Shown here one piece after another: positions 1 to 64,000 of a stretch of DNA of 64,000 bases. A program made the translations under genes and the position numbers. Below the pieces are notes generated by a model. It was given only the letters and a program-made list of their open reading frames with translations. It did not search any database and was not told the origin of the DNA. The first letter of the stretch is position 1. The number at the start of each line of letters is the position of its first letter. The stretch covers positions 62,001-126,000 of the forward strand of contig QCDC01000001.1 in assembly GCA_003278805.1 (NCBI GenBank), given 5' to 3'. Source of the DNA: Pelagibacteraceae bacterium AG-349-L17 (GTDB lineage: Bacteria; Pseudomonadota; Alphaproteobacteria; Pelagibacterales; Pelagibacteraceae).

Positions 1-1073
1 TCAGGATCGATTGGATTTCCTTCTATTTTCTTAGAAATCACACCTGCTTTTTCTCTAATTGCCATTTCAATTTCTGCAGCAACTTTGGGATTTTGAGCTA
101 GATAAGTCTTAGCATTCTCTCTACCTTGACCAATCTTCTCTCCTTTATAAGCATACCATGCGCCTGATTTTTCAATTATATCTGCTTTAGAACCAAGATC
201 GACTAGTTCGCCCATCTTGCTAATTCCTCTTCCATACATCAAATCAAATTCAACAACTTTGAATGGTGGTGCTACTTTATTCTTAACTACCTTCACCCTT
301 GTAGAGTTACCAATAATTTCGTCTTTATCTTTGATGGCACCAATTCTTCTAATATCCATTCTTACAGATGAGTAAAACTTAAGTGCATTACCACCTGATG
401 TTGTCTCTGGACTTCCAAACATAACTCCAATTTTCATTCTGATTTGGTTAATGAAAATCATCATTGTATTTGTATTTGAAATTGAACCTGTTAATTTTCT
501 TAAAGCCTGACTCATTAATCTAGATTGAAGACCAACATGATGATCTCCCATCTCTCCTTCAATTTCTGCTTTTGGAGTTAAAGCTGCAACTGAGTCAATA
601 ACGATTACTGAAATAGAGCCTGATTTTACTAGTGTATCAGCTATTTCTAACGCTTGTTCACCAGTGTCAGGTTGTGAAATTAAAAGTTCTTCAGTATTTA
701 CACCTAATTTTTTTGCATAAACTGGATCTAACGCATGCTCTGCATCAACGAATGCACAAATACCTCCAGATTTTTGAGCTTCTGCAACAACTTGTAATGC
801 TAAAGTTGTTTTTCCAGATGACTCTGGTCCGTAAACTTCAATAATTCTTCCTTTTGGTAATCCACCTATACCTAAAGCTAAATCAAGACTTAAAGAACCT
901 GTTGAAACAGACTCAATATCCATCGCTTTTTTTTCACCAAGCTTCATTACAGAGCCTTTTCCAAAATTATCTGTAATTTGAGCTATCGCAGCATCTAACG
1001 CTTTGTTCTTTTCTTTAACGTCCATTTCTTGATCTTTAGTAGATTTAACTACTTTTAGGTTATTTTTCGTCAT
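1..1073 (-). CDS. recA: RecA recombinase (3' end cut by window edge)
   Basis: RecA forms ATP-dependent filaments on single-stranded DNA, drives homologous recombination and triggers LexA and UmuD self-cleavage. Translating the minus strand from the ATG at 1073 gives an open frame of 357 codons to the edge, so it is absent from the ORF track. It starts [10 protein letters not shown], with Walker A GPESSGKT at about residues 82-89, Walker B-like [10 protein letters not shown] near 160, and the L2-region motif [14 protein letters not shown]. An AGAGG ribosome site lies about 6 nt before the ATG. A near-consensus LexA box lies upstream. tolC follows the promoter region upstream on the same strand. 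The last few C-terminal residues are missing. Confidence 0.98.
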
Positions 1074-1119
1074 TTTTTGCCTCTTTTTTTAAATTTTTTA
1101 ACACTCGAATCATGAAATA

Positions 1120-1147
1120 AATGTACACATTTTGTTCTCATTAGCAA
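1120..1147 (-). promoter_or_regulatory. recA promoter with near-consensus LexA (SOS) box
   Basis: Read on the minus strand, TTGCTA (1142-1147), a 16-bp spacer and TACATT (1120-1125) resemble a sigma-70 promoter. Between and over these elements, 1123-1137 reads GTAC-N7-GTTC on the plus strand, one base away from the alphaproteobacterial LexA site GTTC-N7-GTTC. A repressor bound here would block the promoter. The box is seen directly; the promoter elements are inferred. Confidence 0.6.
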
Positions 1148-1181
1148 TATATTTATTTTTTTGGCCTTAAAAATCAAATAA

Positions 1182-2474
1182 TTACTTAAGTTTTAGATAT
1201 TGGCTGTTTAGCAAGCCTACTGCCTTAAGCAGATTATATTGAGCCATTAAATAGTTTTTCTCAGAACTTGCTAAAGAAATTTGAGCTGAAAGTAATAATG
1301 CATTTGATTGGATAACATCTAAAGTAGTTCTGGAACCTCTTTCGTACTCTGCTGCTATTCCTTCATTAGCAATTTGGGAAGCTCTTACTTGAACTTTAAC
1401 AGAGTTTAAAAAACTTTCAGAAGATTCGAGGCTAGACCAAGCACTTGCTACATTTGTTTCATTTGTTCTTACAGCATCATCTAACAATAATCTTTTTCTT
1501 GTAGTCAAATTTGAATTTTTTGAGATAGTTGATCTTTTTTTTCCGCCTGAATAAAAAGGCCAATTAACAGTTGCCTTCAATACGTCTTTTTCTCTTTCAT
1601 CATAGGTAGAACTTAGATCGTCAGTATAAGATCTTTCTAAAGATAAAGAGGCTGTTGGTTTCAAATCTGACTCTGAAATTGCTAATTCTTTTTCAGCTTT
1701 AGCTAAGTCAAATTTTGCTATTTGAATATCAGGATTATTTTGTTTTGAAATACTAATTGCTTCATTTAAAGATTTTGGAATACTAACTATTGCATTTGAA
1801 TTTTTCTGAAGTTGGTTTGGATCACTTATTTTACCAATAATATTTTCATAATTAAGTTTACTAATTAATAAATCACTTTTAGCTTTCGCAAACTGAGCTT
1901 GTGCACCTGCAAGAGAAGACTCGGATTGTGCTAGGTCAGTATTTGTAATTTGACCTCTATCTCTTCTAATTTTATCATTTTCAACTTGTCTAATTAATAA
2001 ATTTAAATTTTTTCCATTAATATCTAAAGTTTCTCTAGATAAAATTAAACTTGTAAACGCATTAATTGCATTATGTAAAATATCTTGTTCTTTTTTAATT
2101 AACTGTGCTTTAGCTAAGTTTAATGCGGTAATGTTTTTCTGAAGGGTTAAATCTCTTCCAAAATCTAACAAAGTTTGTTCTAATTTAATTGAAGTGGTGA
2201 ATGGATCCACATCAGTTACACTTGCATCACCTCCACTTTGGTTGGTAAGTTTGTTGGTATCCTCAATACTTTTTGATCCACTTAATGTTAATGATGGTTT
2301 GTAGTCTGCCTTTGCAATATTCACATCTTCCTCTGAAGCTTTAATGTTTTCTCTTTCAGCATTTAATTGAATATTATTTTTGTAAGTTTGATTTAATGCA
2401 TCAAGAAGTGTAACTGCTAAAGCATTACTAAAATAAAATATTGATACGATTACTATTAAAAATATTTTTTTCAT
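1182..2474 (-). CDS. tolC: TolC-family outer membrane efflux protein
   Basis: This is probably the trimeric outer-membrane channel of type I secretion and RND/MFP efflux. The 430-residue product starts with a signal peptide (MKKIFLIVIVSIFYFSNALA) and continues LLDALNQTYKNN, typical for mature TolC. It has two related halves rich in Asn, Ser and Gln with long helical stretches such as AKAEKELAISESDLKP, the internal duplication of the family. The length is slightly below E. coli TolC. Its start overlaps the stop of the kinase gene by 4 bp, so it is probably translationally coupled to the operon above it. No inner-membrane partner is in the window. Confidence 0.9.
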   Translation of the reverse strand: MKKIFLIVIVSIFYFSNALAVTLLDALNQTYKNNIQLNAERENIKASEEDVNIAKADYKPSLTLSGSKSIEDTNKLTNQSGGDASVTDVDPFTTSIKLEQTLLDFGRDLTLQKNITALNLAKAQLIKKEQDILHNAINAFTSLILSRETLDINGKNLNLLIRQVENDKIRRDRGQITNTDLAQSESSLAGAQAQFAKAKSDLLISKLNYENIIGKISDPNQLQKNSNAIVSIPKSLNEAISISKQNNPDIQIAKFDLAKAEKELAISESDLKPTASLSLERSYTDDLSSTYDEREKDVLKATVNWPFYSGGKKRSTISKNSNLTTRKRLLLDDAVRTNETNVASAWSSLESSESFLNSVKVQVRASQIANEGIAAEYERGSRTTLDVIQSNALLLSAQISLASSEKNYLMAQYNLLKAVGLLNSQYLKLK

Positions 2475-3400
2475 TTTGATTTATATACAGCAGTTTTTAT
2501 TTGATGGTTACTGTTTAAATTTAAAATTATGGATGCATATTTATTCATATTTTTGAACATATTTTGAGTAATTCTTTGGTAAGTTTGCATAAAATTAATT
2601 ACATCGCCTTTGCTCATTATTTTATGACTGCCCTTTTTCTTTGTTTTTAACCATAGTTTATGTTCCTGCTTTAATCTCCACTTTTGCAATAAACTAAAGT
2701 TTTTTGCCTTTAAGTAAATCATACAATTTAGCTGAGAATATAGCTTTTTATATTTGGTCTTTAATTGCAGATTAACATATTTTCTCCAAACAAGTTTATG
2801 ATCATTTGCTTTTTCCATAGAATTAATTGATTTTTTTAATGTCTTGTTGGTTTCTGCTCTTGCTCCAACACACCATCCTTCGAAAATAATTATATCTGGT
2901 CTTTTATTAATTTTATTCCATTTATTTTTAGGAAATCTATCATCAATTGCCTTATTAAATTTTGGCAGTTTCATATTTTTAAATTTTTTTGCTTTTGATT
3001 TTTTAAAAAAATCCAACATCATATTGATATCATGAGTTCCAGGAACACCTCTAGTCAATAACATTGGGTGTACTTTTTTTGATAAACCTTTTCTTTCTTT
3101 TCTAGTTTTATAAAAGTCATCAATCGAAATTTTAAATACTTTTAACTTAAAATATTTTTCTAATATTATTTTTATTATTGAGCTTATTGTTGTTTTTCCT
3201 GTTCCTTGACCGCCGGCTAATCCAACAAAGTAGGGTTTTTTGTAATCTGATTTTTTTGCAATCCAAAAACATATAGGGATTAAAAAATTCTTAACCATCC
3301 TTTCTTTATTACCGAACTTTTCAGTTGAGGTTTCTTGTGATTTAATAAACTTAAAACAATCTTTTTTAACTTTATAAAAACACTCTTCAGATAATTTCAT
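2471..3400 (-). CDS. P-loop kinase, probable D-glycerate 3-kinase (GLYK type)
   Basis: This is likely a cytoplasmic kinase making 3-phosphoglycerate from D-glycerate, the plant GLYK / bacterial YggC-type fold. The 309-residue protein has a P-loop GGQGTGKT at about 63-70, SIDDFYKT (nucleobase/phosphoryl-transfer motif of the uridine kinase-like group), the GVPGTHD motif and IIFEGWCVGA. These match the glycerate kinase group better than uridine or pantothenate kinase. It lies between the GFA gene (6 nt gap) and tolC (4-bp overlap). The substrate is inferred from family motifs only; another small hydroxy-acid or sugar is possible. Confidence 0.75.
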   Translation of the reverse strand: MKLSEECFYKVKKDCFKFIKSQETSTEKFGNKERMVKNFLIPICFWIAKKSDYKKPYFVGLAGGQGTGKTTISSIIKIILEKYFKLKVFKISIDDFYKTRKERKGLSKKVHPMLLTRGVPGTHDINMMLDFFKKSKAKKFKNMKLPKFNKAIDDRFPKNKWNKINKRPDIIIFEGWCVGARAETNKTLKKSINSMEKANDHKLVWRKYVNLQLKTKYKKLYSQLNCMIYLKAKNFSLLQKWRLKQEHKLWLKTKKKGSHKIMSKGDVINFMQTYQRITQNMFKNMNKYASIILNLNSNHQIKTAVYKSK

Positions 3401-3406
3401 TGGGGT

Positions 3407-3772
3407 TTATTTTTCTTGATCCATTGGATGATTAAGACCATCGAAGAAAGCTACTTCTTTTAAATCTTCTACTTTTACTTCATCCACACAACCTAGATTA
3501 AATCCAGTCATAGTTGGTGCACTTCTTGGATTGTGATGAGTGTAAATTCCACACTCAGTACAAAAGTAGTGGTTAGCAACTTTAGTATGGTATTGATAAA
3601 GTTTTAATTTATCTGCTCCTTTAGTATTTTTAAAATCTTCATTTTTAACCATTCCCATTGTTGCATTTTTTCTTTTACAAATCGAACAGTTGCATCTTAC
3701 AATTTTTACAAATTCGTTAACACTAGCATTAATTTCTGCTTCTACAGCTCCACAATGACAATTTAATTTCAT
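3407..3772 (-). CDS. GFA/CENP-V family zinc protein
   Basis: A small zinc-binding protein of the family that includes glutathione-dependent formaldehyde-activating enzyme. In 121 residues the cysteines follow the family pattern: CHC at 5-7, CNCSIC at 27-32, CTEC at 71-74 and a late Cys at 95. Members bind a structural zinc and often a catalytic zinc that holds glutathione. True Gfa from methylotrophs is longer (about 190 residues), so the actual reaction is unknown. It sits in a tight minus-strand run with a VOC protein 13 nt upstream and the glycerate kinase 6 nt downstream, which hints at detoxification or C1/C3 metabolism. Confidence 0.8.
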   Translation of the reverse strand: MKLNCHCGAVEAEINASVNEFVKIVRCNCSICKRKNATMGMVKNEDFKNTKGADKLKLYQYHTKVANHYFCTECGIYTHHNPRSAPTMTGFNLGCVDEVKVEDLKEVAFFDGLNHPMDQEK

Positions 3773-3784
3773 ATATCTCCTTTT

Positions 3785-4168
3785 TTATTTTAAAACACTT
3801 TTAGCTGCAATCTTATTTCCATCTAAGTCACGAATATAAGCATAATAATTTCCATCTTTTCTGACCCCTGGGCCTCCTTCATCCACTGCACCCTTAGAAA
3901 TTGCAATATCATAAAATTTTTCAACCGCTTCTTTAGAGTCTGCTAATAAAGTAATTTGTGTTCCATTGCCAAAAGTTGCTGGTTTACCATTTACTGGGTT
4001 TGTAATATAAAAAATTACTTTTTCTGGTTCACCTAAATGAGAATAACCAATATATTTTTCAGTCTTTAAAATTTTTTTTAATTTTAATGGTTCAAGTATA
4101 ACATCATAAAACTCACTAGACTTTTGATAGTCATTAGACCCCACCATTACAAAATCTAAAATATTCAT
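3785..4168 (-). CDS. VOC (glyoxalase/bleomycin-resistance fold) protein
   Basis: A 127-residue vicinal-oxygen-chelate protein: the N-terminal MNILDFVMVGSNDYQKSSEFYD and the C-terminal YYAYIRDLDGNKIAAKS are the two beta-alpha-beta-beta-beta halves. The usual N-terminal metal His is replaced around FVMVGS, and the ending RDLDGNKI matches the lactoylglutathione-lyase-like group of unknown substrate. It lies between the cupin gene (16 nt) and the GFA gene in a likely operon. I assign the fold but not a reaction. Confidence 0.75.
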   Translation of the reverse strand: MNILDFVMVGSNDYQKSSEFYDVILEPLKLKKILKTEKYIGYSHLGEPEKVIFYITNPVNGKPATFGNGTQITLLADSKEAVEKFYDIAISKGAVDEGGPGVRKDGNYYAYIRDLDGNKIAAKSVLK

Positions 4169-4184
4169 GATTTATATTTATTTA

Positions 4185-4535
4185 CTATTCTCCCCATTTT
4201 CCATGAAACTCATAAACTACCGCAGGTTTATCACCTACTACCCAACCATCATGACCTGGTTCAATTGAGTATGCATCACCAGCTTTATAAGTTAATTCAG
4301 TTCCATCATCATGTTTTGCGCAAACTGCCCCTGAAACAATTACGCCAAAATGTTTTGCTTTGCAGCTATCTGTGCCAACTGTTGGTTTAATATCTTGTGA
4401 CCATTTCCAACCTGGTTGTAAAACTAATCTCATAACTCTTTGATCTCCTACTTTCACAATATCTATTTTGGCATTTTTAAAATTCGTGTTACTTTCGTCT
4501 GGATTGTCAAAAGTTTTGACTTCAATTGAACTCAT
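4185..4535 (-). CDS. Small cupin-domain protein
   Basis: A 116-residue single-cupin protein. GWKWSQDIKPTVGTDSCKAKHFGVIVSG resembles cupin motif 1 and YSIEPGHDGWVVGDKP cupin motif 2, although the usual H-x-H pair is partly replaced. It heads the minus-strand run cupin - VOC - GFA - glycerate kinase - tolC and has an SD-like GGAG just before its ATG. It is divergent from umuD. Function is unknown; these small cupins bind metal or small ligands. Confidence 0.7.
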   Translation of the reverse strand: MSSIEVKTFDNPDESNTNFKNAKIDIVKVGDQRVMRLVLQPGWKWSQDIKPTVGTDSCKAKHFGVIVSGAVCAKHDDGTELTYKAGDAYSIEPGHDGWVVGDKPAVVYEFHGKWGE

Positions 4536-4620
4536 TATTTTTCTCCTTTTATAATTAAATTAGAATTTAAAACTATCCTTGGTTAGAGTTATCCACAAGC
4601 ATACAAAATGTAGTTTGGAT

Positions 4621-4664
4621 GTTCACGTTTTGATTCACTTTTGATTCAATTACGGACTCAAAAC
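4621..4664 (+). repeat. Four degenerate 11-bp direct repeats upstream of umuDC
   Basis: Four consecutive 11-mers begin at 4621, 4632, 4643 and 4654: GTTCACGTTTT, GATTCACTTTT, GATTCAATTAC and GGACTCAAAAC. The 11-bp period equals the spacing of the two half-sites of the LexA box (GTTC-N7-GTTC), so these may be decayed or weak LexA half-sites lying on one helix face. They sit between the divergent cupin and umuD genes. The repeat is seen; the role is inferred. Confidence 0.45.
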
Positions 4665-4672
4665 ACAACCTC

Positions 4673-4719
4673 TTGAGTGTATTAAATAAATAGGCTATAA
4701 ATTAGAACAAAACAAGAAC
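4673..4719 (+). promoter_or_regulatory. umuDC SOS promoter and perfect LexA box abutting the start codon
   Basis: TTGAGT (4673-4678), a 17-bp spacer and TATAAA (4696-4701) form a good sigma-70 promoter. GAAC-N7-GAAC at 4705-4719 is the exact reverse complement of the alphaproteobacterial LexA site. It ends one base before the umuD ATG (4720) and would cover the predicted transcription start. The transcript leader would be only about 11 nt with no Shine-Dalgarno sequence, so umuD may be translated nearly leaderless. Confidence 0.8.
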
Positions 4720-5115
4720 ATGAAGCTAACAATCCCTTATTATTTACATAAAGCAGGCGCTGGTTTTCCTTCCCCTGCTACTGATTATATAGAAGAAGAT
4801 ATTGATCTGAACATGCATTTAATAAAAAATGTTCCAGCAACTTTTATCATCAGAGTTCAGGGTAAATCCATGGTCGATGTTGGGATTAATGATGGCGATT
4901 TATTAGTTGTCGATAAAAGTTTAAAACCAAAAAATTTTTCAACAGTGATTGCAAATGTTCATGACGAACTTGTAGTTAAAACTTTGGTTCAAGAAAGAGA
5001 TAAAAAATTTTTAACTTCTGGGTCTAAAGAGTTTTCTGATAGAATTTTAATTAACGAAGAGCAAGATATTTTTATTTGGGGAGTTGTTACTTATGTCATC
5101 CATTCTACGTACTAA
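4720..5115 (+). CDS. umuD: UmuD, self-cleaving subunit of DNA polymerase V
   Basis: UmuD is a LexA-like S24 protein that RecA filaments induce to cut itself; UmuD' then joins UmuC to form polymerase V. The 131-residue product has the cleavage site in [10 protein letters not shown], most likely Ala14-Gly15, nucleophile Ser50 in [10 protein letters not shown] and general base Lys87 in ELVVKTL. The Ser-Lys spacing (37) and site-Ser spacing (36) equal those of E. coli UmuD. It lacks a DNA-binding domain, which excludes LexA. It overlaps umuC and is driven by the adjacent LexA-boxed promoter. Confidence 0.95.
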
Positions 5116-6370
5116 AAAAATAGCATTAATTGATTGCAATTCTTTTTACGTCTCGTGTGAAAGATTATTCAATCCAAAAATAAGAAGAAAACCTGTGGTC
5201 GTTTTATCTAATAACGATGGCTGTATCATTTCAAGATCAAATGAAGCAAAAGCTTTAGGAATTAAAATGGGAGAACCTTATTTTAAAGCAAAAGATATTA
5301 TTCTTAAAAATAAAGTTGAAGTTTTCTCTTCTAATTATTCTTTATATGGAGATTTATCTAGAAGAGTGATGCGAACTCTTAAAAGATTTAATTCAGAAAT
5401 AGAAGTTTACTCCATCGATGAAGCTTTTTTAGATTTATCAAACTTTCCTGATAGTGAAGTAGAAAAAGTTGGAAAAGAAATTAGAGAAACAGTTTTACAA
5501 TGGACCGGTATTCCAACCAGTATTGGAATAGCCAATACAAAAACTTTAAGTAAAGTTGCAAATCATATTGCAAAGAAAAAACAATCAGGAGTGACAAGTT
5601 TAATTGGAATAGAAAACTTAGATCCTATTTTAGAAAAAGTTGAAATTAATGATGTCTGGGGTGTTGGAAGACAACTAACTAAGTTTTATCAAAAACATGG
5701 AATTTATAATGCTAAACAATTAAAAAATAAGTCTAATACCTGGATCAAAAAATCTTCAAATGTTTTAAGTTCAAGAACCGCAATGGAACTTAGAGGAATT
5801 TCTTGCATAGGTTTGGAGACAACTACAACAAAAAGAAAGAGCTGTGTAGTTTCAAGATCATTTGGAAAAAGAATTGAAACATTCCAAGAATTAAAAGAAG
5901 CAGTTGCAAATTATTGTTTAAATGCGTCTGAAAAAATTAGATCAGAGTCTTTAGTTGCAAAAGCAATTACTGTATTTGTTAGAACAAGTCCTTTCCAAAG
6001 AAACTTTGGATATTATTCAAATTCAAAGACTATTGATTTTCCAATTGCAACAAATAATAGTATTGAAACAGTTAAAACAGCAGTTTCAATTTTAGAAAAC
6101 ATTTTTAAAAATGGTTACCGTTATCAAAAAGCAGGTGTCATGCTGACAGGACTATCGAATGCTAGTGACAAAACAAATTTATTTACATCTGAAAAAGATG
6201 AAAAAATTAACAGCTTAATGCGATCAATTGATAATACAAATCATCGATATGGAAGATCTACCTTGAGTGTTGCAAGCGCTGGAGTTCATAAGAAGTGGAA
6301 TATGCGAAGACAGTATTCTTCTAAAATTGATACGGCTGATTTCTATTGCTTGCCAACAATTAGAGCTTAG
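5093..6370 (+). CDS. umuC: UmuC, Y-family DNA polymerase V catalytic subunit
   Basis: UmuC is the error-prone translesion polymerase subunit that works with UmuD' and RecA. The product has the Y-family motifs [11 protein letters not shown] near the N terminus and [11 protein letters not shown] with the catalytic Asp-Glu, a helix-hairpin-helix segment around VWGVGRQL, and the UmuC C-terminal region (about 425 residues, E. coli 422). The ORF track starts at a TTG (5084), but the ATG at 5093 has GGGGAG 9 nt upstream and gives the usual length, so I choose it. The start lies inside umuD (23-bp overlap). It converges on ureG with a 10-nt gap. Confidence 0.94.
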
Positions 6371-6380
6371 ATCAAAAACT

Positions 6381-6992
6381 CTATAGTCCACCTGATGAAA
6401 ATAAAAATTTAGCAACATCTTCAACACCAATTTGCTTTTTCATCTGGCAAAAAACATAAGGTAAGCCATTTCGGGCCTTTTTTACGTCTTCTTTCATGGT
6501 TTCAAGATTAACATCCACATGAGGAGCTAAATCTGTCTTATTGATAATTAATAAGTCTGACTTTTGAATAGCAGGACCACCTTTTCTTGGAATATCTCCA
6601 CCCATTCCAACATCAATAACATAAATGGATAAATCAACTAATTCAGGACTAAAAGTTGCTGCTAAATTATCTCCACCAGATTCGATTAAAATCAAATCAA
6701 GATCAGGAAATTTTTTTTTCATATTTTCAACAGCAAGCATGTTGATTGAAGCATCTTCACGTATTGCAGTATGTGGACACCCTCCTGTTTCAACTCCTTT
6801 AATTCTCTCTAAAGGTAAGGCTTGGACTTTCATCAAAAATTCTGCATCTTCTTTTGTATAAATATCGTTTGATATTACAGCCATAGAAATTTTTTTTGAT
6901 AAAAATTTGCACAGTTCAGCAGTCAAACTTGTCTTTCCTGCACCAACAGGTCCACCTATTCCAACTTTTAATGGGCCATTTATATTTTTCAT
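6381..6992 (-). CDS. ureG: Urease accessory GTPase UreG
   Basis: UreG is a SIMIBI-class GTPase that carries nickel to apo-urease with UreF, UreD/UreH and UreE. In 203 residues it has the P-loop GGPVGAGKT (about 13-21), the nickel-binding CPH at 72-74 inside [11 protein letters not shown], and the guanine-specificity motif NKTD. The length is standard. It is the last gene of the ureDABCEFG operon and overlaps the ureF stop by 4 bp (ATGA). Confidence 0.97.
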
Positions 6993-7669
6993 GTTTTATA
7001 AATTCGTGTTTTCAAATTTTCATGCTTAATACTGTAGATATCACTATTAAAACAAATTCCGCCTAAGTCTTCTAAATTTAAATTTTCACTTTCTTTTTCT
7101 ATTTCTCTAATTAAATCATAAGTCTGAATTATACAGTCTTGACCAATTTTTTGTCCAATTGGTATATGTTTAATACAAACATTAATTTGATTTGATACAA
7201 AGGATTGTAGATAAGATACTATCGTTAGGTTTAAAGGTATACAAAAGTATTTAGCAGCTTTAGCAACTGCAATTGGATAAGCAGTATTTTCCTCAATTTT
7301 AAAATTCCAACTATCAGCCAAAACTTTTCTAAATGCATTACCCATTTCAATAGATTCTATTTTTCTTTCCTTACTTGGACAAAGTGAAAGAGCAAGCTCA
7401 TTTAACTCTTCTCCCTGATAGGTATATTTCATTAAAATTATATCATTTCTACCAGTTCCATATTTTAAGATACATTTTAAACAATCCAAAATATCTTCTT
7501 TTGACTTAATTAAATTATCATTAATCATGGCTTCTAAACCATGAGAATATGAAAAACTTCCAATAGGAAATGATGGTGAAAACCAAGTTTGAAGAATTTG
7601 CAAAGACTCTTTCAAATTTTTTTTATTTTTTAATTTAGTGTTTATGGCTGTGGGTTCTACCAATTCCAT
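6989..7669 (-). CDS. ureF: Urease accessory protein UreF
   Basis: UreF is a helical protein that joins UreD and gates UreG during nickel insertion. The motif [19 protein letters not shown] is the family hallmark, and the rest is helical over 226 residues. The start at 7669 lies 35 bp inside ureE but has a strong GGAGG about 5-6 nt upstream, so the overlap appears real. It is coupled to ureG by a 4-bp overlap. Sequence is otherwise divergent and AT-rich like its neighbours. Confidence 0.93.
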
Positions 7670-8078
7670 ATGCTCCTCCCTCTGGTTTAAAAGGTCTTAA
7701 AACTTTCTTAACCTTTCCACCTAATTTTAATATCATTTTTTTTATTACTTCATCATATTTTATAAAAATTCTATCTTTTTCAATTTGGCATGGCATATGT
7801 CTATTTCCGATATGCCAGATTAATTGCATTAAATTTTTTCCTTTTATTTCTAATAAACTTTCCTTTTTGTTTTTTATTAAAATCAAATTTCCACTTTGAA
7901 GTCTAAATGCTTGATTTTCTGAAAGTGATTTTGTCTCTGGTAAATTGACTAAAAATTCAAAACCATTATCTGAAACAAGTTTTTTTCTTCTTAAAAATCG
8001 CTCATCATAGGATAAAGATATATGATCTTTAGCTCTATTTTTGGCAATTTTATTTACAATTAAAAAACAATTATCCAT
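7635..8078 (-). CDS. ureE: Urease accessory nickel chaperone UreE
   Basis: UreE is the metallochaperone that hands nickel to UreG. The 147-residue product has the peptide-binding N-terminal domain (LSYDERFLRRKKLV) and the metal domain with GNRHMPCQIEKDRIFI, where the conserved dimer-bridging His lies. The tail is short and His-rich (THSHKH), much less than the enterobacterial His tail. It overlaps ureF by 35 bp and starts 4 nt after ureC. Confidence 0.93.
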   Translation of the reverse strand: MDNCFLIVNKIAKNRAKDHISLSYDERFLRRKKLVSDNGFEFLVNLPETKSLSENQAFRLQSGNLILIKNKKESLLEIKGKNLMQLIWHIGNRHMPCQIEKDRIFIKYDEVIKKMILKLGGKVKKVLRPFKPEGGAYGIGRTHSHKH

Positions 8079-8082
8079 AAGT

Positions 8083-9789
8083 TTAAAACATAAAATATCT
8101 TTGTGCTAAAGGAAGTTCTTTAGCTGGTTCACAAGTAATTATTTCACCATCAGCCTTTACTTCATAAGTTTCAGGATTAACTTCAATCTTTGGACACTTA
8201 TTGTTTAAAATCATATCTTTTTTTGAAATAGCTCTTGTGTTTTCTACAGGTAATAAGTCTTTTCTAATACTTGCATCTTTTAAAGAATTCTTTTCAAGAG
8301 CTAGTTTGCTTGTGAAAATTACAGAAGATTTCTCCAAAGAAGTTCCAAATGATGAAAACATTGGTCTAGTGTATACTGGCTGAGGAGTTGGAATTGATGC
8401 ATTTGGGTCTCCCATTTGTGCACAGGCTATACTTCCTCCTATTAGTATCATTTCTGGCTTTGCACCAAAAAATGCTGGGTCCCATAAAACTAAATCTGCA
8501 CGTTTATTTTTTTCAATACTTCCAATATGTTTTGAAATCCCATGAGCAATTGCAGGATTAATTGTATATTTTGCTAAATATCTTTTAACTCTAAAGTTAT
8601 CATTGTCTCCTTTTTCCTCTGGTAAACTTCCTCTTTGAACTTTCATTTTATGTGCTGTTTGCCAAGTTCTAATTATAACTTCTCCAACTCTACCCATAGC
8701 CTGACTATCTGAAGCAATAATTGAAAAAGCACCCATATCATGAAGAATATCTTCTGCTGCGATTGTTTCTCTTCTTATTCTACTTTCTGCAAATGCTACA
8801 TCCTCTGGAATAGATTTATCAAGATGGTGACAAACCATTAGCATATCTAAATGTTCTTCTATTGTATTAACCGTATATGGTCTGGTTGGATTTGTTGAGG
8901 AAGGAATAACATACTCTTCTCCACAAACTTTAATTATATCTGGTGCATGTCCACCGCCAGCACCTTCTGTATGAAAAGCATGAATAGTTCTTTTGTTAAT
9001 TGCTTTGATAGTATTTTCTACAAACCCACTTTCATTTAAAGTGTCTGTATGAATCATTACTTGCACATCGTTTTTGTCAGCAATATTTAAACAATTATCA
9101 ATTGCTCCAGGAGTGGTTCCCCAATCCTCATGTAGTTTAAGTGCTGAGGCTCCGGCTAGAATTTGTTCCTCAAGACCTTCTGGTAATGAAGAATTTCCTT
9201 TCCCAGCAAAAGCTAAATTCATAGAAAAACCATCAGCAGATTGGATCATTCTTTGTATATGCCATGGTCCCGGTGTACATGTTGTTGCAAGTGTACCATG
9301 AGCAGGTCCAGTACCTCCTCCAAGCATGGTCGTGATACCTGAGTGTAAAGCATCATCAATTTGTTGTGGGCATATATAATGAATATGACTATCAAAACCC
9401 CCTGCTGTTAAAATTTTTCCTTCACCTGCAATTATCTCTGTTCCTGGACCAATAATAATATTTACTTCAGATTGAGTGTCTGGATTTCCAGCTTTACCAA
9501 TTTCAAATATTTTTCCATCCTTTAAACCAACATCAGCTTTATAAATTCCATTTACATCAACTATTAAAGCATTAGTTATAACTGTATCTGCAGCTCCTTT
9601 TTTTCTACTAATTTGAGATTGACCCATCCCATCTCTAATTACTTTTCCACCACCAAACTTTACCTCTTCACCATAAGTTGTTAGATCGTTTTCAACCTCA
9701 ATAATCAATTCAGTATCTGCGAGCCTTACTTTGTCTCCTGTTGTGGGCCCATACATATCCGCATAAGCTGCTCTAGAAATTTTAGCCAT
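8083..9789 (-). CDS. ureC: Urease alpha subunit (catalytic)
   Basis: UreC splits urea to ammonia and carbamate at a di-nickel centre. The 568-residue protein matches the usual length of 567. It shows HIHYICPQQ (nickel His pair), [11 protein letters not shown] (the carbamylated Lys), [30 protein letters not shown] (nickel His), MVCHHLD (flap Cys-His) and [13 protein letters not shown] (nickel Asp). All catalytic elements are intact, so the enzyme should be active if nickel is supplied. Its start touches the ureB stop (1-bp overlap). Confidence 0.98.
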
Positions 9790-10094
9790 TATAATTTACC
9801 CATAACTTTATTATTGAACCCGTATATTTTTTTTGATCCTTTAATTTCTATAAGCTCAACATCTTTAGATTGACCTGGTTCAAATCTTACAGCAGTTCCT
9901 GAAGGTATATTTAATCTTTTTCCATATGATAATTCTCTGTCAAAAACTAAATACTCATTTGTTTCAAAAAAATGATAATGGCTTCCAACTTGTACAGGTC
10001 TATCTCCAGAATTAGAAATTTTTATCTTAGTAACTTTGGTGTCTTTATTTAATTCTATATGCTCGTTTTTTGTAATTACTTCACCTGGCTTCAT
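9789..10094 (-). CDS. ureB: Urease beta subunit
   Basis: UreB is a structural subunit of the (UreABC)3 holoenzyme. The 101-residue product carries [20 protein letters not shown] and [25 protein letters not shown], the family signature. It lies between ureA (7 nt gap) and ureC (1-bp overlap). The separate ureA/ureB genes are the usual bacterial three-subunit arrangement rather than the Helicobacter fusion. Confidence 0.97.
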
Positions 10095-10101
10095 AATACT
10101 A

Positions 10102-10404
10102 TCATCTAATAGGTTTGTGCACTGTTACTAATTTAGTTCCATCAGGAAAAGTAGCTTCTACTTGAACTTCCTTCACCATGTCTGGAATACCTTCCATACA
10201 ATCCTTTTTTTTAATAACATGAGCTCCTGCCTCCATCAGTTCTGCAACACTTTTACCCTCTCTAGCTCCCTCGACAACAAAATCTGTTATTAAAGCGATA
10301 GCCTCTGGATAATTCAATTTTATACCTTTTGATAACCTATTTTTAGCGACAATCGCTGCAAGGCTTATTAAAAGTTTATCTTTTTCTCTAGGAGTAAGTT
10401 TCAT
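10102..10404 (-). CDS. ureA: Urease gamma subunit
   Basis: UreA is the small structural subunit of urease. The 100-residue sequence [38 protein letters not shown] and [18 protein letters not shown] is near consensus. It starts directly after the ureD stop with no gap, which indicates one transcript ureDABCEFG. Confidence 0.98.
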
Positions 10405-11217
10405 TTATATATTCCATACTTTTGGTATCTTTGAACCTTCAAAAAAATAAGACAAAATTTTATCAATTGCAAATTTAAGATTATAACTATCTTTAGATAA
10501 AAGTCTTACTATCAATTTATTATCCCAATGTGAATAATTTGAAGTTGTATTTTCATTGTTAGTTAAAGTTTCAGACAGATTATTGACGTTATTCAAAAAC
10601 TTATTTCCTACAATAATAATTGTCGCAACTGCAGAATTATTATTTAATGTCGAAAAACTATTCAAATATTTTTTTTCGAATAAACCTGTATTTATTGCTT
10701 CTGTATGAATTAATTTTTTATCAATATTAATATTCCAAAAATCTGAAAAATATCCCTTTTCAAACTCCTCCTTCATAGAAGTTCGTCCAAAAATAATATT
10801 TTCGCAAAGAAGTAAATTTGAGTCTTTTGATAAATTAAAATTAATTTTTCTTTTTAAGTTACAATTATTAAATAAAATTAATTCTTTAGGTAACCAAAAT
10901 AAATTTGAATTGTTTGATAAATTTAAATTAATTACTAAGTTTGCTGGATCTTCAAACCCGCTATAAATCTTTTCTGCAGCTTGAGTTGAAATACAGAGAT
11001 CGGATTTTTCGATCTCCATATAGTAATTGTATTCATCTCCACTAGTAATTCCACCAGCAGTATTGATGAGCATTAATTGTTTTAAATTTTCATGAAAATC
11101 TGGCATCAATGCTTTTAAAGATCCTTGTTGATAAAGTTTTTGTAAGTTTTGATCTTTTATTTTTATTTCTAATCTGCCTTTAGATTTTTCTAATTTTTTT
11201 TGACTTATATTCATCAC
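10405..11217 (-). CDS. ureD: Urease accessory protein UreD
   Basis: UreD (UreH) is the scaffold that binds apo-urease and UreF-UreG. The 270-residue product shows NTAGGITSGDEYNYYMEIEK and TQAAEKIY, the conserved N-terminal features. The rest is strongly divergent and Asn/Lys-rich through AT pressure. It is the first gene of the operon. Two adjacent ATG codons follow AGGATG; I keep the first. The 82-nt space to the divergent 79-residue gene must hold the urease promoter, but I cannot pick an NtcA- or NtrC-type site. Confidence 0.9.
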   Translation of the reverse strand: MMNISQKKLEKSKGRLEIKIKDQNLQKLYQQGSLKALMPDFHENLKQLMLINTAGGITSGDEYNYYMEIEKSDLCISTQAAEKIYSGFEDPANLVINLNLSNNSNLFWLPKELILFNNCNLKRKINFNLSKDSNLLLCENIIFGRTSMKEEFEKGYFSDFWNINIDKKLIHTEAINTGLFEKKYLNSFSTLNNNSAVATIIIVGNKFLNNVNNLSETLTNNENTTSNYSHWDNKLIVRLLSKDSYNLKFAIDKILSYFFEGSKIPKVWNI

Positions 11218-11299
11218 ATCATCCTAGCACAAAAAAACCTCTTTATAGTTTGCCAATTTTATAGCTTGAATTATTTACCTTTTTAAATAAAAAGAGCGC

Positions 11300-11539
11300 A
11301 TGCAGAACCAAGAAATAGTCAAAATAATTGAAAACCTTAAAGGGCGAAGAAATTATGAGCAAAAAAGAGCCTCTAAATTAGGTTTTGCCTCTCTTTATGA
11401 TTACTTTGAAGACAAAATCTCAAAGGAACAAAAAGCTATTGAAGACGAACAAAAAGAATTAGAAGCTACAAAAGCTGATAATCAACCAAAAGCTGATAAT
11501 CAACCAAAAGCTGCTAAAAAAAGCTGTGGTTGTTGCTAA
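11300..11539 (+). CDS. Small charged protein with tandem ADNQPK repeats and a CGCC tail
   Basis: This 79-residue protein is not recognised. The first 45 residues are charged and helical (KIIENLKGRRNYEQKRASKLGF, SLYDYFEDKI). A Lys/Glu segment follows, then two exact copies of an 18-bp unit encoding KADNQP, and the end is KSCGCC. The three tail cysteines suggest metal or thiol chemistry, possibly a metal-handling tail. It lies between the divergent urease operon and the convergent DUF1501 gene (4-bp end overlap). Nickel delivery is a possibility from position only. Confidence 0.7.
   Translation: MQNQEIVKIIENLKGRRNYEQKRASKLGFASLYDYFEDKISKEQKAIEDEQKELEATKADNQPKADNQPKAAKKSCGCC
11471..11506 (+). 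repeat. Two perfect 18-bp tandem repeats in coding sequence
   Basis: Two exact copies of an 18-bp unit (AAAGCTGATAATCAACCA at 11471-11488 and 11489-11506) are followed by a 7-bp partial third copy. The unit is in frame and adds six residues per copy, so the linker length can vary by slippage without a frameshift. Confidence 0.9.
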
Positions 11540-12687
11540 ACTTTAAAAAGTTTGTCAGATAAATTTTGTAAATTTTCTCCCCAGAAAACTTCTTTGGAAA
11601 TTTTTTTGAAATCTACATCAAATACAGTAGACATTGCGGAAGCATAAATTGCTCTTGAATCTATTGTAGAATTTAAATCTCTTCCTTCAAATAACTCTTT
11701 TTTCTTTAAGCCTGGCCAATCAGTATGAACTTGTGCTTTTTTAACTAATCCACCTGCCATTAAGATAGCTGACCCGTAACCATGCTCAGTTCCATTACTA
11801 CTATTCTGCTTAATTGTTCTTCCAAACTCTGTTAATGTTAAAATTAAAGTATTATCAAAAGCTTCCTCAGTCATTGAGGATTTAAGAGATCTAAAAATAT
11901 TATCACAATCTCGAAGACAATCAGCATGAGCTCCATCAGTTGCACCTTGCGCTGCATGTGTATCAAATCCATCAACTTCAAAAACAGCCACACTTGGACC
12001 ATCAGGTTTTGAGAGTTCATTGGCAGCATTCGATGCAAGAACCCAACTATGATCACTTGCTGTATTACTAAATTCTCTTGTTTGTATTATCTCTAAATTC
12101 TCACTCAATAATTGTTCATCATACTCTTTATATGCATCCTGAATCATTTTAAGAGTTTGTGGATATGGCAATTTATATCCAACAGGAAAATAATTATTGT
12201 TCATTGGAACACCTCTAATCAATAAAGGCATTGGTAAAGCTAATGCTAATCCATTTCCTGTTAATCCAGCAATTTTCATTCCTCTTCCAAGCCAACCTGT
12301 TTTTTCTTGATAAGGTATTTTACCTCCAGACTCCATTAAGTTTTGCCCATCAAAGTGTGACCTACCTGTGTAAGGAATATTTGTTGCATGGACTGCTGCA
12401 CTTTGATTTTGATCCCAAAGATTTTTAAATGTTTTTAATGCTGGATGTAAATCAAAATCTGAGGTTAATTTTAAGGTTCTATCAAGATTAATTTTGCTTC
12501 TTAGCTTTTCAAAGTTTTTATCTCCTTTAATAGGAATAGCACATAAACCATCCATTCCTCCACGAAGCATTATAATTACTAAATTTTTCTTATTTCTTGA
12601 ACTTGCATAAGTTTGTCCACCAAACCCTGCAAAATATAATGATGTAAGCGCTGTGGTCTTTAAAAAATCTCTTCTTGTTATTTTCAT
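11536..12687 (-). CDS. DUF1501 family protein with Tat signal
   Basis: A 383-residue DUF1501 protein exported by the twin-arginine pathway: MKITRRDFLKTTALTSLYFAGF has the RR-x-F-L-K motif and a hydrophobic stretch. Family motifs include VIIMLRGGMDGLCAIP, AVFEVDGFDTHAAQG (alkaline-phosphatase-like core, metal D-x-H) and LTEFGRTIKQNSSNGTEHGYG. Members are related to the sulfatase/alkaline phosphatase superfamily, but their substrates are unknown. It overlaps the DUF1800 gene by 4 bp, the usual pairing. Confidence 0.88.
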   Translation of the reverse strand: MKITRRDFLKTTALTSLYFAGFGGQTYASSRNKKNLVIIMLRGGMDGLCAIPIKGDKNFEKLRSKINLDRTLKLTSDFDLHPALKTFKNLWDQNQSAAVHATNIPYTGRSHFDGQNLMESGGKIPYQEKTGWLGRGMKIAGLTGNGLALALPMPLLIRGVPMNNNYFPVGYKLPYPQTLKMIQDAYKEYDEQLLSENLEIIQTREFSNTASDHSWVLASNAANELSKPDGPSVAVFEVDGFDTHAAQGATDGAHADCLRDCDNIFRSLKSSMTEEAFDNTLILTLTEFGRTIKQNSSNGTEHGYGSAILMAGGLVKKAQVHTDWPGLKKKELFEGRDLNSTIDSRAIYASAMSTVFDVDFKKISKEVFWGENLQNLSDKLFKV

Positions 12688-14117
12688 GATCTTAAAAACT
12701 CTGGGTGATTAAAAAGTAAAGTTTGTTTTTCAACAATTCTACTTTTTTGATTTAAATATTTCATTATTTTATCGGGGTTATCAAAGTTTTTTTCAACTAT
12801 ATTTTGATAATACATCTCATTATTATTTTGCATTTTCGAAAATGAATGACTTAATTTTGCATAAACAAGTCTTCTTATTAGTAACTCTGGAGAAATCCAA
12901 TCATCAGAATGATCAGACCAACCATTAGGTTGTTTTGCTCTATAAGGATGTTGACCTATATTTCTTAATAATCTCTCAGGGGATCTTTGTTTTTTTGTTG
13001 GTTTAACTCCTAATTCAAAAGAATCCATTGTTTCAGGTGAAGGAGGCCACTCTAAATCTCCCAATTTAGCAACTTGAATAAACCAATTTTCTGGTGTTTG
13101 AAATTTTTTAAATTTTTCGTTGTTATCAAATGCCACCTTTATTGCTGCTTTGTGTATCTCTGGTAAATGTCCATCAGATTTTTTGAAAGCATCAATAATA
13201 GGTTGTTTCATGTCTTTTGTAGGTTCATCTGTAATTAAATATCTACAAAGTCTTTCAGCAACAAAATCTCTGCAATTTGGATGATTTACCAGATCCTTGA
13301 TCACAGCTGCTAAAGCTTTTTTTCCTCTCTTATATTCTTTCCCTAAAACAGTTTTTTTTCCTCTTTGATGATACTCAGAATTAAACCAAACATTCCCTGT
13401 TTCTAAATTTTGTTTGCTCCATCTATGTTGCCAACCTGTCATAATATATGCTAATTGAATAACATCTTCTTGAGTGTATCCAGCTTTCGGTGAAACTGTA
13501 TGTAATTCTAAGAGCTCTCTTCCGTGATTTTCGTTAATTGTTGCAGGTTCTTTTTTTCTACGTCTCCACTCTTCACCAGCAGTAACACTCTTTGGTCCAG
13601 CACTTTCGCTATTATCTAAGTGATGGATCATTGCCCAAGAAGTCGTTACATCATAAACCATTTTTTCAAATGATTGATTTAAATTTGGTCGAATAATTTC
13701 TCTTTGATATGCGCCTGTTGAATAATTTGCTAAAAAATCTTTTTCGCTAATTGCAAAAAAATTCCCCCAAAACATCCAAAGTTTAGCTAACACAGGATGG
13801 TTACTATTGATACCTTCATTATGTCTGATTGATATTTCTAGAGACTCCCAAAATTTTTGACCAGTCTTGTGTCTTAAAATATCTTTGTGTGTTTTATAAA
13901 GAGTTTTATTGTCTTTATATTTTTTTCGTAAAACTTTTCTATCACCATAAACCCAATCTCTATAATGTTTCCTAAGTTCTTTTTCAGAGTATATTTTTCC
14001 TTTCCACGAAAAGTCTGGAATTTCATCGACTTGATTGAGTGCCCAATTTAATGGATCTAAAGGAATATCTTCATTTGGTCCAATTCCAAATGCGACTTTT
14101 CTAAAAAAGTTTTTCAT
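12684..14117 (-). CDS. DUF1800 family protein
   Basis: A 477-residue DUF1800 protein of unknown function. The signature NENHGRELLELHTVSPKAGYTQEDV is clear, followed by AYIMTGWQ and a Trp/Pro-rich C-terminal part (PNGWSDHSDDWISPELLIRRL). DUF1800 and DUF1501 genes are commonly neighbours and thought to work together outside the cytoplasm. Unlike its Tat-targeted partner, this protein shows no signal peptide (it starts MKNFFRKVAFGIGPNED). It follows the GT2 gene by 3 nt. Confidence 0.85.
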   Translation of the reverse strand: MKNFFRKVAFGIGPNEDIPLDPLNWALNQVDEIPDFSWKGKIYSEKELRKHYRDWVYGDRKVLRKKYKDNKTLYKTHKDILRHKTGQKFWESLEISIRHNEGINSNHPVLAKLWMFWGNFFAISEKDFLANYSTGAYQREIIRPNLNQSFEKMVYDVTTSWAMIHHLDNSESAGPKSVTAGEEWRRRKKEPATINENHGRELLELHTVSPKAGYTQEDVIQLAYIMTGWQHRWSKQNLETGNVWFNSEYHQRGKKTVLGKEYKRGKKALAAVIKDLVNHPNCRDFVAERLCRYLITDEPTKDMKQPIIDAFKKSDGHLPEIHKAAIKVAFDNNEKFKKFQTPENWFIQVAKLGDLEWPPSPETMDSFELGVKPTKKQRSPERLLRNIGQHPYRAKQPNGWSDHSDDWISPELLIRRLVYAKLSHSFSKMQNNNEMYYQNIVEKNFDNPDKIMKYLNQKSRIVEKQTLLFNHPEFLRS

Positions 14118-14120
14118 ATT

Positions 14121-14990
14121 TTATTTAATTTTATCAATATCGTGAATATTTGTTAAGCAATTATTAAATTCTTCAATATTTTCTCTTAAAGCTAAACTGG
14201 AAATTGAATAAATCATTATTAACAAGAAAACTAAAGGTAACGATGTAATTACCGATGCATAACTTTTAATAAGTAAAATATAAAAAATTATAAATAAAGC
14301 TGACCGAATAAGAACAGTTTTTCTGAATACACTAATTATTGAAAAAGAATGCTTTAGTAAATTAAAGAAGCTCATTTGAGATGGTCCAAAATATCTTTTG
14401 CCTCTTATGGATGGAATAGAAATTAAATCTTTTTCTATTTTTTTTAATGAGCCAGAAAAACTATTCCAGGTAGCCTTTTCTTCTAAAAGTTTTTTTACAG
14501 TTGATTTTGACAAACAAGTAAAGTTGCCAAATTTAATTGATTTTCCTGTAAATGCATAAGTTAAGAATTTGTGAAACTGATAACATAATTGAAAAAATAA
14601 ACCTTCAGATCTCTTAACTCTTTCACCAATAATTGATCTTTCGCTTGATTGTTCTGAAAGTTGAATGAAACTTTTAATTTCTTCAGGTCTATCTTCGCCA
14701 TCACCATCCATTGGAATTACAAAATCAAAATCTTTCTTTTCAAATATATACTTTAAACCAGAAGCAATACATCTTGCATGGCCTCTATTTTCTTTCATAT
14801 TTATTATTTCTATAGAGCTAATATTTTCTGTATTTAGATAAGTATCAATTATCTGTTGGGATGACGCATCATTAATAACCACTAATGAAATATCATGATT
14901 TAAATTATTTATTTCATTGTTAATATTCTCAATCAGAAGTTTTAATGACTCTCTGTCATTATAAATGGGAATTAATATCACATATTTCAT
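14121..14990 (-). CDS. Family 2 glycosyltransferase with C-terminal membrane helices
   Basis: A GT-A fold enzyme resembling GtrB/dolichyl-phosphate mannosyltransferase, which puts a sugar on undecaprenyl phosphate. In 289 residues it has the nucleotide-sugar region ILIPIYNDRESL, VVINDASS, ENRGHARCIASGL and a DGDGEDRPEE acidic motif. Two hydrophobic segments follow near 228-262 (SALFIIFYILLIKSY and PLVFLLIMIYSISS). It starts at the base after the GT39 stop, so the two genes are translationally coupled and probably supply each other with substrate. Confidence 0.85.
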   Translation of the reverse strand: MKYVILIPIYNDRESLKLLIENINNEINNLNHDISLVVINDASSQQIIDTYLNTENISSIEIINMKENRGHARCIASGLKYIFEKKDFDFVIPMDGDGEDRPEEIKSFIQLSEQSSERSIIGERVKRSEGLFFQLCYQFHKFLTYAFTGKSIKFGNFTCLSKSTVKKLLEEKATWNSFSGSLKKIEKDLISIPSIRGKRYFGPSQMSFFNLLKHSFSIISVFRKTVLIRSALFIIFYILLIKSYASVITSLPLVFLLIMIYSISSLALRENIEEFNNCLTNIHDIDKIK

Positions 14991-16313
14991 CTATCTTGAT
15001 CCTACACAAACATTATCAAGGCACATGTAATCTTTCAATTGATCGAGTTTTTCTCTTTCAACAAAACCATCCCAAACTGGTCTGGATTTTAAATGATAAG
15101 ATAAGTTTCCAGCACTCCACTCATCACCTAAAACTACATTAATTTTTGAGTTAAATTGTTGATCCCAGGCATATTGTGTTTTAACTGCGATTTCTTTTCC
15201 TGGATAATCAGTTCTCTTATCATCTTTTGAAATCGAAACATAAGCATAAAGCACAGGTGATAAAAAAAAGAAGAAAATAAATCCAACCATGAATGGTTTT
15301 AACATCTTAAGATTAATTTGAGCTTGAAACAAATAAACAGTTAATGTGCCAAAAAACAAATAGAATGGTGTCATCCACATCGTTCTAATTTTTGATCCAG
15401 TAATTAATGATGTTAAAAACATTAAAATAATTGGCAAAATATTAATTGCTAATAAAAATAGTAATTTTTTATCTTTAAACTTTAAATTTAATTTAATTTT
15501 TTTAACTAGTAACCAGGATAATATTAAAAAAGGAATTAATATACCTACTTGTTTTAACAAAAAGATTATTGGAAATTTAATATGATCTATAAAGCTAGAT
15601 TGTTCTAAGCCAGTTCTGGCTAATCCATATGTAATAGTAATAAAATCGTTGTTATATAACCATATAAAATGTGGAACTAAAACTACTAAAAAAACCTCAA
15701 GAGTGATTAGATATTTAAAATCGAATTTTCTCTCTTTTTTGAAAAAAATTAAATAAATTAATAAAAAATCGATGGATGCTAACAAATAAATAAACAAATA
15801 TTTTGATAGAAAGCCAAAAGCAGCAAATAGACCTACTAAAAAACAATCTAAAAACTTTATTTCTTTACTGCTATAAATTTTCCATGAATAATAAATTGTT
15901 AAAGACCAGAAAGGTAACTGGCAAACATTCACATTAAATTCTGGAGTGGTGAAATTATAAAAATAAATAGCTTCGATTAATAAAACAGAAACTAAACCTA
16001 ATAATTTATTATTAAATATTTCATTTGAAAATTTAAAAACATAATAAAAAGAAATAATTACAAAAATTTGACTTAATAAATAATATGCCCAATCTTGAGA
16101 TCCAAAAATTTTAAAAAATACTTCTGGAAAGAAAGCACTCATGGGTGGATGTTTATTAAAACCCCAATCTAAATTACTCCCCCAAGCTAAAGCCTCAATA
16201 GTATCTAGCGGTAAATTATGATTTGTAAGTGATGGAATCAAAGTCCAAAAAATTAGATGAGTTGTAACAAAAATATAAAAAACATTATTGATATTTTTGT
16301 TATTAATGGTCAT
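14991..16313 (-). CDS. GT39/ArnT-like polyprenyl-sugar glycosyltransferase
   Basis: A 440-residue polytopic membrane enzyme of the PMT/ArnT (GT-C) type. It has roughly ten hydrophobic segments. The first periplasmic loop carries the acidic site LDTIEALAWGSNLDWGFNKHPPMSAFF, including the family's KHPP motif. Such enzymes move a sugar from a polyprenyl-phosphate donor to lipid or protein outside the membrane. It is first in the operon GT39 - GT2 - DUF1800 - DUF1501. The acceptor is unknown. Confidence 0.85.
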   Translation of the reverse strand: MTINNKNINNVFYIFVTTHLIFWTLIPSLTNHNLPLDTIEALAWGSNLDWGFNKHPPMSAFFPEVFFKIFGSQDWAYYLLSQIFVIISFYYVFKFSNEIFNNKLLGLVSVLLIEAIYFYNFTTPEFNVNVCQLPFWSLTIYYSWKIYSSKEIKFLDCFLVGLFAAFGFLSKYLFIYLLASIDFLLIYLIFFKKERKFDFKYLITLEVFLVVLVPHFIWLYNNDFITITYGLARTGLEQSSFIDHIKFPIIFLLKQVGILIPFLILSWLLVKKIKLNLKFKDKKLLFLLAINILPIILMFLTSLITGSKIRTMWMTPFYLFFGTLTVYLFQAQINLKMLKPFMVGFIFFFFLSPVLYAYVSISKDDKRTDYPGKEIAVKTQYAWDQQFNSKINVVLGDEWSAGNLSYHLKSRPVWDGFVEREKLDQLKDYMCLDNVCVGSR

Positions 16314-16391
16314 TTATAAATATTTATATCAATTAAGCTTGCTTGACACCCATAATTTGCTGAATATACTGCGAGCGATTAATATTAAGCT

Positions 16392-16907
16392 ATGCCAAAG
16401 ACTGCTAAAGCAAAGAAAAAAGTATCAAAACCAAAAACAAAAGTTGCGATTAAGCCAAAACCAGCTTTGGCCAAGGTTGTATCTAAAGGACCTATAAAAA
16501 TTTCAAAAACTTATGTTCCTAAAGATACTGAAAAATATATGTGTGAAAAACATAAAGTATATTTCAGAATGAGACTAACTGAATGGAAAAAGGAATTAAT
16601 TAAAGCTAATAACGAAGCTCTGTACAATGGTAGCATGGATGATAACAATATTTCTGCTGACATTGTGGATCAAGCAAACTCGTATATTGATAGCAATGTA
16701 GAAATGAAAGCAATTAATCGTCAAATTAAATTAATATCAGAAATTGATAAAGCATTGAGAAGAATTAGAGAAGATACTTATGGTTATTGTTTGGATACAG
16801 CAGAACCAATTGGATTAAAGAGATTAATGGCAAGACCTGTCGCCAAATACACCATAGCCGCACAAGAAAAGCATGAAAAAGATGAAAAAGTTCATGCAGA
16901 TGACTAA
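16392..16907 (+). CDS. dksA: DksA-like RNA polymerase regulator with Lys/Pro-rich N-terminal tail
   Basis: DksA enters the RNA polymerase secondary channel and acts with ppGpp. The 171-residue product has a basic N-terminal tail (about 1-35), a coiled coil around 50-125 and the tip motif DxxDxA (Asp90, Asp93, Ala95). The zinc-finger region TYGYCLDTAEPIGLKRLMARP ends it. Only one of the four zinc cysteines (Cys133) remains, as in other alphaproteobacterial DksA proteins. Two short membrane-protein ORFs follow 2 nt downstream and are probably cotranscribed. Confidence 0.92.
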   Translation: MPKTAKAKKKVSKPKTKVAIKPKPALAKVVSKGPIKISKTYVPKDTEKYMCEKHKVYFRMRLTEWKKELIKANNEALYNGSMDDNNISADIVDQANSYIDSNVEMKAINRQIKLISEIDKALRRIREDTYGYCLDTAEPIGLKRLMARPVAKYTIAAQEKHEKDEKVHADD

Positions 16908-16909
16908 AA

Positions 16910-17026
16910 ATGAAAAAAAAACCATCTAAACAAAATTCAATCTCATTCCTATTTGCTAAAAAATATATTTATTTTTACTATCCTTTCTTTTGGATTGTGC
17001 TGTTGCTATATTTATTTTTAAAATGA
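16910..17026 (+). CDS. Unrecognised 38-residue membrane microprotein
   Basis: This reading is below the ORF-track limit. ATG at 16910, 2 nt after the dksA stop, opens 38 codons: a basic start (MKKKPSKQNS) and one aromatic-rich transmembrane helix (YFYYPFFWIVLLLYLFL). It ends in TGA that overlaps the next ATG. The tight packing and overlap favour a real gene. Function is unknown. Confidence 0.5.
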   Translation: MKKKPSKQNSISFLFAKKYIYFYYPFFWIVLLLYLFLK

Positions 17027-17118
17027 ACAAAAAATTAGTTTTAATAATTATAATAATTGTGGCTATTGAGTTCTCTGGATATGGAATTCTTAGTACTTTG
17101 TACAGATTGTTTGGATAA
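17023..17118 (+). CDS. Unrecognised 31-residue membrane microprotein
   Basis: This is also below the ORF-track limit. ATG at 17023 overlaps the previous stop as ATGA, a coupling layout common in this genome. The 31 residues begin MNKKLVLIIIIIVAIEF and form one hydrophobic helix plus a short tail (YRLFG). It ends 4 nt before the convergent GST stop. Function is unknown; a pair of single-pass peptides could form a small membrane complex. Confidence 0.5.
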   Translation: MNKKLVLIIIIIVAIEFSGYGILSTLYRLFG

Positions 17119-17122
17119 ACCT

Positions 17123-17749
17123 TTAAGGTTTAGGAATTTTGGCTTTCTTATCCATAAAAGCATAACCTTTTACAACAGCTTCTCTGTCAGCTATTTCTAG
17201 ATACCATCGTGATAAGTTTTTATAATTTTTTAAGCCAATATCATGCCATTCATGTCTTGCCATCCACGGCCAGGTTGCAATATCAGCAATTGTATAATCA
17301 GTGCCAGCAAGAAATTTCGATTCCATTAATCTTGCATCCAATTCTCCATAAAGTCTTTTTGTAATTTTAAAATATCTTTCCTCACCAAAATCACTTTTAC
17401 CTGGATTGTAGTGATGAAACTGATGATGTTGACCAATCATTGGACCTACAGTTCCCATTTGAGCCATTAACCATTGATTAACAACCAGTCTATCCTTTTC
17501 ATTATAAAATTTTCCACTTTTATCGCCTAGATACATCAATATTGCACCAGATTCGAAGATGCTTTTATTGTTCTCATGATCAATGATTACAGGAATTTTT
17601 CCAAATGGACTGATTTTTAAGTAATCTGGTTTAAATTGTTCATCTTTACCTAAATCAACTTTGGTTACTTTGTACTCATAACCAATTTCTTCAAGCATAA
17701 TACTTATTTTCCATCCATTGGGAGTATTGGCAGAAAATAGTTCTATCAT
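17123..17749 (-). CDS. Glutathione S-transferase family protein (YfcG/YghU-like)
   Basis: A 208-residue cytosolic GST with an N-terminal thioredoxin-like domain (MIELFSANTPNGWKISIMLEE, then the cis-Pro region GKIPVII and the glutathione-binding FESGAILMYL) and a helical C-terminal domain (TIADIATWPWMARHEW). The TPNGWK start is typical of the nu-class disulfide reductases YfcG/YghU. It overlaps the ferredoxin reductase stop by 4 bp and closes the desaturase - ferredoxin - reductase - GST run. Confidence 0.87.
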   Translation of the reverse strand: MIELFSANTPNGWKISIMLEEIGYEYKVTKVDLGKDEQFKPDYLKISPFGKIPVIIDHENNKSIFESGAILMYLGDKSGKFYNEKDRLVVNQWLMAQMGTVGPMIGQHHQFHHYNPGKSDFGEERYFKITKRLYGELDARLMESKFLAGTDYTIADIATWPWMARHEWHDIGLKNYKNLSRWYLEIADREAVVKGYAFMDKKAKIPKP

Positions 17750-18762
17750 TTTTTAATTCCAAGTCTTTCTTGTGCAGCTTTAGAGGTTGTTGTGAATTCA
17801 AATCTTAATTTTTCATCTGGTTTAGCATATTTAAAACAACCTCTTGCTGCTAATGCACCTTCATGAAACCCTGAAAGAATTAATTTTAATTTTCCTGGAT
17901 AAAAACAAATATCACCAATTGCAAATATTCCCTCTATATTGGTTTCAAAATTTTCAGTGTTAACTCCAACAGTTTTTTTATTTATATTTAAACCCCAATC
18001 TAAAATTGGCCCAAGCTGCATGATTAAACCAAAGAAACCTAATACATAATCAGATTTAATTTCTTTAATTTCACCTTCATCATGTTTTATTTTAATTTTT
18101 TCAATTTGTTTATCTCCAGTTACAGAGTCCATTTGATATTTCGTAAATAAATTTAACTTTCCTTGATCATTAAGATCTTTTACTTTTTGAACACTAGACT
18201 CTGCTCCACTAAACCCATCTCTTCTATGTATTAAATTTACTTTTGAAGTATTTGATAGCTCTATAGCCCAATCTAAAGCAGAATCTCCTCCCCCAAATAT
18301 TGAAATAGTTTTATCTTTAAATATTGATTTATCTTTAATTGAGTAAAATAATGAATTGCCTTCAAATTTTTCACATTCTTTTACTGAAAATTTTCTAGGC
18401 TCAAAGGAACCAACGCCACCAGCTATTACAATTGCTGCAACATCAAACTTTACTCCACCAGAGGTTTTAACATGCCATCTATTTTGATTTTTTTTTAATT
18501 CTTCTACTCTTTCATTTAAATGAAATTTGACATTGAAAGGTTTAATTTGTTTTAAAAGATTATTGGTTAGCTCTTCTCCAGTACATTCAGGTACGGCTGG
18601 GATATCATAAATTGGTTTATCAGGGTAAAGCTCGATACATTGACCACCTGCTTTATCAAGATTATCTACTATCTCACAACTCAATCCTATAATTCCAAGT
18701 TGATGAGCACAAAATAATCCTGTTGGCCCTGCTCCAATAATTAATACATCTGTTTTATTCAT
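17746..18762 (-). CDS. Thioredoxin reductase-like ferredoxin-NADP reductase
   Basis: A flavoprotein that exchanges electrons between NADPH and ferredoxin. The 338 residues carry an N-terminal FAD motif (LIIGAGPTGLFCAHQLG), AGGQCIELYPDKPIYDIP typical of the YumC-type enzymes, an NADP motif (IFGGGDSALDWAIEL) and the second FAD motif GIFAIGDICFYPGK. The redox-active CxxC of thioredoxin reductase is absent, which supports FNR. It starts directly after the ferredoxin stop, so the two are likely partners. Confidence 0.9.
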   Translation of the reverse strand: MNKTDVLIIGAGPTGLFCAHQLGIIGLSCEIVDNLDKAGGQCIELYPDKPIYDIPAVPECTGEELTNNLLKQIKPFNVKFHLNERVEELKKNQNRWHVKTSGGVKFDVAAIVIAGGVGSFEPRKFSVKECEKFEGNSLFYSIKDKSIFKDKTISIFGGGDSALDWAIELSNTSKVNLIHRRDGFSGAESSVQKVKDLNDQGKLNLFTKYQMDSVTGDKQIEKIKIKHDEGEIKEIKSDYVLGFFGLIMQLGPILDWGLNINKKTVGVNTENFETNIEGIFAIGDICFYPGKLKLILSGFHEGALAARGCFKYAKPDEKLRFEFTTTSKAAQERLGIKK

Positions 18763-19083
18763 TTAACCTTGCTTTGATGGAATATTAACTTCTAAACCAT
18801 CCAACTCATCTGAAACTATTAACTGACAACTTAATCTACTATTATTTTTTGGTTCAAACGCCATATCAAGCATATCTTCTTCACCATCTTCTTTTGCTGG
18901 AAGCTTATTTAACCATTCCTCTTTGACATAAACATGGCAGGTAGCACAAGCCATTCCACCTCCACAATCTGCATCAATTCCTGGAATATCGTTTTGTATA
19001 GCGCCTTCCATCACAGTTAAACCATTTTGAATATCGATTGTGTGTGTTTTATTATCGTCGGTATGATATGTAATTTTTGCCAT
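18763..19083 (-). CDS. [2Fe-2S] ferredoxin (adrenodoxin type)
   Basis: A 106-residue electron carrier. Cluster ligands are Cys40, Cys46, Cys49 and Cys86 in [17 protein letters not shown] and RLSCQLIV, the adrenodoxin-type CX5CX2CXnC spacing. It lies between the desaturase (61 nt gap) and the reductase (no gap). The likely job is to carry electrons from NADPH to the desaturase or another oxygenase. Confidence 0.94.
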
Positions 19084-19144
19084 GCGTTATATATAGTTCC
19101 TTATCCAAATTGAACAAGTAAGTAAAATCATACTTAGTATATTT

Positions 19145-20146
19145 TTAAATATTTTGAGGCTCGGGCAGCTCTTTTTTTATAAAATAGCTTGTATCTTCTT
19201 TTTGTTTCATTAGTGCTGGAATAATTTCTTTATAAGCATCAATTAATCCATCATTTGGTTTTGGTAATTGATCTTTAATATGGTGATGTAATTTATCTAA
19301 ATTATAAGATGGAACTGTGGGAAACATATGATGAGTTAAATGATATTCCATTTTCCAATATAAAAAGCTTAATATTGGATTTAAATACATTTCACGTGAT
19401 GTAACTCTGTGATCTTTTATATTCCTTGCAAGTCCTGCATGTTGAGTGAATGCAACAAGTTTATGTAAAGTTTTTCCATAAAATTGTGGTAGTACAAAAT
19501 ACAATAAAGGCATCCAAGAAGAAACGATTATAGACCACAAAATAATTAAAAGCCAAATAGCAACATAAAATCTTGAAATAAAAATTGCTTTTGCATGTGC
19601 ATTTTCTGGAATGCTATCTTGCATGACTTTTGTTTTTATTCCTAAAGCGTGTTGAATAATTTCAAATGAAATATGTTTTTTAAAAAAAACTAAATCTAAA
19701 AATGGAATTATATTTATAATTAATCTTTTAGGTGTTTCTTTTAAATCATTTCCATATTCAATCTCGTGATCAAAAGGATTTTCTGTTGAATAAGTATTTC
19801 CATGATGAACAAAGTGTGTGTATCTCCATCTAGTTGGTTCAAAGTTAGCCATGTAAGACGAGATATAATAAAAAAATTCGTTTAAAAATTTTGATTGAAA
19901 AGCAGTTTTGTGACCTGTCTCATGCCATAATGGGTTAGAGAATGAATAAATGTTTCCATAAACTAAAAACCAAAATACTGACCACCATGTGCCCCAAGTT
20001 TCATACGCAAGAATTCCAGTTACTAACAGCAATCCAAAAAAAACTAAAACATGTTGAAGTCCTTTTATATCTGATTTCTTAGAAAGCTCTTTAAGAACTT
20101 CTTTATCAACTTGGCATTTGTGCCATTTTTCTAATTTAACATCCAT
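19145..20146 (-). CDS. Membrane fatty acid desaturase
   Basis: A di-iron membrane enzyme that inserts double bonds in acyl chains. In 333 residues the three His boxes are HETGH (75-79), HFVHH (111-115) and HLTHH (269-273), with hydrophobic spans between them. The form is nearer acyl-lipid desaturases than alkane hydroxylase. Genes for a ferredoxin and its reductase follow, giving a complete electron supply. A 13-bp inverted repeat lies 5 nt before the ATG, and no Shine-Dalgarno is visible. Confidence 0.87.
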   Translation of the reverse strand: MDVKLEKWHKCQVDKEVLKELSKKSDIKGLQHVLVFFGLLLVTGILAYETWGTWWSVFWFLVYGNIYSFSNPLWHETGHKTAFQSKFLNEFFYYISSYMANFEPTRWRYTHFVHHGNTYSTENPFDHEIEYGNDLKETPKRLIINIIPFLDLVFFKKHISFEIIQHALGIKTKVMQDSIPENAHAKAIFISRFYVAIWLLIILWSIIVSSWMPLLYFVLPQFYGKTLHKLVAFTQHAGLARNIKDHRVTSREMYLNPILSFLYWKMEYHLTHHMFPTVPSYNLDKLHHHIKDQLPKPNDGLIDAYKEIIPALMKQKEDTSYFIKKELPEPQNI

Positions 20147-20151
20147 AGATA

Positions 20152-20182
20152 AAAATTATGTATAGTTATTATACATAATTTT
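20152..20182 (-). promoter_or_regulatory. 13-bp perfect inverted repeat at the desaturase start, containing a TATAAT
   Basis: Positions 20152-20164 and 20170-20182 are perfectly complementary with a 5-nt loop. On the minus strand a TATAAT (20168-20173) sits at its centre, so the palindrome may be an operator over a promoter. If transcribed, it would instead form a hairpin 5 nt before the desaturase ATG (20146). Both readings point to control of desaturase expression. The repeat is seen; the function is inferred. Confidence 0.5.
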
Positions 20183-20191
20183 AATAAAGGT

Positions 20192-20227
20192 AAAAAAAAA
20201 GGGCAAGTACAAAAATTGTACCTGCCC
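20192..20227 (-). terminator. Rho-independent terminator of the proteorhodopsin transcript
   Basis: Read on the minus strand, a 12-bp stem (GGGCAGGTACAA with its partner, one G-U pair) and a 3-nt loop are followed by nine T residues. It lies 20 nt after the proteorhodopsin stop and before the desaturase, so the opsin is probably a single-gene transcript. It is the clearest intrinsic terminator in the window. Confidence 0.9.
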
Positions 20228-20247
20228 TTAATTTAAATTTTAGCTAA

Positions 20248-21021
20248 TTACTTAGCTCTTCTTCCGGCAGAACTAGTTGCAGCAGCCCAAATTACTAGAC
20301 CAAATGCAATTTTGTTAATGAAGTCAGCTAAGTTGTAAACGACGTTAAGTGAGTTAGCGTCTACTCCACCAGTTAAGTAACCAAATACATAACCTAATGG
20401 GTAAATTGCCCAACCTACTGTAACGATCATTCTCATTGCACCAAAAGCAGTCACAAGAGCCTTGTTACCACTTTTCGCTGCAGCTTTACCAGCTTCACCT
20501 GAGAATACTTCATAAAGAATGTATACCCAACCTGCCATTCCGATGATGAAACCAAGTGTAGCATTAATGTAACCTGCTTCACCTAAGTATCCACCGATTA
20601 GCATTACTAATGAACCAATTAACAATCTCCAGAACATTCCAGAATTTGCTTTGTTAATAGCTGCTAGAATTAAATAGAATTCTACCATTTGTAATGGCAC
20701 AGTGATTAACCAGTCAATGTATCTGTAAACAGTTGGCGAGTCTCCAGTAGCAACCCATACTTCTCTCATGTACATGTAGTGTATGAATGCAATACCAGTT
20801 ACTAGACCAGCAACAATAACTGATGTTCTCCAGCCTGATGCGACATTGCCTGCTTCCATGAAAAAGAAAGCAGTAGCTGCTAACATTCCCATAGAGATAA
20901 CCCAGAATGAAATTCCTACGAAGTCATCTTGCATCAACATCGTTGCGTCTGCTGCAATAGCTATACCTGAAAATCCAATCAGAGCCATAGCTGCTAAAGC
21001 AAACAGTTTAAGTTTTTTCAT
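20248..21021 (-). CDS. Proteorhodopsin, light-driven proton pump, blue-tuned
   Basis: A seven-helix retinal protein in the inner membrane that pumps protons in light. The 257 residues include a cleavable signal peptide (to about residue 23, GIAIA). In helix C, Asp103, Thr107 and Glu114 are the acceptor-donor DTE set, His81 equals the His75 partner, and Lys237 in DFINKIAFGLVIW binds retinal. Gln111 occupies the spectral tuning site (105 in the reference protein), which means blue absorption. A strong GAGGGAG ribosome site precedes the ATG and a terminator follows the gene. No retinal synthesis genes are in the window. Confidence 0.98.
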   Translation of the reverse strand: MKKLKLFALAAMALIGFSGIAIAADATMLMQDDFVGISFWVISMGMLAATAFFFMEAGNVASGWRTSVIVAGLVTGIAFIHYMYMREVWVATGDSPTVYRYIDWLITVPLQMVEFYLILAAINKANSGMFWRLLIGSLVMLIGGYLGEAGYINATLGFIIGMAGWVYILYEVFSGEAGKAAAKSGNKALVTAFGAMRMIVTVGWAIYPLGYVFGYLTGGVDANSLNVVYNLADFINKIAFGLVIWAAATSSAGRRAK

Positions 21022-21051
21022 AAAAAACTCCCTCTTCGTTAGTTTTTATTT

Positions 21052-21085
21052 TAGTTTATATAAACTAGACTTAAGTTACCTTAAG
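21052..21085 (-). promoter_or_regulatory. Palindrome and CTTAAG repeats upstream of proteorhodopsin
   Basis: A perfect 16-bp palindrome TAGTTTATATAAACTA at 21052-21067 lies 31 nt before the opsin ATG. Next to it are two CTTAAG hexamers spaced 10 bp (21070-21075 and 21080-21085). They lie in the 210-bp divergent region between proteorhodopsin and prpE. They may be an operator or part of the promoter; in such AT-rich DNA some palindromes arise by chance. Confidence 0.3.
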
Positions 21086-21231
21086 CCAATTTCGTGGTTA
21101 AATAGCAAATTAAAATAGTTTTATGAAGACTTAATTGTCACTAATAAGCATTGATTTTACTTAATTTTTAAAATTAAATACAATTTATAAGTTAAAAACC
21201 AAAAAAAATAAGGAATTCGAATCAATTTTTT

Positions 21232-23133
21232 ATGTCTTCTAAGTTTAATGAAATTTACGAAAATTCTATAAAAAATCCTGAAATATTTTGGCAAGAAGCC
21301 TCGGAAGATATCTTTTGGTTTAAAAAACCAGTAAAAATTTTAAATAAATCTAACCCACCTTTCTATAAATGGTTCGAAGATGGGGTCACAAATACATGTT
21401 ATAACGCTTTAGACATCCATATTGATCAAGGAAGAGGTCAAAAAACAGCTTTAATCTACGATAGTCCTATTACAGGTAATAAAAGTAAGTTCACTTATGA
21501 GGAATTAAGGTCAAAAGTTTCTAAATTTGCTGGGGCATTGAAAGCTCAAGGGGCCAATAAAGGAGACCGAGTGGTTATTTACATGCCAATGATCCCTGAA
21601 GCAGTGATTGCTATGCTTGCTTGTGCAAGAATTGGTGCAATTCACTCTGTTGTCTTTGGTGGGTTTGCTTCAAATGAGCTTGCAAGCAGAATAGACGACA
21701 GTAAGGCAAAGATATTGGTGACTGCTTCATGCGGTTTTGAGCCCGGAAGGACAGTTGAATACAAGCCGCTTGTGGATGAAGCTATTAAAATAGCTAATCA
21801 CAAAATTGAAAAGATGATTTTGTTTCAAAGACCTGGTAATGAGGTTAAATTAAATGCTCCAAATGAGGTCAGTTGGGAAGAGGTGGTCTCTAATGCTAAG
21901 AATGCAGACTGCGTGGAGATGAACTCCAATGAGTTTGCTTATATTTTGTATACTTCAGGAACAACCGGAACTCCTAAAGGTATAGTAAGAGATATTGGAG
22001 GTCACATTGTTGCTCTCAAATGGACCATGAAAAATATCTACAACATTGATACAGATGATATTTGGTGGTCAGCAAGTGATATTGGTTGGATTGTAGGGCA
22101 CTCATATATTGTCTACGCTCCATTGTTCAAAGGATGCACAACAGTTTTATTTGAGGGTAAGCCAGTAGGAACTCCAGATGCTGGGGCTTTCTGGAAAATA
22201 ATATCTGACTATAAGGTAAAGTCTCTTTTTACAGCTCCGACAGCTTTTAGAGCGATTAAAAAAGAAGATCCTGACGGTAAATTTTTCTCAAAATATGATT
22301 TGAGCAGTTTTGAAAGCTTATTCCTTGCTGGAGAGAGAGCCGATCCAGATACTATTAAGTGGGCTGAAAATTTACTTAAAGTTCCTGTGATAGATCATTG
22401 GTGGCAAACTGAGACTAGTTGGGCGATCAGTTCAAATTGTACTGGTATTGAAATGATGGAAACGAAATATGGTTCAGCCTGCAAAGCTGTTCCTGGATAT
22501 GATGTAAAAATAATTAAGCCAGATCAATCTTTAGCAAAACCAAATGAAATGGGAGACATTGTTGTTAAACTGCCTTTGCCTCCTGGCACTTTCCCAACAT
22601 TATGGAATGCAGATCAAAGATACAAAGAAAACTATATGTCTAATTATGAGGGATTTTACCAAACATATGATGCAGGTCATATCGATGATGATGGTTATAT
22701 TTGGATCATGTCTAGAACTGATGACATTATAAATGTGGCTGGTCATAGATTATCTACAGGTGCAATCGAAGAAGTATTGTCCGAACATCAATCTGTTGCT
22801 GAATGCGCGGTTCTTGGTATTGCGGATAAATTGAAAGGTCAATTGCCTATAGGTTTAGTAGTTTTAAAATCTGGAGTGGATAAAGATAATGAGACTATAT
22901 CTAAAGAATGTGTACAAATGGTGAGAGACAAAATAGGCCCGGTTGCTGCATTTAAAGTAGTGATTGTTATTAAAAGGTTGCCAAAAACAAGATCGGGTAA
23001 AATATTAAGAGGAACAATTAGAAAAATTGCAGATAATGTAGAATATAAAGTGCCTCCCACAATTGACGATCCAGCAATTTTAACAGAAATAAAAGAAGAT
23101 TTAATTCAACATAAAATTTTAAGTAATGATTAA
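21232..23133 (+). CDS. prpE: Propionyl-CoA synthetase (acyl-CoA synthetase)
   Basis: An AMP-forming synthetase that activates propionate (or acetate) with ATP and CoA. The 633 residues include the AMP-binding motif YTSGTTGTPKGIVRD, VTASCGFEPGRTVEYKPLVDEAI (typical of PrpE rather than Acs), the WWQTETSW site and the catalytic Lys motif KTRSGKILRGTIRK near the C terminus. The length is close to E. coli PrpE (628). The SMR gene starts inside its end (8-bp overlap). Substrate preference between acetate, propionate and acrylate cannot be read from sequence. Confidence 0.88.
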   Translation: MSSKFNEIYENSIKNPEIFWQEASEDIFWFKKPVKILNKSNPPFYKWFEDGVTNTCYNALDIHIDQGRGQKTALIYDSPITGNKSKFTYEELRSKVSKFAGALKAQGANKGDRVVIYMPMIPEAVIAMLACARIGAIHSVVFGGFASNELASRIDDSKAKILVTASCGFEPGRTVEYKPLVDEAIKIANHKIEKMILFQRPGNEVKLNAPNEVSWEEVVSNAKNADCVEMNSNEFAYILYTSGTTGTPKGIVRDIGGHIVALKWTMKNIYNIDTDDIWWSASDIGWIVGHSYIVYAPLFKGCTTVLFEGKPVGTPDAGAFWKIISDYKVKSLFTAPTAFRAIKKEDPDGKFFSKYDLSSFESLFLAGERADPDTIKWAENLLKVPVIDHWWQTETSWAISSNCTGIEMMETKYGSACKAVPGYDVKIIKPDQSLAKPNEMGDIVVKLPLPPGTFPTLWNADQRYKENYMSNYEGFYQTYDAGHIDDDGYIWIMSRTDDIINVAGHRLSTGAIEEVLSEHQSVAECAVLGIADKLKGQLPIGLVVLKSGVDKDNETISKECVQMVRDKIGPVAAFKVVIVIKRLPKTRSGKILRGTIRKIADNVEYKVPPTIDDPAILTEIKEDLIQHKILSND

Positions 23134-23458
23134 AACTTATTTATTTCTTGCAGGTGCAGTACTTTTTGAAGTTGCTGGTACAATGTTATTACCTATAACT
23201 CAAAATTTTACTAAACTTATCCCAACAGTTGCTCTTGCATTCTTTTATCTTTGTGCATTCTATCTTTTAACTTTTGTAGCAGACAAAATTCCTATCGCTA
23301 TTATGTATGCAACATGGAGCGGTCTTGGAATTTTTACTATTGCAATCCTTGGATATATATTTTTTAAACAAACTTTAGCTTGGCAAGCAATAATGGGACT
23401 ATTCTTAATAGTGATAGGTATAATTTTAGTAAATAGTTTTACTGGAAAACTTAGCTAA
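23126..23458 (+). CDS. Small multidrug resistance (SMR/EmrE-type) transporter
   Basis: A 110-residue four-helix membrane antiporter. It keeps the essential membrane Glu (Glu15 in VLFEVAGT), the YATWSGLG motif of helix 3 and a hydrophobic fourth helix for dimerisation. The ATG lies inside the prpE end (ATGATTAA), so translation is coupled. The 3' end overlaps the convergent pyrC gene by 8 bp. Substrates of the family include quaternary ammonium compounds and guanidinium; which one applies here is unknown. Confidence 0.88.
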   Translation: MIKTYLFLAGAVLFEVAGTMLLPITQNFTKLIPTVALAFFYLCAFYLLTFVADKIPIAIMYATWSGLGIFTIAILGYIFFKQTLAWQAIMGLFLIVIGIILVNSFTGKLS

Positions 23459-24758
23459 ACTGTAAAGGTGTTCCATCAGGATCACCTAAAATTTTCCCAT
23501 CCTGCATTTTAATTTTTCCTGCAATAATCGTATGGGTAGGTGTTCCTTTAAATTTAAATCCATTAAATGGTGACCATTTACATTTGCTCTCTATATTTTC
23601 ATTTTTAATCTCAATTGTTTTATTCATATCTACAATAGTAAAGTCAGCATCATAAGCTTCTTTAATAAATCCTTTATTTTTAATTCCAAAAATCTTAACT
23701 GGATTTTCACATACAAAATTCATTAATTGGTTAAGAGATAATTTTCCATCATTTATGTGATTAAGCATTATAGGCATTAAAGTTTGAACTCCTGGCATTC
23801 CTGAAGGTGTGTTTGGATATACCTTATCTTTATTTTCTTTTAAATGAGGAGCATGATCAGATCCAATCGTGTCATTAAAGTTATTTCTCACTCCATACCA
23901 TAATCGATCATAATGAGATTTATCTCTTAATGGTGGGTTCATTTGAGCGTAAGTTCCAAGCTTGTCATAACAATCTGGTGCGTAAAGAGTTAAATGCTGA
24001 GGAGTGATCTCAAATGTAATATTTCCCTTATGTTGAGATAGAAAATCTATTTCCTCTTTTGTTGTAATATGAAGTACATGGGCTTTTTTATTATACTTTT
24101 CTGCAATTCGAACAATTCTTCTAGTAGATGCAATTGCACATTCTGCACTTCTCCAAACTGGATGTGTATGAACATCACCCTTTTTTATTAGTTTCTTATT
24201 TACTTTTAAAATTGCCTCATCCTCAGAATGAACCGCTACTACTTTTGATGCATTTTGAAAAACCCTATCTATATCATCTTCCTCAGCAACTAATAAATTA
24301 CCAGTTGAAGATCCTGCAAAAAGTTTAATACCACAACAGCCTTCTAAACCCTCTAAACTTGCTAAATCATCAGCATTATCTGCTGTTGCTCCAAAATAAA
24401 AAGCATAATTGCAATACATTCTATTTTTTGCAAGATCTAATTTTCTTTGAAATTCCTTCATATTAGAAGTTGGTGGATTTGTATTAGGCATTTCAAATAC
24501 ACTTGTAATACCTCCTGCAATTGCTGCTCTACTCCCTGAATGAAGATCCTCTGTATCAGTTGATCCTGGTTCTCTAAAATGTGTTTGCGTATCTATGCAA
24601 CCAGGTAATACTGTATGGCCTTCTGCATTAATTGTTTCTTTTGCTTCTTCTGAAATTTGCCCAATCTGTTGAATTTTTTCATCTTTTATAGCAACATCAA
24701 CATCTTTTAATTCACCATCGATGTAACATTTTCCATTTTTAATTATAAGATCTAACAT
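23451..24758 (-). CDS. pyrC: Dihydroorotase
   Basis: This enzyme closes carbamoyl aspartate to dihydroorotate in pyrimidine synthesis. The 435-residue product fits class I dihydroorotases. Metal residues appear in GCIDTQTHFREPG (H-x-H and substrate Arg), KLFAGSSTGNLL (the Lys position), VVAVHSEDE, KAHVLHITTKEE and TIGSDHAPH. The related hydantoinases lack the HFREPG motif. It is convergent with and overlaps the SMR gene. carA at the window end belongs to the same pathway. Confidence 0.88.
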   Translation of the reverse strand: MLDLIIKNGKCYIDGELKDVDVAIKDEKIQQIGQISEEAKETINAEGHTVLPGCIDTQTHFREPGSTDTEDLHSGSRAAIAGGITSVFEMPNTNPPTSNMKEFQRKLDLAKNRMYCNYAFYFGATADNADDLASLEGLEGCCGIKLFAGSSTGNLLVAEEDDIDRVFQNASKVVAVHSEDEAILKVNKKLIKKGDVHTHPVWRSAECAIASTRRIVRIAEKYNKKAHVLHITTKEEIDFLSQHKGNITFEITPQHLTLYAPDCYDKLGTYAQMNPPLRDKSHYDRLWYGVRNNFNDTIGSDHAPHLKENKDKVYPNTPSGMPGVQTLMPIMLNHINDGKLSLNQLMNFVCENPVKIFGIKNKGFIKEAYDADFTIVDMNKTIEIKNENIESKCKWSPFNGFKFKGTPTHTIIAGKIKMQDGKILGDPDGTPLQFS

Positions 24759-24801
24759 TTTGAGAAATTGTTATTATATTACAATCTATAATTAATCAAT
24801 T

Positions 24802-25692
24802 ATGAATATCAAAAACGTTTACATTTTAGATAACAGAGCTATTCTTTATATTAATGGAGAAAATGCAAAAGAGTTTCTTCAAAATCTTATCAGTAACGAT
24901 ATAAACAAAGTAAGTGATGTAAATAGTTGTTTCAGTTCATTACTAACACCCCAAGGTAAATTTTTATATGAATTTATAATTGTAAAACATAAGTCTGGAT
25001 ATCTTTTGGATTGTGAAAAACCTCAGGCAGAGGAGTTATTCAAACAATTATCGTTATATAAATTAAGATCAAAAGTTGAAATTCTAAATTTAAGTAATGA
25101 ATTTGTTGTAGCAGCATTTTCTCATGAAAAATTCTTAACTTTTGATGAAGTAAAAGATCAACCTGGATACACAATTAAATATAGAGAAGATCCAATATTT
25201 TTAGATCCAAGAAATAAGGATTTGGGTGCGAGATTAATAATTAATTTAGAAAAACTTTATTTATCTTTAAAAAAACTAGATCTTCATGATGCTGATCTTA
25301 AAGAATATTATTCATTAAGTCATAGACTTGGAATAGTTCCAAAAGATTTAAATAAATTAAAAGACAAATTGTTTGGTATTGAATGTAATTTTGAAGAATT
25401 AAATGGAATTGATTTCAAAAAAGGTTGTTATGTTGGCCAAGAAAATACAGCGCGAATTAAATTAAAGAACAAGCTTTCAAAAAGATTGTTTCCAATTAAT
25501 GTAATTAATGGAAAACTATACGAAGGTGAAAGTATTTATAATAATGAAATAGAAATAGGTAAGGTTTTAATTGATAGCGACTACCCTTTTGCATTAATTA
25601 AATACTTAAACGAAAACTTTAATGAAAAAGCAAATTTTAAAACTAAAGAAGCTTCAATAAATATTAATAAACCGGATTGGATAAAAAACTAA
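24802..25692 (+). CDS. ygfZ: Folate-binding YgfZ/GcvT-like Fe-S maintenance protein
   Basis: YgfZ proteins bind folate and help assembly or repair of certain Fe-S enzymes such as MiaB. The 296-residue product has a GcvT-like N-terminal fold (AILYINGENAKEFLQNLISNDI) and the hallmark KGCYVGQE at 207-214. The only other reading is the T protein of glycine cleavage, which is longer and lacks this Cys motif. It is a single gene divergent from pyrC by 43 nt. Confidence 0.9.
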   Translation: MNIKNVYILDNRAILYINGENAKEFLQNLISNDINKVSDVNSCFSSLLTPQGKFLYEFIIVKHKSGYLLDCEKPQAEELFKQLSLYKLRSKVEILNLSNEFVVAAFSHEKFLTFDEVKDQPGYTIKYREDPIFLDPRNKDLGARLIINLEKLYLSLKKLDLHDADLKEYYSLSHRLGIVPKDLNKLKDKLFGIECNFEELNGIDFKKGCYVGQENTARIKLKNKLSKRLFPINVINGKLYEGESIYNNEIEIGKVLIDSDYPFALIKYLNENFNEKANFKTKEASININKPDWIKN

Positions 25693-25697
25693 TTTTC

Positions 25698-25859
25698 TTA
25701 TTTAAATATATAAACAACCATTAAAATTATTAAAACTATTATGATCCAGATACTGAGATTTTTAAGAAATTGTTTGAATTGAGAATTTGATTGTAAAAAA
25801 CTTGGTAATACTAGAAGCAAAACTCCAACCATAAATATTACTGAAATTAATTTATCCAT
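25698..25859 (-). CDS. Unrecognised 53-residue two-helix membrane protein
   Basis: This ORF is below the track limit. ATG at 25859 is preceded by AGGAG at 6 nt spacing, one of the best ribosome sites in the window. The product has a hydrophobic helix (LISVIFMVGVLLLVLPSFL), a short polar loop (QSNSQFKQFLKN) and a second helix (LSIWIIIVLIILMVVYIF). It lies just downstream of tRNA-Leu on the same strand and ends 5 nt from the ygfZ stop. The family and role are unknown. Confidence 0.65.
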   Translation of the reverse strand: MDKLISVIFMVGVLLLVLPSFLQSNSQFKQFLKNLSIWIIIVLIILMVVYIFK

Positions 25860-25885
25860 CAAAAACTCCTATATAAAATTCACTT

Positions 25886-25971
25886 TGGTGCGGTCGGAGA
25901 GACTCGAACTCTCATGGATTAGGTCCACACGGCCCTCAACCGTGCCTGTCTACCAATTTCAGCACGACCGC
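25886..25971 (-). tRNA. tRNA-Leu(GAG)
   Basis: The minus strand folds into a class II tRNA with acceptor stem GCGGTCG/CGACCGC, discriminator A and encoded CCA. The anticodon loop is TTGAGGG, hence anticodon GAG, followed by a long variable arm (GTGGACC...) and a normal T-loop TTCGAGT. It reads CUC and CUU. Confidence 0.97.
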
Positions 25972-26026
25972 AATATGTCCCATAATAAATGAATGACAAT
26001 CATGATTCAAATTGGTAAAAATCCTC

Positions 26027-27016
26027 ATGGAATTTACACAAGAAGTGCGTAAAGCAACAGATCCTATTTATCAAAAAATTTCTAAGGTTATGCCTGAAAT
26101 TGAATGGTCATTTCATGCTCCGTATATTCATGAAATCAATAAATTAAAAAAAGAAAAGAATGCTGTAATTCTTGCTCATAACTATCAAACACCTGAAATT
26201 TATCATGGTGTAGCAGATTTTTCTGCAGACTCTTTAGCATTGGCAATTGAAGCTTCAAAAACTTCGGCTGATATTATTTTAATGGCTGGAGTTCATTTTA
26301 TGGCAGAGACTGCAAAATTAATGAGTCCTAGTAAAAAAGTTATTCTACCAGATATGGATGCTGGTTGTTCTTTGTCATCATCAATTACTGGTAAAGATGT
26401 TAGGCTATTAAAAGAGAAATACCCAGGAGTACCTGTTGTATCTTATGTAAATACTTCTGCTGAAGTAAAAGCTGAAACAGATGTTTGTTGCACATCAGCA
26501 AATGCAGTTAAAATAGTTAAATCACTTGGGGTAAATAGAGTGATATTTTTACCTGATGATTATTTAGCTAAATATGTTGCTTCTCAAACTGATGTTGAAA
26601 TTATTTCTTGGAAAGGAATTTGTATTGTCCATGATCAGTTTAATAAAAAGGAAATAGAGGATATAAGAAAAAATAACCCAGGAATTAAAATTATTGCACA
26701 TCCAGAATGTCCTCCTGATGTAATTGAAGCAAGTGATTTCGCTGGATCAACATCTGGAATGATAAAATATGTAAAAGATAATCAACCTAAAAAAGTAATG
26801 ATGGTTACCGAGTGCTCAATGAGTGACAATATCCAGATAGAAAATCCAAATGTAGACTTTGTTAAACCATGTAATATGTGCCCTTACATGAAAAAAATTA
26901 CACTTCCAAAAATATTAGATTGTCTAGAGAATGAAACTGGTGAAATTATCATGGACAAAGAAACGATTGATAAAGCCAGAATATCTGTAGAGAGAATGGC
27001 AGCCATTGGCAGATAA
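26027..27016 (+). CDS. nadA: Quinolinate synthase
   Basis: NadA condenses iminoaspartate with dihydroxyacetone phosphate to quinolinate using a [4Fe-4S] cluster. The product keeps the three-cysteine set of the family (Cys in DMDAGCSLSS, in VTECSMSD and in PCNMCPYMK), plus ILAHNYQTPEI and HPECPPDV. I choose the ATG at 26027; the track start is a TTG five codons upstream without a ribosome site. It is followed 4 nt later by nadC. The usual third gene, nadB, is not in the window. Confidence 0.95.
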   Translation: MEFTQEVRKATDPIYQKISKVMPEIEWSFHAPYIHEINKLKKEKNAVILAHNYQTPEIYHGVADFSADSLALAIEASKTSADIILMAGVHFMAETAKLMSPSKKVILPDMDAGCSLSSSITGKDVRLLKEKYPGVPVVSYVNTSAEVKAETDVCCTSANAVKIVKSLGVNRVIFLPDDYLAKYVASQTDVEIISWKGICIVHDQFNKKEIEDIRKNNPGIKIIAHPECPPDVIEASDFAGSTSGMIKYVKDNQPKKVMMVTECSMSDNIQIENPNVDFVKPCNMCPYMKKITLPKILDCLENETGEIIMDKETIDKARISVERMAAIGR

Positions 27017-27020
27017 TTAA

Positions 27021-27854
27021 GTGTCAAAAATAAAACTAAGCAAAGAATTTATCAAAAGTACTGTTAAGCTAGCATTAAACGAAGATCTTTATCCTTCAGG
27101 AGATATCACTTCAAATTTGATTAAAGATGATAAAATTGTAACGGTTAAATTAATTGCAAATCAAAGTGCAATTATTGCAGGATTGTTATTTTCAAAACAA
27201 ACTTTTGCATTAATTGATGATAAAATAAAATTCATTATTAAGAAAAAAGATGGTTCTAAAGTTAATAAAGGAAACTTAGTAGCTTTAATTAAAGGTAAAG
27301 CAAACAATATTTTAATTGCTGAAAGAGTAGCTTTAAATTTTTTATCTCATATTTCTGGAATAGCAACTAAAACAAATGAATTTGTTAAATTAGCTGGAAA
27401 AAAAACCAAAATTTGTTGTACAAGAAAAACAATTCCTAATTTAAGAGTTATACAAAAATATGCAGTTAAATTAGGAGGTGGTACAAATCATAGATTTAAC
27501 TTAAGTGATGAATATTTAATCAAAGATAACCATATAGCAATTTCAGATTTAAAGAGCTTGGTTTTAAAAGCAATTAAAAATAAAAAAAGAAAAAAAATTA
27601 CTGTTGAAGTTGATACAGTCAACCAACTTAAATCTATATTAGGTCTAAAATTTAATACTGTTCTACTAGACAACATGAGTATTAGAAACTTAAAAGAAAG
27701 TGTGAAAATTGCTAAAAAGTATTATAAAACTGAAGCGTCAGGAAATGTTACTTTAAAAACTGTTAAAGCTATTGCATCTACTGGAGTAAACAGAATTTCT
27801 GTAGGAAGTATTACACACAGTGCTCCTGCTGTTGACTTTAAGTTAGAGATTTAA
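27021..27854 (+). CDS. nadC: Nicotinate-nucleotide pyrophosphorylase (quinolinate PRTase)
   Basis: NadC turns quinolinate and PRPP into nicotinate mononucleotide. In 277 residues it shows EDLYPSGDITS, ALNFLSHISGIAT, CTRKTIPNLRVIQKYAVKLGGGTNHRFNLSDEYLIKDNH split over the active site, VEVDTV and VLLDNM. It begins with GTG at 27021, 4 nt after nadA. Its end overlaps the convergent MazG-like gene by 4 bp. Confidence 0.95.
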   Translation: MSKIKLSKEFIKSTVKLALNEDLYPSGDITSNLIKDDKIVTVKLIANQSAIIAGLLFSKQTFALIDDKIKFIIKKKDGSKVNKGNLVALIKGKANNILIAERVALNFLSHISGIATKTNEFVKLAGKKTKICCTRKTIPNLRVIQKYAVKLGGGTNHRFNLSDEYLIKDNHIAISDLKSLVLKAIKNKKRKKITVEVDTVNQLKSILGLKFNTVLLDNMSIRNLKESVKIAKKYYKTEASGNVTLKTVKAIASTGVNRISVGSITHSAPAVDFKLEI

Positions 27855-28222
27855 TTTACGAATTTTGAAAGGTCTGGTTTAAAATAGTTTGGACCTTTCA
27901 TAACTTTTCCAGACTCATTATAAATAGGGTTTCCATTTTCGTCTAACTTACTCATATTGGAATTTTGAACTTCTTCAAAACATTTATCCAAATCAATTCC
28001 AAAGGCATGCCCTGCTCCATAAGTTACATATAATATGTCTGTTAACGCATCAGCTACTTCCAATAAATCCTTATTATTCATGGCTTCTGTAAGTTCTTCT
28101 AATTCCTCTTTGATTAGGTCTAACCTTAATTTATTTATTTTATCAGTGCTAAATGACGGTTTAGTTTTAACCTCCTGACCAAAAGTTTTCATGAAAGTAC
28201 CTACTTTGCTAAAATTCGACAT
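27851..28222 (-). CDS. MazG-like nucleoside triphosphate pyrophosphohydrolase
   Basis: A 123-residue all-alpha NTP pyrophosphatase of the MazG/HisE superfamily. The metal-binding motifs are KEELEELTEAM (E-x-x-E) and LLEVADALTDILYVTYGA (E-x-x-D). The GNPIYNESGKVMKGPNYFKP tail is typical of a group usually annotated as phosphoribosyl-ATP pyrophosphohydrolase-like. It lacks the his-operon context, so house-cleaning of odd nucleotides is more likely. It converges on nadC with a 4-bp overlap. Confidence 0.8.
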   Translation of the reverse strand: MSNFSKVGTFMKTFGQEVKTKPSFSTDKINKLRLDLIKEELEELTEAMNNKDLLEVADALTDILYVTYGAGHAFGIDLDKCFEEVQNSNMSKLDENGNPIYNESGKVMKGPNYFKPDLSKFVN

Positions 28223-28289
28223 AATGCTCCTATATGTTTTTAAAAATTTATTGTATGTTAATAATTATTTGTTACTTAAAAATTAATCA

Positions 28290-29678
28290 ATGAAATTAAG
28301 AAAAGAATTTGACAGTATTGGAAGTATAAATGTCCCAAATAATAAGTACTGGGGTGCTTCTACTCAAAGATCTAATAAATTTTTTAATATTGGAAAAATT
28401 TTAGTTAATATTTCAATCATTAAATCAATTGCAATTATAAAAAGATCAGCTGCAATAGTGCACGCTAAAGATAAATTAATTGATGGTAGAATTTCTAAAG
28501 CAATAATCAAAGCGTCAGACGAGGTAATTAAAGGTAAATTTGATGAAAATTTTCCTTTAAAAGTTTGGCAAACAGGTTCTGGCACACAAACAAACATGAA
28601 TGTAAATGAAGTTATTGCTAACAGAGCAATAGAAATTTTAGGTGGAAAAAAAGGAACAAAAAAACCTGTACATCCAAATGATCATGTAAATAAATCCCAA
28701 TCTACAAATGATGTTTTTCCAACTGCAATGCATATCTCTATAGTTCAACAGACAATAAGTAAAATGCTGCCAAGCTTAAAAATTTTAGAAAAAGAGTTAA
28801 AAAGAAAATCTAATGAATTTAAAAATATAGTAAAAATTGGAAGAACACATCTTCAAGATGCAACTCCATTATCTCTTGGACAAGAATTTTCAGGATATCA
28901 TTTTCAAATAAAAAAAAGTATTGAAAGAATAGAATATGCTTTAAAAGAAATATTGTTTCTTGCGCAAGGAGGTACAGCCGTTGGTACTGGAATAAATTCA
29001 AAAAAAAATTTTGATAAAAAAATTGTTAAAGAGATAGCAAAATTCACAAAATTAAAATTTAAACCTGCTCCAAATAAATTTGCTGAACTTGCTGCTCATG
29101 ATGCAATAGTAAATTTTTCAGGCACTCTAAATACATGTGCAGTTGCCCTTATGAAAATTTCAAATGATATAAGGTTTTTAGGCTCAGGTCCTAGAGCTGG
29201 TTATGGAGAATTAATTCTTCCTGAGAATGAACCAGGCTCATCAATAATGCCAGGAAAAGTAAATCCAACACAATGTGAAGCTGTAACTATGGTTTGTGTT
29301 AAAGTTATTGGAAATCATAACGGAATAACAATGGCAGGATCGCATGGACATTTTGAACTAAATGTTTTTAAACCTTTAATTGCACATAATATTTTACAAT
29401 CAATTGATTTAATTGCTGACAGCACAAAAAATTTTGCTTTTTATTGCGTTAAAGGAATAAGGGCTAATAAAAACAAAATTAAAGAACATTTAGATAATTC
29501 TCTGATGTTGGTAACTGCACTAGCTCCTCATATTGGATATGATAATGCTGCTAAAATTGCAAAAACTGCATTAAAAAATAATACTACTCTCAAACATGAA
29601 ACTTTGAAAACAGGATTAATAAACGAGAAAGATTATAAAAAAATAGTCGATCCTAAAAAAATGATCTATCCAAAATAA
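28290..29678 (+). CDS. fumC: Class II fumarate hydratase
   Basis: FumC hydrates fumarate to malate in the TCA cycle and needs no Fe-S cluster. The 462 residues match the family length. Motifs are [52 protein letters not shown] and the superfamily signature [15 protein letters not shown]. Argininosuccinate lyase and aspartase differ around the [10 protein letters not shown] motif; aspartase is the nearest alternative. The 3' end overlaps the AsmA-like gene by 13 bp. Confidence 0.95.
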
Positions 29679-31156
29679 TTCTTAATTGCTTGATTCAATA
29701 AGTTCTTAAAATAGATTTTATTTTGAAGATTATCTTTTTTTAAAATCACGTTATTTAAAATCTTATTAACATTTTGATTAATTTTGTTATCAACTTTAAT
29801 ATCTTTTAACTCAGCTGTTTTTTGATCAAAATTATAAGTAAAATTTAAATCAATTTGACTTATTTTATTTCTATAATTTTTTGGTGTTAGTAGAAACTTG
29901 TAAATTTCATTATAATTATTAATATCTATCTTTAATTTCCCATCTAAAACTAATTCTCCATCCCTTACAAAGATTAAACTTTCTAATAATTCGAAAGTTG
30001 CAAAATTCCTCCATTCAAATTTCGTCTTATCCGTATCAATAAGACCATCTTGGATTTTAGATTTTAAATTAATATTTGTAAAATTTGAATTATCATAAAT
30101 ACTATCTGCATTTATATTTAATTTAAAATCTATATTTTTACTATTAAGCACACCTGTCTTCAAAAACTCCGAAATGATAGCATTAGTTCCAAAAAGATAA
30201 TTTAAGTTTATTTCTGCTGCATCACCTTCTAAACTTGCATAAAATGGTTTAAAATTAAATTTTCCATCATATCTTATATTTGGTTGATCTACTTTATCTG
30301 AGATTTGAAAATTAAAATAATTTTTTTTAATTTGATAATCTGCAAAACGTTTAATTTTATTTATGTTAAATTCAGTTTTTCCTACTTTTATATTTTTATC
30401 AATTTTTAACTCATTTTTAATTTTAAGTTTAATTAAATCAATATTTATTTCAGAAAAAAACTTACTTTTGTCATTATTAAAATAAGACTTCATTGAGAAT
30501 GGAATATTAAAAATTTCGTTGTCTAAATAAAAAATATTTTTGAGTTCTTTAGGCTCATAAAAATATTTCAATTTTAAAATTTTGTTTATAAACAAAACTT
30601 CATCCTCTAAATTTCGAAAAAAAACATTGCTTTTCTTAATAGTTAAATTTCCATCTTTAAAGCTTTTATTTAAAAGATTTAGAAAAAAATTATAATTTTT
30701 TTTATTTATGTTAAAATTTGCATTTTCAATAATTAAATCTTTAATTTGAATATTTTTAAATGAAAATAAGTTATCAAAGGATATAAAAATTTTAAAATTT
30801 TTAATTTTTGAAATTTTAGTTTGTTCATCATTAACAATTATATTAGTCGTTATAAAATGAGGTCTTGGAAAAAAATTATATTTTATATCTTTTGAAAATT
30901 CGAAATTAAGGTCTAACTTTTTTTGAAGCTCAGTATTTAATACTTTTGAAATATCTGATTGTTTATAAAAACTAGGTAAGAGCAAGTAAGATATAAATAT
31001 AACAAAAAGTGCGACAATAGTTAAAATTATTTTATTATTTTTAAATAAATAACTAAGATTTTTAAAATTTATCTTGTTTAAATTTTTTTCTAAAAGACTA
31101 TTAATGAATTTATTTATGTTATTTAAATATTTTACAAAAAAATTTGTTTTACGCAT
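29666..31156 (-). CDS. AsmA-like inner-membrane-anchored protein
   Basis: A large beta-rich protein with one N-terminal transmembrane helix ([19 protein letters not shown], about residues 45-65) and a long periplasmic part. It includes [34 protein letters not shown] and [16 protein letters not shown], as in the AsmA/TamB-like lipid-transfer group. The sequence is very rich in Lys, Asn, Ile and Phe. The track start is TTG; I prefer the in-frame ATG at 31156, giving 496 residues. The role in outer membrane lipid homeostasis is from the family. Confidence 0.7.
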
Positions 31157-31190
31157 AACAACCAAGAAAACTTATAAAGTATTATTTTAA

Positions 31191-33227
31191 ATGATAAACA
31201 GAGATTATTTAAATAATTTAAATGAAGCTCAAAAAGAAGCTGTATTGTACCTTGAGGGGCCGCTTTTAATTGTTGCAGGAGCTGGATCTGGCAAAACTAA
31301 AGTTTTAACATCGAGAATTGCAAATATAATAGAAAAAAAGAAAGCTTTTCCCAATCAGATCTTAGCGGTCACATTTACAAACAAAGCTGCCAAAGAAATG
31401 CAAAATAGAGTGAGTAAGTTACTTGGCTCTACTGCAGTCGGACTTTCATGGCTAGGTACATTTCATTCTATTTGTGCAAAATTATTGCGAAAACATGCAT
31501 CTGCTGCAAATCTTAATTCCAATTTTACTATTATTGACTCAGACGATCAGATCAGACTTGTTAAAAATATTTGTAAGGCTGAAAATATTGACATCAAACA
31601 ATTGTCTCCAAGGTTTATATTAGCAATAATTGATCGTTGGAAAAATAAAGGATTTTATCCAAATGAAGTAATAATAAATAATAAAGATCTTTATGAAAAA
31701 ACAATTCTTCCACTCTATAAAATTTATCAACAAAAATTAACAGATCTTAACTCTTGTGACTTTGGTGATCTTATATTGCATGCAGTAAAAATTTTGGAAT
31801 TTAATTCAGACATTAGAGAAATATATTCAAAAAATTTTAAATATATTCTTGTCGATGAATATCAAGATACAAATTTTATTCAAAGTAAATGGCTTAAACT
31901 CCTTTCAGAAAAAAATAAAAATATATGCTGTGTGGGGGATGATGATCAATCGATCTATAGTTGGAGGGGTGCGGAAATAAAAAATTTTTTAGAATTTGAT
32001 CAAGTTTATAAAAATACAAAAGTAATAAGATTAGAGCAAAATTATAGATCTTCGCAGAATATTTTATCTGTGGCTTCAAATCTTATTTCTAATAATCAAA
32101 ATAGAGTTGGAAAAACATTGATTACTACAATGGAAGAAGGTGATCCAGTGCAATTAAACTGTTTTAAAAATGGTAAAGATGAAGCAATTGGGATTTCTGA
32201 TGAAATTGAAAAAAAAATAAAAAAAAAGTTTTCGTATAATAATATTGTAATTTTAGTTAGAGCCATTTTTCAGACACGTGAATTTGAGGAAAGATTTCTA
32301 AAAATTGGTATGCCTTATAGAATATTGGGTGGTACAAAGTTTTACGAAAGAGCCGAAATTAAAGATTGTGTTGCATACTTAAGATTAATTCATCAAGAAA
32401 AAGATGACTTAGCTTTCGAAAGAATAGTGAATAACCCTAAGAGATCGATAGGTGATAGTACTTTAAAAAATATTCATGAGTTTGCTAAAGAAAATAATTT
32501 AAATTTGGAGAGGGCATCAATAAAAATGCTTGAGCAAAATTTAATTAAACCAAAAGCTAAAATTGGTCTTAGTTTATTTATTAATTCTTTGATGAAGTGG
32601 AGGAACGATTTAATTGTAAAAAAATCAAGTCATATAAAATTATTACAAATTGTTTTGGATGAATCAGGATATTCAGCAATGCTTAAAAATAAAAAAGATT
32701 TAGATAATGAAAATAGGCTAGAAAACATTAAAGAGTTGTTAAGTGCTATGAAAGAATTTGATAATTTAGAAAGTTTTTTAGAACACGTATCTTTGGCAAC
32801 TTCAGTTGACCAAGAGTGGGAAGGCCAAAAAGTTAACATGATGACAATGCATGCTGCAAAAGGATTAGAATTTGATGTTGTATTTTTACCTGGATGGGAA
32901 GAGGGGTTATTTCCACATCAAAAATCTATCGAAGAAAAAGGTCAAAATGGCTTAGAAGAAGAAAGGCGTTTAGCATATGTGGGTGTTACTAGAGCAAAGA
33001 AAAAAGCTATTATATCTTTTTCAATGAATAGATTTTATCAAGGAGATTGGGTTGATAGTATGGCTTCAAGATTTATTGATGAATTACCTGAAAAACATAT
33101 AGAAAAAAATTCTTACTTTGATGAGGAAATTAACAATGATGATGATTTCGAATTTAATCAGGATTTTGAAATTGAGGAGGGTACAAGAAGTCCTGGGTGG
33201 ATAAGATATCAAAAGAGAATTAAATGA
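31191..33227 (+). CDS. uvrD: UvrD/PcrA-type 3'-5' DNA helicase
   Basis: A superfamily 1A helicase for nucleotide excision and mismatch repair. The 678 residues carry motif I AGAGSGKTKVLTSRI, motif Ia VTFTNKAAKEM, motif II VDEYQDTN, motif III GDDDQSIYSWRGA, motif IV LEQNYRSSQNIL, motif V MTMHAAKGLEFDVVFLPGWEEG and motif VI YVGVTRAKK. It is shorter at the C terminus than E. coli UvrD (720). No LexA box is visible upstream. pepP starts within its stop (ATGA). Confidence 0.95.
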   Translation: MINRDYLNNLNEAQKEAVLYLEGPLLIVAGAGSGKTKVLTSRIANIIEKKKAFPNQILAVTFTNKAAKEMQNRVSKLLGSTAVGLSWLGTFHSICAKLLRKHASAANLNSNFTIIDSDDQIRLVKNICKAENIDIKQLSPRFILAIIDRWKNKGFYPNEVIINNKDLYEKTILPLYKIYQQKLTDLNSCDFGDLILHAVKILEFNSDIREIYSKNFKYILVDEYQDTNFIQSKWLKLLSEKNKNICCVGDDDQSIYSWRGAEIKNFLEFDQVYKNTKVIRLEQNYRSSQNILSVASNLISNNQNRVGKTLITTMEEGDPVQLNCFKNGKDEAIGISDEIEKKIKKKFSYNNIVILVRAIFQTREFEERFLKIGMPYRILGGTKFYERAEIKDCVAYLRLIHQEKDDLAFERIVNNPKRSIGDSTLKNIHEFAKENNLNLERASIKMLEQNLIKPKAKIGLSLFINSLMKWRNDLIVKKSSHIKLLQIVLDESGYSAMLKNKKDLDNENRLENIKELLSAMKEFDNLESFLEHVSLATSVDQEWEGQKVNMMTMHAAKGLEFDVVFLPGWEEGLFPHQKSIEEKGQNGLEEERRLAYVGVTRAKKKAIISFSMNRFYQGDWVDSMASRFIDELPEKHIEKNSYFDEEINNDDDFEFNQDFEIEEGTRSPGWIRYQKRIK

Positions 33228-34918
33228 GAAATTATATAAAAATTTTAAGAAGTAAATTTAAAAAATATGAAATTGATGGTTACGTAATTCCAAAAAATGA
33301 TGATTTTTTTACAGAATATTCAAAATTAAATAGATTAGAAGTTATTTCAAATTTTAGTGGATCCGCTGGGTTAGCTATTATTCTTAAAAATAAAAATTAT
33401 TTATTTACCGACGGAAGATACACAATTCAGAGTAGGATTGAGAGTGGAAAAAATTTTAAAATTTATGGATTTGAAAAATTAATAAATTGCAGTTTATTTA
33501 AAAATCTTACACTCGGTATTGATCCAAAATTATTTACCAATACTCAAATAAAAAATTATTTTTTGAAATATAATAAAATAAAACATGTTGAAAAAAATCT
33601 AATTGATGCAATTAAAAAACAAAAAAAAAGAAAGAATATCCCATTTTTTTCTCTAGACAAAAAAGTCATTGGGGAAAGTGTTAATTCTAAATTAAATAAA
33701 ATATCTAAATATTTAAAAAAAAATAGATCTGATTACATTTTTATTAGTGCACCTGAAAATGTTGCGTGGACTTTAAATATAAGGGGTGGTGATAGCCCGA
33801 ATAGTCCTGTGCCTAACTCAAGATTAATAATAAGTAAATCAAAAAAAATATTACTTATAACTACTCTTAAAAAATGTAAAAAATTATTAAAGAATAAAGT
33901 TATCAAGAAAGACGAATTTTTAAACGTAAATGATTTATCAAAAAAAATATTAAAACTTAAAGGAAAAAATTTTATTGTAGACGATAAATCTTGCTCAATA
34001 TTTTTTGAAAATTTAATTAAATCAAAATTTAAGATTATAAATAGAGAAGATCCAACTTATCTTTTAAAGGCAATTAAAAATAAAACTGAAATAAAGAATA
34101 TGACTGATGCTCATATTTCTGATGGAGTAGCATTAACAAAATTTTTATTCTGGATTAAAAAAATTAATAAAAAAAAAATTACTGAAGTAGAGGCTGCTAA
34201 GAAATTAGAAAATTTTAGAAAATTAAATAAGAACTTTCTATATCCTAGTTTTGATACAATTGCAGGTTCGGGTAAAAATGGTGCTATTGTACATTACCGT
34301 GCTAAAAAAGGAAATTGCAGAACTATTAATAAAAAAGATATTTTTCTTTGTGACTCTGGTGGGCAATATAAATATGGTACTACCGACGTTACAAGAACAA
34401 TTTGTTTTTCAAAACAAAAACAAAAAGTAAAAAATATTTTCACTAAAGTTTTAAAAGGTCATATTGCTGTAGCTATAACAGACATAAATAAAGAATATAT
34501 TGGTAAAAAAATTGATAAAAGAGCGAGAAAATTTTTAAATGAAAGTAACTTAGATTACGCACATGGTACTGGACATGGTGTTGGTTTTTTTCTTAATGTT
34601 CATGAAGGACCTCAATCAATTACAAAAATAAACACAGTAAAAATAAGAGAAGGTATGATATTAAGTAATGAGCCTGGGTATTATAAAACTAATCAGTATG
34701 GAATTAGGATTGAAAATTTAGTTTATGTAAAAAAAATAAATAAAAAATTATTATTCCAAAATTTAACTATGGCACCTATAGAAAAAGATTTAATCAATTT
34801 TGATTTATTAACAGTTAATGAAAAAAACTATCTATTTAAATATCATTTAGAAATTTATTCAAAGATATCAAAATATTTAAATCCAAATGAGAAAAAGTGG
34901 TTAGCTAGTTTTATTTAG
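33224..34918 (+). CDS. pepP: M24B Xaa-Pro aminopeptidase
   Basis: A metalloaminopeptidase that removes residues before proline. The 564-residue product has the eukaryote-like three-part architecture: two creatinase-type N domains, then an M24 domain and a C-terminal extension. Metal ligands appear as Asp in LCDSGGQYKYGTTDVTRT, His in HGTGHGVGFFLNVHEG, Glu in SNEPGYY and Glu in GIRIENLVYV. It overlaps uvrD by 4 bp and converges on ligA with an 18-bp overlap. Confidence 0.9.
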   Translation: MRNYIKILRSKFKKYEIDGYVIPKNDDFFTEYSKLNRLEVISNFSGSAGLAIILKNKNYLFTDGRYTIQSRIESGKNFKIYGFEKLINCSLFKNLTLGIDPKLFTNTQIKNYFLKYNKIKHVEKNLIDAIKKQKKRKNIPFFSLDKKVIGESVNSKLNKISKYLKKNRSDYIFISAPENVAWTLNIRGGDSPNSPVPNSRLIISKSKKILLITTLKKCKKLLKNKVIKKDEFLNVNDLSKKILKLKGKNFIVDDKSCSIFFENLIKSKFKIINREDPTYLLKAIKNKTEIKNMTDAHISDGVALTKFLFWIKKINKKKITEVEAAKKLENFRKLNKNFLYPSFDTIAGSGKNGAIVHYRAKKGNCRTINKKDIFLCDSGGQYKYGTTDVTRTICFSKQKQKVKNIFTKVLKGHIAVAITDINKEYIGKKIDKRARKFLNESNLDYAHGTGHGVGFFLNVHEGPQSITKINTVKIREGMILSNEPGYYKTNQYGIRIENLVYVKKINKKLLFQNLTMAPIEKDLINFDLLTVNEKNYLFKYHLEIYSKISKYLNPNEKKWLASFI

Positions 34919-36931
34919 CATTTTCATAAATACATCTTGATCTATAACATTTATTTTTAGCTGTTTAGCATTGTCAATTTTCTTTTTTGTTGGCTTGTCC
35001 CCAATTATTAAATAATTTAATTTCTTAGAAACACTACTAACAGTTTTTCCAGAATTTTCTTCAATCAAAGATTTTAATTCTGCTCTACTAATTCCATTTA
35101 ATTTTCCGGTTATTAAAAAAGTTTTATTTTTCAATAAACCATTATCAGAATTTTGAATAGCATTTTTAACTGTTAAAACTTTTTCTAATTCATCCAAAAC
35201 TCTTATGTTAGTTTTATTTGAAAAAAAAATTTTTATAGAATTTACTTGTGTTTCACCAATGCCATCAATGTTTAACAAATCTTCATAATCACTATTAATG
35301 GATAAATTTTTAAATTTTGAGAATGATGTGAAATGTTTTGACAACAACTTTGCATTCTCTAATCCTATATGCCTAATTCCTAACGAATAAATTAATCTTT
35401 CTAGAGAAATATTTTTTTTTTGATTAATTGAATATATCAAATTTTTGACAGATAATTGGCCCCAGCCATCTAGTTTCTCAATTTTTGAATAATTTAATTT
35501 AAATATATCTTGAGGATATTTTATAAATTTTAATTTCCAAAAATTTTCGACTATTTTTTTTCCAAAACCGTCTATATTAAAAGCCTCTTTTGAAACAAAA
35601 TGTTTTAATTTTTCAATCGATATTTTATCACAATAATAACCTTCGCTAGAACATCTCCTAACTGCATCAACTTTTTTTGTTATCTTATTAAATTCTTTAA
35701 TTGTTTTTGATCCACAAGAAGGACAATTTTCTGGAAAAATAAATTTTTTAGAATTTTTTAATCTTTTTTTTATATCTATAGAAAGTATGTGCGGTATGAC
35801 ATCTCCTGCTCTCTCTATAACAGCCGTATCACCTACTCTAATATCTTTTCGGTTGATTTCATCTTCGTTATGCAATGTAGCATTTGAAACTAAAACTCCA
35901 CCAATATTAATTGGCTTTATCTTTGCAACTGGCGTTAAGGCACCAGTTCTTCCAACTTGGATCTCTATGTCTAAAATTTTAGAAATAGCTTTATTTGATG
36001 AAAATTTGTGAGCAATAGCCCATCTAGGTGCGTTAGCTACATTTCCTAATCTTTTTTGGATTGCAAAATCATTAACTTTATAAACTATCCCGTCTATATC
36101 AAAATCTATATCAGCTCTTTTTTTTTCTAATTCATTGTAATTTTTAATTAAATTTTTAATTCCAGTTATTTTTTTATTAAATGGATTTGTTTTAAATCCC
36201 CAATCACTTAATTTTTTGAGAAAATCAATTTGATTATAAATTAACAAACCCTTTTCATGCCCAAAGGTATAAGCGATAAATTTTAAAGGTATTTTTCTTG
36301 TATCATCTGGATTTTTTTGTCTTAAACTACCTGAGGCGGCATTTCTTGGGTTGGCGAATTTATCTTTAAGATTTTTAAAGTCACTGTTTTGAATAAATAC
36401 TTCTCCTCTGATATCAATCTCTTGAGGAAAATCTTTATATAAAACTTTTCTTGGAATATCTTTTAATGTTTTAAGATTTTCAGTTATATCCTCGCCTTCC
36501 TTGCCATCACCTCTGGATAAGCCTTTTTCTAATTTACCATTTTTATAAATTAATGAGGCGGAAATACCATCAATTTTGGGTTCTGAGCTATAGGATATGG
36601 TAAAATTATCATTTTCAGATAAATAATTTTTTATTTTTTTTTCAAAATTAATTAAATCATTTTCACTAAATGCATTAGCTAAAGACAACATTGGAACTTT
36701 GTGTCTAACTTTTTTAAAGTTTTTAGATGGTTTGAAGCCAACTTGTATTGTAGGGGTGTTTAATGTTTTTAAAAAACTATATTTTTCCTCTATCTTCTGT
36801 ATTTCCTTTTTGAATAAATCATAATCAGCATCAGACAATTCAGGCTTACTTTCATCATAATATTTTTTATTGTAATGGTTTAATAATTTTATTTTCTTTA
36901 AATATTCTTTTTTGATCAAGTCAATTTTCAT
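34901..36931 (-). CDS. ligA: NAD-dependent DNA ligase
   Basis: LigA seals nicks in replication and repair. The product has the adenylated Lys in EPKIDGISASLIY, RGDGKEGEDITENL, the four-Cys zinc site (CPSCGSKT and RRCSSEGYYC), helix-hairpin-helix repeats and a C-terminal BRCT domain (LLKNKTFLITGKLNGISRAELKSLIEENSGK). The track begins at a TTG; the ATG at 36931 lies 1 nt after the bamD stop and gives 676 residues. It ends the long division cluster transcript. Confidence 0.95.
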   Translation of the reverse strand: MKIDLIKKEYLKKIKLLNHYNKKYYDESKPELSDADYDLFKKEIQKIEEKYSFLKTLNTPTIQVGFKPSKNFKKVRHKVPMLSLANAFSENDLINFEKKIKNYLSENDNFTISYSSEPKIDGISASLIYKNGKLEKGLSRGDGKEGEDITENLKTLKDIPRKVLYKDFPQEIDIRGEVFIQNSDFKNLKDKFANPRNAASGSLRQKNPDDTRKIPLKFIAYTFGHEKGLLIYNQIDFLKKLSDWGFKTNPFNKKITGIKNLIKNYNELEKKRADIDFDIDGIVYKVNDFAIQKRLGNVANAPRWAIAHKFSSNKAISKILDIEIQVGRTGALTPVAKIKPINIGGVLVSNATLHNEDEINRKDIRVGDTAVIERAGDVIPHILSIDIKKRLKNSKKFIFPENCPSCGSKTIKEFNKITKKVDAVRRCSSEGYYCDKISIEKLKHFVSKEAFNIDGFGKKIVENFWKLKFIKYPQDIFKLNYSKIEKLDGWGQLSVKNLIYSINQKKNISLERLIYSLGIRHIGLENAKLLSKHFTSFSKFKNLSINSDYEDLLNIDGIGETQVNSIKIFFSNKTNIRVLDELEKVLTVKNAIQNSDNGLLKNKTFLITGKLNGISRAELKSLIEENSGKTVSSVSKKLNYLIIGDKPTKKKIDNAKQLKINVIDQDVFMKMLNKTS

Positions 36932-36932
36932 A

Positions 36933-37772
36933 TTAATCAAAAAGTTTTTTAAATTTTTCTATTACACCCTTTTTATCTTTATTGATTTTTTTTGGAACTA
37001 TCTCCTTGTAATCTTTATTAAATACTTTATAAGATTTTTTGTACCACTCACTAGATTGATAATTATAACCTAAAAGACTTGCATATTTTTTTGACTCTTC
37101 AATTAGTCCAATTTTATAATTTGTTTCAACTAATCGATGCAAAGCTTCTTCAACATAAATGGTTTTATCATATTTCTCTACAACAATTTTGTACCTATTT
37201 ATTGCTGCAATCCATTTATTTTTTTTTTGATAATGCCTTGCTAAATACATCTCTTTTGAAGCTAATATATCTTCGATTAAATCTAGTTTAAATTTTGAAT
37301 CCATTGCAAAGTCTGTGTTAGGATAATCTTCCATCAATAATTCAAATTTATTTTTGGCTTTCAATAAAGGTTCTATATCTCTTTTTTCATCCTCTATCAT
37401 CTCATAATAACAAATTCCAATTAGATAATGAGCATAAGAAACTCCTTTATCTTTTGGATAAGTTATTAAATATCTTTCAAGATTTGATAAAGCTTCAGAA
37501 TAATAATTTTGAAGATAATAAGAATATGAGGCCATTAAAGCAGATTTAGGCGCCCAAGATGATTGTGGAAATAGAAGCTCAGCTTCTAAAAATTTTTGTG
37601 CTGCATTGTAAGTATCATTTTTATTTAGCTTGTCCAATCCATCTTTATAAGCTTCAATCATTTCTAATTCTTGGGTTTTTTTTTTTATATTTTGGGAAAT
37701 TGGTTGCTCTTTTGTGCATGATATTAAAATTATCAAGAATAAAAAAAATAAAACAATTTTGGAATAACTCAT
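36933..37772 (-). CDS. bamD: BamD outer membrane assembly lipoprotein
   Basis: BamD is the essential lipoprotein partner of BamA in beta-barrel insertion. The 279-residue product has a lipoprotein signal (FFLFLIILISC, Cys19) and TPR-like repeats in AAQKFLEAELLFPQSSWAPKSALMASYSYY, SNLERYLITYPKD and YALSSLGYN-type helices. The position between lpxC and ligA is common in alphaproteobacteria. It appears to share the transcript with ligA (1-nt gap to the ligA start). Confidence 0.92.
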   Translation of the reverse strand: MSYSKIVLFFLFLIILISCTKEQPISQNIKKKTQELEMIEAYKDGLDKLNKNDTYNAAQKFLEAELLFPQSSWAPKSALMASYSYYLQNYYSEALSNLERYLITYPKDKGVSYAHYLIGICYYEMIEDEKRDIEPLLKAKNKFELLMEDYPNTDFAMDSKFKLDLIEDILASKEMYLARHYQKKNKWIAAINRYKIVVEKYDKTIYVEEALHRLVETNYKIGLIEESKKYASLLGYNYQSSEWYKKSYKVFNKDYKEIVPKKINKDKKGVIEKFKKLFD

Positions 37773-37819
37773 AAAATATTTATATAATTTTCGACGATAA
37801 TTTGAAAGTTATATATATT

Positions 37820-38740
37820 CTATGCTATGGATTTCAAAATACTTCTATTAACTAAAGTGTGGGGTAAATTTCTCTCTTTGATTTCTATAATTGAAAAATT
37901 TTCACTTTTTTGAAACACTTTCCTTAACAATTCATTTGTCAAATAATGACCACCCCTATAACAATTTATGCTACCAATTATTCTATATCCCGATGTATAT
38001 AAATCACCAATACAATCTAGGATCTTATGATTAACAAATTCCTTGGGATTTCTTAATCCACCTTTGTTTAAAATCTCTTTATCTTTAACAACTATTGCAT
38101 TATTTAGACTTCCACCTTTAGCCAATCCAATTTTTTTAATTGCTTCAATATCCTCGTATAGGCAAAAAGTTCTTGAGTTTAAAATATCTTCTAAATTATC
38201 TTCATAAACATTAATTTTATTCTTTTGATTTCCAATTACAGGATTTTCAAAACATAGTTCAAAATTAATATCCAGACTTAGCTTTGAAGGTTCAATATAT
38301 ATATATCTATTCCCATCTTTAAATTCTATTTTTTTATTAATTTTTATTATTTTTATCGGGGCTTCACTTATTTCAAAACCAGCTGGTACAATTTTTTCAA
38401 TAAACTCTTTAGCTGAGCCGTCTAAAATTGGAACTTCCTCATTGTCTAGTTCTATCAAAGCATTATCAATACCAAGACCAAATAAAGCTCCCATCAAATG
38501 TTCTATAGTTGAGATTTTAACTCCAAACTCATTTGATATAGTTGTATTTAATGAAGTGTTACTTACATTGAGAAAATTGGGATAAACTATATTATTATTA
38601 TCTATATCAACCCTTTTGAATATAATTCCAGTGTCTGGAATTGCAGGTTTGATAGTTACATTTACATCAACTCCAGTATGTAAACCAATTCCACTAAATG
38701 ATATAGAGTTTTTAATAGTTTTTTGATTTAAATATGACAC
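37820..38740 (-). CDS. lpxC: LpxC, UDP-acyl-GlcNAc deacetylase
   Basis: LpxC is the committed zinc enzyme of lipid A synthesis. In 306 residues the zinc ligands are His81 (STIEHLMGALFGLGIDNA), His238 and Asp242 (NHKILDCIGD), and the catalytic His265 is in GGHYLTN, matching E. coli numbering closely. Its presence means the cell makes lipopolysaccharide. It lies after the ftsA-like gene, where ftsZ would usually separate them. Confidence 0.96.
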   Translation of the reverse strand: MSYLNQKTIKNSISFSGIGLHTGVDVNVTIKPAIPDTGIIFKRVDIDNNNIVYPNFLNVSNTSLNTTISNEFGVKISTIEHLMGALFGLGIDNALIELDNEEVPILDGSAKEFIEKIVPAGFEISEAPIKIIKINKKIEFKDGNRYIYIEPSKLSLDINFELCFENPVIGNQKNKINVYEDNLEDILNSRTFCLYEDIEAIKKIGLAKGGSLNNAIVVKDKEILNKGGLRNPKEFVNHKILDCIGDLYTSGYRIIGSINCYRGGHYLTNELLRKVFQKSENFSIIEIKERNLPHTLVNRSILKSIA

Positions 38741-38804
38741 AATGAACTTATAATTGGGTGTGATTGTTTAATAAAAACAACTAATGTTACGAGAAAAAAC
38801 AATA

Positions 38805-39503
38805 CTAACTAAATAATTGAAAAAATTTTTCAAAAATACCCCTATTTTTGCTAATTTTTGGGATTAATTGGACTTCATTTAAATTTGATCCATTTAAAAT
38901 TTTATAAACCATAACAGGAAATTTAATTTTTTGATCTTCAAAGAAACTACTTACGTATTCTTTATCTAGATACTTGTTAATCTTAATTTGATATTTTTCT
39001 AACAAATTTTCTAAGGGATATGACAAGTTTTCTGGAATTGAAATAAAGTTTATAATCAAACTTAAATCCTCTGCTTGAATTTCTTTTTTTAGGTATTCAA
39101 AATTTTTGCCATTTATCAAGTAATTATTAACAATAATATGCATTATTTTTTGATCTTTGTAACTTTTTTGAAACAATTCTTTTGACTCTACAACCAAACT
39201 TTTAATAGCATTGTAATTTAATACTTTATTGTAATTTTTTTTTTTAATTCCAATATGTGTCCTAAATAATTGCTCATTTTCAATTATTATGAATATATTT
39301 TTTACAAATTTACCAATTAACTTCTCTATTTTTAAAATATTTTCATCAAGAAAATTATCAAGACTTGTGTAATCTAAAGAATTATTTTCAATTATAATTT
39401 CATTGCTGTATAAATTCTCAAACCTTATAACATCAAATAAATAAATTTCTAATTTATTACTTGAAATACATAAGTAGGTTTCTGTATTTGACTCTTCATT
39501 CAT
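38805..39503 (-). CDS. Reduced FtsA-like division protein lacking the ATPase phosphate motifs
   Basis: This 232-residue protein sits in the ftsA slot after ftsQ (8-bp overlap) and before lpxC. The start (YLCISSNKLEIYLFD) resembles the FtsA 1A strand pair. Residues about 65-180, including VKNIFIIIENEQLFRTHIG, IMHIIVNNYLI, LSLIINFISIPENL and YQIKINKYL, follow E. coli FtsA domains 1A/1C by eye (compare VLHVIPQEYAI and VKAVERCGLKVDQLI). The DIGGGT phosphate motif and domains 2A/2B are missing; normal FtsA is about 420 residues. The tail ISKNRGIFEKFFQLF is basic-amphipathic like the FtsA membrane anchor. The homology is my inference from position and pattern. Confidence 0.55.
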   Translation of the reverse strand: MNEESNTETYLCISSNKLEIYLFDVIRFENLYSNEIIIENNSLDYTSLDNFLDENILKIEKLIGKFVKNIFIIIENEQLFRTHIGIKKKNYNKVLNYNAIKSLVVESKELFQKSYKDQKIMHIIVNNYLINGKNFEYLKKEIQAEDLSLIINFISIPENLSYPLENLLEKYQIKINKYLDKEYVSSFFEDQKIKFPVMVYKILNGSNLNEVQLIPKISKNRGIFEKFFQLFS

Positions 39504-40167
39504 TTAAAATAATTTGGTTTTCTATTCTAGCATCAATTAAAGTAAATTTCTCTCCGTCATAATTTTTTAAAAATTTATTCAAATTATTTAAGGTTTCTTG
39601 TTTAAAATTTTTTGGTAGTTTTAACAAAATATTGCTTTTTAGTTTTAAATCCCATCTCTTTGAGGGAAAAAAATACAATTCCTCAATTTGTTCATATAAA
39701 AAATTTGATTTATCTATTTTTTTTTTGAAATTAAGAAATTCATTTATATTTGGTTTACCAAATATAAATGGTAAATCATGGTTATTAAATTTAGCAGGTG
39801 TTAGTTTACCATTTGATCCAATTAAAAAAGTTTTGCCATTTTTATTTATTTGTGCAAAGAAATTTGTTTTTTCAATTTTTACATCAATAGTATTTGGGTA
39901 TATTTTAAATATTTCATATTTTTCAATTAAAGAATTTGAATTAATCAATTCATTTAAATTATTTTTATTTATAAAAAAAATGTTTTCTAAATCTAATTTT
40001 TCAATTTTATTCAAAAGAATTTGATTATTTTTTTGATCTAGACCGGATATAGTAATATTTTTGATCTTATCAAATTTTAAATTTTTAATAGCATTGTTAC
40101 TTGTAGAAGAAACAACTATTAGTAAAAAAAAATAAACTAATATTTTTTTATTTTTTTTTTGATGCAT
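39496..40167 (-). CDS. ftsQ: FtsQ/DivIB division protein
   Basis: FtsQ is a bitopic divisome scaffold. The 223 residues show a short N-terminal hydrophobic helix (KILVYFFLLIVVSS), a POTRA domain (IKNITISGLDQKNNQILLNKIEKL, then IYPNTIDVKIEKTNFFAQI) and the beta domain (FLIGSNGKLTPA). The small size and very high Asn/Lys content are typical of the neighbours. It overlaps ddl by 20 bp and the ftsA-like gene by 8 bp. Confidence 0.85.
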   Translation of the reverse strand: MHQKKNKKILVYFFLLIVVSSTSNNAIKNLKFDKIKNITISGLDQKNNQILLNKIEKLDLENIFFINKNNLNELINSNSLIEKYEIFKIYPNTIDVKIEKTNFFAQINKNGKTFLIGSNGKLTPAKFNNHDLPFIFGKPNINEFLNFKKKIDKSNFLYEQIEELYFFPSKRWDLKLKSNILLKLPKNFKQETLNNLNKFLKNYDGEKFTLIDARIENQIILNE

Positions 40168-41062
40168 CTTTCAACATCCATTCAATTAATTTTAAAAAAG
40201 TAATTCCCTTGTACGTTGCAATCTCAGGAACAAGAGATAATTTGGTCATACCAGGCTGGGTATTAATTTCTAATAAATAAAATTTTCCTTTAAAGTATTT
40301 AAAATCTGATCTTGTAACTCCTCTACAGCCAATAATTTTATGAGCGTGATAAGCGATATTCATTAATTTTTTTAATTTAAATTTTGGTAAATCAACAGGA
40401 ATTATATGTTTTGTCTTTGCTTTTGAATTATATTTTGCTTGATAATCGTAAAATTTTCTTTTTGGTCTAAGTTCAATAGCTCCTAATTTTTTATTGCCCA
40501 TAATAGCAACTTGAATCTCTCTTCCTGCAATAAATTCTTCAATCAAAACCTTTTTATAATTTTTTAATCTATTAATGATTTTACCTAAATTTTTCTTCCC
40601 ACTTATATAAACATTTACGCTTGAGCCTTCATTTAAAGGTTTAACTACGACTGGAAAATTTAGTTTTTTATTTATTTTTTTAATTAAATTAAGTTTTGTT
40701 TCGTCATAAGAATATGTAAAAAATTTTGGAGTTTTTATTTTATTTTTGATAAATAATTTTTTTGAAATTTCCTTATCCATTGCTATTGATGATGAAATTA
40801 CACCTGAATGGGTATATGGAATTTTGTATCTCTCTAATATAGTTTGGATATATCCGTCTTCACCAAACTGCCCGTGCAATGCATTGAAAATTACATCAGG
40901 TTTAAAAATTTTTATATTTTTTTCTAAATTATGGTCAGGCTCAGAAATTTTAACCTTATAACTATTTTTTTTTAATTCTTTAGCAACTTGGTAACCTGTA
41001 TCAAGGCTAATCAACCTCTCTTTAGAAATTCCACCTGACAGTATAAGTATTTTTTTTTTCAA
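40148..41062 (-). CDS. ddl: D-alanine-D-alanine ligase
   Basis: Ddl joins two D-Ala for the peptidoglycan stem. The 304-residue ATP-grasp protein has the N-terminal GGISKERLISLDTG, FNALHGQFGEDG, PVVVKPLNEGSSVNV (ATP site), EEFIAGREIQVAI and YLLEINTQPGMTK with the metal Glu/Asn. It follows murB by 1 nt and overlaps ftsQ. Confidence 0.95.
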   Translation of the reverse strand: MKKKILILSGGISKERLISLDTGYQVAKELKKNSYKVKISEPDHNLEKNIKIFKPDVIFNALHGQFGEDGYIQTILERYKIPYTHSGVISSSIAMDKEISKKLFIKNKIKTPKFFTYSYDETKLNLIKKINKKLNFPVVVKPLNEGSSVNVYISGKKNLGKIINRLKNYKKVLIEEFIAGREIQVAIMGNKKLGAIELRPKRKFYDYQAKYNSKAKTKHIIPVDLPKFKLKKLMNIAYHAHKIIGCRGVTRSDFKYFKGKFYLLEINTQPGMTKLSLVPEIATYKGITFLKLIEWMLKDASKKK

Positions 41063-41063
41063 T

Positions 41064-41969
41064 TTATTCTAATATTTTTATTTCTTTTTCCAACTTAACC
41101 CCAGTCTTTTTAAAAACACTATCTGAAACAAAATTAATTAATTTTTTCATATCCTCAAACTTAGCATTACCTTTATTTACAAAAAAATTACAGTGTTTTT
41201 CAGAGATACAGGCATCTCCAAATGATTTTTCAAGTGGAACAGACTCTCTAATTAATTCCCAAACCTTTTTGTCTGATTGATCAATAGGATTTTTAAAAGT
41301 ACTACCACTAGTCTTTATTCTTGTTGGTTGTGCCTGTTCTTTTTTCTCTTTAAGTAATTGTATCTCTTTTTTGATAATATCTTTATCTTTTTTGAATCCT
41401 TTAAATGAGGCACTTAAGAAAATAAGATCATCCGATAATCCACTATCTCTATATTTAAAATTAATATCTTTAGAAGGTATAGTAATTACTTGTCCTGATT
41501 TATTGAGTGCTTGGATAGAAATTAAAATATCTTTAAACTCCCTATTAAAACACCCTGCGTTCATTTTTATACCTCCACCAATTGAACCAGGTATGCATGA
41601 AAGAAACTCAAAGCCACCTAGACTGTTTTCCATTGCAAACTCTGATAATGATTTATCAGTAACAGCACTCCCGGCTATAATAATTTCGCTTTTGAGTAGA
41701 GATATATTGTTAAAATTACTTGTAAGCTTAATAACAACTCCATTAAATTGTTTATCTGAAATTAATGTATTTGAACCAGCTCCTAAAACAAATATCTTTT
41801 CTTGATTTTGAATTGTTTTAAGAAATTTAATTAGTTCTTTTAAACTATCTGCCTTATAGAAAGCTTTTGTTTTTCCTCCTATATTAAACCAATTTTTTTT
41901 TTTTAAATCATGATCTAATTTTAAATTATTACCAAATTCTTGAACTAAATCTTTCAAATCAATTTTCAT
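41064..41969 (-). CDS. murB: UDP-N-acetylenolpyruvoylglucosamine reductase
   Basis: MurB makes UDP-MurNAc using FAD and NADPH. Motifs: NIGGKTKAFYKAD, FVLGAGSNTLISD (FAD), LGGFEFLSCIPGSIGGGIKMNAGCF, KYRDSGLSDD and TSGSTFKNP with the catalytic Ser. The track ORF begins further upstream, but the ATG at 41969 overlaps the murC stop as ATGA, fitting the cluster's pattern, and gives 301 residues. I take that start. Confidence 0.95.
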   Translation of the reverse strand: MKIDLKDLVQEFGNNLKLDHDLKKKNWFNIGGKTKAFYKADSLKELIKFLKTIQNQEKIFVLGAGSNTLISDKQFNGVVIKLTSNFNNISLLKSEIIIAGSAVTDKSLSEFAMENSLGGFEFLSCIPGSIGGGIKMNAGCFNREFKDILISIQALNKSGQVITIPSKDINFKYRDSGLSDDLIFLSASFKGFKKDKDIIKKEIQLLKEKKEQAQPTRIKTSGSTFKNPIDQSDKKVWELIRESVPLEKSFGDACISEKHCNFFVNKGNAKFEDMKKLINFVSDSVFKKTGVKLEKEIKILE

Positions 41970-43363
41970 AATAACAATTGAGGTAATTCTCGCATCCAAC
42001 TTGAGATAGTGCCTGCGCCCATTCCTATAACAATTTTTTTTCCATAGATATTTGCTTTAATAAATTTAGCTAATTGAAATTTATCATCTACTAAAAATAA
42101 TTTAACTTTTGAATTTTTAATTATTTCCTTTGCAAAATTTATATAACTAAATCCAAGCTTTAATTTTTCTCCAGCAGTATAAATTGGAAACAAAATAACT
42201 TTATCTGCATTTTTAAAGGCAAAGGTAAATTCTTTTTTTAAATCTTTTAATCTTGATACTCTATGTGGTTGGAAAATACATATTTTTTCATAATCTTTAT
42301 AAACATTTTTTAAGCCGTCTAGCACCTCTTTAATTTCAGTAGGATGGTGGGCGTAATCATCATAAAAATCTACATTATTAAAATTGAAAATTTTATTAAA
42401 TCTTCTTTGAACCCCTTTAAAATTTGCAAGTCCTTTTTTAATATTTTTTATTGGTAGACCCACAGTCAACGCTAATGCTGCTGCAGCTACAGAATTTTTA
42501 ATATTATGAATTCCTAATAAAGGAATTTTAAATTTTCTAATTAATTGATTTTTTTTATTAGGTAATTTTATACTTAAATCAAACTCAGATAATTCTTTTA
42601 GTTGTTTTATATTTTTAATGCAAAAATTTGATTTTGTATCCAAACCATATGTATAAAAGTTTTTATTTTTTATATTTTTAATTAATTTTTTATTATTTTT
42701 ATCGTCTAAACAAATAAATGATTTACCAAATGAAGGAACCTTATTAACAAAATTTTCAAAATACTTATTTAATTTATCCATAGTACCATAATAATCCATA
42801 TGCTCTCGATCTATGTTTGTTATTATTGAATATGTTGGTGGGATGAAAATAAAACTTCCATCAGACTCATCTGCCTCTAATATAGACCAATCACTTTTCC
42901 CAAGCTTTGCAGAATTGTCTATTGAATTTATTACACCTCCATTAATAATAGTGGGATCGATTTTTGTTTCTTGGAATATAGATGCTATTAATGATGTTGT
43001 TGTGGTTTTGCCGTGTGATCCTACTACCACAATATTTTTTGATAAAGAAACAATATTGGCTAACATCTCTCCTCTTTTATAAATCGGTAATTGTTTTTTT
43101 TTAGCTGCAGCAAGCTCTGAATTATTTTTTTTAATAGCTGAGGATATAACTAGGATAGTTCCTTTATCTACATTTTGTTTCTTATGTCCAATAAAAACTT
43201 TTATTTTTTCTTTTCTTAATCTCTCAATATTTTTATTATTTGAAATATCACTTCCTTGAACTTTAAATCCTTTTCCTTTCATTATTAATGCTAGGCCACT
43301 CATGCCTATTCCACCTATACCAACAAAATGAATCAGTTCAGATTTTGCTAATTTAATTTTCAT
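41966..43363 (-). CDS. murC: UDP-MurNAc-L-alanine ligase
   Basis: MurC adds L-Ala to UDP-MurNAc. The 465 residues include HFVGIGGIGMSGLA (UDP site), the ATP loop VVGSHGKTTTTSLIA, ILEADESDGSF, TNIDREHMDYYG and DDYAHHPTEI, typical for MurC. It overlaps murG by 11 bp and murB by 4 bp. Confidence 0.97.
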   Translation of the reverse strand: MKIKLAKSELIHFVGIGGIGMSGLALIMKGKGFKVQGSDISNNKNIERLRKEKIKVFIGHKKQNVDKGTILVISSAIKKNNSELAAAKKKQLPIYKRGEMLANIVSLSKNIVVVGSHGKTTTTSLIASIFQETKIDPTIINGGVINSIDNSAKLGKSDWSILEADESDGSFIFIPPTYSIITNIDREHMDYYGTMDKLNKYFENFVNKVPSFGKSFICLDDKNNKKLIKNIKNKNFYTYGLDTKSNFCIKNIKQLKELSEFDLSIKLPNKKNQLIRKFKIPLLGIHNIKNSVAAAALALTVGLPIKNIKKGLANFKGVQRRFNKIFNFNNVDFYDDYAHHPTEIKEVLDGLKNVYKDYEKICIFQPHRVSRLKDLKKEFTFAFKNADKVILFPIYTAGEKLKLGFSYINFAKEIIKNSKVKLFLVDDKFQLAKFIKANIYGKKIVIGMGAGTISSWMRELPQLLL

Positions 43364-44417
43364 TAATTACATCCAGTATTTTTTGATTAACATTATTCCA
43401 CGTGTTTTGATAATTTAATTTCTGCAAATTATTTTTTTTTGTCATGTAATCTTGACTTTTATTTACCAATTCTAGTAAAAAATTTTCAAATTTTTGTTCA
43501 TCAAAATTTTTTTGATCAATTATCCAACAGCAACCCTGTTCTTTATAATATTTTGCGTTTTCATACTGATGATTATCTTTTGATGATGGAAGTGGTATTG
43601 CTACAAATGGAATATTTAAGAAGGATAATTCAGCTAAACTAGATGCGCCCGCTCTTGTTATACATAAATCACCTTGTTTTAGAACTTTATTAAGATTGTG
43701 ATCATAACTGAAAACTTTATTTGCAACATTGTTTTGAGAATAAAAATTTTTCAAAATATTAATATTTTTCTCACTTGTTTGATGAATAATTTTAATAGAA
43801 ACCTGTTTTGCTATACTTATTAAGGATTTATTTAAAAGTTCATCAAAGATTTTTGCACCCTGACTACCTCCGATAATTATAATTGTGAATAAATTATCTT
43901 GTTTTTGATACGTTCCAGAATCATAATATTCTTTCCTTATCAAAGGTTTAATAGTAGTTAATTTATGGTTAATTCCAGAAGGCAAATTAATTAAATTTTT
44001 TGAATAGCATATTAATTTTCTTGAAAAATTTAAAAAAAATTTATTAGCTCTTCCAAGAACCATATTTGGTTCAATTAAAAAAATTTTAATTCCCAAAATT
44101 TTAGCCGCTAAACATAACGGCAAAGACATATACCCACCTGTAGAAATTAAAATTGAAAAATTATTTTTTTTTAAAAGAAAAAAAGATTTAACAGTTAGAA
44201 ATAATATTTTTAAAATTGAAAAAGGAAGTAGAAAATAATTATTTAATTTTGGGGTGTTGATTAATACTGTTTTATAATTTTTATCTATATATGCAAGACC
44301 TCTTAAGTCAGTAGAAATCAATATTTCGTGGGTATTCTTTAAATGATTATAAATTGTTATCGCTGGTATTACATGTCCTCCAGAACCACCTGTGGATATC
44401 AAAACTTTTTTTGTCAT
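43353..44417 (-). CDS. murG: MurG, lipid II synthase
   Basis: MurG adds GlcNAc to lipid I on the inner face of the membrane. The 354-residue GT28 protein has ISTGGSGGHVIPAI, IGGSQGAKIFDELL and ITRAGASSLAELSFLNIPFVAIPLP, where the UDP-GlcNAc-binding residues lie. It is 3 nt after ftsW. The length is normal. Confidence 0.96.
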   Translation of the reverse strand: MTKKVLISTGGSGGHVIPAITIYNHLKNTHEILISTDLRGLAYIDKNYKTVLINTPKLNNYFLLPFSILKILFLTVKSFFLLKKNNFSILISTGGYMSLPLCLAAKILGIKIFLIEPNMVLGRANKFFLNFSRKLICYSKNLINLPSGINHKLTTIKPLIRKEYYDSGTYQKQDNLFTIIIIGGSQGAKIFDELLNKSLISIAKQVSIKIIHQTSEKNINILKNFYSQNNVANKVFSYDHNLNKVLKQGDLCITRAGASSLAELSFLNIPFVAIPLPSSKDNHQYENAKYYKEQGCCWIIDQKNFDEQKFENFLLELVNKSQDYMTKKNNLQKLNYQNTWNNVNQKILDVINEN

Positions 44418-44420
44418 TTT

Positions 44421-45542
44421 TTAAGTTATTTTTCTTTTTGTTAAATTTAAAATAATTCCAGCTAAAATTGATGTACTAATTATTGATGAACCACCATAAC
44501 TTAAAAAGGGCAATGTCATTCCAGTAGTTGGAAATAATCTTATATTAACTCCAATATGAATAGTGGCTTGCATTAATATTAAACTAATAGATCCAATTAA
44601 AATAAGTTTAACTTTTTCATTTGTTTCAAAATTTACTTTTTTAAAAACCATATAAATAAAGATCAGAAACAATAATAATATTAAGATTATGGCAACAACA
44701 CCAAACTCTTCAGAAATTACTGAAATAATATAGTCAGTATGGGCCTCTGGAACTCTAGTTTTAAGAACCCCCTCGCCTATACCTTTGCCAAAAAAACCTC
44801 CACTCGTTATTGACTCTATAGCTTTATCAGATTGAAAATTATGAGTTCCTAATTCTCTGTTAAAAAAAGAAAAAATACGTGCCTGAATATAATCAAACTT
44901 AGGAACATAAATAATCAAGTAAGTTAACAAAGAAGTTCCCAAAACAAATATTGCTAAGAGAATATATATATTAATACCTGACGTAAAAATTAAAACACCC
45001 CAAGAAAAAACCACTAATAATGTTTGACCAATATCTGGTTGCATTATTAAAAGCAAAGAAACAACACCTATCAAAATAGTTGATATCAAATACTTTAATA
45101 AAATATTTGATCTACTGCTGCATAAAATAGTTGATAAAATAATTATCAAAAATGGCTTTAAAACTTCTATTGGTTGAAATCTTGGTAAGAAAAATAAGTC
45201 TATCCATCTTTTAGAACCTTTAACTTCAACACCAATGAATGGCACTAAAAATAAAGAAATAAGAGAAATAAAAAAAAGAAAAATAGAGTATTTATATAAT
45301 TGTTCTGAATTTAACGAGGAAAATATAAAAATAAGTGATATTCCAATTAAAACATAAAACAAATGTTTAAAAAAAAAGAAGTAGCTATTGGTATCTAACC
45401 TATCAGAAGCTATTAAAGAAGTTGAAACTAAAGAAAAAAATAAACCAATAATAAATAATAAACTTATTAATGTAAGAATAGACTTATCTATATTTTTCCA
45501 CCATTGATAATAAAATTTATAGATAAAACTATTGGTTTGCAT
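44421..45542 (-). CDS. ftsW: FtsW, SEDS peptidoglycan polymerase of division
   Basis: FtsW polymerises septal glycan with FtsI. The 373-residue protein has about ten membrane segments, KGSKRWIDLFFLPRFQPIEVLKP (SEDS loop), MQPDIGQTLL, the large periplasmic loop GGFFGKGIGEGVLKTRVPEAHTDYI and the end FLSYGGSSIISTSI. The position between murD and murG assigns it to division rather than RodA. It overlaps murD by 14 bp. Confidence 0.96.
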   Translation of the reverse strand: MQTNSFIYKFYYQWWKNIDKSILTLISLLFIIGLFFSLVSTSLIASDRLDTNSYFFFFKHLFYVLIGISLIFIFSSLNSEQLYKYSIFLFFISLISLFLVPFIGVEVKGSKRWIDLFFLPRFQPIEVLKPFLIIILSTILCSSRSNILLKYLISTILIGVVSLLLIMQPDIGQTLLVVFSWGVLIFTSGINIYILLAIFVLGTSLLTYLIIYVPKFDYIQARIFSFFNRELGTHNFQSDKAIESITSGGFFGKGIGEGVLKTRVPEAHTDYIISVISEEFGVVAIILILLLFLIFIYMVFKKVNFETNEKVKLILIGSISLILMQATIHIGVNIRLFPTTGMTLPFLSYGGSSIISTSILAGIILNLTKRKIT

Positions 45543-46827
45543 TTGTGTACTTTTTAATTATTTGATTAAAATAATATCCTCTATCCTCAAAATTTTTAAA
45601 TTTATCAAATGAGGCCCCAGCTGGACTGAAAAAAATAATATTTTTTTTAGATTTCTCACTATTAATTTCTGAAAAGATAACCTTAAGGGTCTCCTGCAAA
45701 TTTCTGAAAGTTTTTACATTTAATTTATTTTTTAAGATACTCAAAAATTTATTTCGATGTGTTCCAAAAATATAGACTTTAAAATTTTTATTTTTTATTT
45801 TTGATAATTTAAATTTGTCTCCCTTTTTTGGAATTCCTCCCAATATCCAATAAGCATTATTCAAATTTTGTAATACATTTTCTGAAGAAGCAAAACTTGT
45901 AGATTTAGAGTCATTGATTATAGTAAGGTTTTTTTTATCAAATATAATTTGTTGTCTATAATTTAGGCCTTTAAATTTATTAATAGTTTTAATCAATTTT
46001 TTTTGATTAAGTTTTAATTTTGAAGCAATTTTAAATATAAATGATAAATTTTCTTTATTACCTTTTGAAATAAAATATTTATTTTTAACTTTTAAGAACT
46101 CTTTATTTAAATTTGAAGTCTGAACTTTATAAATTTTCGCTTTGTATTTACTTTTTTTTATTTTTTTATTAATTATATCATCTTCTTTTTTAACATAAGC
46201 AAAAGATCCTCTAATTTGAGATTTTAATAATTTAAATTTTGCATTTACATAATTTTTTAAAGTTTTATGTCTTTCAATGTGATCAGAAGTTATATTAAGA
46301 ATTACAGCAAATTTTGATCTAAAAATTCTACTATAATCTAGCTGATAAGAAGAAGCCTCTATTACAAAGATTGTTTTTTTTGTAATATTTTTTTCTGATA
46401 AAACTGGATTGCCTATGTTACCAATTAGCCTTGAATCTCTTTTTTGATCGATCAAAGCATCATGTAAAATTTTTGCAGTTGTGGATTTACCATTGGTTCC
46501 AGTAATCGTAATACTTTCATTGTTAAAAAATGAAAACAAAACGTCAAGATCAGTGTAAATTTTTTTTAAATTTTTTTTTAAAAATTTTGATAATTTACAA
46601 TTTGAGATATCGATACCAGGACTAATAATAATTCTATCAAAATTTATTTTTTGAATTTCATTTGGTTTAACTATTTTTTTTTTGTATTTTAAATTAACTT
46701 TTTGATTGTCGTCAAATAAATATACATCAGACCTATTTTTTAAAAAATTATAGGTTGAAATACCACTCTTTCCTAAACCATAAATTAATATTTTTTTTTC
46801 TAAAAAAATATTATTAAATATTTTCAT
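45529..46827 (-). CDS. murD: UDP-MurNAc-L-alanyl-D-glutamate ligase
   Basis: MurD adds D-Glu. It carries ILIYGLGKSGISTYNFL, SPGIDI, TGTNGKSTTAKIL (ATP), EASSYQLDYS, NITSDHIERH and NDSKSTSFASS. The track ORF reaches up to 46884, but the ATG at 46827 overlaps the mraY stop by one base (TAATG) and gives 432 residues with a normal start (MKIFNN), so I choose it. Confidence 0.96.
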   Translation of the reverse strand: MKIFNNIFLEKKILIYGLGKSGISTYNFLKNRSDVYLFDDNQKVNLKYKKKIVKPNEIQKINFDRIIISPGIDISNCKLSKFLKKNLKKIYTDLDVLFSFFNNESITITGTNGKSTTAKILHDALIDQKRDSRLIGNIGNPVLSEKNITKKTIFVIEASSYQLDYSRIFRSKFAVILNITSDHIERHKTLKNYVNAKFKLLKSQIRGSFAYVKKEDDIINKKIKKSKYKAKIYKVQTSNLNKEFLKVKNKYFISKGNKENLSFIFKIASKLKLNQKKLIKTINKFKGLNYRQQIIFDKKNLTIINDSKSTSFASSENVLQNLNNAYWILGGIPKKGDKFKLSKIKNKNFKVYIFGTHRNKFLSILKNKLNVKTFRNLQETLKVIFSEINSEKSKKNIIFFSPAGASFDKFKNFEDRGYYFNQIIKKYTNANQ

Positions 46828-47912
46828 TATCTTAATTTTAAGGTGGCTAAACCAATCATAGCTAGAATTATGGAGATAATCCAAAACCTAATTACAACTG
46901 TGGACTCTGGCCAACCTTTTTTTTCAAAATGATGATGAATAGGAGCCATTCTAAAAATTCTTTTTCCAGTAAGCTTGAAGGATATCACCTGAACCATTAC
47001 TGAAACTGCCTCCAGTACAAAAAGTCCGCCAGTAATAGCTAAAACAATTTCATGCTTTGTGATAATTCCTACTGCACCTAAAGATCCTCCAAGAGATAAT
47101 GAGCCTGTGTCACCCATAAAAATTTTAGCAGGTGGTGCATTAAACCACAAGAAACCTAAACAAGAACCGATAATTGCCCCACAAAAAATTGCTACTTCAC
47201 CTGTTCCTTCGATGTAGGGAATTTGTAAATAATTTGAAAATACAATGTTTCCTGTAACATAACTTATAAAAGCAAAGCATGCTGCAACTAATATTACTGG
47301 CACTGTTGCTAAACCATCTAATCCATCAGTAAGATTAACAGCATTAGATGAGCCTATGATCACGAATATTGCAAATGGTATAAAAAACCATCCGAGATTT
47401 ACGATCAAATTTTTAAAAAAGGGAAAATATAAATTATTTAAATCTTGATAATCATTTAAAAAAACAAAAAAACTTACACCAATAATTGCTAATATTATTT
47501 GTGAAGTTATTTTAAACTTTGAAGAGATACCTGATGAGTTACTATTTTTAATCTTCTTAAAGTCATCATATGCTCCCAATAAACCGAAACTAATTGCTAT
47601 GTAAATACAAAATAAAATATTAATATTTGATAAATCTGCCCAAAATATTACTGATACCAACAAGCCGAATAAAATTATTAAACCTCCCATAGTTGGTGTA
47701 CCAATTTTTTTAATTATATGATCTTCTGGTCCATCATCTCGAATAGGGTTTAAAATTTTTTGTTTAGAAAAAAATTTAATAAAAGGACCCCCAATAATTA
47801 GCACAATAACTAACGAAGTAAAAAAAGATAAACCTGTTCTAAAAGTTAAATATTTAAAAACATTTAAAAAACTTAAATCATCAACAAAATTTAATAAAAA
47901 TTGATAAAGCAT
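46827..47912 (-). CDS. mraY: MraY, phospho-MurNAc-pentapeptide transferase
   Basis: MraY makes lipid I from UDP-MurNAc-pentapeptide and undecaprenyl phosphate. The 361 residues have about ten membrane helices, GTPTMGGLIIL, the Asp pair in YDDFKK, NLTDGLDGLAT, FMGDTGSLSLGG and the PIHHHFEKKGWPE loop. It is directly after the murEF stop with no spacing. Confidence 0.97.
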   Translation of the reverse strand: MLYQFLLNFVDDLSFLNVFKYLTFRTGLSFFTSLVIVLIIGGPFIKFFSKQKILNPIRDDGPEDHIIKKIGTPTMGGLIILFGLLVSVIFWADLSNINILFCIYIAISFGLLGAYDDFKKIKNSNSSGISSKFKITSQIILAIIGVSFFVFLNDYQDLNNLYFPFFKNLIVNLGWFFIPFAIFVIIGSSNAVNLTDGLDGLATVPVILVAACFAFISYVTGNIVFSNYLQIPYIEGTGEVAIFCGAIIGSCLGFLWFNAPPAKIFMGDTGSLSLGGSLGAVGIITKHEIVLAITGGLFVLEAVSVMVQVISFKLTGKRIFRMAPIHHHFEKKGWPESTVVIRFWIISIILAMIGLATLKLR

Positions 47913-50756
47913 CTAAATTAATCCTCTCAGACTTTTTACAATGTCATTGAATCCTGTCGCAAGTGAGGCTTTAATCATTAAATAATCATTATTATTTAAA
48001 TCTTTGCTAATCAATTCAATAATTTGTGATTTATTGGATAAAATCTTTCCCCTTTTTCTCTTTGAGATGTTTTCAAATATTATTGAAGCTAATTTTCCTT
48101 TAACAAATACCTTGTCTATATTGGTTTGATTAATTATTGGAGCAATAGATTTATGGAGTTTTTTAGAATGACTACCAAGCTCTAACATGTCACCAATTAG
48201 TAAATATTTATTTGATTTTTTTGAGTTTATTTTATCAAAATTTTTTATTGCTGATTTTAATGAAAGAGGATTTGAATTATAACTTTGGTCAATTAAATTA
48301 ATTTTTTTATTATTAATTTTTACTACTGAATGGTCTCCTCTTCCTCTGGGAATCTTGAAATTTAGAAAAATATTTTCATTAAGTTCGAATATATTTTTAT
48401 AAATACTAATAATAGCTAGAGCAGCAAGTGTATTGTATATACTGTTTTGAAAATCGTTTGATAATATGAAATTTTTTTTTTTATTTTTTAACTTAACTTT
48501 AATTTTAAATTTTTTTCCAAAAGTCTTTACATTAATTAATTTAATGTCTGCTTTCTGACTTTTGATACCAAAAGAAACAATTTTAATTTTCTTTTCTTTG
48601 GCAATTTTTCTATGTAATTGAAAAAAACTGTCATCTGCATTCAATACAACATAACCATTGGTTTTTATGTTGTTAATAATTTCAGATTTTGCCAAAGCAA
48701 TTTGATTGATATTTTTAAAATTTTTAACATGTGCATAATTTATATTTGTTATTACTCCAACATCTGGTTCTATTATTTTTGATAAATAATCAATTTCACC
48801 TTTTTTATCCATTCCAACTTCTAAAATTCCAAATTCATCATTTTGTTTTAAATTAAAAAGACTCAAAGGTACCCCAAATTTATTGTTATAAGATTTTGGA
48901 GAAATACTTACTTTCGCAATTTTACTTAATACATTTCCCAACAATTCTTTAAGTGTAGTTTTGCCACAACTGCCTGTGATAGCTACAATATTTGTATCAA
49001 TACTTTTTCTAAAAGTTTTTGAAATATCTGCTAAGAATTTTAAAGTATCTTTAACTTTAATCTGACGACTTTTATTTAATTTATTTTGAATTTTGTTTAC
49101 TACAGCTAGAGATGCTTTTCTATTAAATGATTGTGAAACATATTTATTACCATCATTTTTTTTTCCTTTAATAGCAAAAAAAATATCATTTTTAGTAACT
49201 TCTTGAGAATTAATTCTTGCAGTTTTTAAAGATATGGAGGGAGATAATTTTTTATTTTTAATTGCCTCTTTAATGACATTTAATTTTAAATTATCTGATA
49301 AAGTATTATTTTTATTCTTAATAGCATTTAAAATTACCCTTCTTTCTGAAAAGAAAATTTTCTTATTTCCAATATCTTGTGTTTTCTCATGACCCTTTCC
49401 AGCCACTAACAAAATATCACCTGAATTCAAATTGTGAATAGCATGTGTTATTGCAATTGCTCTATTAGATATTTCAACAAATTTTTTTTTTTTAATTCCC
49501 TTTTTTATATCTCTTCTAATTTTTTGAGGATTTTCAAATCTAGGATTATCATTTGTAAGAATAATATTATCTGCAAAATCACTAGCTATTTTTCCCATTT
49601 TGGATCTTTTATTTTGATCTCTATTTCCCCCACAACCGAATAGCACTGTGATTATTTTATTAGGAAATTGCTCTCTGAGATTTAAAAGACACGTTTTTAA
49701 AGCATCAGGTGTATGAGCATAATCGAGAATTACTTTTGATTGATTTTTAATTTTACCAATTTTTTCAAATCTTCCCTCAACTGGTTTCAATTTTGGGATT
49801 ATGTTTAAAATTTTATCTAAACTTAAACCACTATATTTTGCTGCAATTATTGCCATTAAAACATTTTTTAATTGTATTTTTCCAATTAAATTTAAATTTA
49901 GATCCCTTATCGAACTATTTGATTTAATTCTAATAAATTGACCCTCTCCTTTAAAATTGTGGTATTGGAGCTCTATATTATTTTTCTTATCACTTAATGT
50001 ATGCAATTTTAATTTCTTATTAATTGTAATTTTTTTTATGAGTTTAAACTCTGGTATTAATTGATCTGAAATTACATTGCCTCTTTTTTGGATTAAGTTT
50101 TTAAATAAATAAAGTTTTGCATTTAAATAATTTTTAAGATTTTTATGATAATCAAGATGGTCCTGAGATAAATTAGTAAATATACCTGAATTAAACTTTA
50201 AACCATCTAATCTATTTTGCTTTAAACCATGACTAGAGGCTTCCATAATTACATTTTCTATTTTTTGACTTTTTAGCTTACTCAAAATTTTAGCCAATTT
50301 AATTGGATCTATTGTGGTATTAGATAAATTCAAATTTATAACTTTTGATTTAACGCCCAATGTTCCAATTGAAGCAACCTTTTTATTATTTAATTTTAAT
50401 ATTTGATAATAAAAATCTGCAACTGATGATTTTCCGTTAGTACCTGTAACTGCAATTAAATTTTTTGGTTTTTTATTATAAATTTTAAAAGCAATTTCAG
50501 CTAATAATTTTCTTACATTGTCTGTATGAATATATAAAATTCCATTTAGGAATTGATTTACTTTCTTTTCAGTTACAATAATTTTAGATCCTTTTTTAAT
50601 TGCTTTCGGAATAAATTTATTTCCATCAACACTATTTCCTTTGATTGCAAAAAAAATATTATTTTGTTTAATACTCCTCGTATCAAATGAAATTCCTGAG
50701 AAAGAAAAATTTTTATAATTTTTATTTATGTTATGAAAATAATTTCCTAGAAGCAT
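47913..50756 (-). CDS. murEF: MurE-MurF fusion, two amino acid ligases in one protein
   Basis: A 947-residue fusion of two consecutive pathway enzymes. Residues 1-480 are MurE: ATP loop TGTNGKS at 104-110, EASSHGLKQNR, and DNPR at 403-406, the signature for adding meso-diaminopimelate. From about 490 onward it is MurF, which adds D-Ala-D-Ala: a second MurF-type start (ARINSQEVTKNDIFFAIKG), ATP loop TGSCGKTT at 594-601, ADDSFFQLH and YNSNPLSLKSAI. The linker (about 480-495) has no Met, so no internal start is likely. It follows ftsI by 2 nt. Confidence 0.96.
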   Translation of the reverse strand: MLLGNYFHNINKNYKNFSFSGISFDTRSIKQNNIFFAIKGNSVDGNKFIPKAIKKGSKIIVTEKKVNQFLNGILYIHTDNVRKLLAEIAFKIYNKKPKNLIAVTGTNGKSSVADFYYQILKLNNKKVASIGTLGVKSKVINLNLSNTTIDPIKLAKILSKLKSQKIENVIMEASSHGLKQNRLDGLKFNSGIFTNLSQDHLDYHKNLKNYLNAKLYLFKNLIQKRGNVISDQLIPEFKLIKKITINKKLKLHTLSDKKNNIELQYHNFKGEGQFIRIKSNSSIRDLNLNLIGKIQLKNVLMAIIAAKYSGLSLDKILNIIPKLKPVEGRFEKIGKIKNQSKVILDYAHTPDALKTCLLNLREQFPNKIITVLFGCGGNRDQNKRSKMGKIASDFADNIILTNDNPRFENPQKIRRDIKKGIKKKKFVEISNRAIAITHAIHNLNSGDILLVAGKGHEKTQDIGNKKIFFSERRVILNAIKNKNNTLSDNLKLNVIKEAIKNKKLSPSISLKTARINSQEVTKNDIFFAIKGKKNDGNKYVSQSFNRKASLAVVNKIQNKLNKSRQIKVKDTLKFLADISKTFRKSIDTNIVAITGSCGKTTLKELLGNVLSKIAKVSISPKSYNNKFGVPLSLFNLKQNDEFGILEVGMDKKGEIDYLSKIIEPDVGVITNINYAHVKNFKNINQIALAKSEIINNIKTNGYVVLNADDSFFQLHRKIAKEKKIKIVSFGIKSQKADIKLINVKTFGKKFKIKVKLKNKKKNFILSNDFQNSIYNTLAALAIISIYKNIFELNENIFLNFKIPRGRGDHSVVKINNKKINLIDQSYNSNPLSLKSAIKNFDKINSKKSNKYLLIGDMLELGSHSKKLHKSIAPIINQTNIDKVFVKGKLASIIFENISKRKRGKILSNKSQIIELISKDLNNNDYLMIKASLATGFNDIVKSLRGLI

Positions 50757-50758
50757 AA

Positions 50759-52450
50759 TTAATTAACCTCTATATATTTTGTGGCTAAAATAGGCCCAAT
50801 TTTATCTATGACTTTTCCAGCTACCTCTACTGAGGTCCAGCCAGCTGTATTATAAAGTGTGCCCTTCCACCCTCCTTTTTGATGTCTATACTTGTAATAA
50901 TAATCTTTAGATTTTTTTGGAGTATCTAGCATTACAACAAAAACAAATTGTGGATTTGATGTAGGAAAAATAGAAGCAAAAGTATTTATTTTTGCCTCAG
51001 AATATGCTCCTCCCTCAGGTTGATCAGCAGTTCCTGTTTTTCCACCAATTTCATAATTTTGAACATCTGCAAATTTAGCTGTACCTTCCTCAGTATTTAC
51101 AATTTTTCTTAAAGCACTAACAACTTGTTCTGAAATACCTCTGTTTAAGATTCTTTTAATTTTTTTATTAAATTTATTTTCTTTATAAATTAATGTTGGC
51201 TTAATTTCATAACCGCCATTTGATAAAATAGAGTAACCTTTTGCTAATTGAAGAATTGTAGTTGCTATTCCATGTCCAAAAGAAGCTGTAGCCAATCTAC
51301 ATTTTCCAAAATCATAATTTTTTTGTGGTGCAATTTCTTCAATATCAAAATCAATATCACTTAACACACCAACTTTTTCTAAAAATAATTTAAATTTTTC
51401 TGAGCCAACTTTTTGGGCAATTTTTACTGATCCTATGTTTCCAGATCTAACTAAAATTTGCTCTGCAGTTAAATTTGATGGTATTTCATTGTCATACTCA
51501 CCTATTCTGTATTTATCACATTTAATTGATTTGGGTAAATCTAAAAATTCAGTCTCTGGTTTAATTACCTTTTCATTTAGGGCGCTAGCAAAAGTAAATG
51601 CTTTAAAAACAGAACCAAACTCATATGTTCCTTTAGTTACCCTATTAATATAATTTACATCAGTTATATTTTGTCTTTCATTTGGATTGAAATCTGGCAA
51701 GGAAACTAATGATAGAATATTGCCGTTATTGACATTCATTAGAATAGCCGCACTACCTTTGCTTTTAAAAATTTTTTGATATTTAATTAATTCTTTTCTT
51801 ATTAAAAATTGAATATCTTTATCTAAAGTAAGTCTAATGGGCTTTTTTGATTGTCTAAGTTCCTCATTCAATGATTTTTCCAATCCAGAAATCCCATTAT
51901 TGTCATCATCTATCTGACCCAAAACGTGGCTAAAAAGATTTTTTTGAGGGTACATTCTAAGGACTTTTTCCTCCGGTATTAAAGACTTGTCGCCTAATTT
52001 CATTATTTTCTCAAAATTTTCTTCTGAAATTTTCTTCTCTAAATAAAAAAATTTCTTACTTTCAATTTTTTTTTCGATTTCATCAAAATTTTTATCTGGA
52101 AAAATTATATTTAAACTAAGAAGTAATTTTTTTTTATTAATTATATCCGAAGTTTTTAATCCTATATCTATGGATTTTACTGTTTTAGCTAAATAATTTC
52201 CATTTATATCTGTGATATCTGCTCTATAAAGTTTATTTGAAGATACAGTGAGATTGCTTCTTTCTACCGAGTTCTCTTTTCGAGAACCTAGATGAATCAA
52301 ATGTATTGCGTAAATCAAATAAATAACGAAAAAAACAAAGAAAATAAAAGCTACACGATTAAATTGGATATTTAATCCATTCTCTGTTTTCTTAAATATA
52401 AAATCACTTCTATAGTCTTCTATAGTTAATTTTGATTTATTATCAGTCAT
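50759..52450 (-). CDS. ftsI: FtsI, penicillin-binding protein 3
   Basis: FtsI is the septal transpeptidase. The 563 residues begin with a cytoplasmic stretch and one membrane helix (about 32-52, VAFIFFVFFVIYLIYAIH). A pedestal domain follows, then the catalytic motifs FGSVFKAF (SxxK), VRSGNIG (SxN) and GGKTGTAD (KTG). It overlaps ftsL by 1 bp. As a beta-lactam target it acts with FtsW. Confidence 0.96.
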   Translation of the reverse strand: MTDNKSKLTIEDYRSDFIFKKTENGLNIQFNRVAFIFFVFFVIYLIYAIHLIHLGSRKENSVERSNLTVSSNKLYRADITDINGNYLAKTVKSIDIGLKTSDIINKKKLLLSLNIIFPDKNFDEIEKKIESKKFFYLEKKISEENFEKIMKLGDKSLIPEEKVLRMYPQKNLFSHVLGQIDDDNNGISGLEKSLNEELRQSKKPIRLTLDKDIQFLIRKELIKYQKIFKSKGSAAILMNVNNGNILSLVSLPDFNPNERQNITDVNYINRVTKGTYEFGSVFKAFTFASALNEKVIKPETEFLDLPKSIKCDKYRIGEYDNEIPSNLTAEQILVRSGNIGSVKIAQKVGSEKFKLFLEKVGVLSDIDFDIEEIAPQKNYDFGKCRLATASFGHGIATTILQLAKGYSILSNGGYEIKPTLIYKENKFNKKIKRILNRGISEQVVSALRKIVNTEEGTAKFADVQNYEIGGKTGTADQPEGGAYSEAKINTFASIFPTSNPQFVFVVMLDTPKKSKDYYYKYRHQKGGWKGTLYNTAGWTSVEVAGKVIDKIGPILATKYIEVN

Positions 52451-52755
52451 TAATCTTTAATAATTTTAAAATTTTGGATTTTATTTACATCATCTGAAAT
52501 TTTGTAAATTTTTATGTCGTTTATATTTTTTTGAATTAACTCATCATCAAAATACTGAGATTGATATTCAAGTAATCTTTCTGCAGAACTTAAATAATCG
52601 AACTCTAAAGATGCATTTTCAAATTCAGACTTTAAAACTCTAATATTCTCTTTTGCTGTAAATATTTCATCTTCAATCTGTTTAGTTGTATTTTTTATTA
52701 TTGCAGTTGATAAGACTAAAAAAAAAATCACTGCTGCTAAAGCAAACTTATTCAA
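52450..52755 (-). CDS. ftsL: FtsL-like bitopic division protein
   Basis: A 101-residue single-pass protein with an N-terminal helix ([17 protein letters not shown]) and a coiled coil ([33 protein letters not shown]). FtsL is poorly conserved, so the call rests on this layout plus the position between rsmH (4-bp overlap) and ftsI (1-bp overlap). It would link FtsQ/FtsB to FtsWI. Confidence 0.82.
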
Positions 52756-53762
52756 AGTTTGTCTCCATAATTTTCAACTTCAATATAATTTCCAAATTGG
52801 TCCAATATATCAGTGTCAAAATTATAAAAATCAGTTTTTTTTATTGCGTATCTAAATTTAGCAGATCTAGATGGTGGATTTTCGCTTAGTTCTTCATCTG
52901 TGGGGGTTATTGGTTTTTTTTGAATTAGATTAAATAATGTATCTGCTTGTTTTACAACTGGGCTATACCGTGAAATACTTTTATTTTGGGAAAGACTTTT
53001 AAAAAAATATTTTACTATTTTATCCTCTAACGAATGAAATGTAACTACCCCTAAAACACCACCTTTTTTTAAAACTTTAGCGGCATTAATAAGTCCAAAA
53101 ATTAACTCGCTTATTTCTTTATTTACAAATATTCTCAGAGCCTGAAAAACCTTGGTCGCATTATGAACTTTAAAATTTTTTCTTTTTTTTGATCTATCTA
53201 TAATTTCAACTAAAGATTTAGTATCAATTTTATTTCTAGATCTCTCTTTTATAATATTTCGTGATATATATTTTGCTTCTTTTTCATCTCCAAAAAATTT
53301 AAAAATCTTTTCTAATTGTTTTTCATCGAGTTTATTAATTACATCTTCTGCTGAATAACTATTCAAACCCATCTGCATATTTAATTTGCCACTATCAGAG
53401 AAAGACAATCCTTTTTGTGGGTTTTTTATTTGAGTATAAGAATAACCAAGGTCAAAAATCACTCCTTTTATATTTTCGTTTTTTAGCTTTAAATTATTTA
53501 ATTGACTGAATTTGATATTTTTAAAAATAAATCTATCTTCAAATTTTTCTTTTAATTGGTTAGCAATTTTCGCACTCTCTATATCTCTATCTAAAGCAAT
53601 TACATTTGTATTTTCAAACTCTAAAATTTTTTTGGTATAACCCCCTTGGCCAAAGGTACAATCAATAAATGTGCCACCATGTTGAGGGGAAATAACGCTA
53701 ATAATTTCATTTAGCAGTACCGGATAATGCTTTTGCATTTTCGATACTATGGTGGCGTCCAT
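52752..53762 (-). CDS. rsmH: 16S rRNA m4C1402 methyltransferase RsmH
   Basis: RsmH (MraW) methylates N4 of C1402 in 16S rRNA with SAM. The 336 residues include [52 protein letters not shown] and LRIFVNKE, then [12 protein letters not shown] and [11 protein letters not shown]. In most dcw clusters it follows mraZ; here ftsZ is between them, 18 nt upstream. Confidence 0.96.
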
Positions 53763-53780
53763 TTATTTCTTGGAAGACCA

Positions 53781-55262
53781 TTAATTTTTTTGTCTTCTTA
53801 AGAATGCTGGTATTTCAAGATCATCCTCTTCATCCTCATTTGAGGACAGTAAATCTTCAGGACTTGAATTTTCAGGTTCTGAACTAAATAAATCTGGCGC
53901 ATCAGAATCAACTCCAAATTCTTTCAGATCATTAGAAGTTTCATCCTCAAAATTGCTTTCATGAGTTTCTTGATTAGTAGTTTCTATGGCCTCTTCTGTA
54001 AAAGATTTTTCCATTTCATTAACAGAACTATCTTCAACTATACTTTCGCTTTCCATTCCAGTGTTCTGAACAACTCCCTCACTCATCATTTGATCATGAG
54101 AACTTTCAGTTTGTTGTTCTTGGATAATCTCGTTTTCAAGCTTTAAAGCATTAGCACCATGTGTGATTGGGTTTGATGCTGTTGTATTAGAAAAATTAAA
54201 AGATTGAGATGATCCAATGTTTGAAAAATCAGAGTAACCAGGATTTCGGTTTTGAATTCGATGAACCATATTTACTACAGATTTTGATTCAGGTTGTTGA
54301 CCATCTAATGATGTTGCAACAATTGAAACTCTCATTTTTCCATCCAACTCTGTATCAGTGATTGCTCCAATAATTAACTCTGCTTCAGGATCAACCTCTG
54401 CTCTTACTTTATTTACAGCCTCATCAACTTCAAAGAGTTTAAGATCTTTACCACCAGTTATATTTACTAGTAATCCTTTCGCACCTTTTAAAGTATAATC
54501 ATCAATTAATGGGTTGCTAATTGCCATCTCTGCGGCTTTTAGAGCTCTACCTTCTCCCTCAGCTTCGCCAGTTCCCATCATAGCTTTGCCCATTGCAGCC
54601 ATAACAGTTTCAACATCAGCAAAGTCTAAGTTGATTAAACCAGGTCTTACCATCAAGTCAGTTATACTTTGAACGCCATGCATTAAAACATTATTTGATA
54701 AATTAAAAGACTCTTCAAATGTTGTTTGCTCGTTAGCTATTTTAAATAAGTTTTGGTTTGGAATAACAATGATTGTATCTACATGTTTTCTTAACTCTTC
54801 TAAACCTTGTTGTGCTCTTCTCATCCTAGAGGGGCCTTCATATAAAAATGGAAGAGTCACAACACCAACAGTTAATATATTTAATTCTTTAGCAGCTCTT
54901 GCGATGACATGGGCAGCACCAGTGCCCGTTCCACCACCCATTCCTGCTGCTATAAAAACCATATTTGCACCTTGAAGTGTATTTATAATTTCATTTAAAG
55001 ATTCATCGGCAGCTGCTTGACCAATATCAAGTTTAGCTCCAGCCCCTAAACCTTTTGTTAAATTTAGACCTATTTGAATTCTTGTTTTCGCTTTACTTAA
55101 TTTTAAATCTTGAGCATCAGTATTGACTGCTATAAATTCTACCCCTTGTAAATTGTTTTCAATCATTTCGTTAATTGCATTGCCGCCTGCTCCACCAACT
55201 CCCAAAACTAATAATCGTGGTTGTAATTCTTTTATTTCTGGTGCTTTAAAATTAATTGTCAT
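53781..55262 (-). CDS. ftsZ: FtsZ, tubulin-like division GTPase
   Basis: FtsZ forms the division ring. The 493 residues begin with a GTPase domain: [19 protein letters not shown], the tubulin signature GGGTGTG (109-115) and [14 protein letters not shown] long acidic linker (about 330-478, Glu/Ser/Asn-rich) follows, then the C-terminal peptide [11 protein letters not shown] (481-491) that docks FtsA and other anchors. The gene is second in the cluster, 10 nt after mraZ, rather than after ftsA. Confidence 0.98.
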
Positions 55263-55272
55263 CTTTTATCCC

Positions 55273-55731
55273 CTATTGTTTGTTATGTTGAAGCTCCCAT
55301 TTAAGATTACCACGATTAATATTTGCTTTTTTCCTCGCTGTTATCTTAAATTTTTCAAAAGTTGTTGGTTCCCATATTTGAAATGTTTGTCCTTGACCAA
55401 CAAACAACATGCTATTTTTTATTTTTGCATGTTTTAATAATTTTGATGAAAGTGAAATTCTGCCCTCACTATCAAATTGTAAATTTATACTTTCTGCTAA
55501 TATTGATGTAGCAAAATAATCTCTTTTTTCTTCAAAAGGATTTAAGGAGTCAATTGCTGAAGAAATTTTTTCAATTCTATCTTGGGAACATGCTTCTATA
55601 GATGAGTTATTAAATGATGGATAACAAATAACACCATTGTAACCTAAGTTGGATAAATGTGACCTAAAACTAGCAGGCACAGATACTCTCCCTTTTTTGT
55701 CTAATTTGTTTTCGTATGTTGATAAAAACAT
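55273..55731 (-). CDS. mraZ: MraZ, dcw cluster transcription regulator
   Basis: MraZ is an AbrB-fold DNA-binding protein that represses its own cluster. The 152 residues have the two DxxxR motifs of the family, DKKGR in KLDKKGRVSVPASFR and DSEGR in FDSEGRISLSSKLL. The family ring is built from these duplicated domains. It is the first gene of the cluster, and the TGGG repeats over its promoter fit autoregulation. Confidence 0.96.
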   Translation of the reverse strand: MFLSTYENKLDKKGRVSVPASFRSHLSNLGYNGVICYPSFNNSSIEACSQDRIEKISSAIDSLNPFEEKRDYFATSILAESINLQFDSEGRISLSSKLLKHAKIKNSMLFVGQGQTFQIWEPTTFEKFKITARKKANINRGNLKWELQHNKQ

Positions 55732-55750
55732 AAAACATAAATTCCTTTAT

Positions 55751-55804
55751 TCCCATATAAATGGGAATTTATGGGATATTATGGGTTTTATAACTAGACG
55801 TCAA
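55751..55804 (-). promoter_or_regulatory. dcw cluster promoter with three 10-bp-spaced MraZ-type TGGG repeats
   Basis: On the minus strand TTGACG (55799-55804), a 17-bp spacer and TAATAT (55776-55781) form a good promoter. On the plus strand three ATGGG units start at 55761, 55771 and 55781, a 10-bp period equal to the TGGG-N-plus-5 spacing known for MraZ sites. A fourth, inverted copy makes the palindrome TCCCATATAAATGGGA (55751-55766). The array covers the -10 and start region. Confidence 0.75.
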
Positions 55805-55913
55805 TACCTATTATTTTAGTAATATTATTGTTTTAGTAATAAAGAAAATAGACAATGAAAAATATAAAATGAGAACAAACTGAGAAACTTATAGTGATAT
55901 TTTGATTTGAAGC

Positions 55914-56268
55914 GCCAGATAAACTATAAGCCGGGTTCTGTCATTTAAACTTATCATTTGTCTAGACTTAAGATCACTCTTAAGCTCAAGCAACTAACCC
56001 TGATGACTAGCCAAGGACGGCTTTTAGTTTTTCAACAATGTCATCTCTACTTAGTTTTGCTCCCAGTGGGGTTTTCCAGCGTTCATTGTTACCAATAGAA
56101 CCGGTGCGCTCTTACCACACCTTTTCACCCTTACCATGTTATGGCGGTTTATTTTCTGTGGCACTATCCCTAGGGTTTCCCCCGCCAGGTATTACCTGGC
56201 ACTGCGTCCTTGTAGAGCCCGGACTTTCCTCTTTAAATTAAATTAAAGCGATAAGTCATTTATCTGGC
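55914..56268 (-). ncRNA. rnpB: RNase P RNA
   Basis: The catalytic RNA that trims tRNA 5' ends. On the minus strand the ends pair as GCCAGATAAA with TTTATCTGGC (P1). Core conserved blocks are present: GAGGAAAGTCCGGGCTC near the 5' end, GGGTAAGGGTGAAAAGG in the middle and ACAGAACCCGGCTTATAG at the 3' end. The 355-nt length suits a bacterial type A RNA. ORF 56038-56241 on the plus strand is a shadow of this RNA. Confidence 0.96.
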
Positions 56269-56274
56269 ATATTT

Positions 56275-56302
56275 AATCTAGTACTAATTTTAAAAACTTC
56301 AA
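56275..56302 (-). promoter_or_regulatory. Probable rnpB promoter
   Basis: On the minus strand TTGAAG (56297-56302), a 16-bp spacer and TAGATT (56275-56280) lie in the short gap after the amidase stop. The -10 is 6 nt before the predicted 5' end of RNase P RNA at 56268, which fits a sigma-70 start. Confidence 0.55.
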
Positions 56303-56308
56303 GAAATT

Positions 56309-57052
56309 TTATGAAAATTTTTTTGCTAAATTATTGCTAATAATTAAACATTCTTTATCGAGCTTACCATTAACTAATTCTTGTCTAAATCTTCTTTGAA
56401 AAGCTTTGACAATATAATTATTAAATTTTCTATTTTTTGGGTTATCAGTTCTTTTTATCCTATACCCAATTTTTGATAAATTATTATAAAACATTTTTTT
56501 ACTAACTTTATCTAATTCAATTTTTCTATTTTTTTTTAGTAATTTAATAGATAGCGAATGCCACAAGCCTATACTTTTCTTTGAGAGCTCTTTCCAAGGA
56601 AATTTTTCTCCTGGATCTCTCTTTCTTTCTGGAGCTACGTCCGAATGTCCCAAAATATTTTCAGAATTAATTTTATATTTTTTTATTAATAATTTGCTTA
56701 ACTTTATTAGAGATTGAATTTGTTTTTTAGAAAATTTTTTATAATTAAAATCATGTCCTGGATTGTTGATTTCTATACCAATAGAATATCTATTTAGAGA
56801 TTTATAATGTTTCCACCTCGATTTACCAGCATGCCATGAAACATATAAATCTGGCACCATAACGAAAGTTTCGCCGTTATTTTTTATAAAATAATGACAG
56901 CTGACATCAGATTTAATATTAGTTAATTTATTAATGGCATCGGACTCTTTCTTCATTCCTGTATAATGAAAAATTAAAAATTTAATTTGAGTTTTATGTC
57001 TTTTAATTGGGTAGAAATTTGGTGAGTAATTAGAAAAAATTTTTAATCTCAT
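56309..57052 (-). CDS. N-acetylmuramoyl-L-alanine amidase (amidase_2, AmiD/AmpD family)
   Basis: A zinc amidase that cleaves the stem peptide from muramic acid. In 247 residues it shows KFLIFHYTGM (zinc His), SCHYFIKNNGETFVMVPD, SWHAGKSRW, SIGIEINNPGHD, and ILGHSDVAPERKRDPGEKFPW (second zinc His and zinc Asp). A C-terminal helical segment (YIVKAFQRRFRQE) looks like a peptidoglycan-binding domain. The start MRLKIFSNYSPNF has no signal peptide, so it may act in the cytoplasm on recycled muropeptides, as AmpD does. Confidence 0.87.
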   Translation of the reverse strand: MRLKIFSNYSPNFYPIKRHKTQIKFLIFHYTGMKKESDAINKLTNIKSDVSCHYFIKNNGETFVMVPDLYVSWHAGKSRWKHYKSLNRYSIGIEINNPGHDFNYKKFSKKQIQSLIKLSKLLIKKYKINSENILGHSDVAPERKRDPGEKFPWKELSKKSIGLWHSLSIKLLKKNRKIELDKVSKKMFYNNLSKIGYRIKRTDNPKNRKFNNYIVKAFQRRFRQELVNGKLDKECLIISNNLAKKFS

Positions 57053-57114
57053 TTTAGTTGTATTGTTAGATTATTTTAAGCCATATTTAAGACATTTTTA
57101 GTACTAAATGTTGA

Positions 57115-57144
57115 TTTACTTTAGGTCGATATACACTATATAAT
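57115..57144 (+). promoter_or_regulatory. Possible mlaA promoter
   Basis: TTTACT (57115-57120), an 18-bp spacer and a perfect TATAAT (57139-57144) lie just before the mlaA ATG at 57154. The transcript would have almost no leader, which fits the lack of a ribosome site. The -35 match is weak. Confidence 0.35.
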
Positions 57145-57153
57145 TGAGTCTAA

Positions 57154-57945
57154 ATGATTAAATTTTTAAAAATTATTTTTTTGTTTACTTTCCTTACATC
57201 AAATGCTGTAGCAGGATCTGATGGTGATTTAAAGCTTTCAAGTAAAAGTGAGTCTACTAAAGATTGTTTTGAGCCACTAAACCGAGCAACTTTTGCATTC
57301 AATCAGGGCTTAGATCGAGCCATTTTAAAACCGGTAGCTAAAGGGTACAGATCTCTACCTGCCCCAATAAAAAAAGGAACTGGAAATGTTTTAAATAATC
57401 TATCAACTTTGATAACTATTCCAAATAATGTGTTACAGGGTGATTTTAAACTAGCAGCAATCAATTCAGGAAGACTAGTTGTAAATACAACGCTTGGAAT
57501 ACTAGGTATATTTGATCCTGCATCTGAAATGGGTTTTCCCAAATATGTTAAAGAAGATTACGGACAAACATTAGGGGCTTGGGGAGTTGGTCCAGGTTGT
57601 TATTTAGTTTTGCCAGTTTTAGGGCCATCTTCAATTAGGGATACAGCAGGTATGTTTGTTAATGTTATGGGTGGGGATCCTTATTACAATATTTCAGTAA
57701 ATGGTAATAATGAATATTTAGACGGAGAGCTGTTCGCTGTTACAAAAATTCTATCAGGTGTAGAATTCAGAGCGGCTAATATCGAGTCTTTAGATAATTT
57801 AGAGGCAAATTCTGTAGATTTTTATGCTTCGGTTAAAAGTTTGTACACCCAAGATAGAGAAAACAAAATTAAAAATATTCAAAGAGGAAGCATAGAAGTA
57901 ATTTACAAAGAAGACGGGGATTGGGAAGAGATAGATAATAAATAA
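57154..57945 (+). CDS. mlaA: MlaA (VacJ) outer membrane phospholipid removal protein
   Basis: MlaA sits in the outer membrane and extracts mislocalised phospholipid to MlaC. The 263-residue product has an N-terminal signal (FLKIIFLFTFLTSNAVA) and family motifs FEPLNRATFAFNQGLDRAILKPVAKGYR, GRLVVNTTLGILGIFDPAS and EDYGQTLGAWGVGPGCYLVLPVLGPSSIRD. No Cys lies at the cleavage site, so unlike E. coli MlaA it seems not to be a lipoprotein. mlaC follows after 11 nt. The MlaDEFB transporter is not in the window. Confidence 0.92.
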   Translation: MIKFLKIIFLFTFLTSNAVAGSDGDLKLSSKSESTKDCFEPLNRATFAFNQGLDRAILKPVAKGYRSLPAPIKKGTGNVLNNLSTLITIPNNVLQGDFKLAAINSGRLVVNTTLGILGIFDPASEMGFPKYVKEDYGQTLGAWGVGPGCYLVLPVLGPSSIRDTAGMFVNVMGGDPYYNISVNGNNEYLDGELFAVTKILSGVEFRAANIESLDNLEANSVDFYASVKSLYTQDRENKIKNIQRGSIEVIYKEDGDWEEIDNK

Positions 57946-57956
57946 ATAAAAATCAA

Positions 57957-58550
57957 ATGAAAAGAGTATTTATTTTTAATCTGTTTTATATAATTTTTTT
58001 TACAAATTTTAATATTTCATATTCTATTTCACCTGATGTATTTATTCAATCTACAGTTAATAGAGCTTCTCAGGTATTATCTGAAAATATTTCCAGAGAA
58101 GAAAAAATAAGTAAACTCAAAATAATTGCAAAGGAGACTGTGGATATACGTGGTGTTGGTTTTTACTCTTTAGGTTCTGCAAGAAATCAGCTCAATGATG
58201 AACAGAAAAATACTTATTCTAATTTATTTGAGCAATATTTCTTAAAAAGTTTTTCAAGTAGATTGGCAGAATATACCAATCCAGAAATTGAAGTTAAAAG
58301 CAAACAAATTTTAAATAATAATTATACTATGGTTAATAGTATTTTAATTGCTACTAATGACAGACCTGAGGTAAAAATTGATTGGAGAGTTTATACAAAA
58401 AATCCAGAAAATCCTTTAATAAGAGATTTAATTATAGAAGGTCTTAGTCTAGCAAGGACACAAAAAGAGGAATTTAATTCAATTTTAAATTCTAATGATG
58501 GTAATATAAATTCTCTTTTTAAAATTTTAGAGGAATTTTCAAACAAATAG
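57957..58550 (+). CDS. mlaC: MlaC periplasmic phospholipid carrier
   Basis: MlaC ferries phospholipid between MlaA and the inner-membrane MlaFEDB complex. The 197 residues begin with a signal peptide (FIFNLFYIIFFTNFNISYS), then REEKISKLKIIAKETVDIRGVGFYSLG, YSNLFEQYFLKSFSSRLAEY and VKIDWRVYTKNPENPLIRDLIIEGLSLARTQKEEF, the usual Ttg2D/MlaC pattern. It forms an operon with mlaA. Confidence 0.9.
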   Translation: MKRVFIFNLFYIIFFTNFNISYSISPDVFIQSTVNRASQVLSENISREEKISKLKIIAKETVDIRGVGFYSLGSARNQLNDEQKNTYSNLFEQYFLKSFSSRLAEYTNPEIEVKSKQILNNNYTMVNSILIATNDRPEVKIDWRVYTKNPENPLIRDLIIEGLSLARTQKEEFNSILNSNDGNINSLFKILEEFSNK

Positions 58551-58565
58551 AGTTGTTAGTTTTAT

Positions 58566-58642
58566 TGGTGGGCCCGCCAGGACTCGAACCTGGGACCAAT
58601 ACATTATGAGTGTACTGCTCTAACCAACTGAGCTACAGGCCC
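58566..58642 (-). tRNA. tRNA-Ile2(CAT), probable lysidine-modified
   Basis: A 77-nt cloverleaf with acceptor GGGCCTG/CGGGCCC, discriminator A, encoded CCA and anticodon loop CTCATAA (anticodon CAT). C4-G69 and C5-G68 are the pairs that TilS uses to tell tRNA-Ile2 from elongator tRNA-Met, and the TTGGTC variable region resembles ileX. I therefore favour isoleucine (AUA) over methionine. Confidence 0.8.
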
Positions 58643-58701
58643 AAAAATTAAGAATTAAATATATCATTTTTTTATACTTATCAATTGAAGATAATCATAA
58701 A

Positions 58702-58776
58702 TGGTGGGCCGTGTTGGTTACGCTCCAACTACCCCTGCAATGTCAATGCAGTACTCTTCTATTGAGCTAACGGCCC
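58702..58776 (-). tRNA. Aberrant tRNA-Val(GAC) without D-loop GG and T-loop TTC
   Basis: The 75-nt minus-strand sequence folds into all four arms: acceptor GGGCCGT/ACGGCCC with no mismatch, D stem GCTC/GAGT, anticodon stem CTGCA/TGCAG with loop TTGACAT (anticodon GAC), T stem GTTGG/CCAAC, discriminator A and CCA. The D-loop is AATAGAA instead of a GG-containing loop, and the T-loop is AGCGTAA instead of TTCRANY. G19-C56 is kept; 18-55 becomes A-G and 54-58 becomes A-T. It starts 5 nt after the rpoD stop, with tRNA-Ile2 downstream. Confidence 0.8.
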
Positions 58777-58781
58777 AAATT

Positions 58782-60605
58782 TTAACTTTCTAAAAAACTT
58801 TTTAATTGTTTTGATCTACTTGGATGCTTAAGTTTTCTTAAAGCTTTAGCTTCAATTTGTCTTATTCTTTCTCTAGTTACAGAAAACTGAAGACCAACTT
58901 CCTCGAGTGTATGATCAGTATTCATTCCTACACCAAATCTCATTCTAAGCACTCTCTCTTCTCTTGGAGTTAATGTAGACAAAATTTTTGTTGTTGCTTC
59001 TCCAAGATTTGATTTTATAGCTTGCTCAAGAGGTGCAAGGGCTTTTGTGTCTTCTATAAAATCTCCTAAACTGCTGTCCTCCTCGTCTCCAACAGGTTTT
59101 TCTAATGATACCGGTTCTTTAGAAATTTTTAAAACCTTCCTTACTTTATCAAGTGGCATTCTTAATTTTTGAGCTAACTCTTCTGGAGTAGCCTCTCTAC
59201 CAAATTCGCTTAAAATTAATCTTTGAGTTCTAACAATTTTATTTATTGTTTCTATCATATGAACTGGAATTCTTATTGTTCTAGCTTGATCTGCAATTGA
59301 TCTTGTAATTGCTTGTCTTATCCACCAGGTTGCATATGTTGAAAATTTATATCCTCGTCTATATTCAAATTTGTCAACTGCCTTCATAAGGCCAATATTT
59401 CCTTCTTGAATTAAATCTAAAAATTGAAGACCTCTATTAGTGTATTTTTTAGCAATTGAAATAACAAGTCTTAAGTTTGCTTCAACCATTTCTTTTTTAG
59501 CAATTCTAGATTCTTTTTCTCCTTTTTGAATTCTGCTCACTAATTTTTTAAAATCAGTAACAGATATTCCAAGTTTATGGCTTATTTCAATTAATCTTTC
59601 TCTAATATTTTTAAATTCATCTTTATATTTACTAAAAAATTGCTTCCATATATTATTTGTATCTAAAAATTTTTTTAAATTAGGATTTATTTCATTTCCT
59701 ACGTAAAATTTAATAAATTCACTTCTTTGAATTTTATGATCCAGAGCAAATCGTAGTAAATTACCTTCAAGAGATATTATTTTTTTATTTTCAACATAAT
59801 GTTTTTGAACAAGTTCCTCTAAAACCGATGGAGAGAGCTGAAGTGATTTAATATTTTCTAAAATATCATTTACGATTTTCTCATAACCTTTTTCTTTGGC
59901 AGGTGAAAAGTTTCTAGAATTCAATACACATTCTAGCTTTTCTTTCTGGTATTTTATTAATTTATTATATTCTTTGGTGAGAATATTAATAGTTTTTAAA
60001 ACTTTTGGTTTAATTTCAGTTTCCATGGCAGCAAGCGTGGGATTAAAATCATCATCCTCATCTCCAGAACTTTCTTCTTTATCAGTTTCTCCTGAATTTT
60101 TTTGTTTAGCACTAGGACCAGTAGACTCGTCTTCCATATAATTTGTATCAATATCAATTATTTCTCTCACTAAAATTTCATCTCTGTTGAGTTGATCATT
60201 CCATTCAAAAAATTGTTGAGCAGTTATTGGACTTTGAGAAAGAGCAATTAGCATCACATCTTTTCCGGCCTCAATTCTTTTTGCAATTGCAATCTCGCCC
60301 TCTCTAGAAAGCAACTCAACTCCACCCATCTCACGTAAATACATTCTGATTGGATCATCACTTTTTTCAATTGTTTTTCCCTCTTCCTTACTAGAGTTTT
60401 CTTTTTTTCTTAAAACTTTATAATCTGATTTTTTTTCTACTAAATTAATCTTCTCATCCAAAATATGAATAAATGCTTGAGATAAATTTTCATCAGACAA
60501 ATTTCTTTTACCTAGAGATTTAGATAGCTCTTCATATGTAATAAAGCCTCTATGGGTCCCACGCCCCATTAATCTAGCAAATGATTTAGTAATAATTCTT
60601 TCCAC
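58782..60605 (-). CDS. rpoD: RpoD, primary sigma-70 factor
   Basis: The housekeeping sigma factor. The 607 residues include region 1.2 ([30 protein letters not shown]), an acidic non-conserved insert ([12 protein letters not shown]), regions 2.1-2.4 ([58 protein letters not shown] in pieces), region 3 and the region 4 helix-turn-helix ([23 protein letters not shown]). It follows dnaG by 67 nt, and two tRNAs follow its stop. Confidence 0.98.
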
Positions 60606-60672
60606 GATAATTTGAGTTTAGAGATCTTATATAGTGTCAATTATATAAAAATCTATTACTAATTTGGTCAGT

Positions 60673-62448
60673 TTAATTGAGATTCTGCTTTTTTTTGAGC
60701 TCTTTTAGCTCATTGAATGTAGACTCGCTCATATCCACAGAAAACTTCGATTCTAATTCCTGGATTCTGAACTCAAGATCATAATTCATTAAATCTCTAG
60801 AGATGTCCTCTAATAACTCTATTATTTTTTGATCATCATGAGATTGATTTTTTAGAATATGTTTGATTGGAGCAAATTTATTTATTTTTTCTGCTAATTG
60901 ATTATCCAAGTTAAGATCTTGAATTGTAATTTGTGAACCAGATTTTAATTTTTCAATAATCATTTCAAATATTTTTTTATTAAACTCCGTAAAAAATTTA
61001 ATGTTTTCAATCAAATGAATATTTGCCTGAAACAAATCTAGCTTATTTATGACCAAATATAATATGGAAAACTCTTTCAACTCAACACCACTCAAAGACT
61101 GACTTTCTTTAAAATATTTTTTTGTAGTTTCTAAAGATTTTATTTTCTTTGAGTAAAATCTATTATTATTTTGATTGGAATGTGGTGTTAACTCGGCAAT
61201 TTTCTCTAAAAAATATTCCAAAACATATTTTTTTATAAAATCATCTTTTATTGTATTTGCAATTCCTCTTAGTTTTTTCTCAAAAATAGCCATCGATGAA
61301 GGATTATTTTTTGTTTGTTTTTTATAATGACTAAAAATAAATTGATGAATAGGTAATTTGCTCTGCTTTGTAAAATCTACAAAATTAGCCTTACCATTTT
61401 TATTTACATAGCTATCCGGGTCTTCTTTATCTGGCAGAAATAAAAATGAAATTTGTTTTTCAGGTTTCAATTCCTTTATTGAATTTTCAGCGGCTCTAAC
61501 AGCAGCTTTATATCCACTTTCATCACCATCAAAGCATATTATGATGTCATCAAAAAATTGATTTAAAGTTAAAATTTGTTTGTCAGTTAAAGATGTGCCA
61601 AGGTTTGCTACCGCATTATCTATTCCATTTTTACTTAGACCTACAACATCCATGTATCCTTCAACCAGATAAATATGATCGATTTTATTTGAAAGTTTTC
61701 TTGCTAAGTCTAAATTATATAAATTTGATCCTTTTTTAAAAAAATTTGTTTCAGGTGAATTTATATATTTTGCTAGATAATCTAAATTTTCAATTATTCT
61801 TCCACCAAGAGCAATTGGTTGACCTGAAATATTATTTATTGGAAATATTAATCGACCTCTAAATCTTTCAACATAAATTTTTTTTTTCTCGTCTAAATAG
61901 AATAAACCAGTTTCTGCTAAAGTTTGTTCACTATAATCTTCTTTTAATTTTTTAAAAAAATTTGGATTTTTTTCTATGTACCCTATTTTAAATTTTTTTA
62001 CTTCATCTTTACCTAGTGATCTATTTTTTAAATAATCTCTAGCAATTGAATGTGCTTCATTTTTTAAAAGTTCATTGTGATAAAAATCTACATAATGAGT
62101 AAAAATAGATTTGTACTCATTCCATTTTTTCTCTCTTTCTTCATCTTGTTTAGAGAACATATGGGGTTGCATACCCGCTAATTGAGCTAAATATTTAACA
62201 GCTTCGCCAAATTTTAAATTTTGAGTTTTTATAACAAAATCAAAAATATTGCCATGTTCTGAAGTTGCGAAACAATGATAAAATTCTTTTTCATCATTTA
62301 CAGTAAATGATGGTGTTTTTTCATTTTTGAAAGGTGATAAACCTACAAATTCTTTACCTCTTTTTTTTAAAGAAACAGTTTTTGATACTACCGTTGAAAC
62401 TTTCAACCTATTTTTAATTTCATCAAGATACTCTTTTGGGTATTTCAT
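60673..62448 (-). CDS. dnaG: DNA primase DnaG
   Basis: DnaG makes RNA primers for replication. The 591 residues have an N-terminal zinc-domain fold (GLSPFKNEKTPSFTV, EFYHCFATSEHGNIFDF), the catalytic core with NNISGQPIALGGRII, TOPRIM motifs (YLVEGYMDVVGL, IICFDGDESGYKAA) and a C-terminal helicase-binding domain. Only one of the four usual zinc ligands remains, a substitution shared by many alphaproteobacterial primases. Its start touches the yqeY stop (1-bp overlap). Confidence 0.97.
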   Translation of the reverse strand: MKYPKEYLDEIKNRLKVSTVVSKTVSLKKRGKEFVGLSPFKNEKTPSFTVNDEKEFYHCFATSEHGNIFDFVIKTQNLKFGEAVKYLAQLAGMQPHMFSKQDEEREKKWNEYKSIFTHYVDFYHNELLKNEAHSIARDYLKNRSLGKDEVKKFKIGYIEKNPNFFKKLKEDYSEQTLAETGLFYLDEKKKIYVERFRGRLIFPINNISGQPIALGGRIIENLDYLAKYINSPETNFFKKGSNLYNLDLARKLSNKIDHIYLVEGYMDVVGLSKNGIDNAVANLGTSLTDKQILTLNQFFDDIIICFDGDESGYKAAVRAAENSIKELKPEKQISFLFLPDKEDPDSYVNKNGKANFVDFTKQSKLPIHQFIFSHYKKQTKNNPSSMAIFEKKLRGIANTIKDDFIKKYVLEYFLEKIAELTPHSNQNNNRFYSKKIKSLETTKKYFKESQSLSGVELKEFSILYLVINKLDLFQANIHLIENIKFFTEFNKKIFEMIIEKLKSGSQITIQDLNLDNQLAEKINKFAPIKHILKNQSHDDQKIIELLEDISRDLMNYDLEFRIQELESKFSVDMSESTFNELKELKKKQNLN

Positions 62449-62909
62449 TATTTATTTAATAATTCTTTAATCATTGATCCTGCTTTGGAAAAATCAATTT
62501 CGTCTGCGTGAGTTTTTTTGAGTTCACCCATAACTTTTCCCATATCTTTTAATGAATTTGCTCCAATTTTCGAAATAACATCAGCACAAATTTTCTTAGT
62601 TTCCTCTTCACTAAGTTGCTTTGGTAAAAAACTTGTTAAAATATCATATTCATTTTGTTCAACCTCTAAAAGATCTGTCCTGTTATTTTTTTTATAAATA
62701 TCAATCGATTCGGCACGCTGTTTAACCATTTTTTTTAAAAGTTTCTTAATATCCTCATCATCAGTCTCCTTTTTATTAGGGCCCGATCTGTTAACAATGT
62801 CTAAATCCTTAATAGAAGATAATATTAACCTATAGGTTGATATTTTATTTTTATCTTTAGATTTAAGAGCATTTTTATATTCGTTTTCGATGGTTTGTTT
62901 TAATGACAT
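62448..62909 (-). CDS. yqeY: GatB/YqeY domain protein
   Basis: A 153-residue helical protein (SLKQTIENEYKNALKSKDKNKISTYRLILSSIKDLDI, LKKMVKQRAESIDIYKKNNRTDLLEVEQNEYDIL, MGKVMGELKKTH) of the YqeY family, which resembles the tRNA-binding tail of GatB. The molecular role is not established. The order carA / yqeY - dnaG - rpoD is typical of alphaproteobacteria. Confidence 0.9.
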   Translation of the reverse strand: MSLKQTIENEYKNALKSKDKNKISTYRLILSSIKDLDIVNRSGPNKKETDDEDIKKLLKKMVKQRAESIDIYKKNNRTDLLEVEQNEYDILTSFLPKQLSEEETKKICADVISKIGANSLKDMGKVMGELKKTHADEIDFSKAGSMIKELLNK

Positions 62910-62949
62910 AATTTTTTAATCTACTTTAAAGAAAAAATTCTTCAAAAGA

Positions 62950-62971
62950 AAAATTGTTTTTTTACAATTTT
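62950..62971. repeat. 8-bp inverted repeat between yqeY and carA
   Basis: AAAATTGT at 62950-62957 and ACAATTTT at 62964-62971 are complementary around six T residues. It lies in the 126-bp divergent promoter region of yqeY and carA. It may be an operator or chance in AT-rich DNA; I see no other clear signal in this gap. Confidence 0.25.
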
Positions 62972-63035
62972 ATATTACATCTCTGTTGCGATAATAAAGC
63001 AATTATTGTATTAACCTTTAACTCATGAGTTGTAA

Positions 63036-64000
63036 TTGATCAAAAAAGCAAAAAAAAATAACTCAAAAATAAAATCTCAAATCAATACAGGCGTTTTAGT
63101 TCTTGAAAATAAAAAAGTATTTAAAGGAATTGGAATTGGATACCAAGGAGAAGCTACAGGCGAGGTTTGCTTTAATACATCATTAACAGGCTATCAAGAA
63201 ATAATTTCAGATCCATCATACGCGGGACAAATTATTAATTTTACCTTTCCACATATAGGAAATGTTGGAACAAATAAAGAAGACCTTGAATCTGATAAAA
63301 TTTGGGCAAGAGGAGTGGTAATTAACTCAGAAATAACTTCACCCTCAAATTATAGATCGTTCCTGCATTTAGATGCTTGGCTAAAGAAAAATAAAATTGT
63401 TGGAATTACTGGTTTAGACACCAGAAGCCTTACTAACTTGATAAGAGACAAAGGTGCTCCCAAAGGAACGATTAGTTATTCAAAAAAAGGAAAGTTTAAT
63501 ATTAATAAATTGATTAATTCTACAATCAAATGGAGTGGATTAAAAAATCTTGATCTAGCAGAAGTAGTTTCAACTCAGAAAAATTATATTTGGAAAGGTC
63601 TTAAAACCTGGAAAAAAGAATTTGGATATAAAAAAAATAATAAGAACTCATTTCATGTTGTTGCAATTGATTATGGAATAAAAAAAAATATCTTAAGATA
63701 TTTCTCTGACTTTAATTGTAAAGTTAGTGTCGTTTCTTGTAAAACTAATGCACAAAAAATTTTAGCTTTAAAACCAAATGGAATATTTTTATCAAATGGT
63801 CCTGGAGATCCAGCTGCAACAGGGAAATATGCAATAGAAATTATTAAAGATCTTATAAAAAAAAATTTACCAATTTTTGGTATATGTTTAGGTCATCAAA
63901 TTTTAGCATTAGCATTAGGTGGTAAAACAAAAAAAATGAAGCTTGGTCATAGAGGAGCAAATCATCCTGTTAAAAATTTAATTCACGACAATGTAGAAAT
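63036..64000 (+). CDS. carA: Carbamoyl phosphate synthase small subunit (3' end cut by window edge)
   Basis: CarA supplies ammonia from glutamine for carbamoyl phosphate, feeding arginine and pyrimidine synthesis (pyrC is also in this window). It is not in the ORF track because it runs off the edge. Motifs: TGVLVLENKKVFKGIGIG, GEVCFNTSLTGYQEIISDPSY, GITGLDTRSLT, FLSNGPGDPAATG and the glutaminase nucleophile in FGICLGHQILALALGG. An in-frame TAA lies immediately before the TTG at 63036, so this TTG with GAG 6 nt upstream is the likely start. 321 codons are visible. Confidence 0.93.
   Translation, partial: MIKKAKKNNSKIKSQINTGVLVLENKKVFKGIGIGYQGEATGEVCFNTSLTGYQEIISDPSYAGQIINFTFPHIGNVGTNKEDLESDKIWARGVVINSEITSPSNYRSFLHLDAWLKKNKIVGITGLDTRSLTNLIRDKGAPKGTISYSKKGKFNINKLINSTIKWSGLKNLDLAEVVSTQKNYIWKGLKTWKKEFGYKKNNKNSFHVVAIDYGIKKNILRYFSDFNCKVSVVSCKTNAQKILALKPNGIFLSNGPGDPAATGKYAIEIIKDLIKKNLPIFGICLGHQILALALGGKTKKMKLGHRGANHPVKNLIHDNVE

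Follow-up and report, generated by a model that had tools for sequence, protein, structure and literature searches.

The window analysed here, a 64,000-nt stretch of contig QCDC01000001.1 from Pelagibacteraceae bacterium AG-349-L17, encodes a tRNA-Val(GAC) in which the bases that normally lock the D-loop to the T-loop are exchanged for a different, matched set, and which is very probably a functional elongator tRNA whose altered elbow is internally compensated. The GG and TTC motifs of the tRNA elbow are taught as near-universal, and such conserved bases are used to recognise reads or genes as tRNA. In this bacterium, which is free-living and belongs to a very abundant group, two of the 29 tRNAs detected, this tRNA-Val(GAC) and the sole tRNA-Phe, have the alternative A18/G55 set instead. 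Our reading draws on computed features, namely the fold, conservation, stem compensation, covariation of positions 18/55 and 54/58, single-copy status, and the 18/55 exchange in tRNA-Phe.

ARAGORN places a tRNA-Val(gac) at exactly 58702-58776 on the minus strand, and the gene matches Rfam RF00005 at 51.0 bits (cut-off 29, E 2e-9), so that both detect a gene that an earlier note, made by a model from the letters alone, had thought standard tRNA models may miss. The minimum-energy fold is a full cloverleaf of -28.6 kcal/mol that accounts for 72% of the ensemble (z -4.5 against shuffles). The earlier note was accurate in its description of the location, both loop sequences, the encoded CCA, the anticodon loop, the intact cloverleaf, and the remaining G19-C56. 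Its observation is confirmed and its interpretation is partly supported; it does not mention the A18/G55 exchange, A15/A48, or the lock shared with tRNA-Phe, nor that such loops recur in phages, Patescibacteria, and archaea. Features of the locus are collected in Table 1.

Table 1. Features of the tRNA-Val(GAC) locus, in positions of the window.
Feature	Position	Strand	Basis
tRNA-Val(GAC) gene, CCA encoded	58702..58776	-	ARAGORN, Rfam, fold
D-loop AATAGAA; A15 at 58762, A18 at 58760 (for G18), G19 kept at 58759	58757..58763	-	sequence, alignment of relatives
Anticodon GAC within loop UUGACAU	58742..58744	-	ARAGORN
T-loop AGCGTAA (A54, G55, C56, G57, U58, A59, A60)	58718..58724	-	sequence, covariation
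A48, partner A15; usual R15-Y48 pair absent	58730	-	sequence; A54/U58 association
rpoD (sigma-70) ORF, ends 5 nt upstream of tRNA-Val(GAC)	58782..60605	-	ORF
Adjoining tRNA, CAT anticodon (ARAGORN: Met; probably Ile2), canonical elbow	58566..58642	-	ARAGORN

In standard numbering, the D-loop reads A14 A15 U16 A18 G19 A20 A21, and the variable loop is GGGUA, five nucleotides ending in A48. Three tertiary contacts depart from the norm (18/55 is A/G, 54/58 is A/U, and 15/48 is A/A), so the typical, if not strictly defining, G18-Psi55 and U54-A58 pairs are both missing, while G19-C56, U8-A14, and G53-C61 are retained. Valine identity in tRNAs is set by A35, C36, and A73, all of which are present here in the GAC anticodon and the A73-CCA end. 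Canonical tRNA-Val(GAC) genes from other SAR11 genera (g2, g4, g5, g7, g9) share the cloverleaf, A73-CCA, G19-C56, G53-C61, and U8-A14, and most of them share the anticodon loop. They differ in having G18, U55, U54-A58, and often a standard 15-48 pair, where the window tRNA has A18/G55, A54/U58, and A15/A48.

As an elongator, this tRNA would read GUU and GUC, and its elbow would be rebuilt from different, internally compensated tertiary contacts. A18 would then face G55 at the site of the usual G18-Psi55 pair, U54-A58 would give way to A54 facing U58, and the standard R15-Y48 pair to A15 facing A48. The outermost pair, G19-C56, is kept; it forms the flat surface that RNase P and the ribosome recognise. 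Psi55, m5U54, and Gm18 are all impossible in a tRNA with these bases. Because no promoter-like site was found between rpoD and the tRNA, the two are likely co-transcribed; the tRNA would then be made as the tail of a dnaG-rpoD transcript, released by RNase P, charged with valine, and used in translation. The strict covariation of 18 and 55 makes the structural question of which pair A18 and G55 form a testable one, and a follow-on question is whether the altered elbow still meets RNase P, EF-Tu, and the ribosome.

The rewired gene is well conserved among relatives. Twenty-six of 27 sampled Pelagibacter genomes have one Val(GAC) each, and none was found in the remaining genome (G131). The rewired form is present in 24 of the 27, in single copy, always with a GAC anticodon and with near-identical sequence; two genomes (G105 and G109) have a canonical elbow. 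Because the same loops recur in these 24 genomes and in many separately assembled Pelagibacteraceae records, a base-calling error is ruled out. An alignment across SAR11, which the earlier note had proposed, covered 14 orthologues from six genera, and it showed standard pairs in 100% of stem cells, with double changes at 13 of 21 stem pairs (58 double-change cells observed against 16 in shuffles). G19 and C56 are invariant across the 14.

The only tRNA-Phe(GAA) of the source genome, with D-loop AGTAGTA and T-loop TGCGATT, combines A18/G55 with an ordinary G15-C48 and U54-A58, and the same kind of tRNA-Phe is present at about 35 other Pelagibacteraceae loci. Translation is impossible without a tRNA-Phe, and this is the only one in the genome, so the A18/G55 lock must be compatible with elongation.

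Beyond SAR11, we scanned bacterial and archaeal genomes for D-arms with A18, blind to the T-loop. Among the matches listed, 27 of 29 distinct ARAGORN-called A18 tRNAs have G55. Besides Pelagibacteraceae, the matches listed include A18 tRNA-Phe of Nomurabacteria, Anaerolineae, and Chloroflexi, A18 tRNA-His of Berkelbacteria, Daviesbacteria, and Microgenomates, and A18 tRNAs of a Verrucomicrobiaceae, cyanobacteria and the related Melainabacteria, Micrarchaeota, and Woesearchaeota. Among these listed non-Pelagibacteraceae tRNAs G55 predominates, also within Patescibacteria, Chloroflexota, and archaea. The tRNA-His of Daviesbacteria and Microgenomates (L159, L172) have the whole set of the window tRNA: A15, A18, A48, A54, G55, and U58.

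In the reverse scan, phage contigs were picked by the tRNA T-arm alone, and they carry 1375 distinct phage tRNAs. Many phage pattern matches were due to chance, with only 31 of 136 matches to the first pattern falling in ARAGORN-called tRNAs. A18 is present in 122 of 124 phage tRNAs with G55 and in 2 of the 1251 others (Fisher p ~1e-170, for a T-loop-selected sample in which related phages are not independent). The G55 tRNAs span 38 isotype-anticodon labels on 76 contigs. A18 and G55 are thus found together when either side alone is used for selection, which is how we define the A18/G55 elbow class. The earlier note had called such loops rare in bacteria, and this holds for the sampled alphaproteobacterial chromosomes, where the A18 D-loop pattern was seen only in the source genus among 385 genomes of the class, but similar loops recur in phage tRNAs. 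A blastn search against phage records, made to look for a phage origin, gave no match. A literature search found no published reports of A18/G55, older work on tRNAs with randomised D- and T-loops lying outside its scope.

Two other groups of A18 tRNAs were observed in these scans. Three exceptional loci combine A18 with an ordinary U54 U55 T-loop, one from a Rickettsiales bacterium ex Bugula neritina (L142) and two from Micrarchaeota (L165, L203). Streptomyces, Streptacidiphilus, and Actinacidiphila have tRNA-Gly(UCC)-like genes with A18/G55 and a poorly paired T-stem (L115, L123, L131, L132, L155, L190, L197, L217), sometimes as multiple close copies next to ordinary tRNA-Gly(GCC) genes.

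Positions 54 and 58 also change together. In the phage set, U58 is present in 84 of 113 tRNAs with A54 and in 2 of the 1262 others, so that the covariation of both 54/58 and 18/55 bears out the earlier suggestion of a compensating loop change. Fifty-five phage tRNAs that were not selected by the search patterns have A54/U58 while retaining U55 and G18, and A60 is favoured among them (41/55). Standard 15-48 pairs (G15-C48 or A15-U48) occur in 712 of 963 phage tRNAs with U54-A58 vs 13 of 82 with A54/U58, an association confounded with variable-loop length: the variable loop is 4 nt long in most A54/U58 phage tRNAs, and the few with 5 nt show a weak association (standard pairs in 10 of 15). The loss of standard 15-48 pairs alongside A54/U58 fits the geometrical argument made by Westhof et al. 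2020 (PMC7566577) that 48 and 54, being on one strand, must move together. The same authors describe R15/A48 and A54/A58 pairs in eukaryotic cytosolic tRNA-Ala and state that neither bacteria nor archaea show them (PMC7566577). Like these tRNA-Ala, the window tRNA has a purine-purine 15/48 contact (A15, A48) together with A54; it differs in having U58 rather than A58 as the partner of A54, and in its 18/55 exchange. A15/A48 with A54 is a bacterial counterpart of the pairs stated to be absent from bacteria (PMC7566577).

On balance, we favour a broader reading in which the window tRNA would represent a second, discrete, and recurrent elbow design, in which A18/G55 takes over from G18-Psi55, and A54/U58, joined by A60 and a non-standard contact between 15 and 48, takes over from U54-A58 with R15-Y48, while G19-C56 is kept. 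The two modules would occur separately or together and would work without Psi55, m5U54, or Gm18; the design would have evolved more than once, with origins in SAR11, Patescibacteria, other bacteria, some archaea, and many phages. This reading is based on strong covariation, but in a selected phage sample without tree correction. A known precedent for tRNAs without the GG and TTC motifs is the metazoan mitochondrial type II tRNAs, in which there is no D/T-loop interaction (PMC7609411). The window tRNA, by contrast, keeps G19-C56, both bases of which are invariant among orthologues, and has 18 and 55 exchanged as a covarying, matched pair, which points to an interaction that is replaced rather than lost.

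Within the family, an RpoD tree of 25 scored genomes shows at least seven switches of elbow state, and the genera g3 and g4 each contain both states. The tRNA-Val of one g1 genome (G026; L055) is identical to those of two g12 genomes (G023 and G048; loci L054 and L056), and because the RpoD of the latter is only ~67% identical to that of the window, this suggests horizontal exchange of the tRNA gene between lineages.

Pelagibacter also appears to have lost enzymes that modify the T-loop. TruB, which makes Psi55, could be detected in none of 18 Pelagibacter genomes, including seven single-contig assemblies that are 99-100% complete (controls 14/14 positive), or in the tested genomes of g2, g3, g4, g6, and g10; it is present in g5, g7, g9, g12, and five other alphaproteobacteria. 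For m5U54, searches of nine Pelagibacter genomes found neither TrmFO nor a TrmA-family match; what resembles TrmFO in the family scores far under the cut-off and is probably MnmG. Examples of Pelagibacter genomes in which no homologue of any of the three was found are G000, G003, G017, G026, G043, G063, and G078, and we found no earlier reports of these losses in the literature. Because TruB, TrmFO, and TrmA are undetectable, Psi55 and m5U54 are probably missing from all Pelagibacter tRNAs, whose T-loops may be unmodified at 54 and 55. These absences suggest a bacterium living without either modification, which may ease tolerance of the alternative lock.

One alternative on the cause, compatible with the functional elongator reading, is that the loops were rewired as the Psi55 and m5U54 enzymes were lost and the advantage of U54 and U55 disappeared. 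The absence of detectable TruB from g1 as well as the five TruB-less genera above, the missing TrmFO and TrmA in Pelagibacter, and the rewired tRNA in four TruB-less genera all fit this account, which we nevertheless consider unlikely. The RpoD tree has one TruB loss against its at least seven elbow changes, independent pairs on it show no association, and canonical elbows persist in many TruB-less genomes. The sister genus g12 keeps TruB alongside the rewired tRNA, so the rewiring does not depend on losing TruB. Given also the lack of association on the tree, TruB loss is a possible permissive factor rather than a demonstrated cause, and as a single cause it found no support in the tree test.

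Another alternative is that the tRNA is dedicated to a non-translational job, with an elbow altered to avoid the ribosome or EF-Tu. The cell-wall tRNA-Gly of staphylococci, extra copies for peptidoglycan synthesis with altered D- and T-loop bases, would be the bacterial model, and changed loops are a hallmark of such tRNAs. A second valine isoacceptor is indeed available: the source assembly (1.22 Mb, 90% complete) has one Val(GAC) and one Val(UAC), and Val(UAC) might read all valine codons, in which case Val(GAC) need not be essential. A search with the tRNA model found no Val(GAC) in 5 of 18 relatives (G012, G032, G042, G008, and G131), whose assemblies are mostly fragmented; these cases may reflect either assembly gaps or a genuine loss in which Val(UAC) serves every valine codon. 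Against a dedicated role, and unlike the extra staphylococcal copies, the window tRNA is the only Val(GAC) found, a search of the source genome for another having returned none, and its lock is shared by the sole tRNA-Phe, which cannot be spared from translation. G19-C56 is retained, the lock recurs on many phage isotypes, and in the long ORFs of the window valine is most often encoded by GUU, with GUU and GUC together making up 59% of valine codons. We regard a non-translational role as very improbable. The earlier note had offered a real elongator, a tRNA with another job, and an RNA-processing signal as options; the sequence comparisons argue for the first, and no positive evidence emerged for the other two.

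The last of these options, in which the locus would mainly be an RNase P signal forming the 3' end of the rpoD mRNA, with its tRNA role secondary, is comparably improbable. The rpoD stop does lie 1-21 nt upstream of the tRNA at most Pelagibacter loci, but the rewired tRNA adjoins other genes in g3, g4, g10, g12, and some g1 genomes, and the anticodon, the discriminator A73, and CCA are all kept, none of which a processing signal needs.

Least probable of all is a decaying pseudogene with drifted loops, for which the replacement of universally conserved loop bases and the presence of Val(UAC) might speak, but which conservation and stem compensation contradict, in line with the earlier note, to which the gene did not look like a decayed one: relatives show neither unpaired stems nor relaxed conservation, the loops are altered in matched fashion in near-identical genes of 24 of 27 genomes, and decay cannot yield the same alternative loops in phages and Patescibacteria. 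Separately, 57 nt from the 3' part of the tRNA-Val recur exactly in one genome, far from its intact gene (L068, G051:C1:397209-397265). This 3' fragment, which is not a whole gene, adjoins a glycosyltransferase-like gene and looks like the attachment-site remnant of a genomic island.
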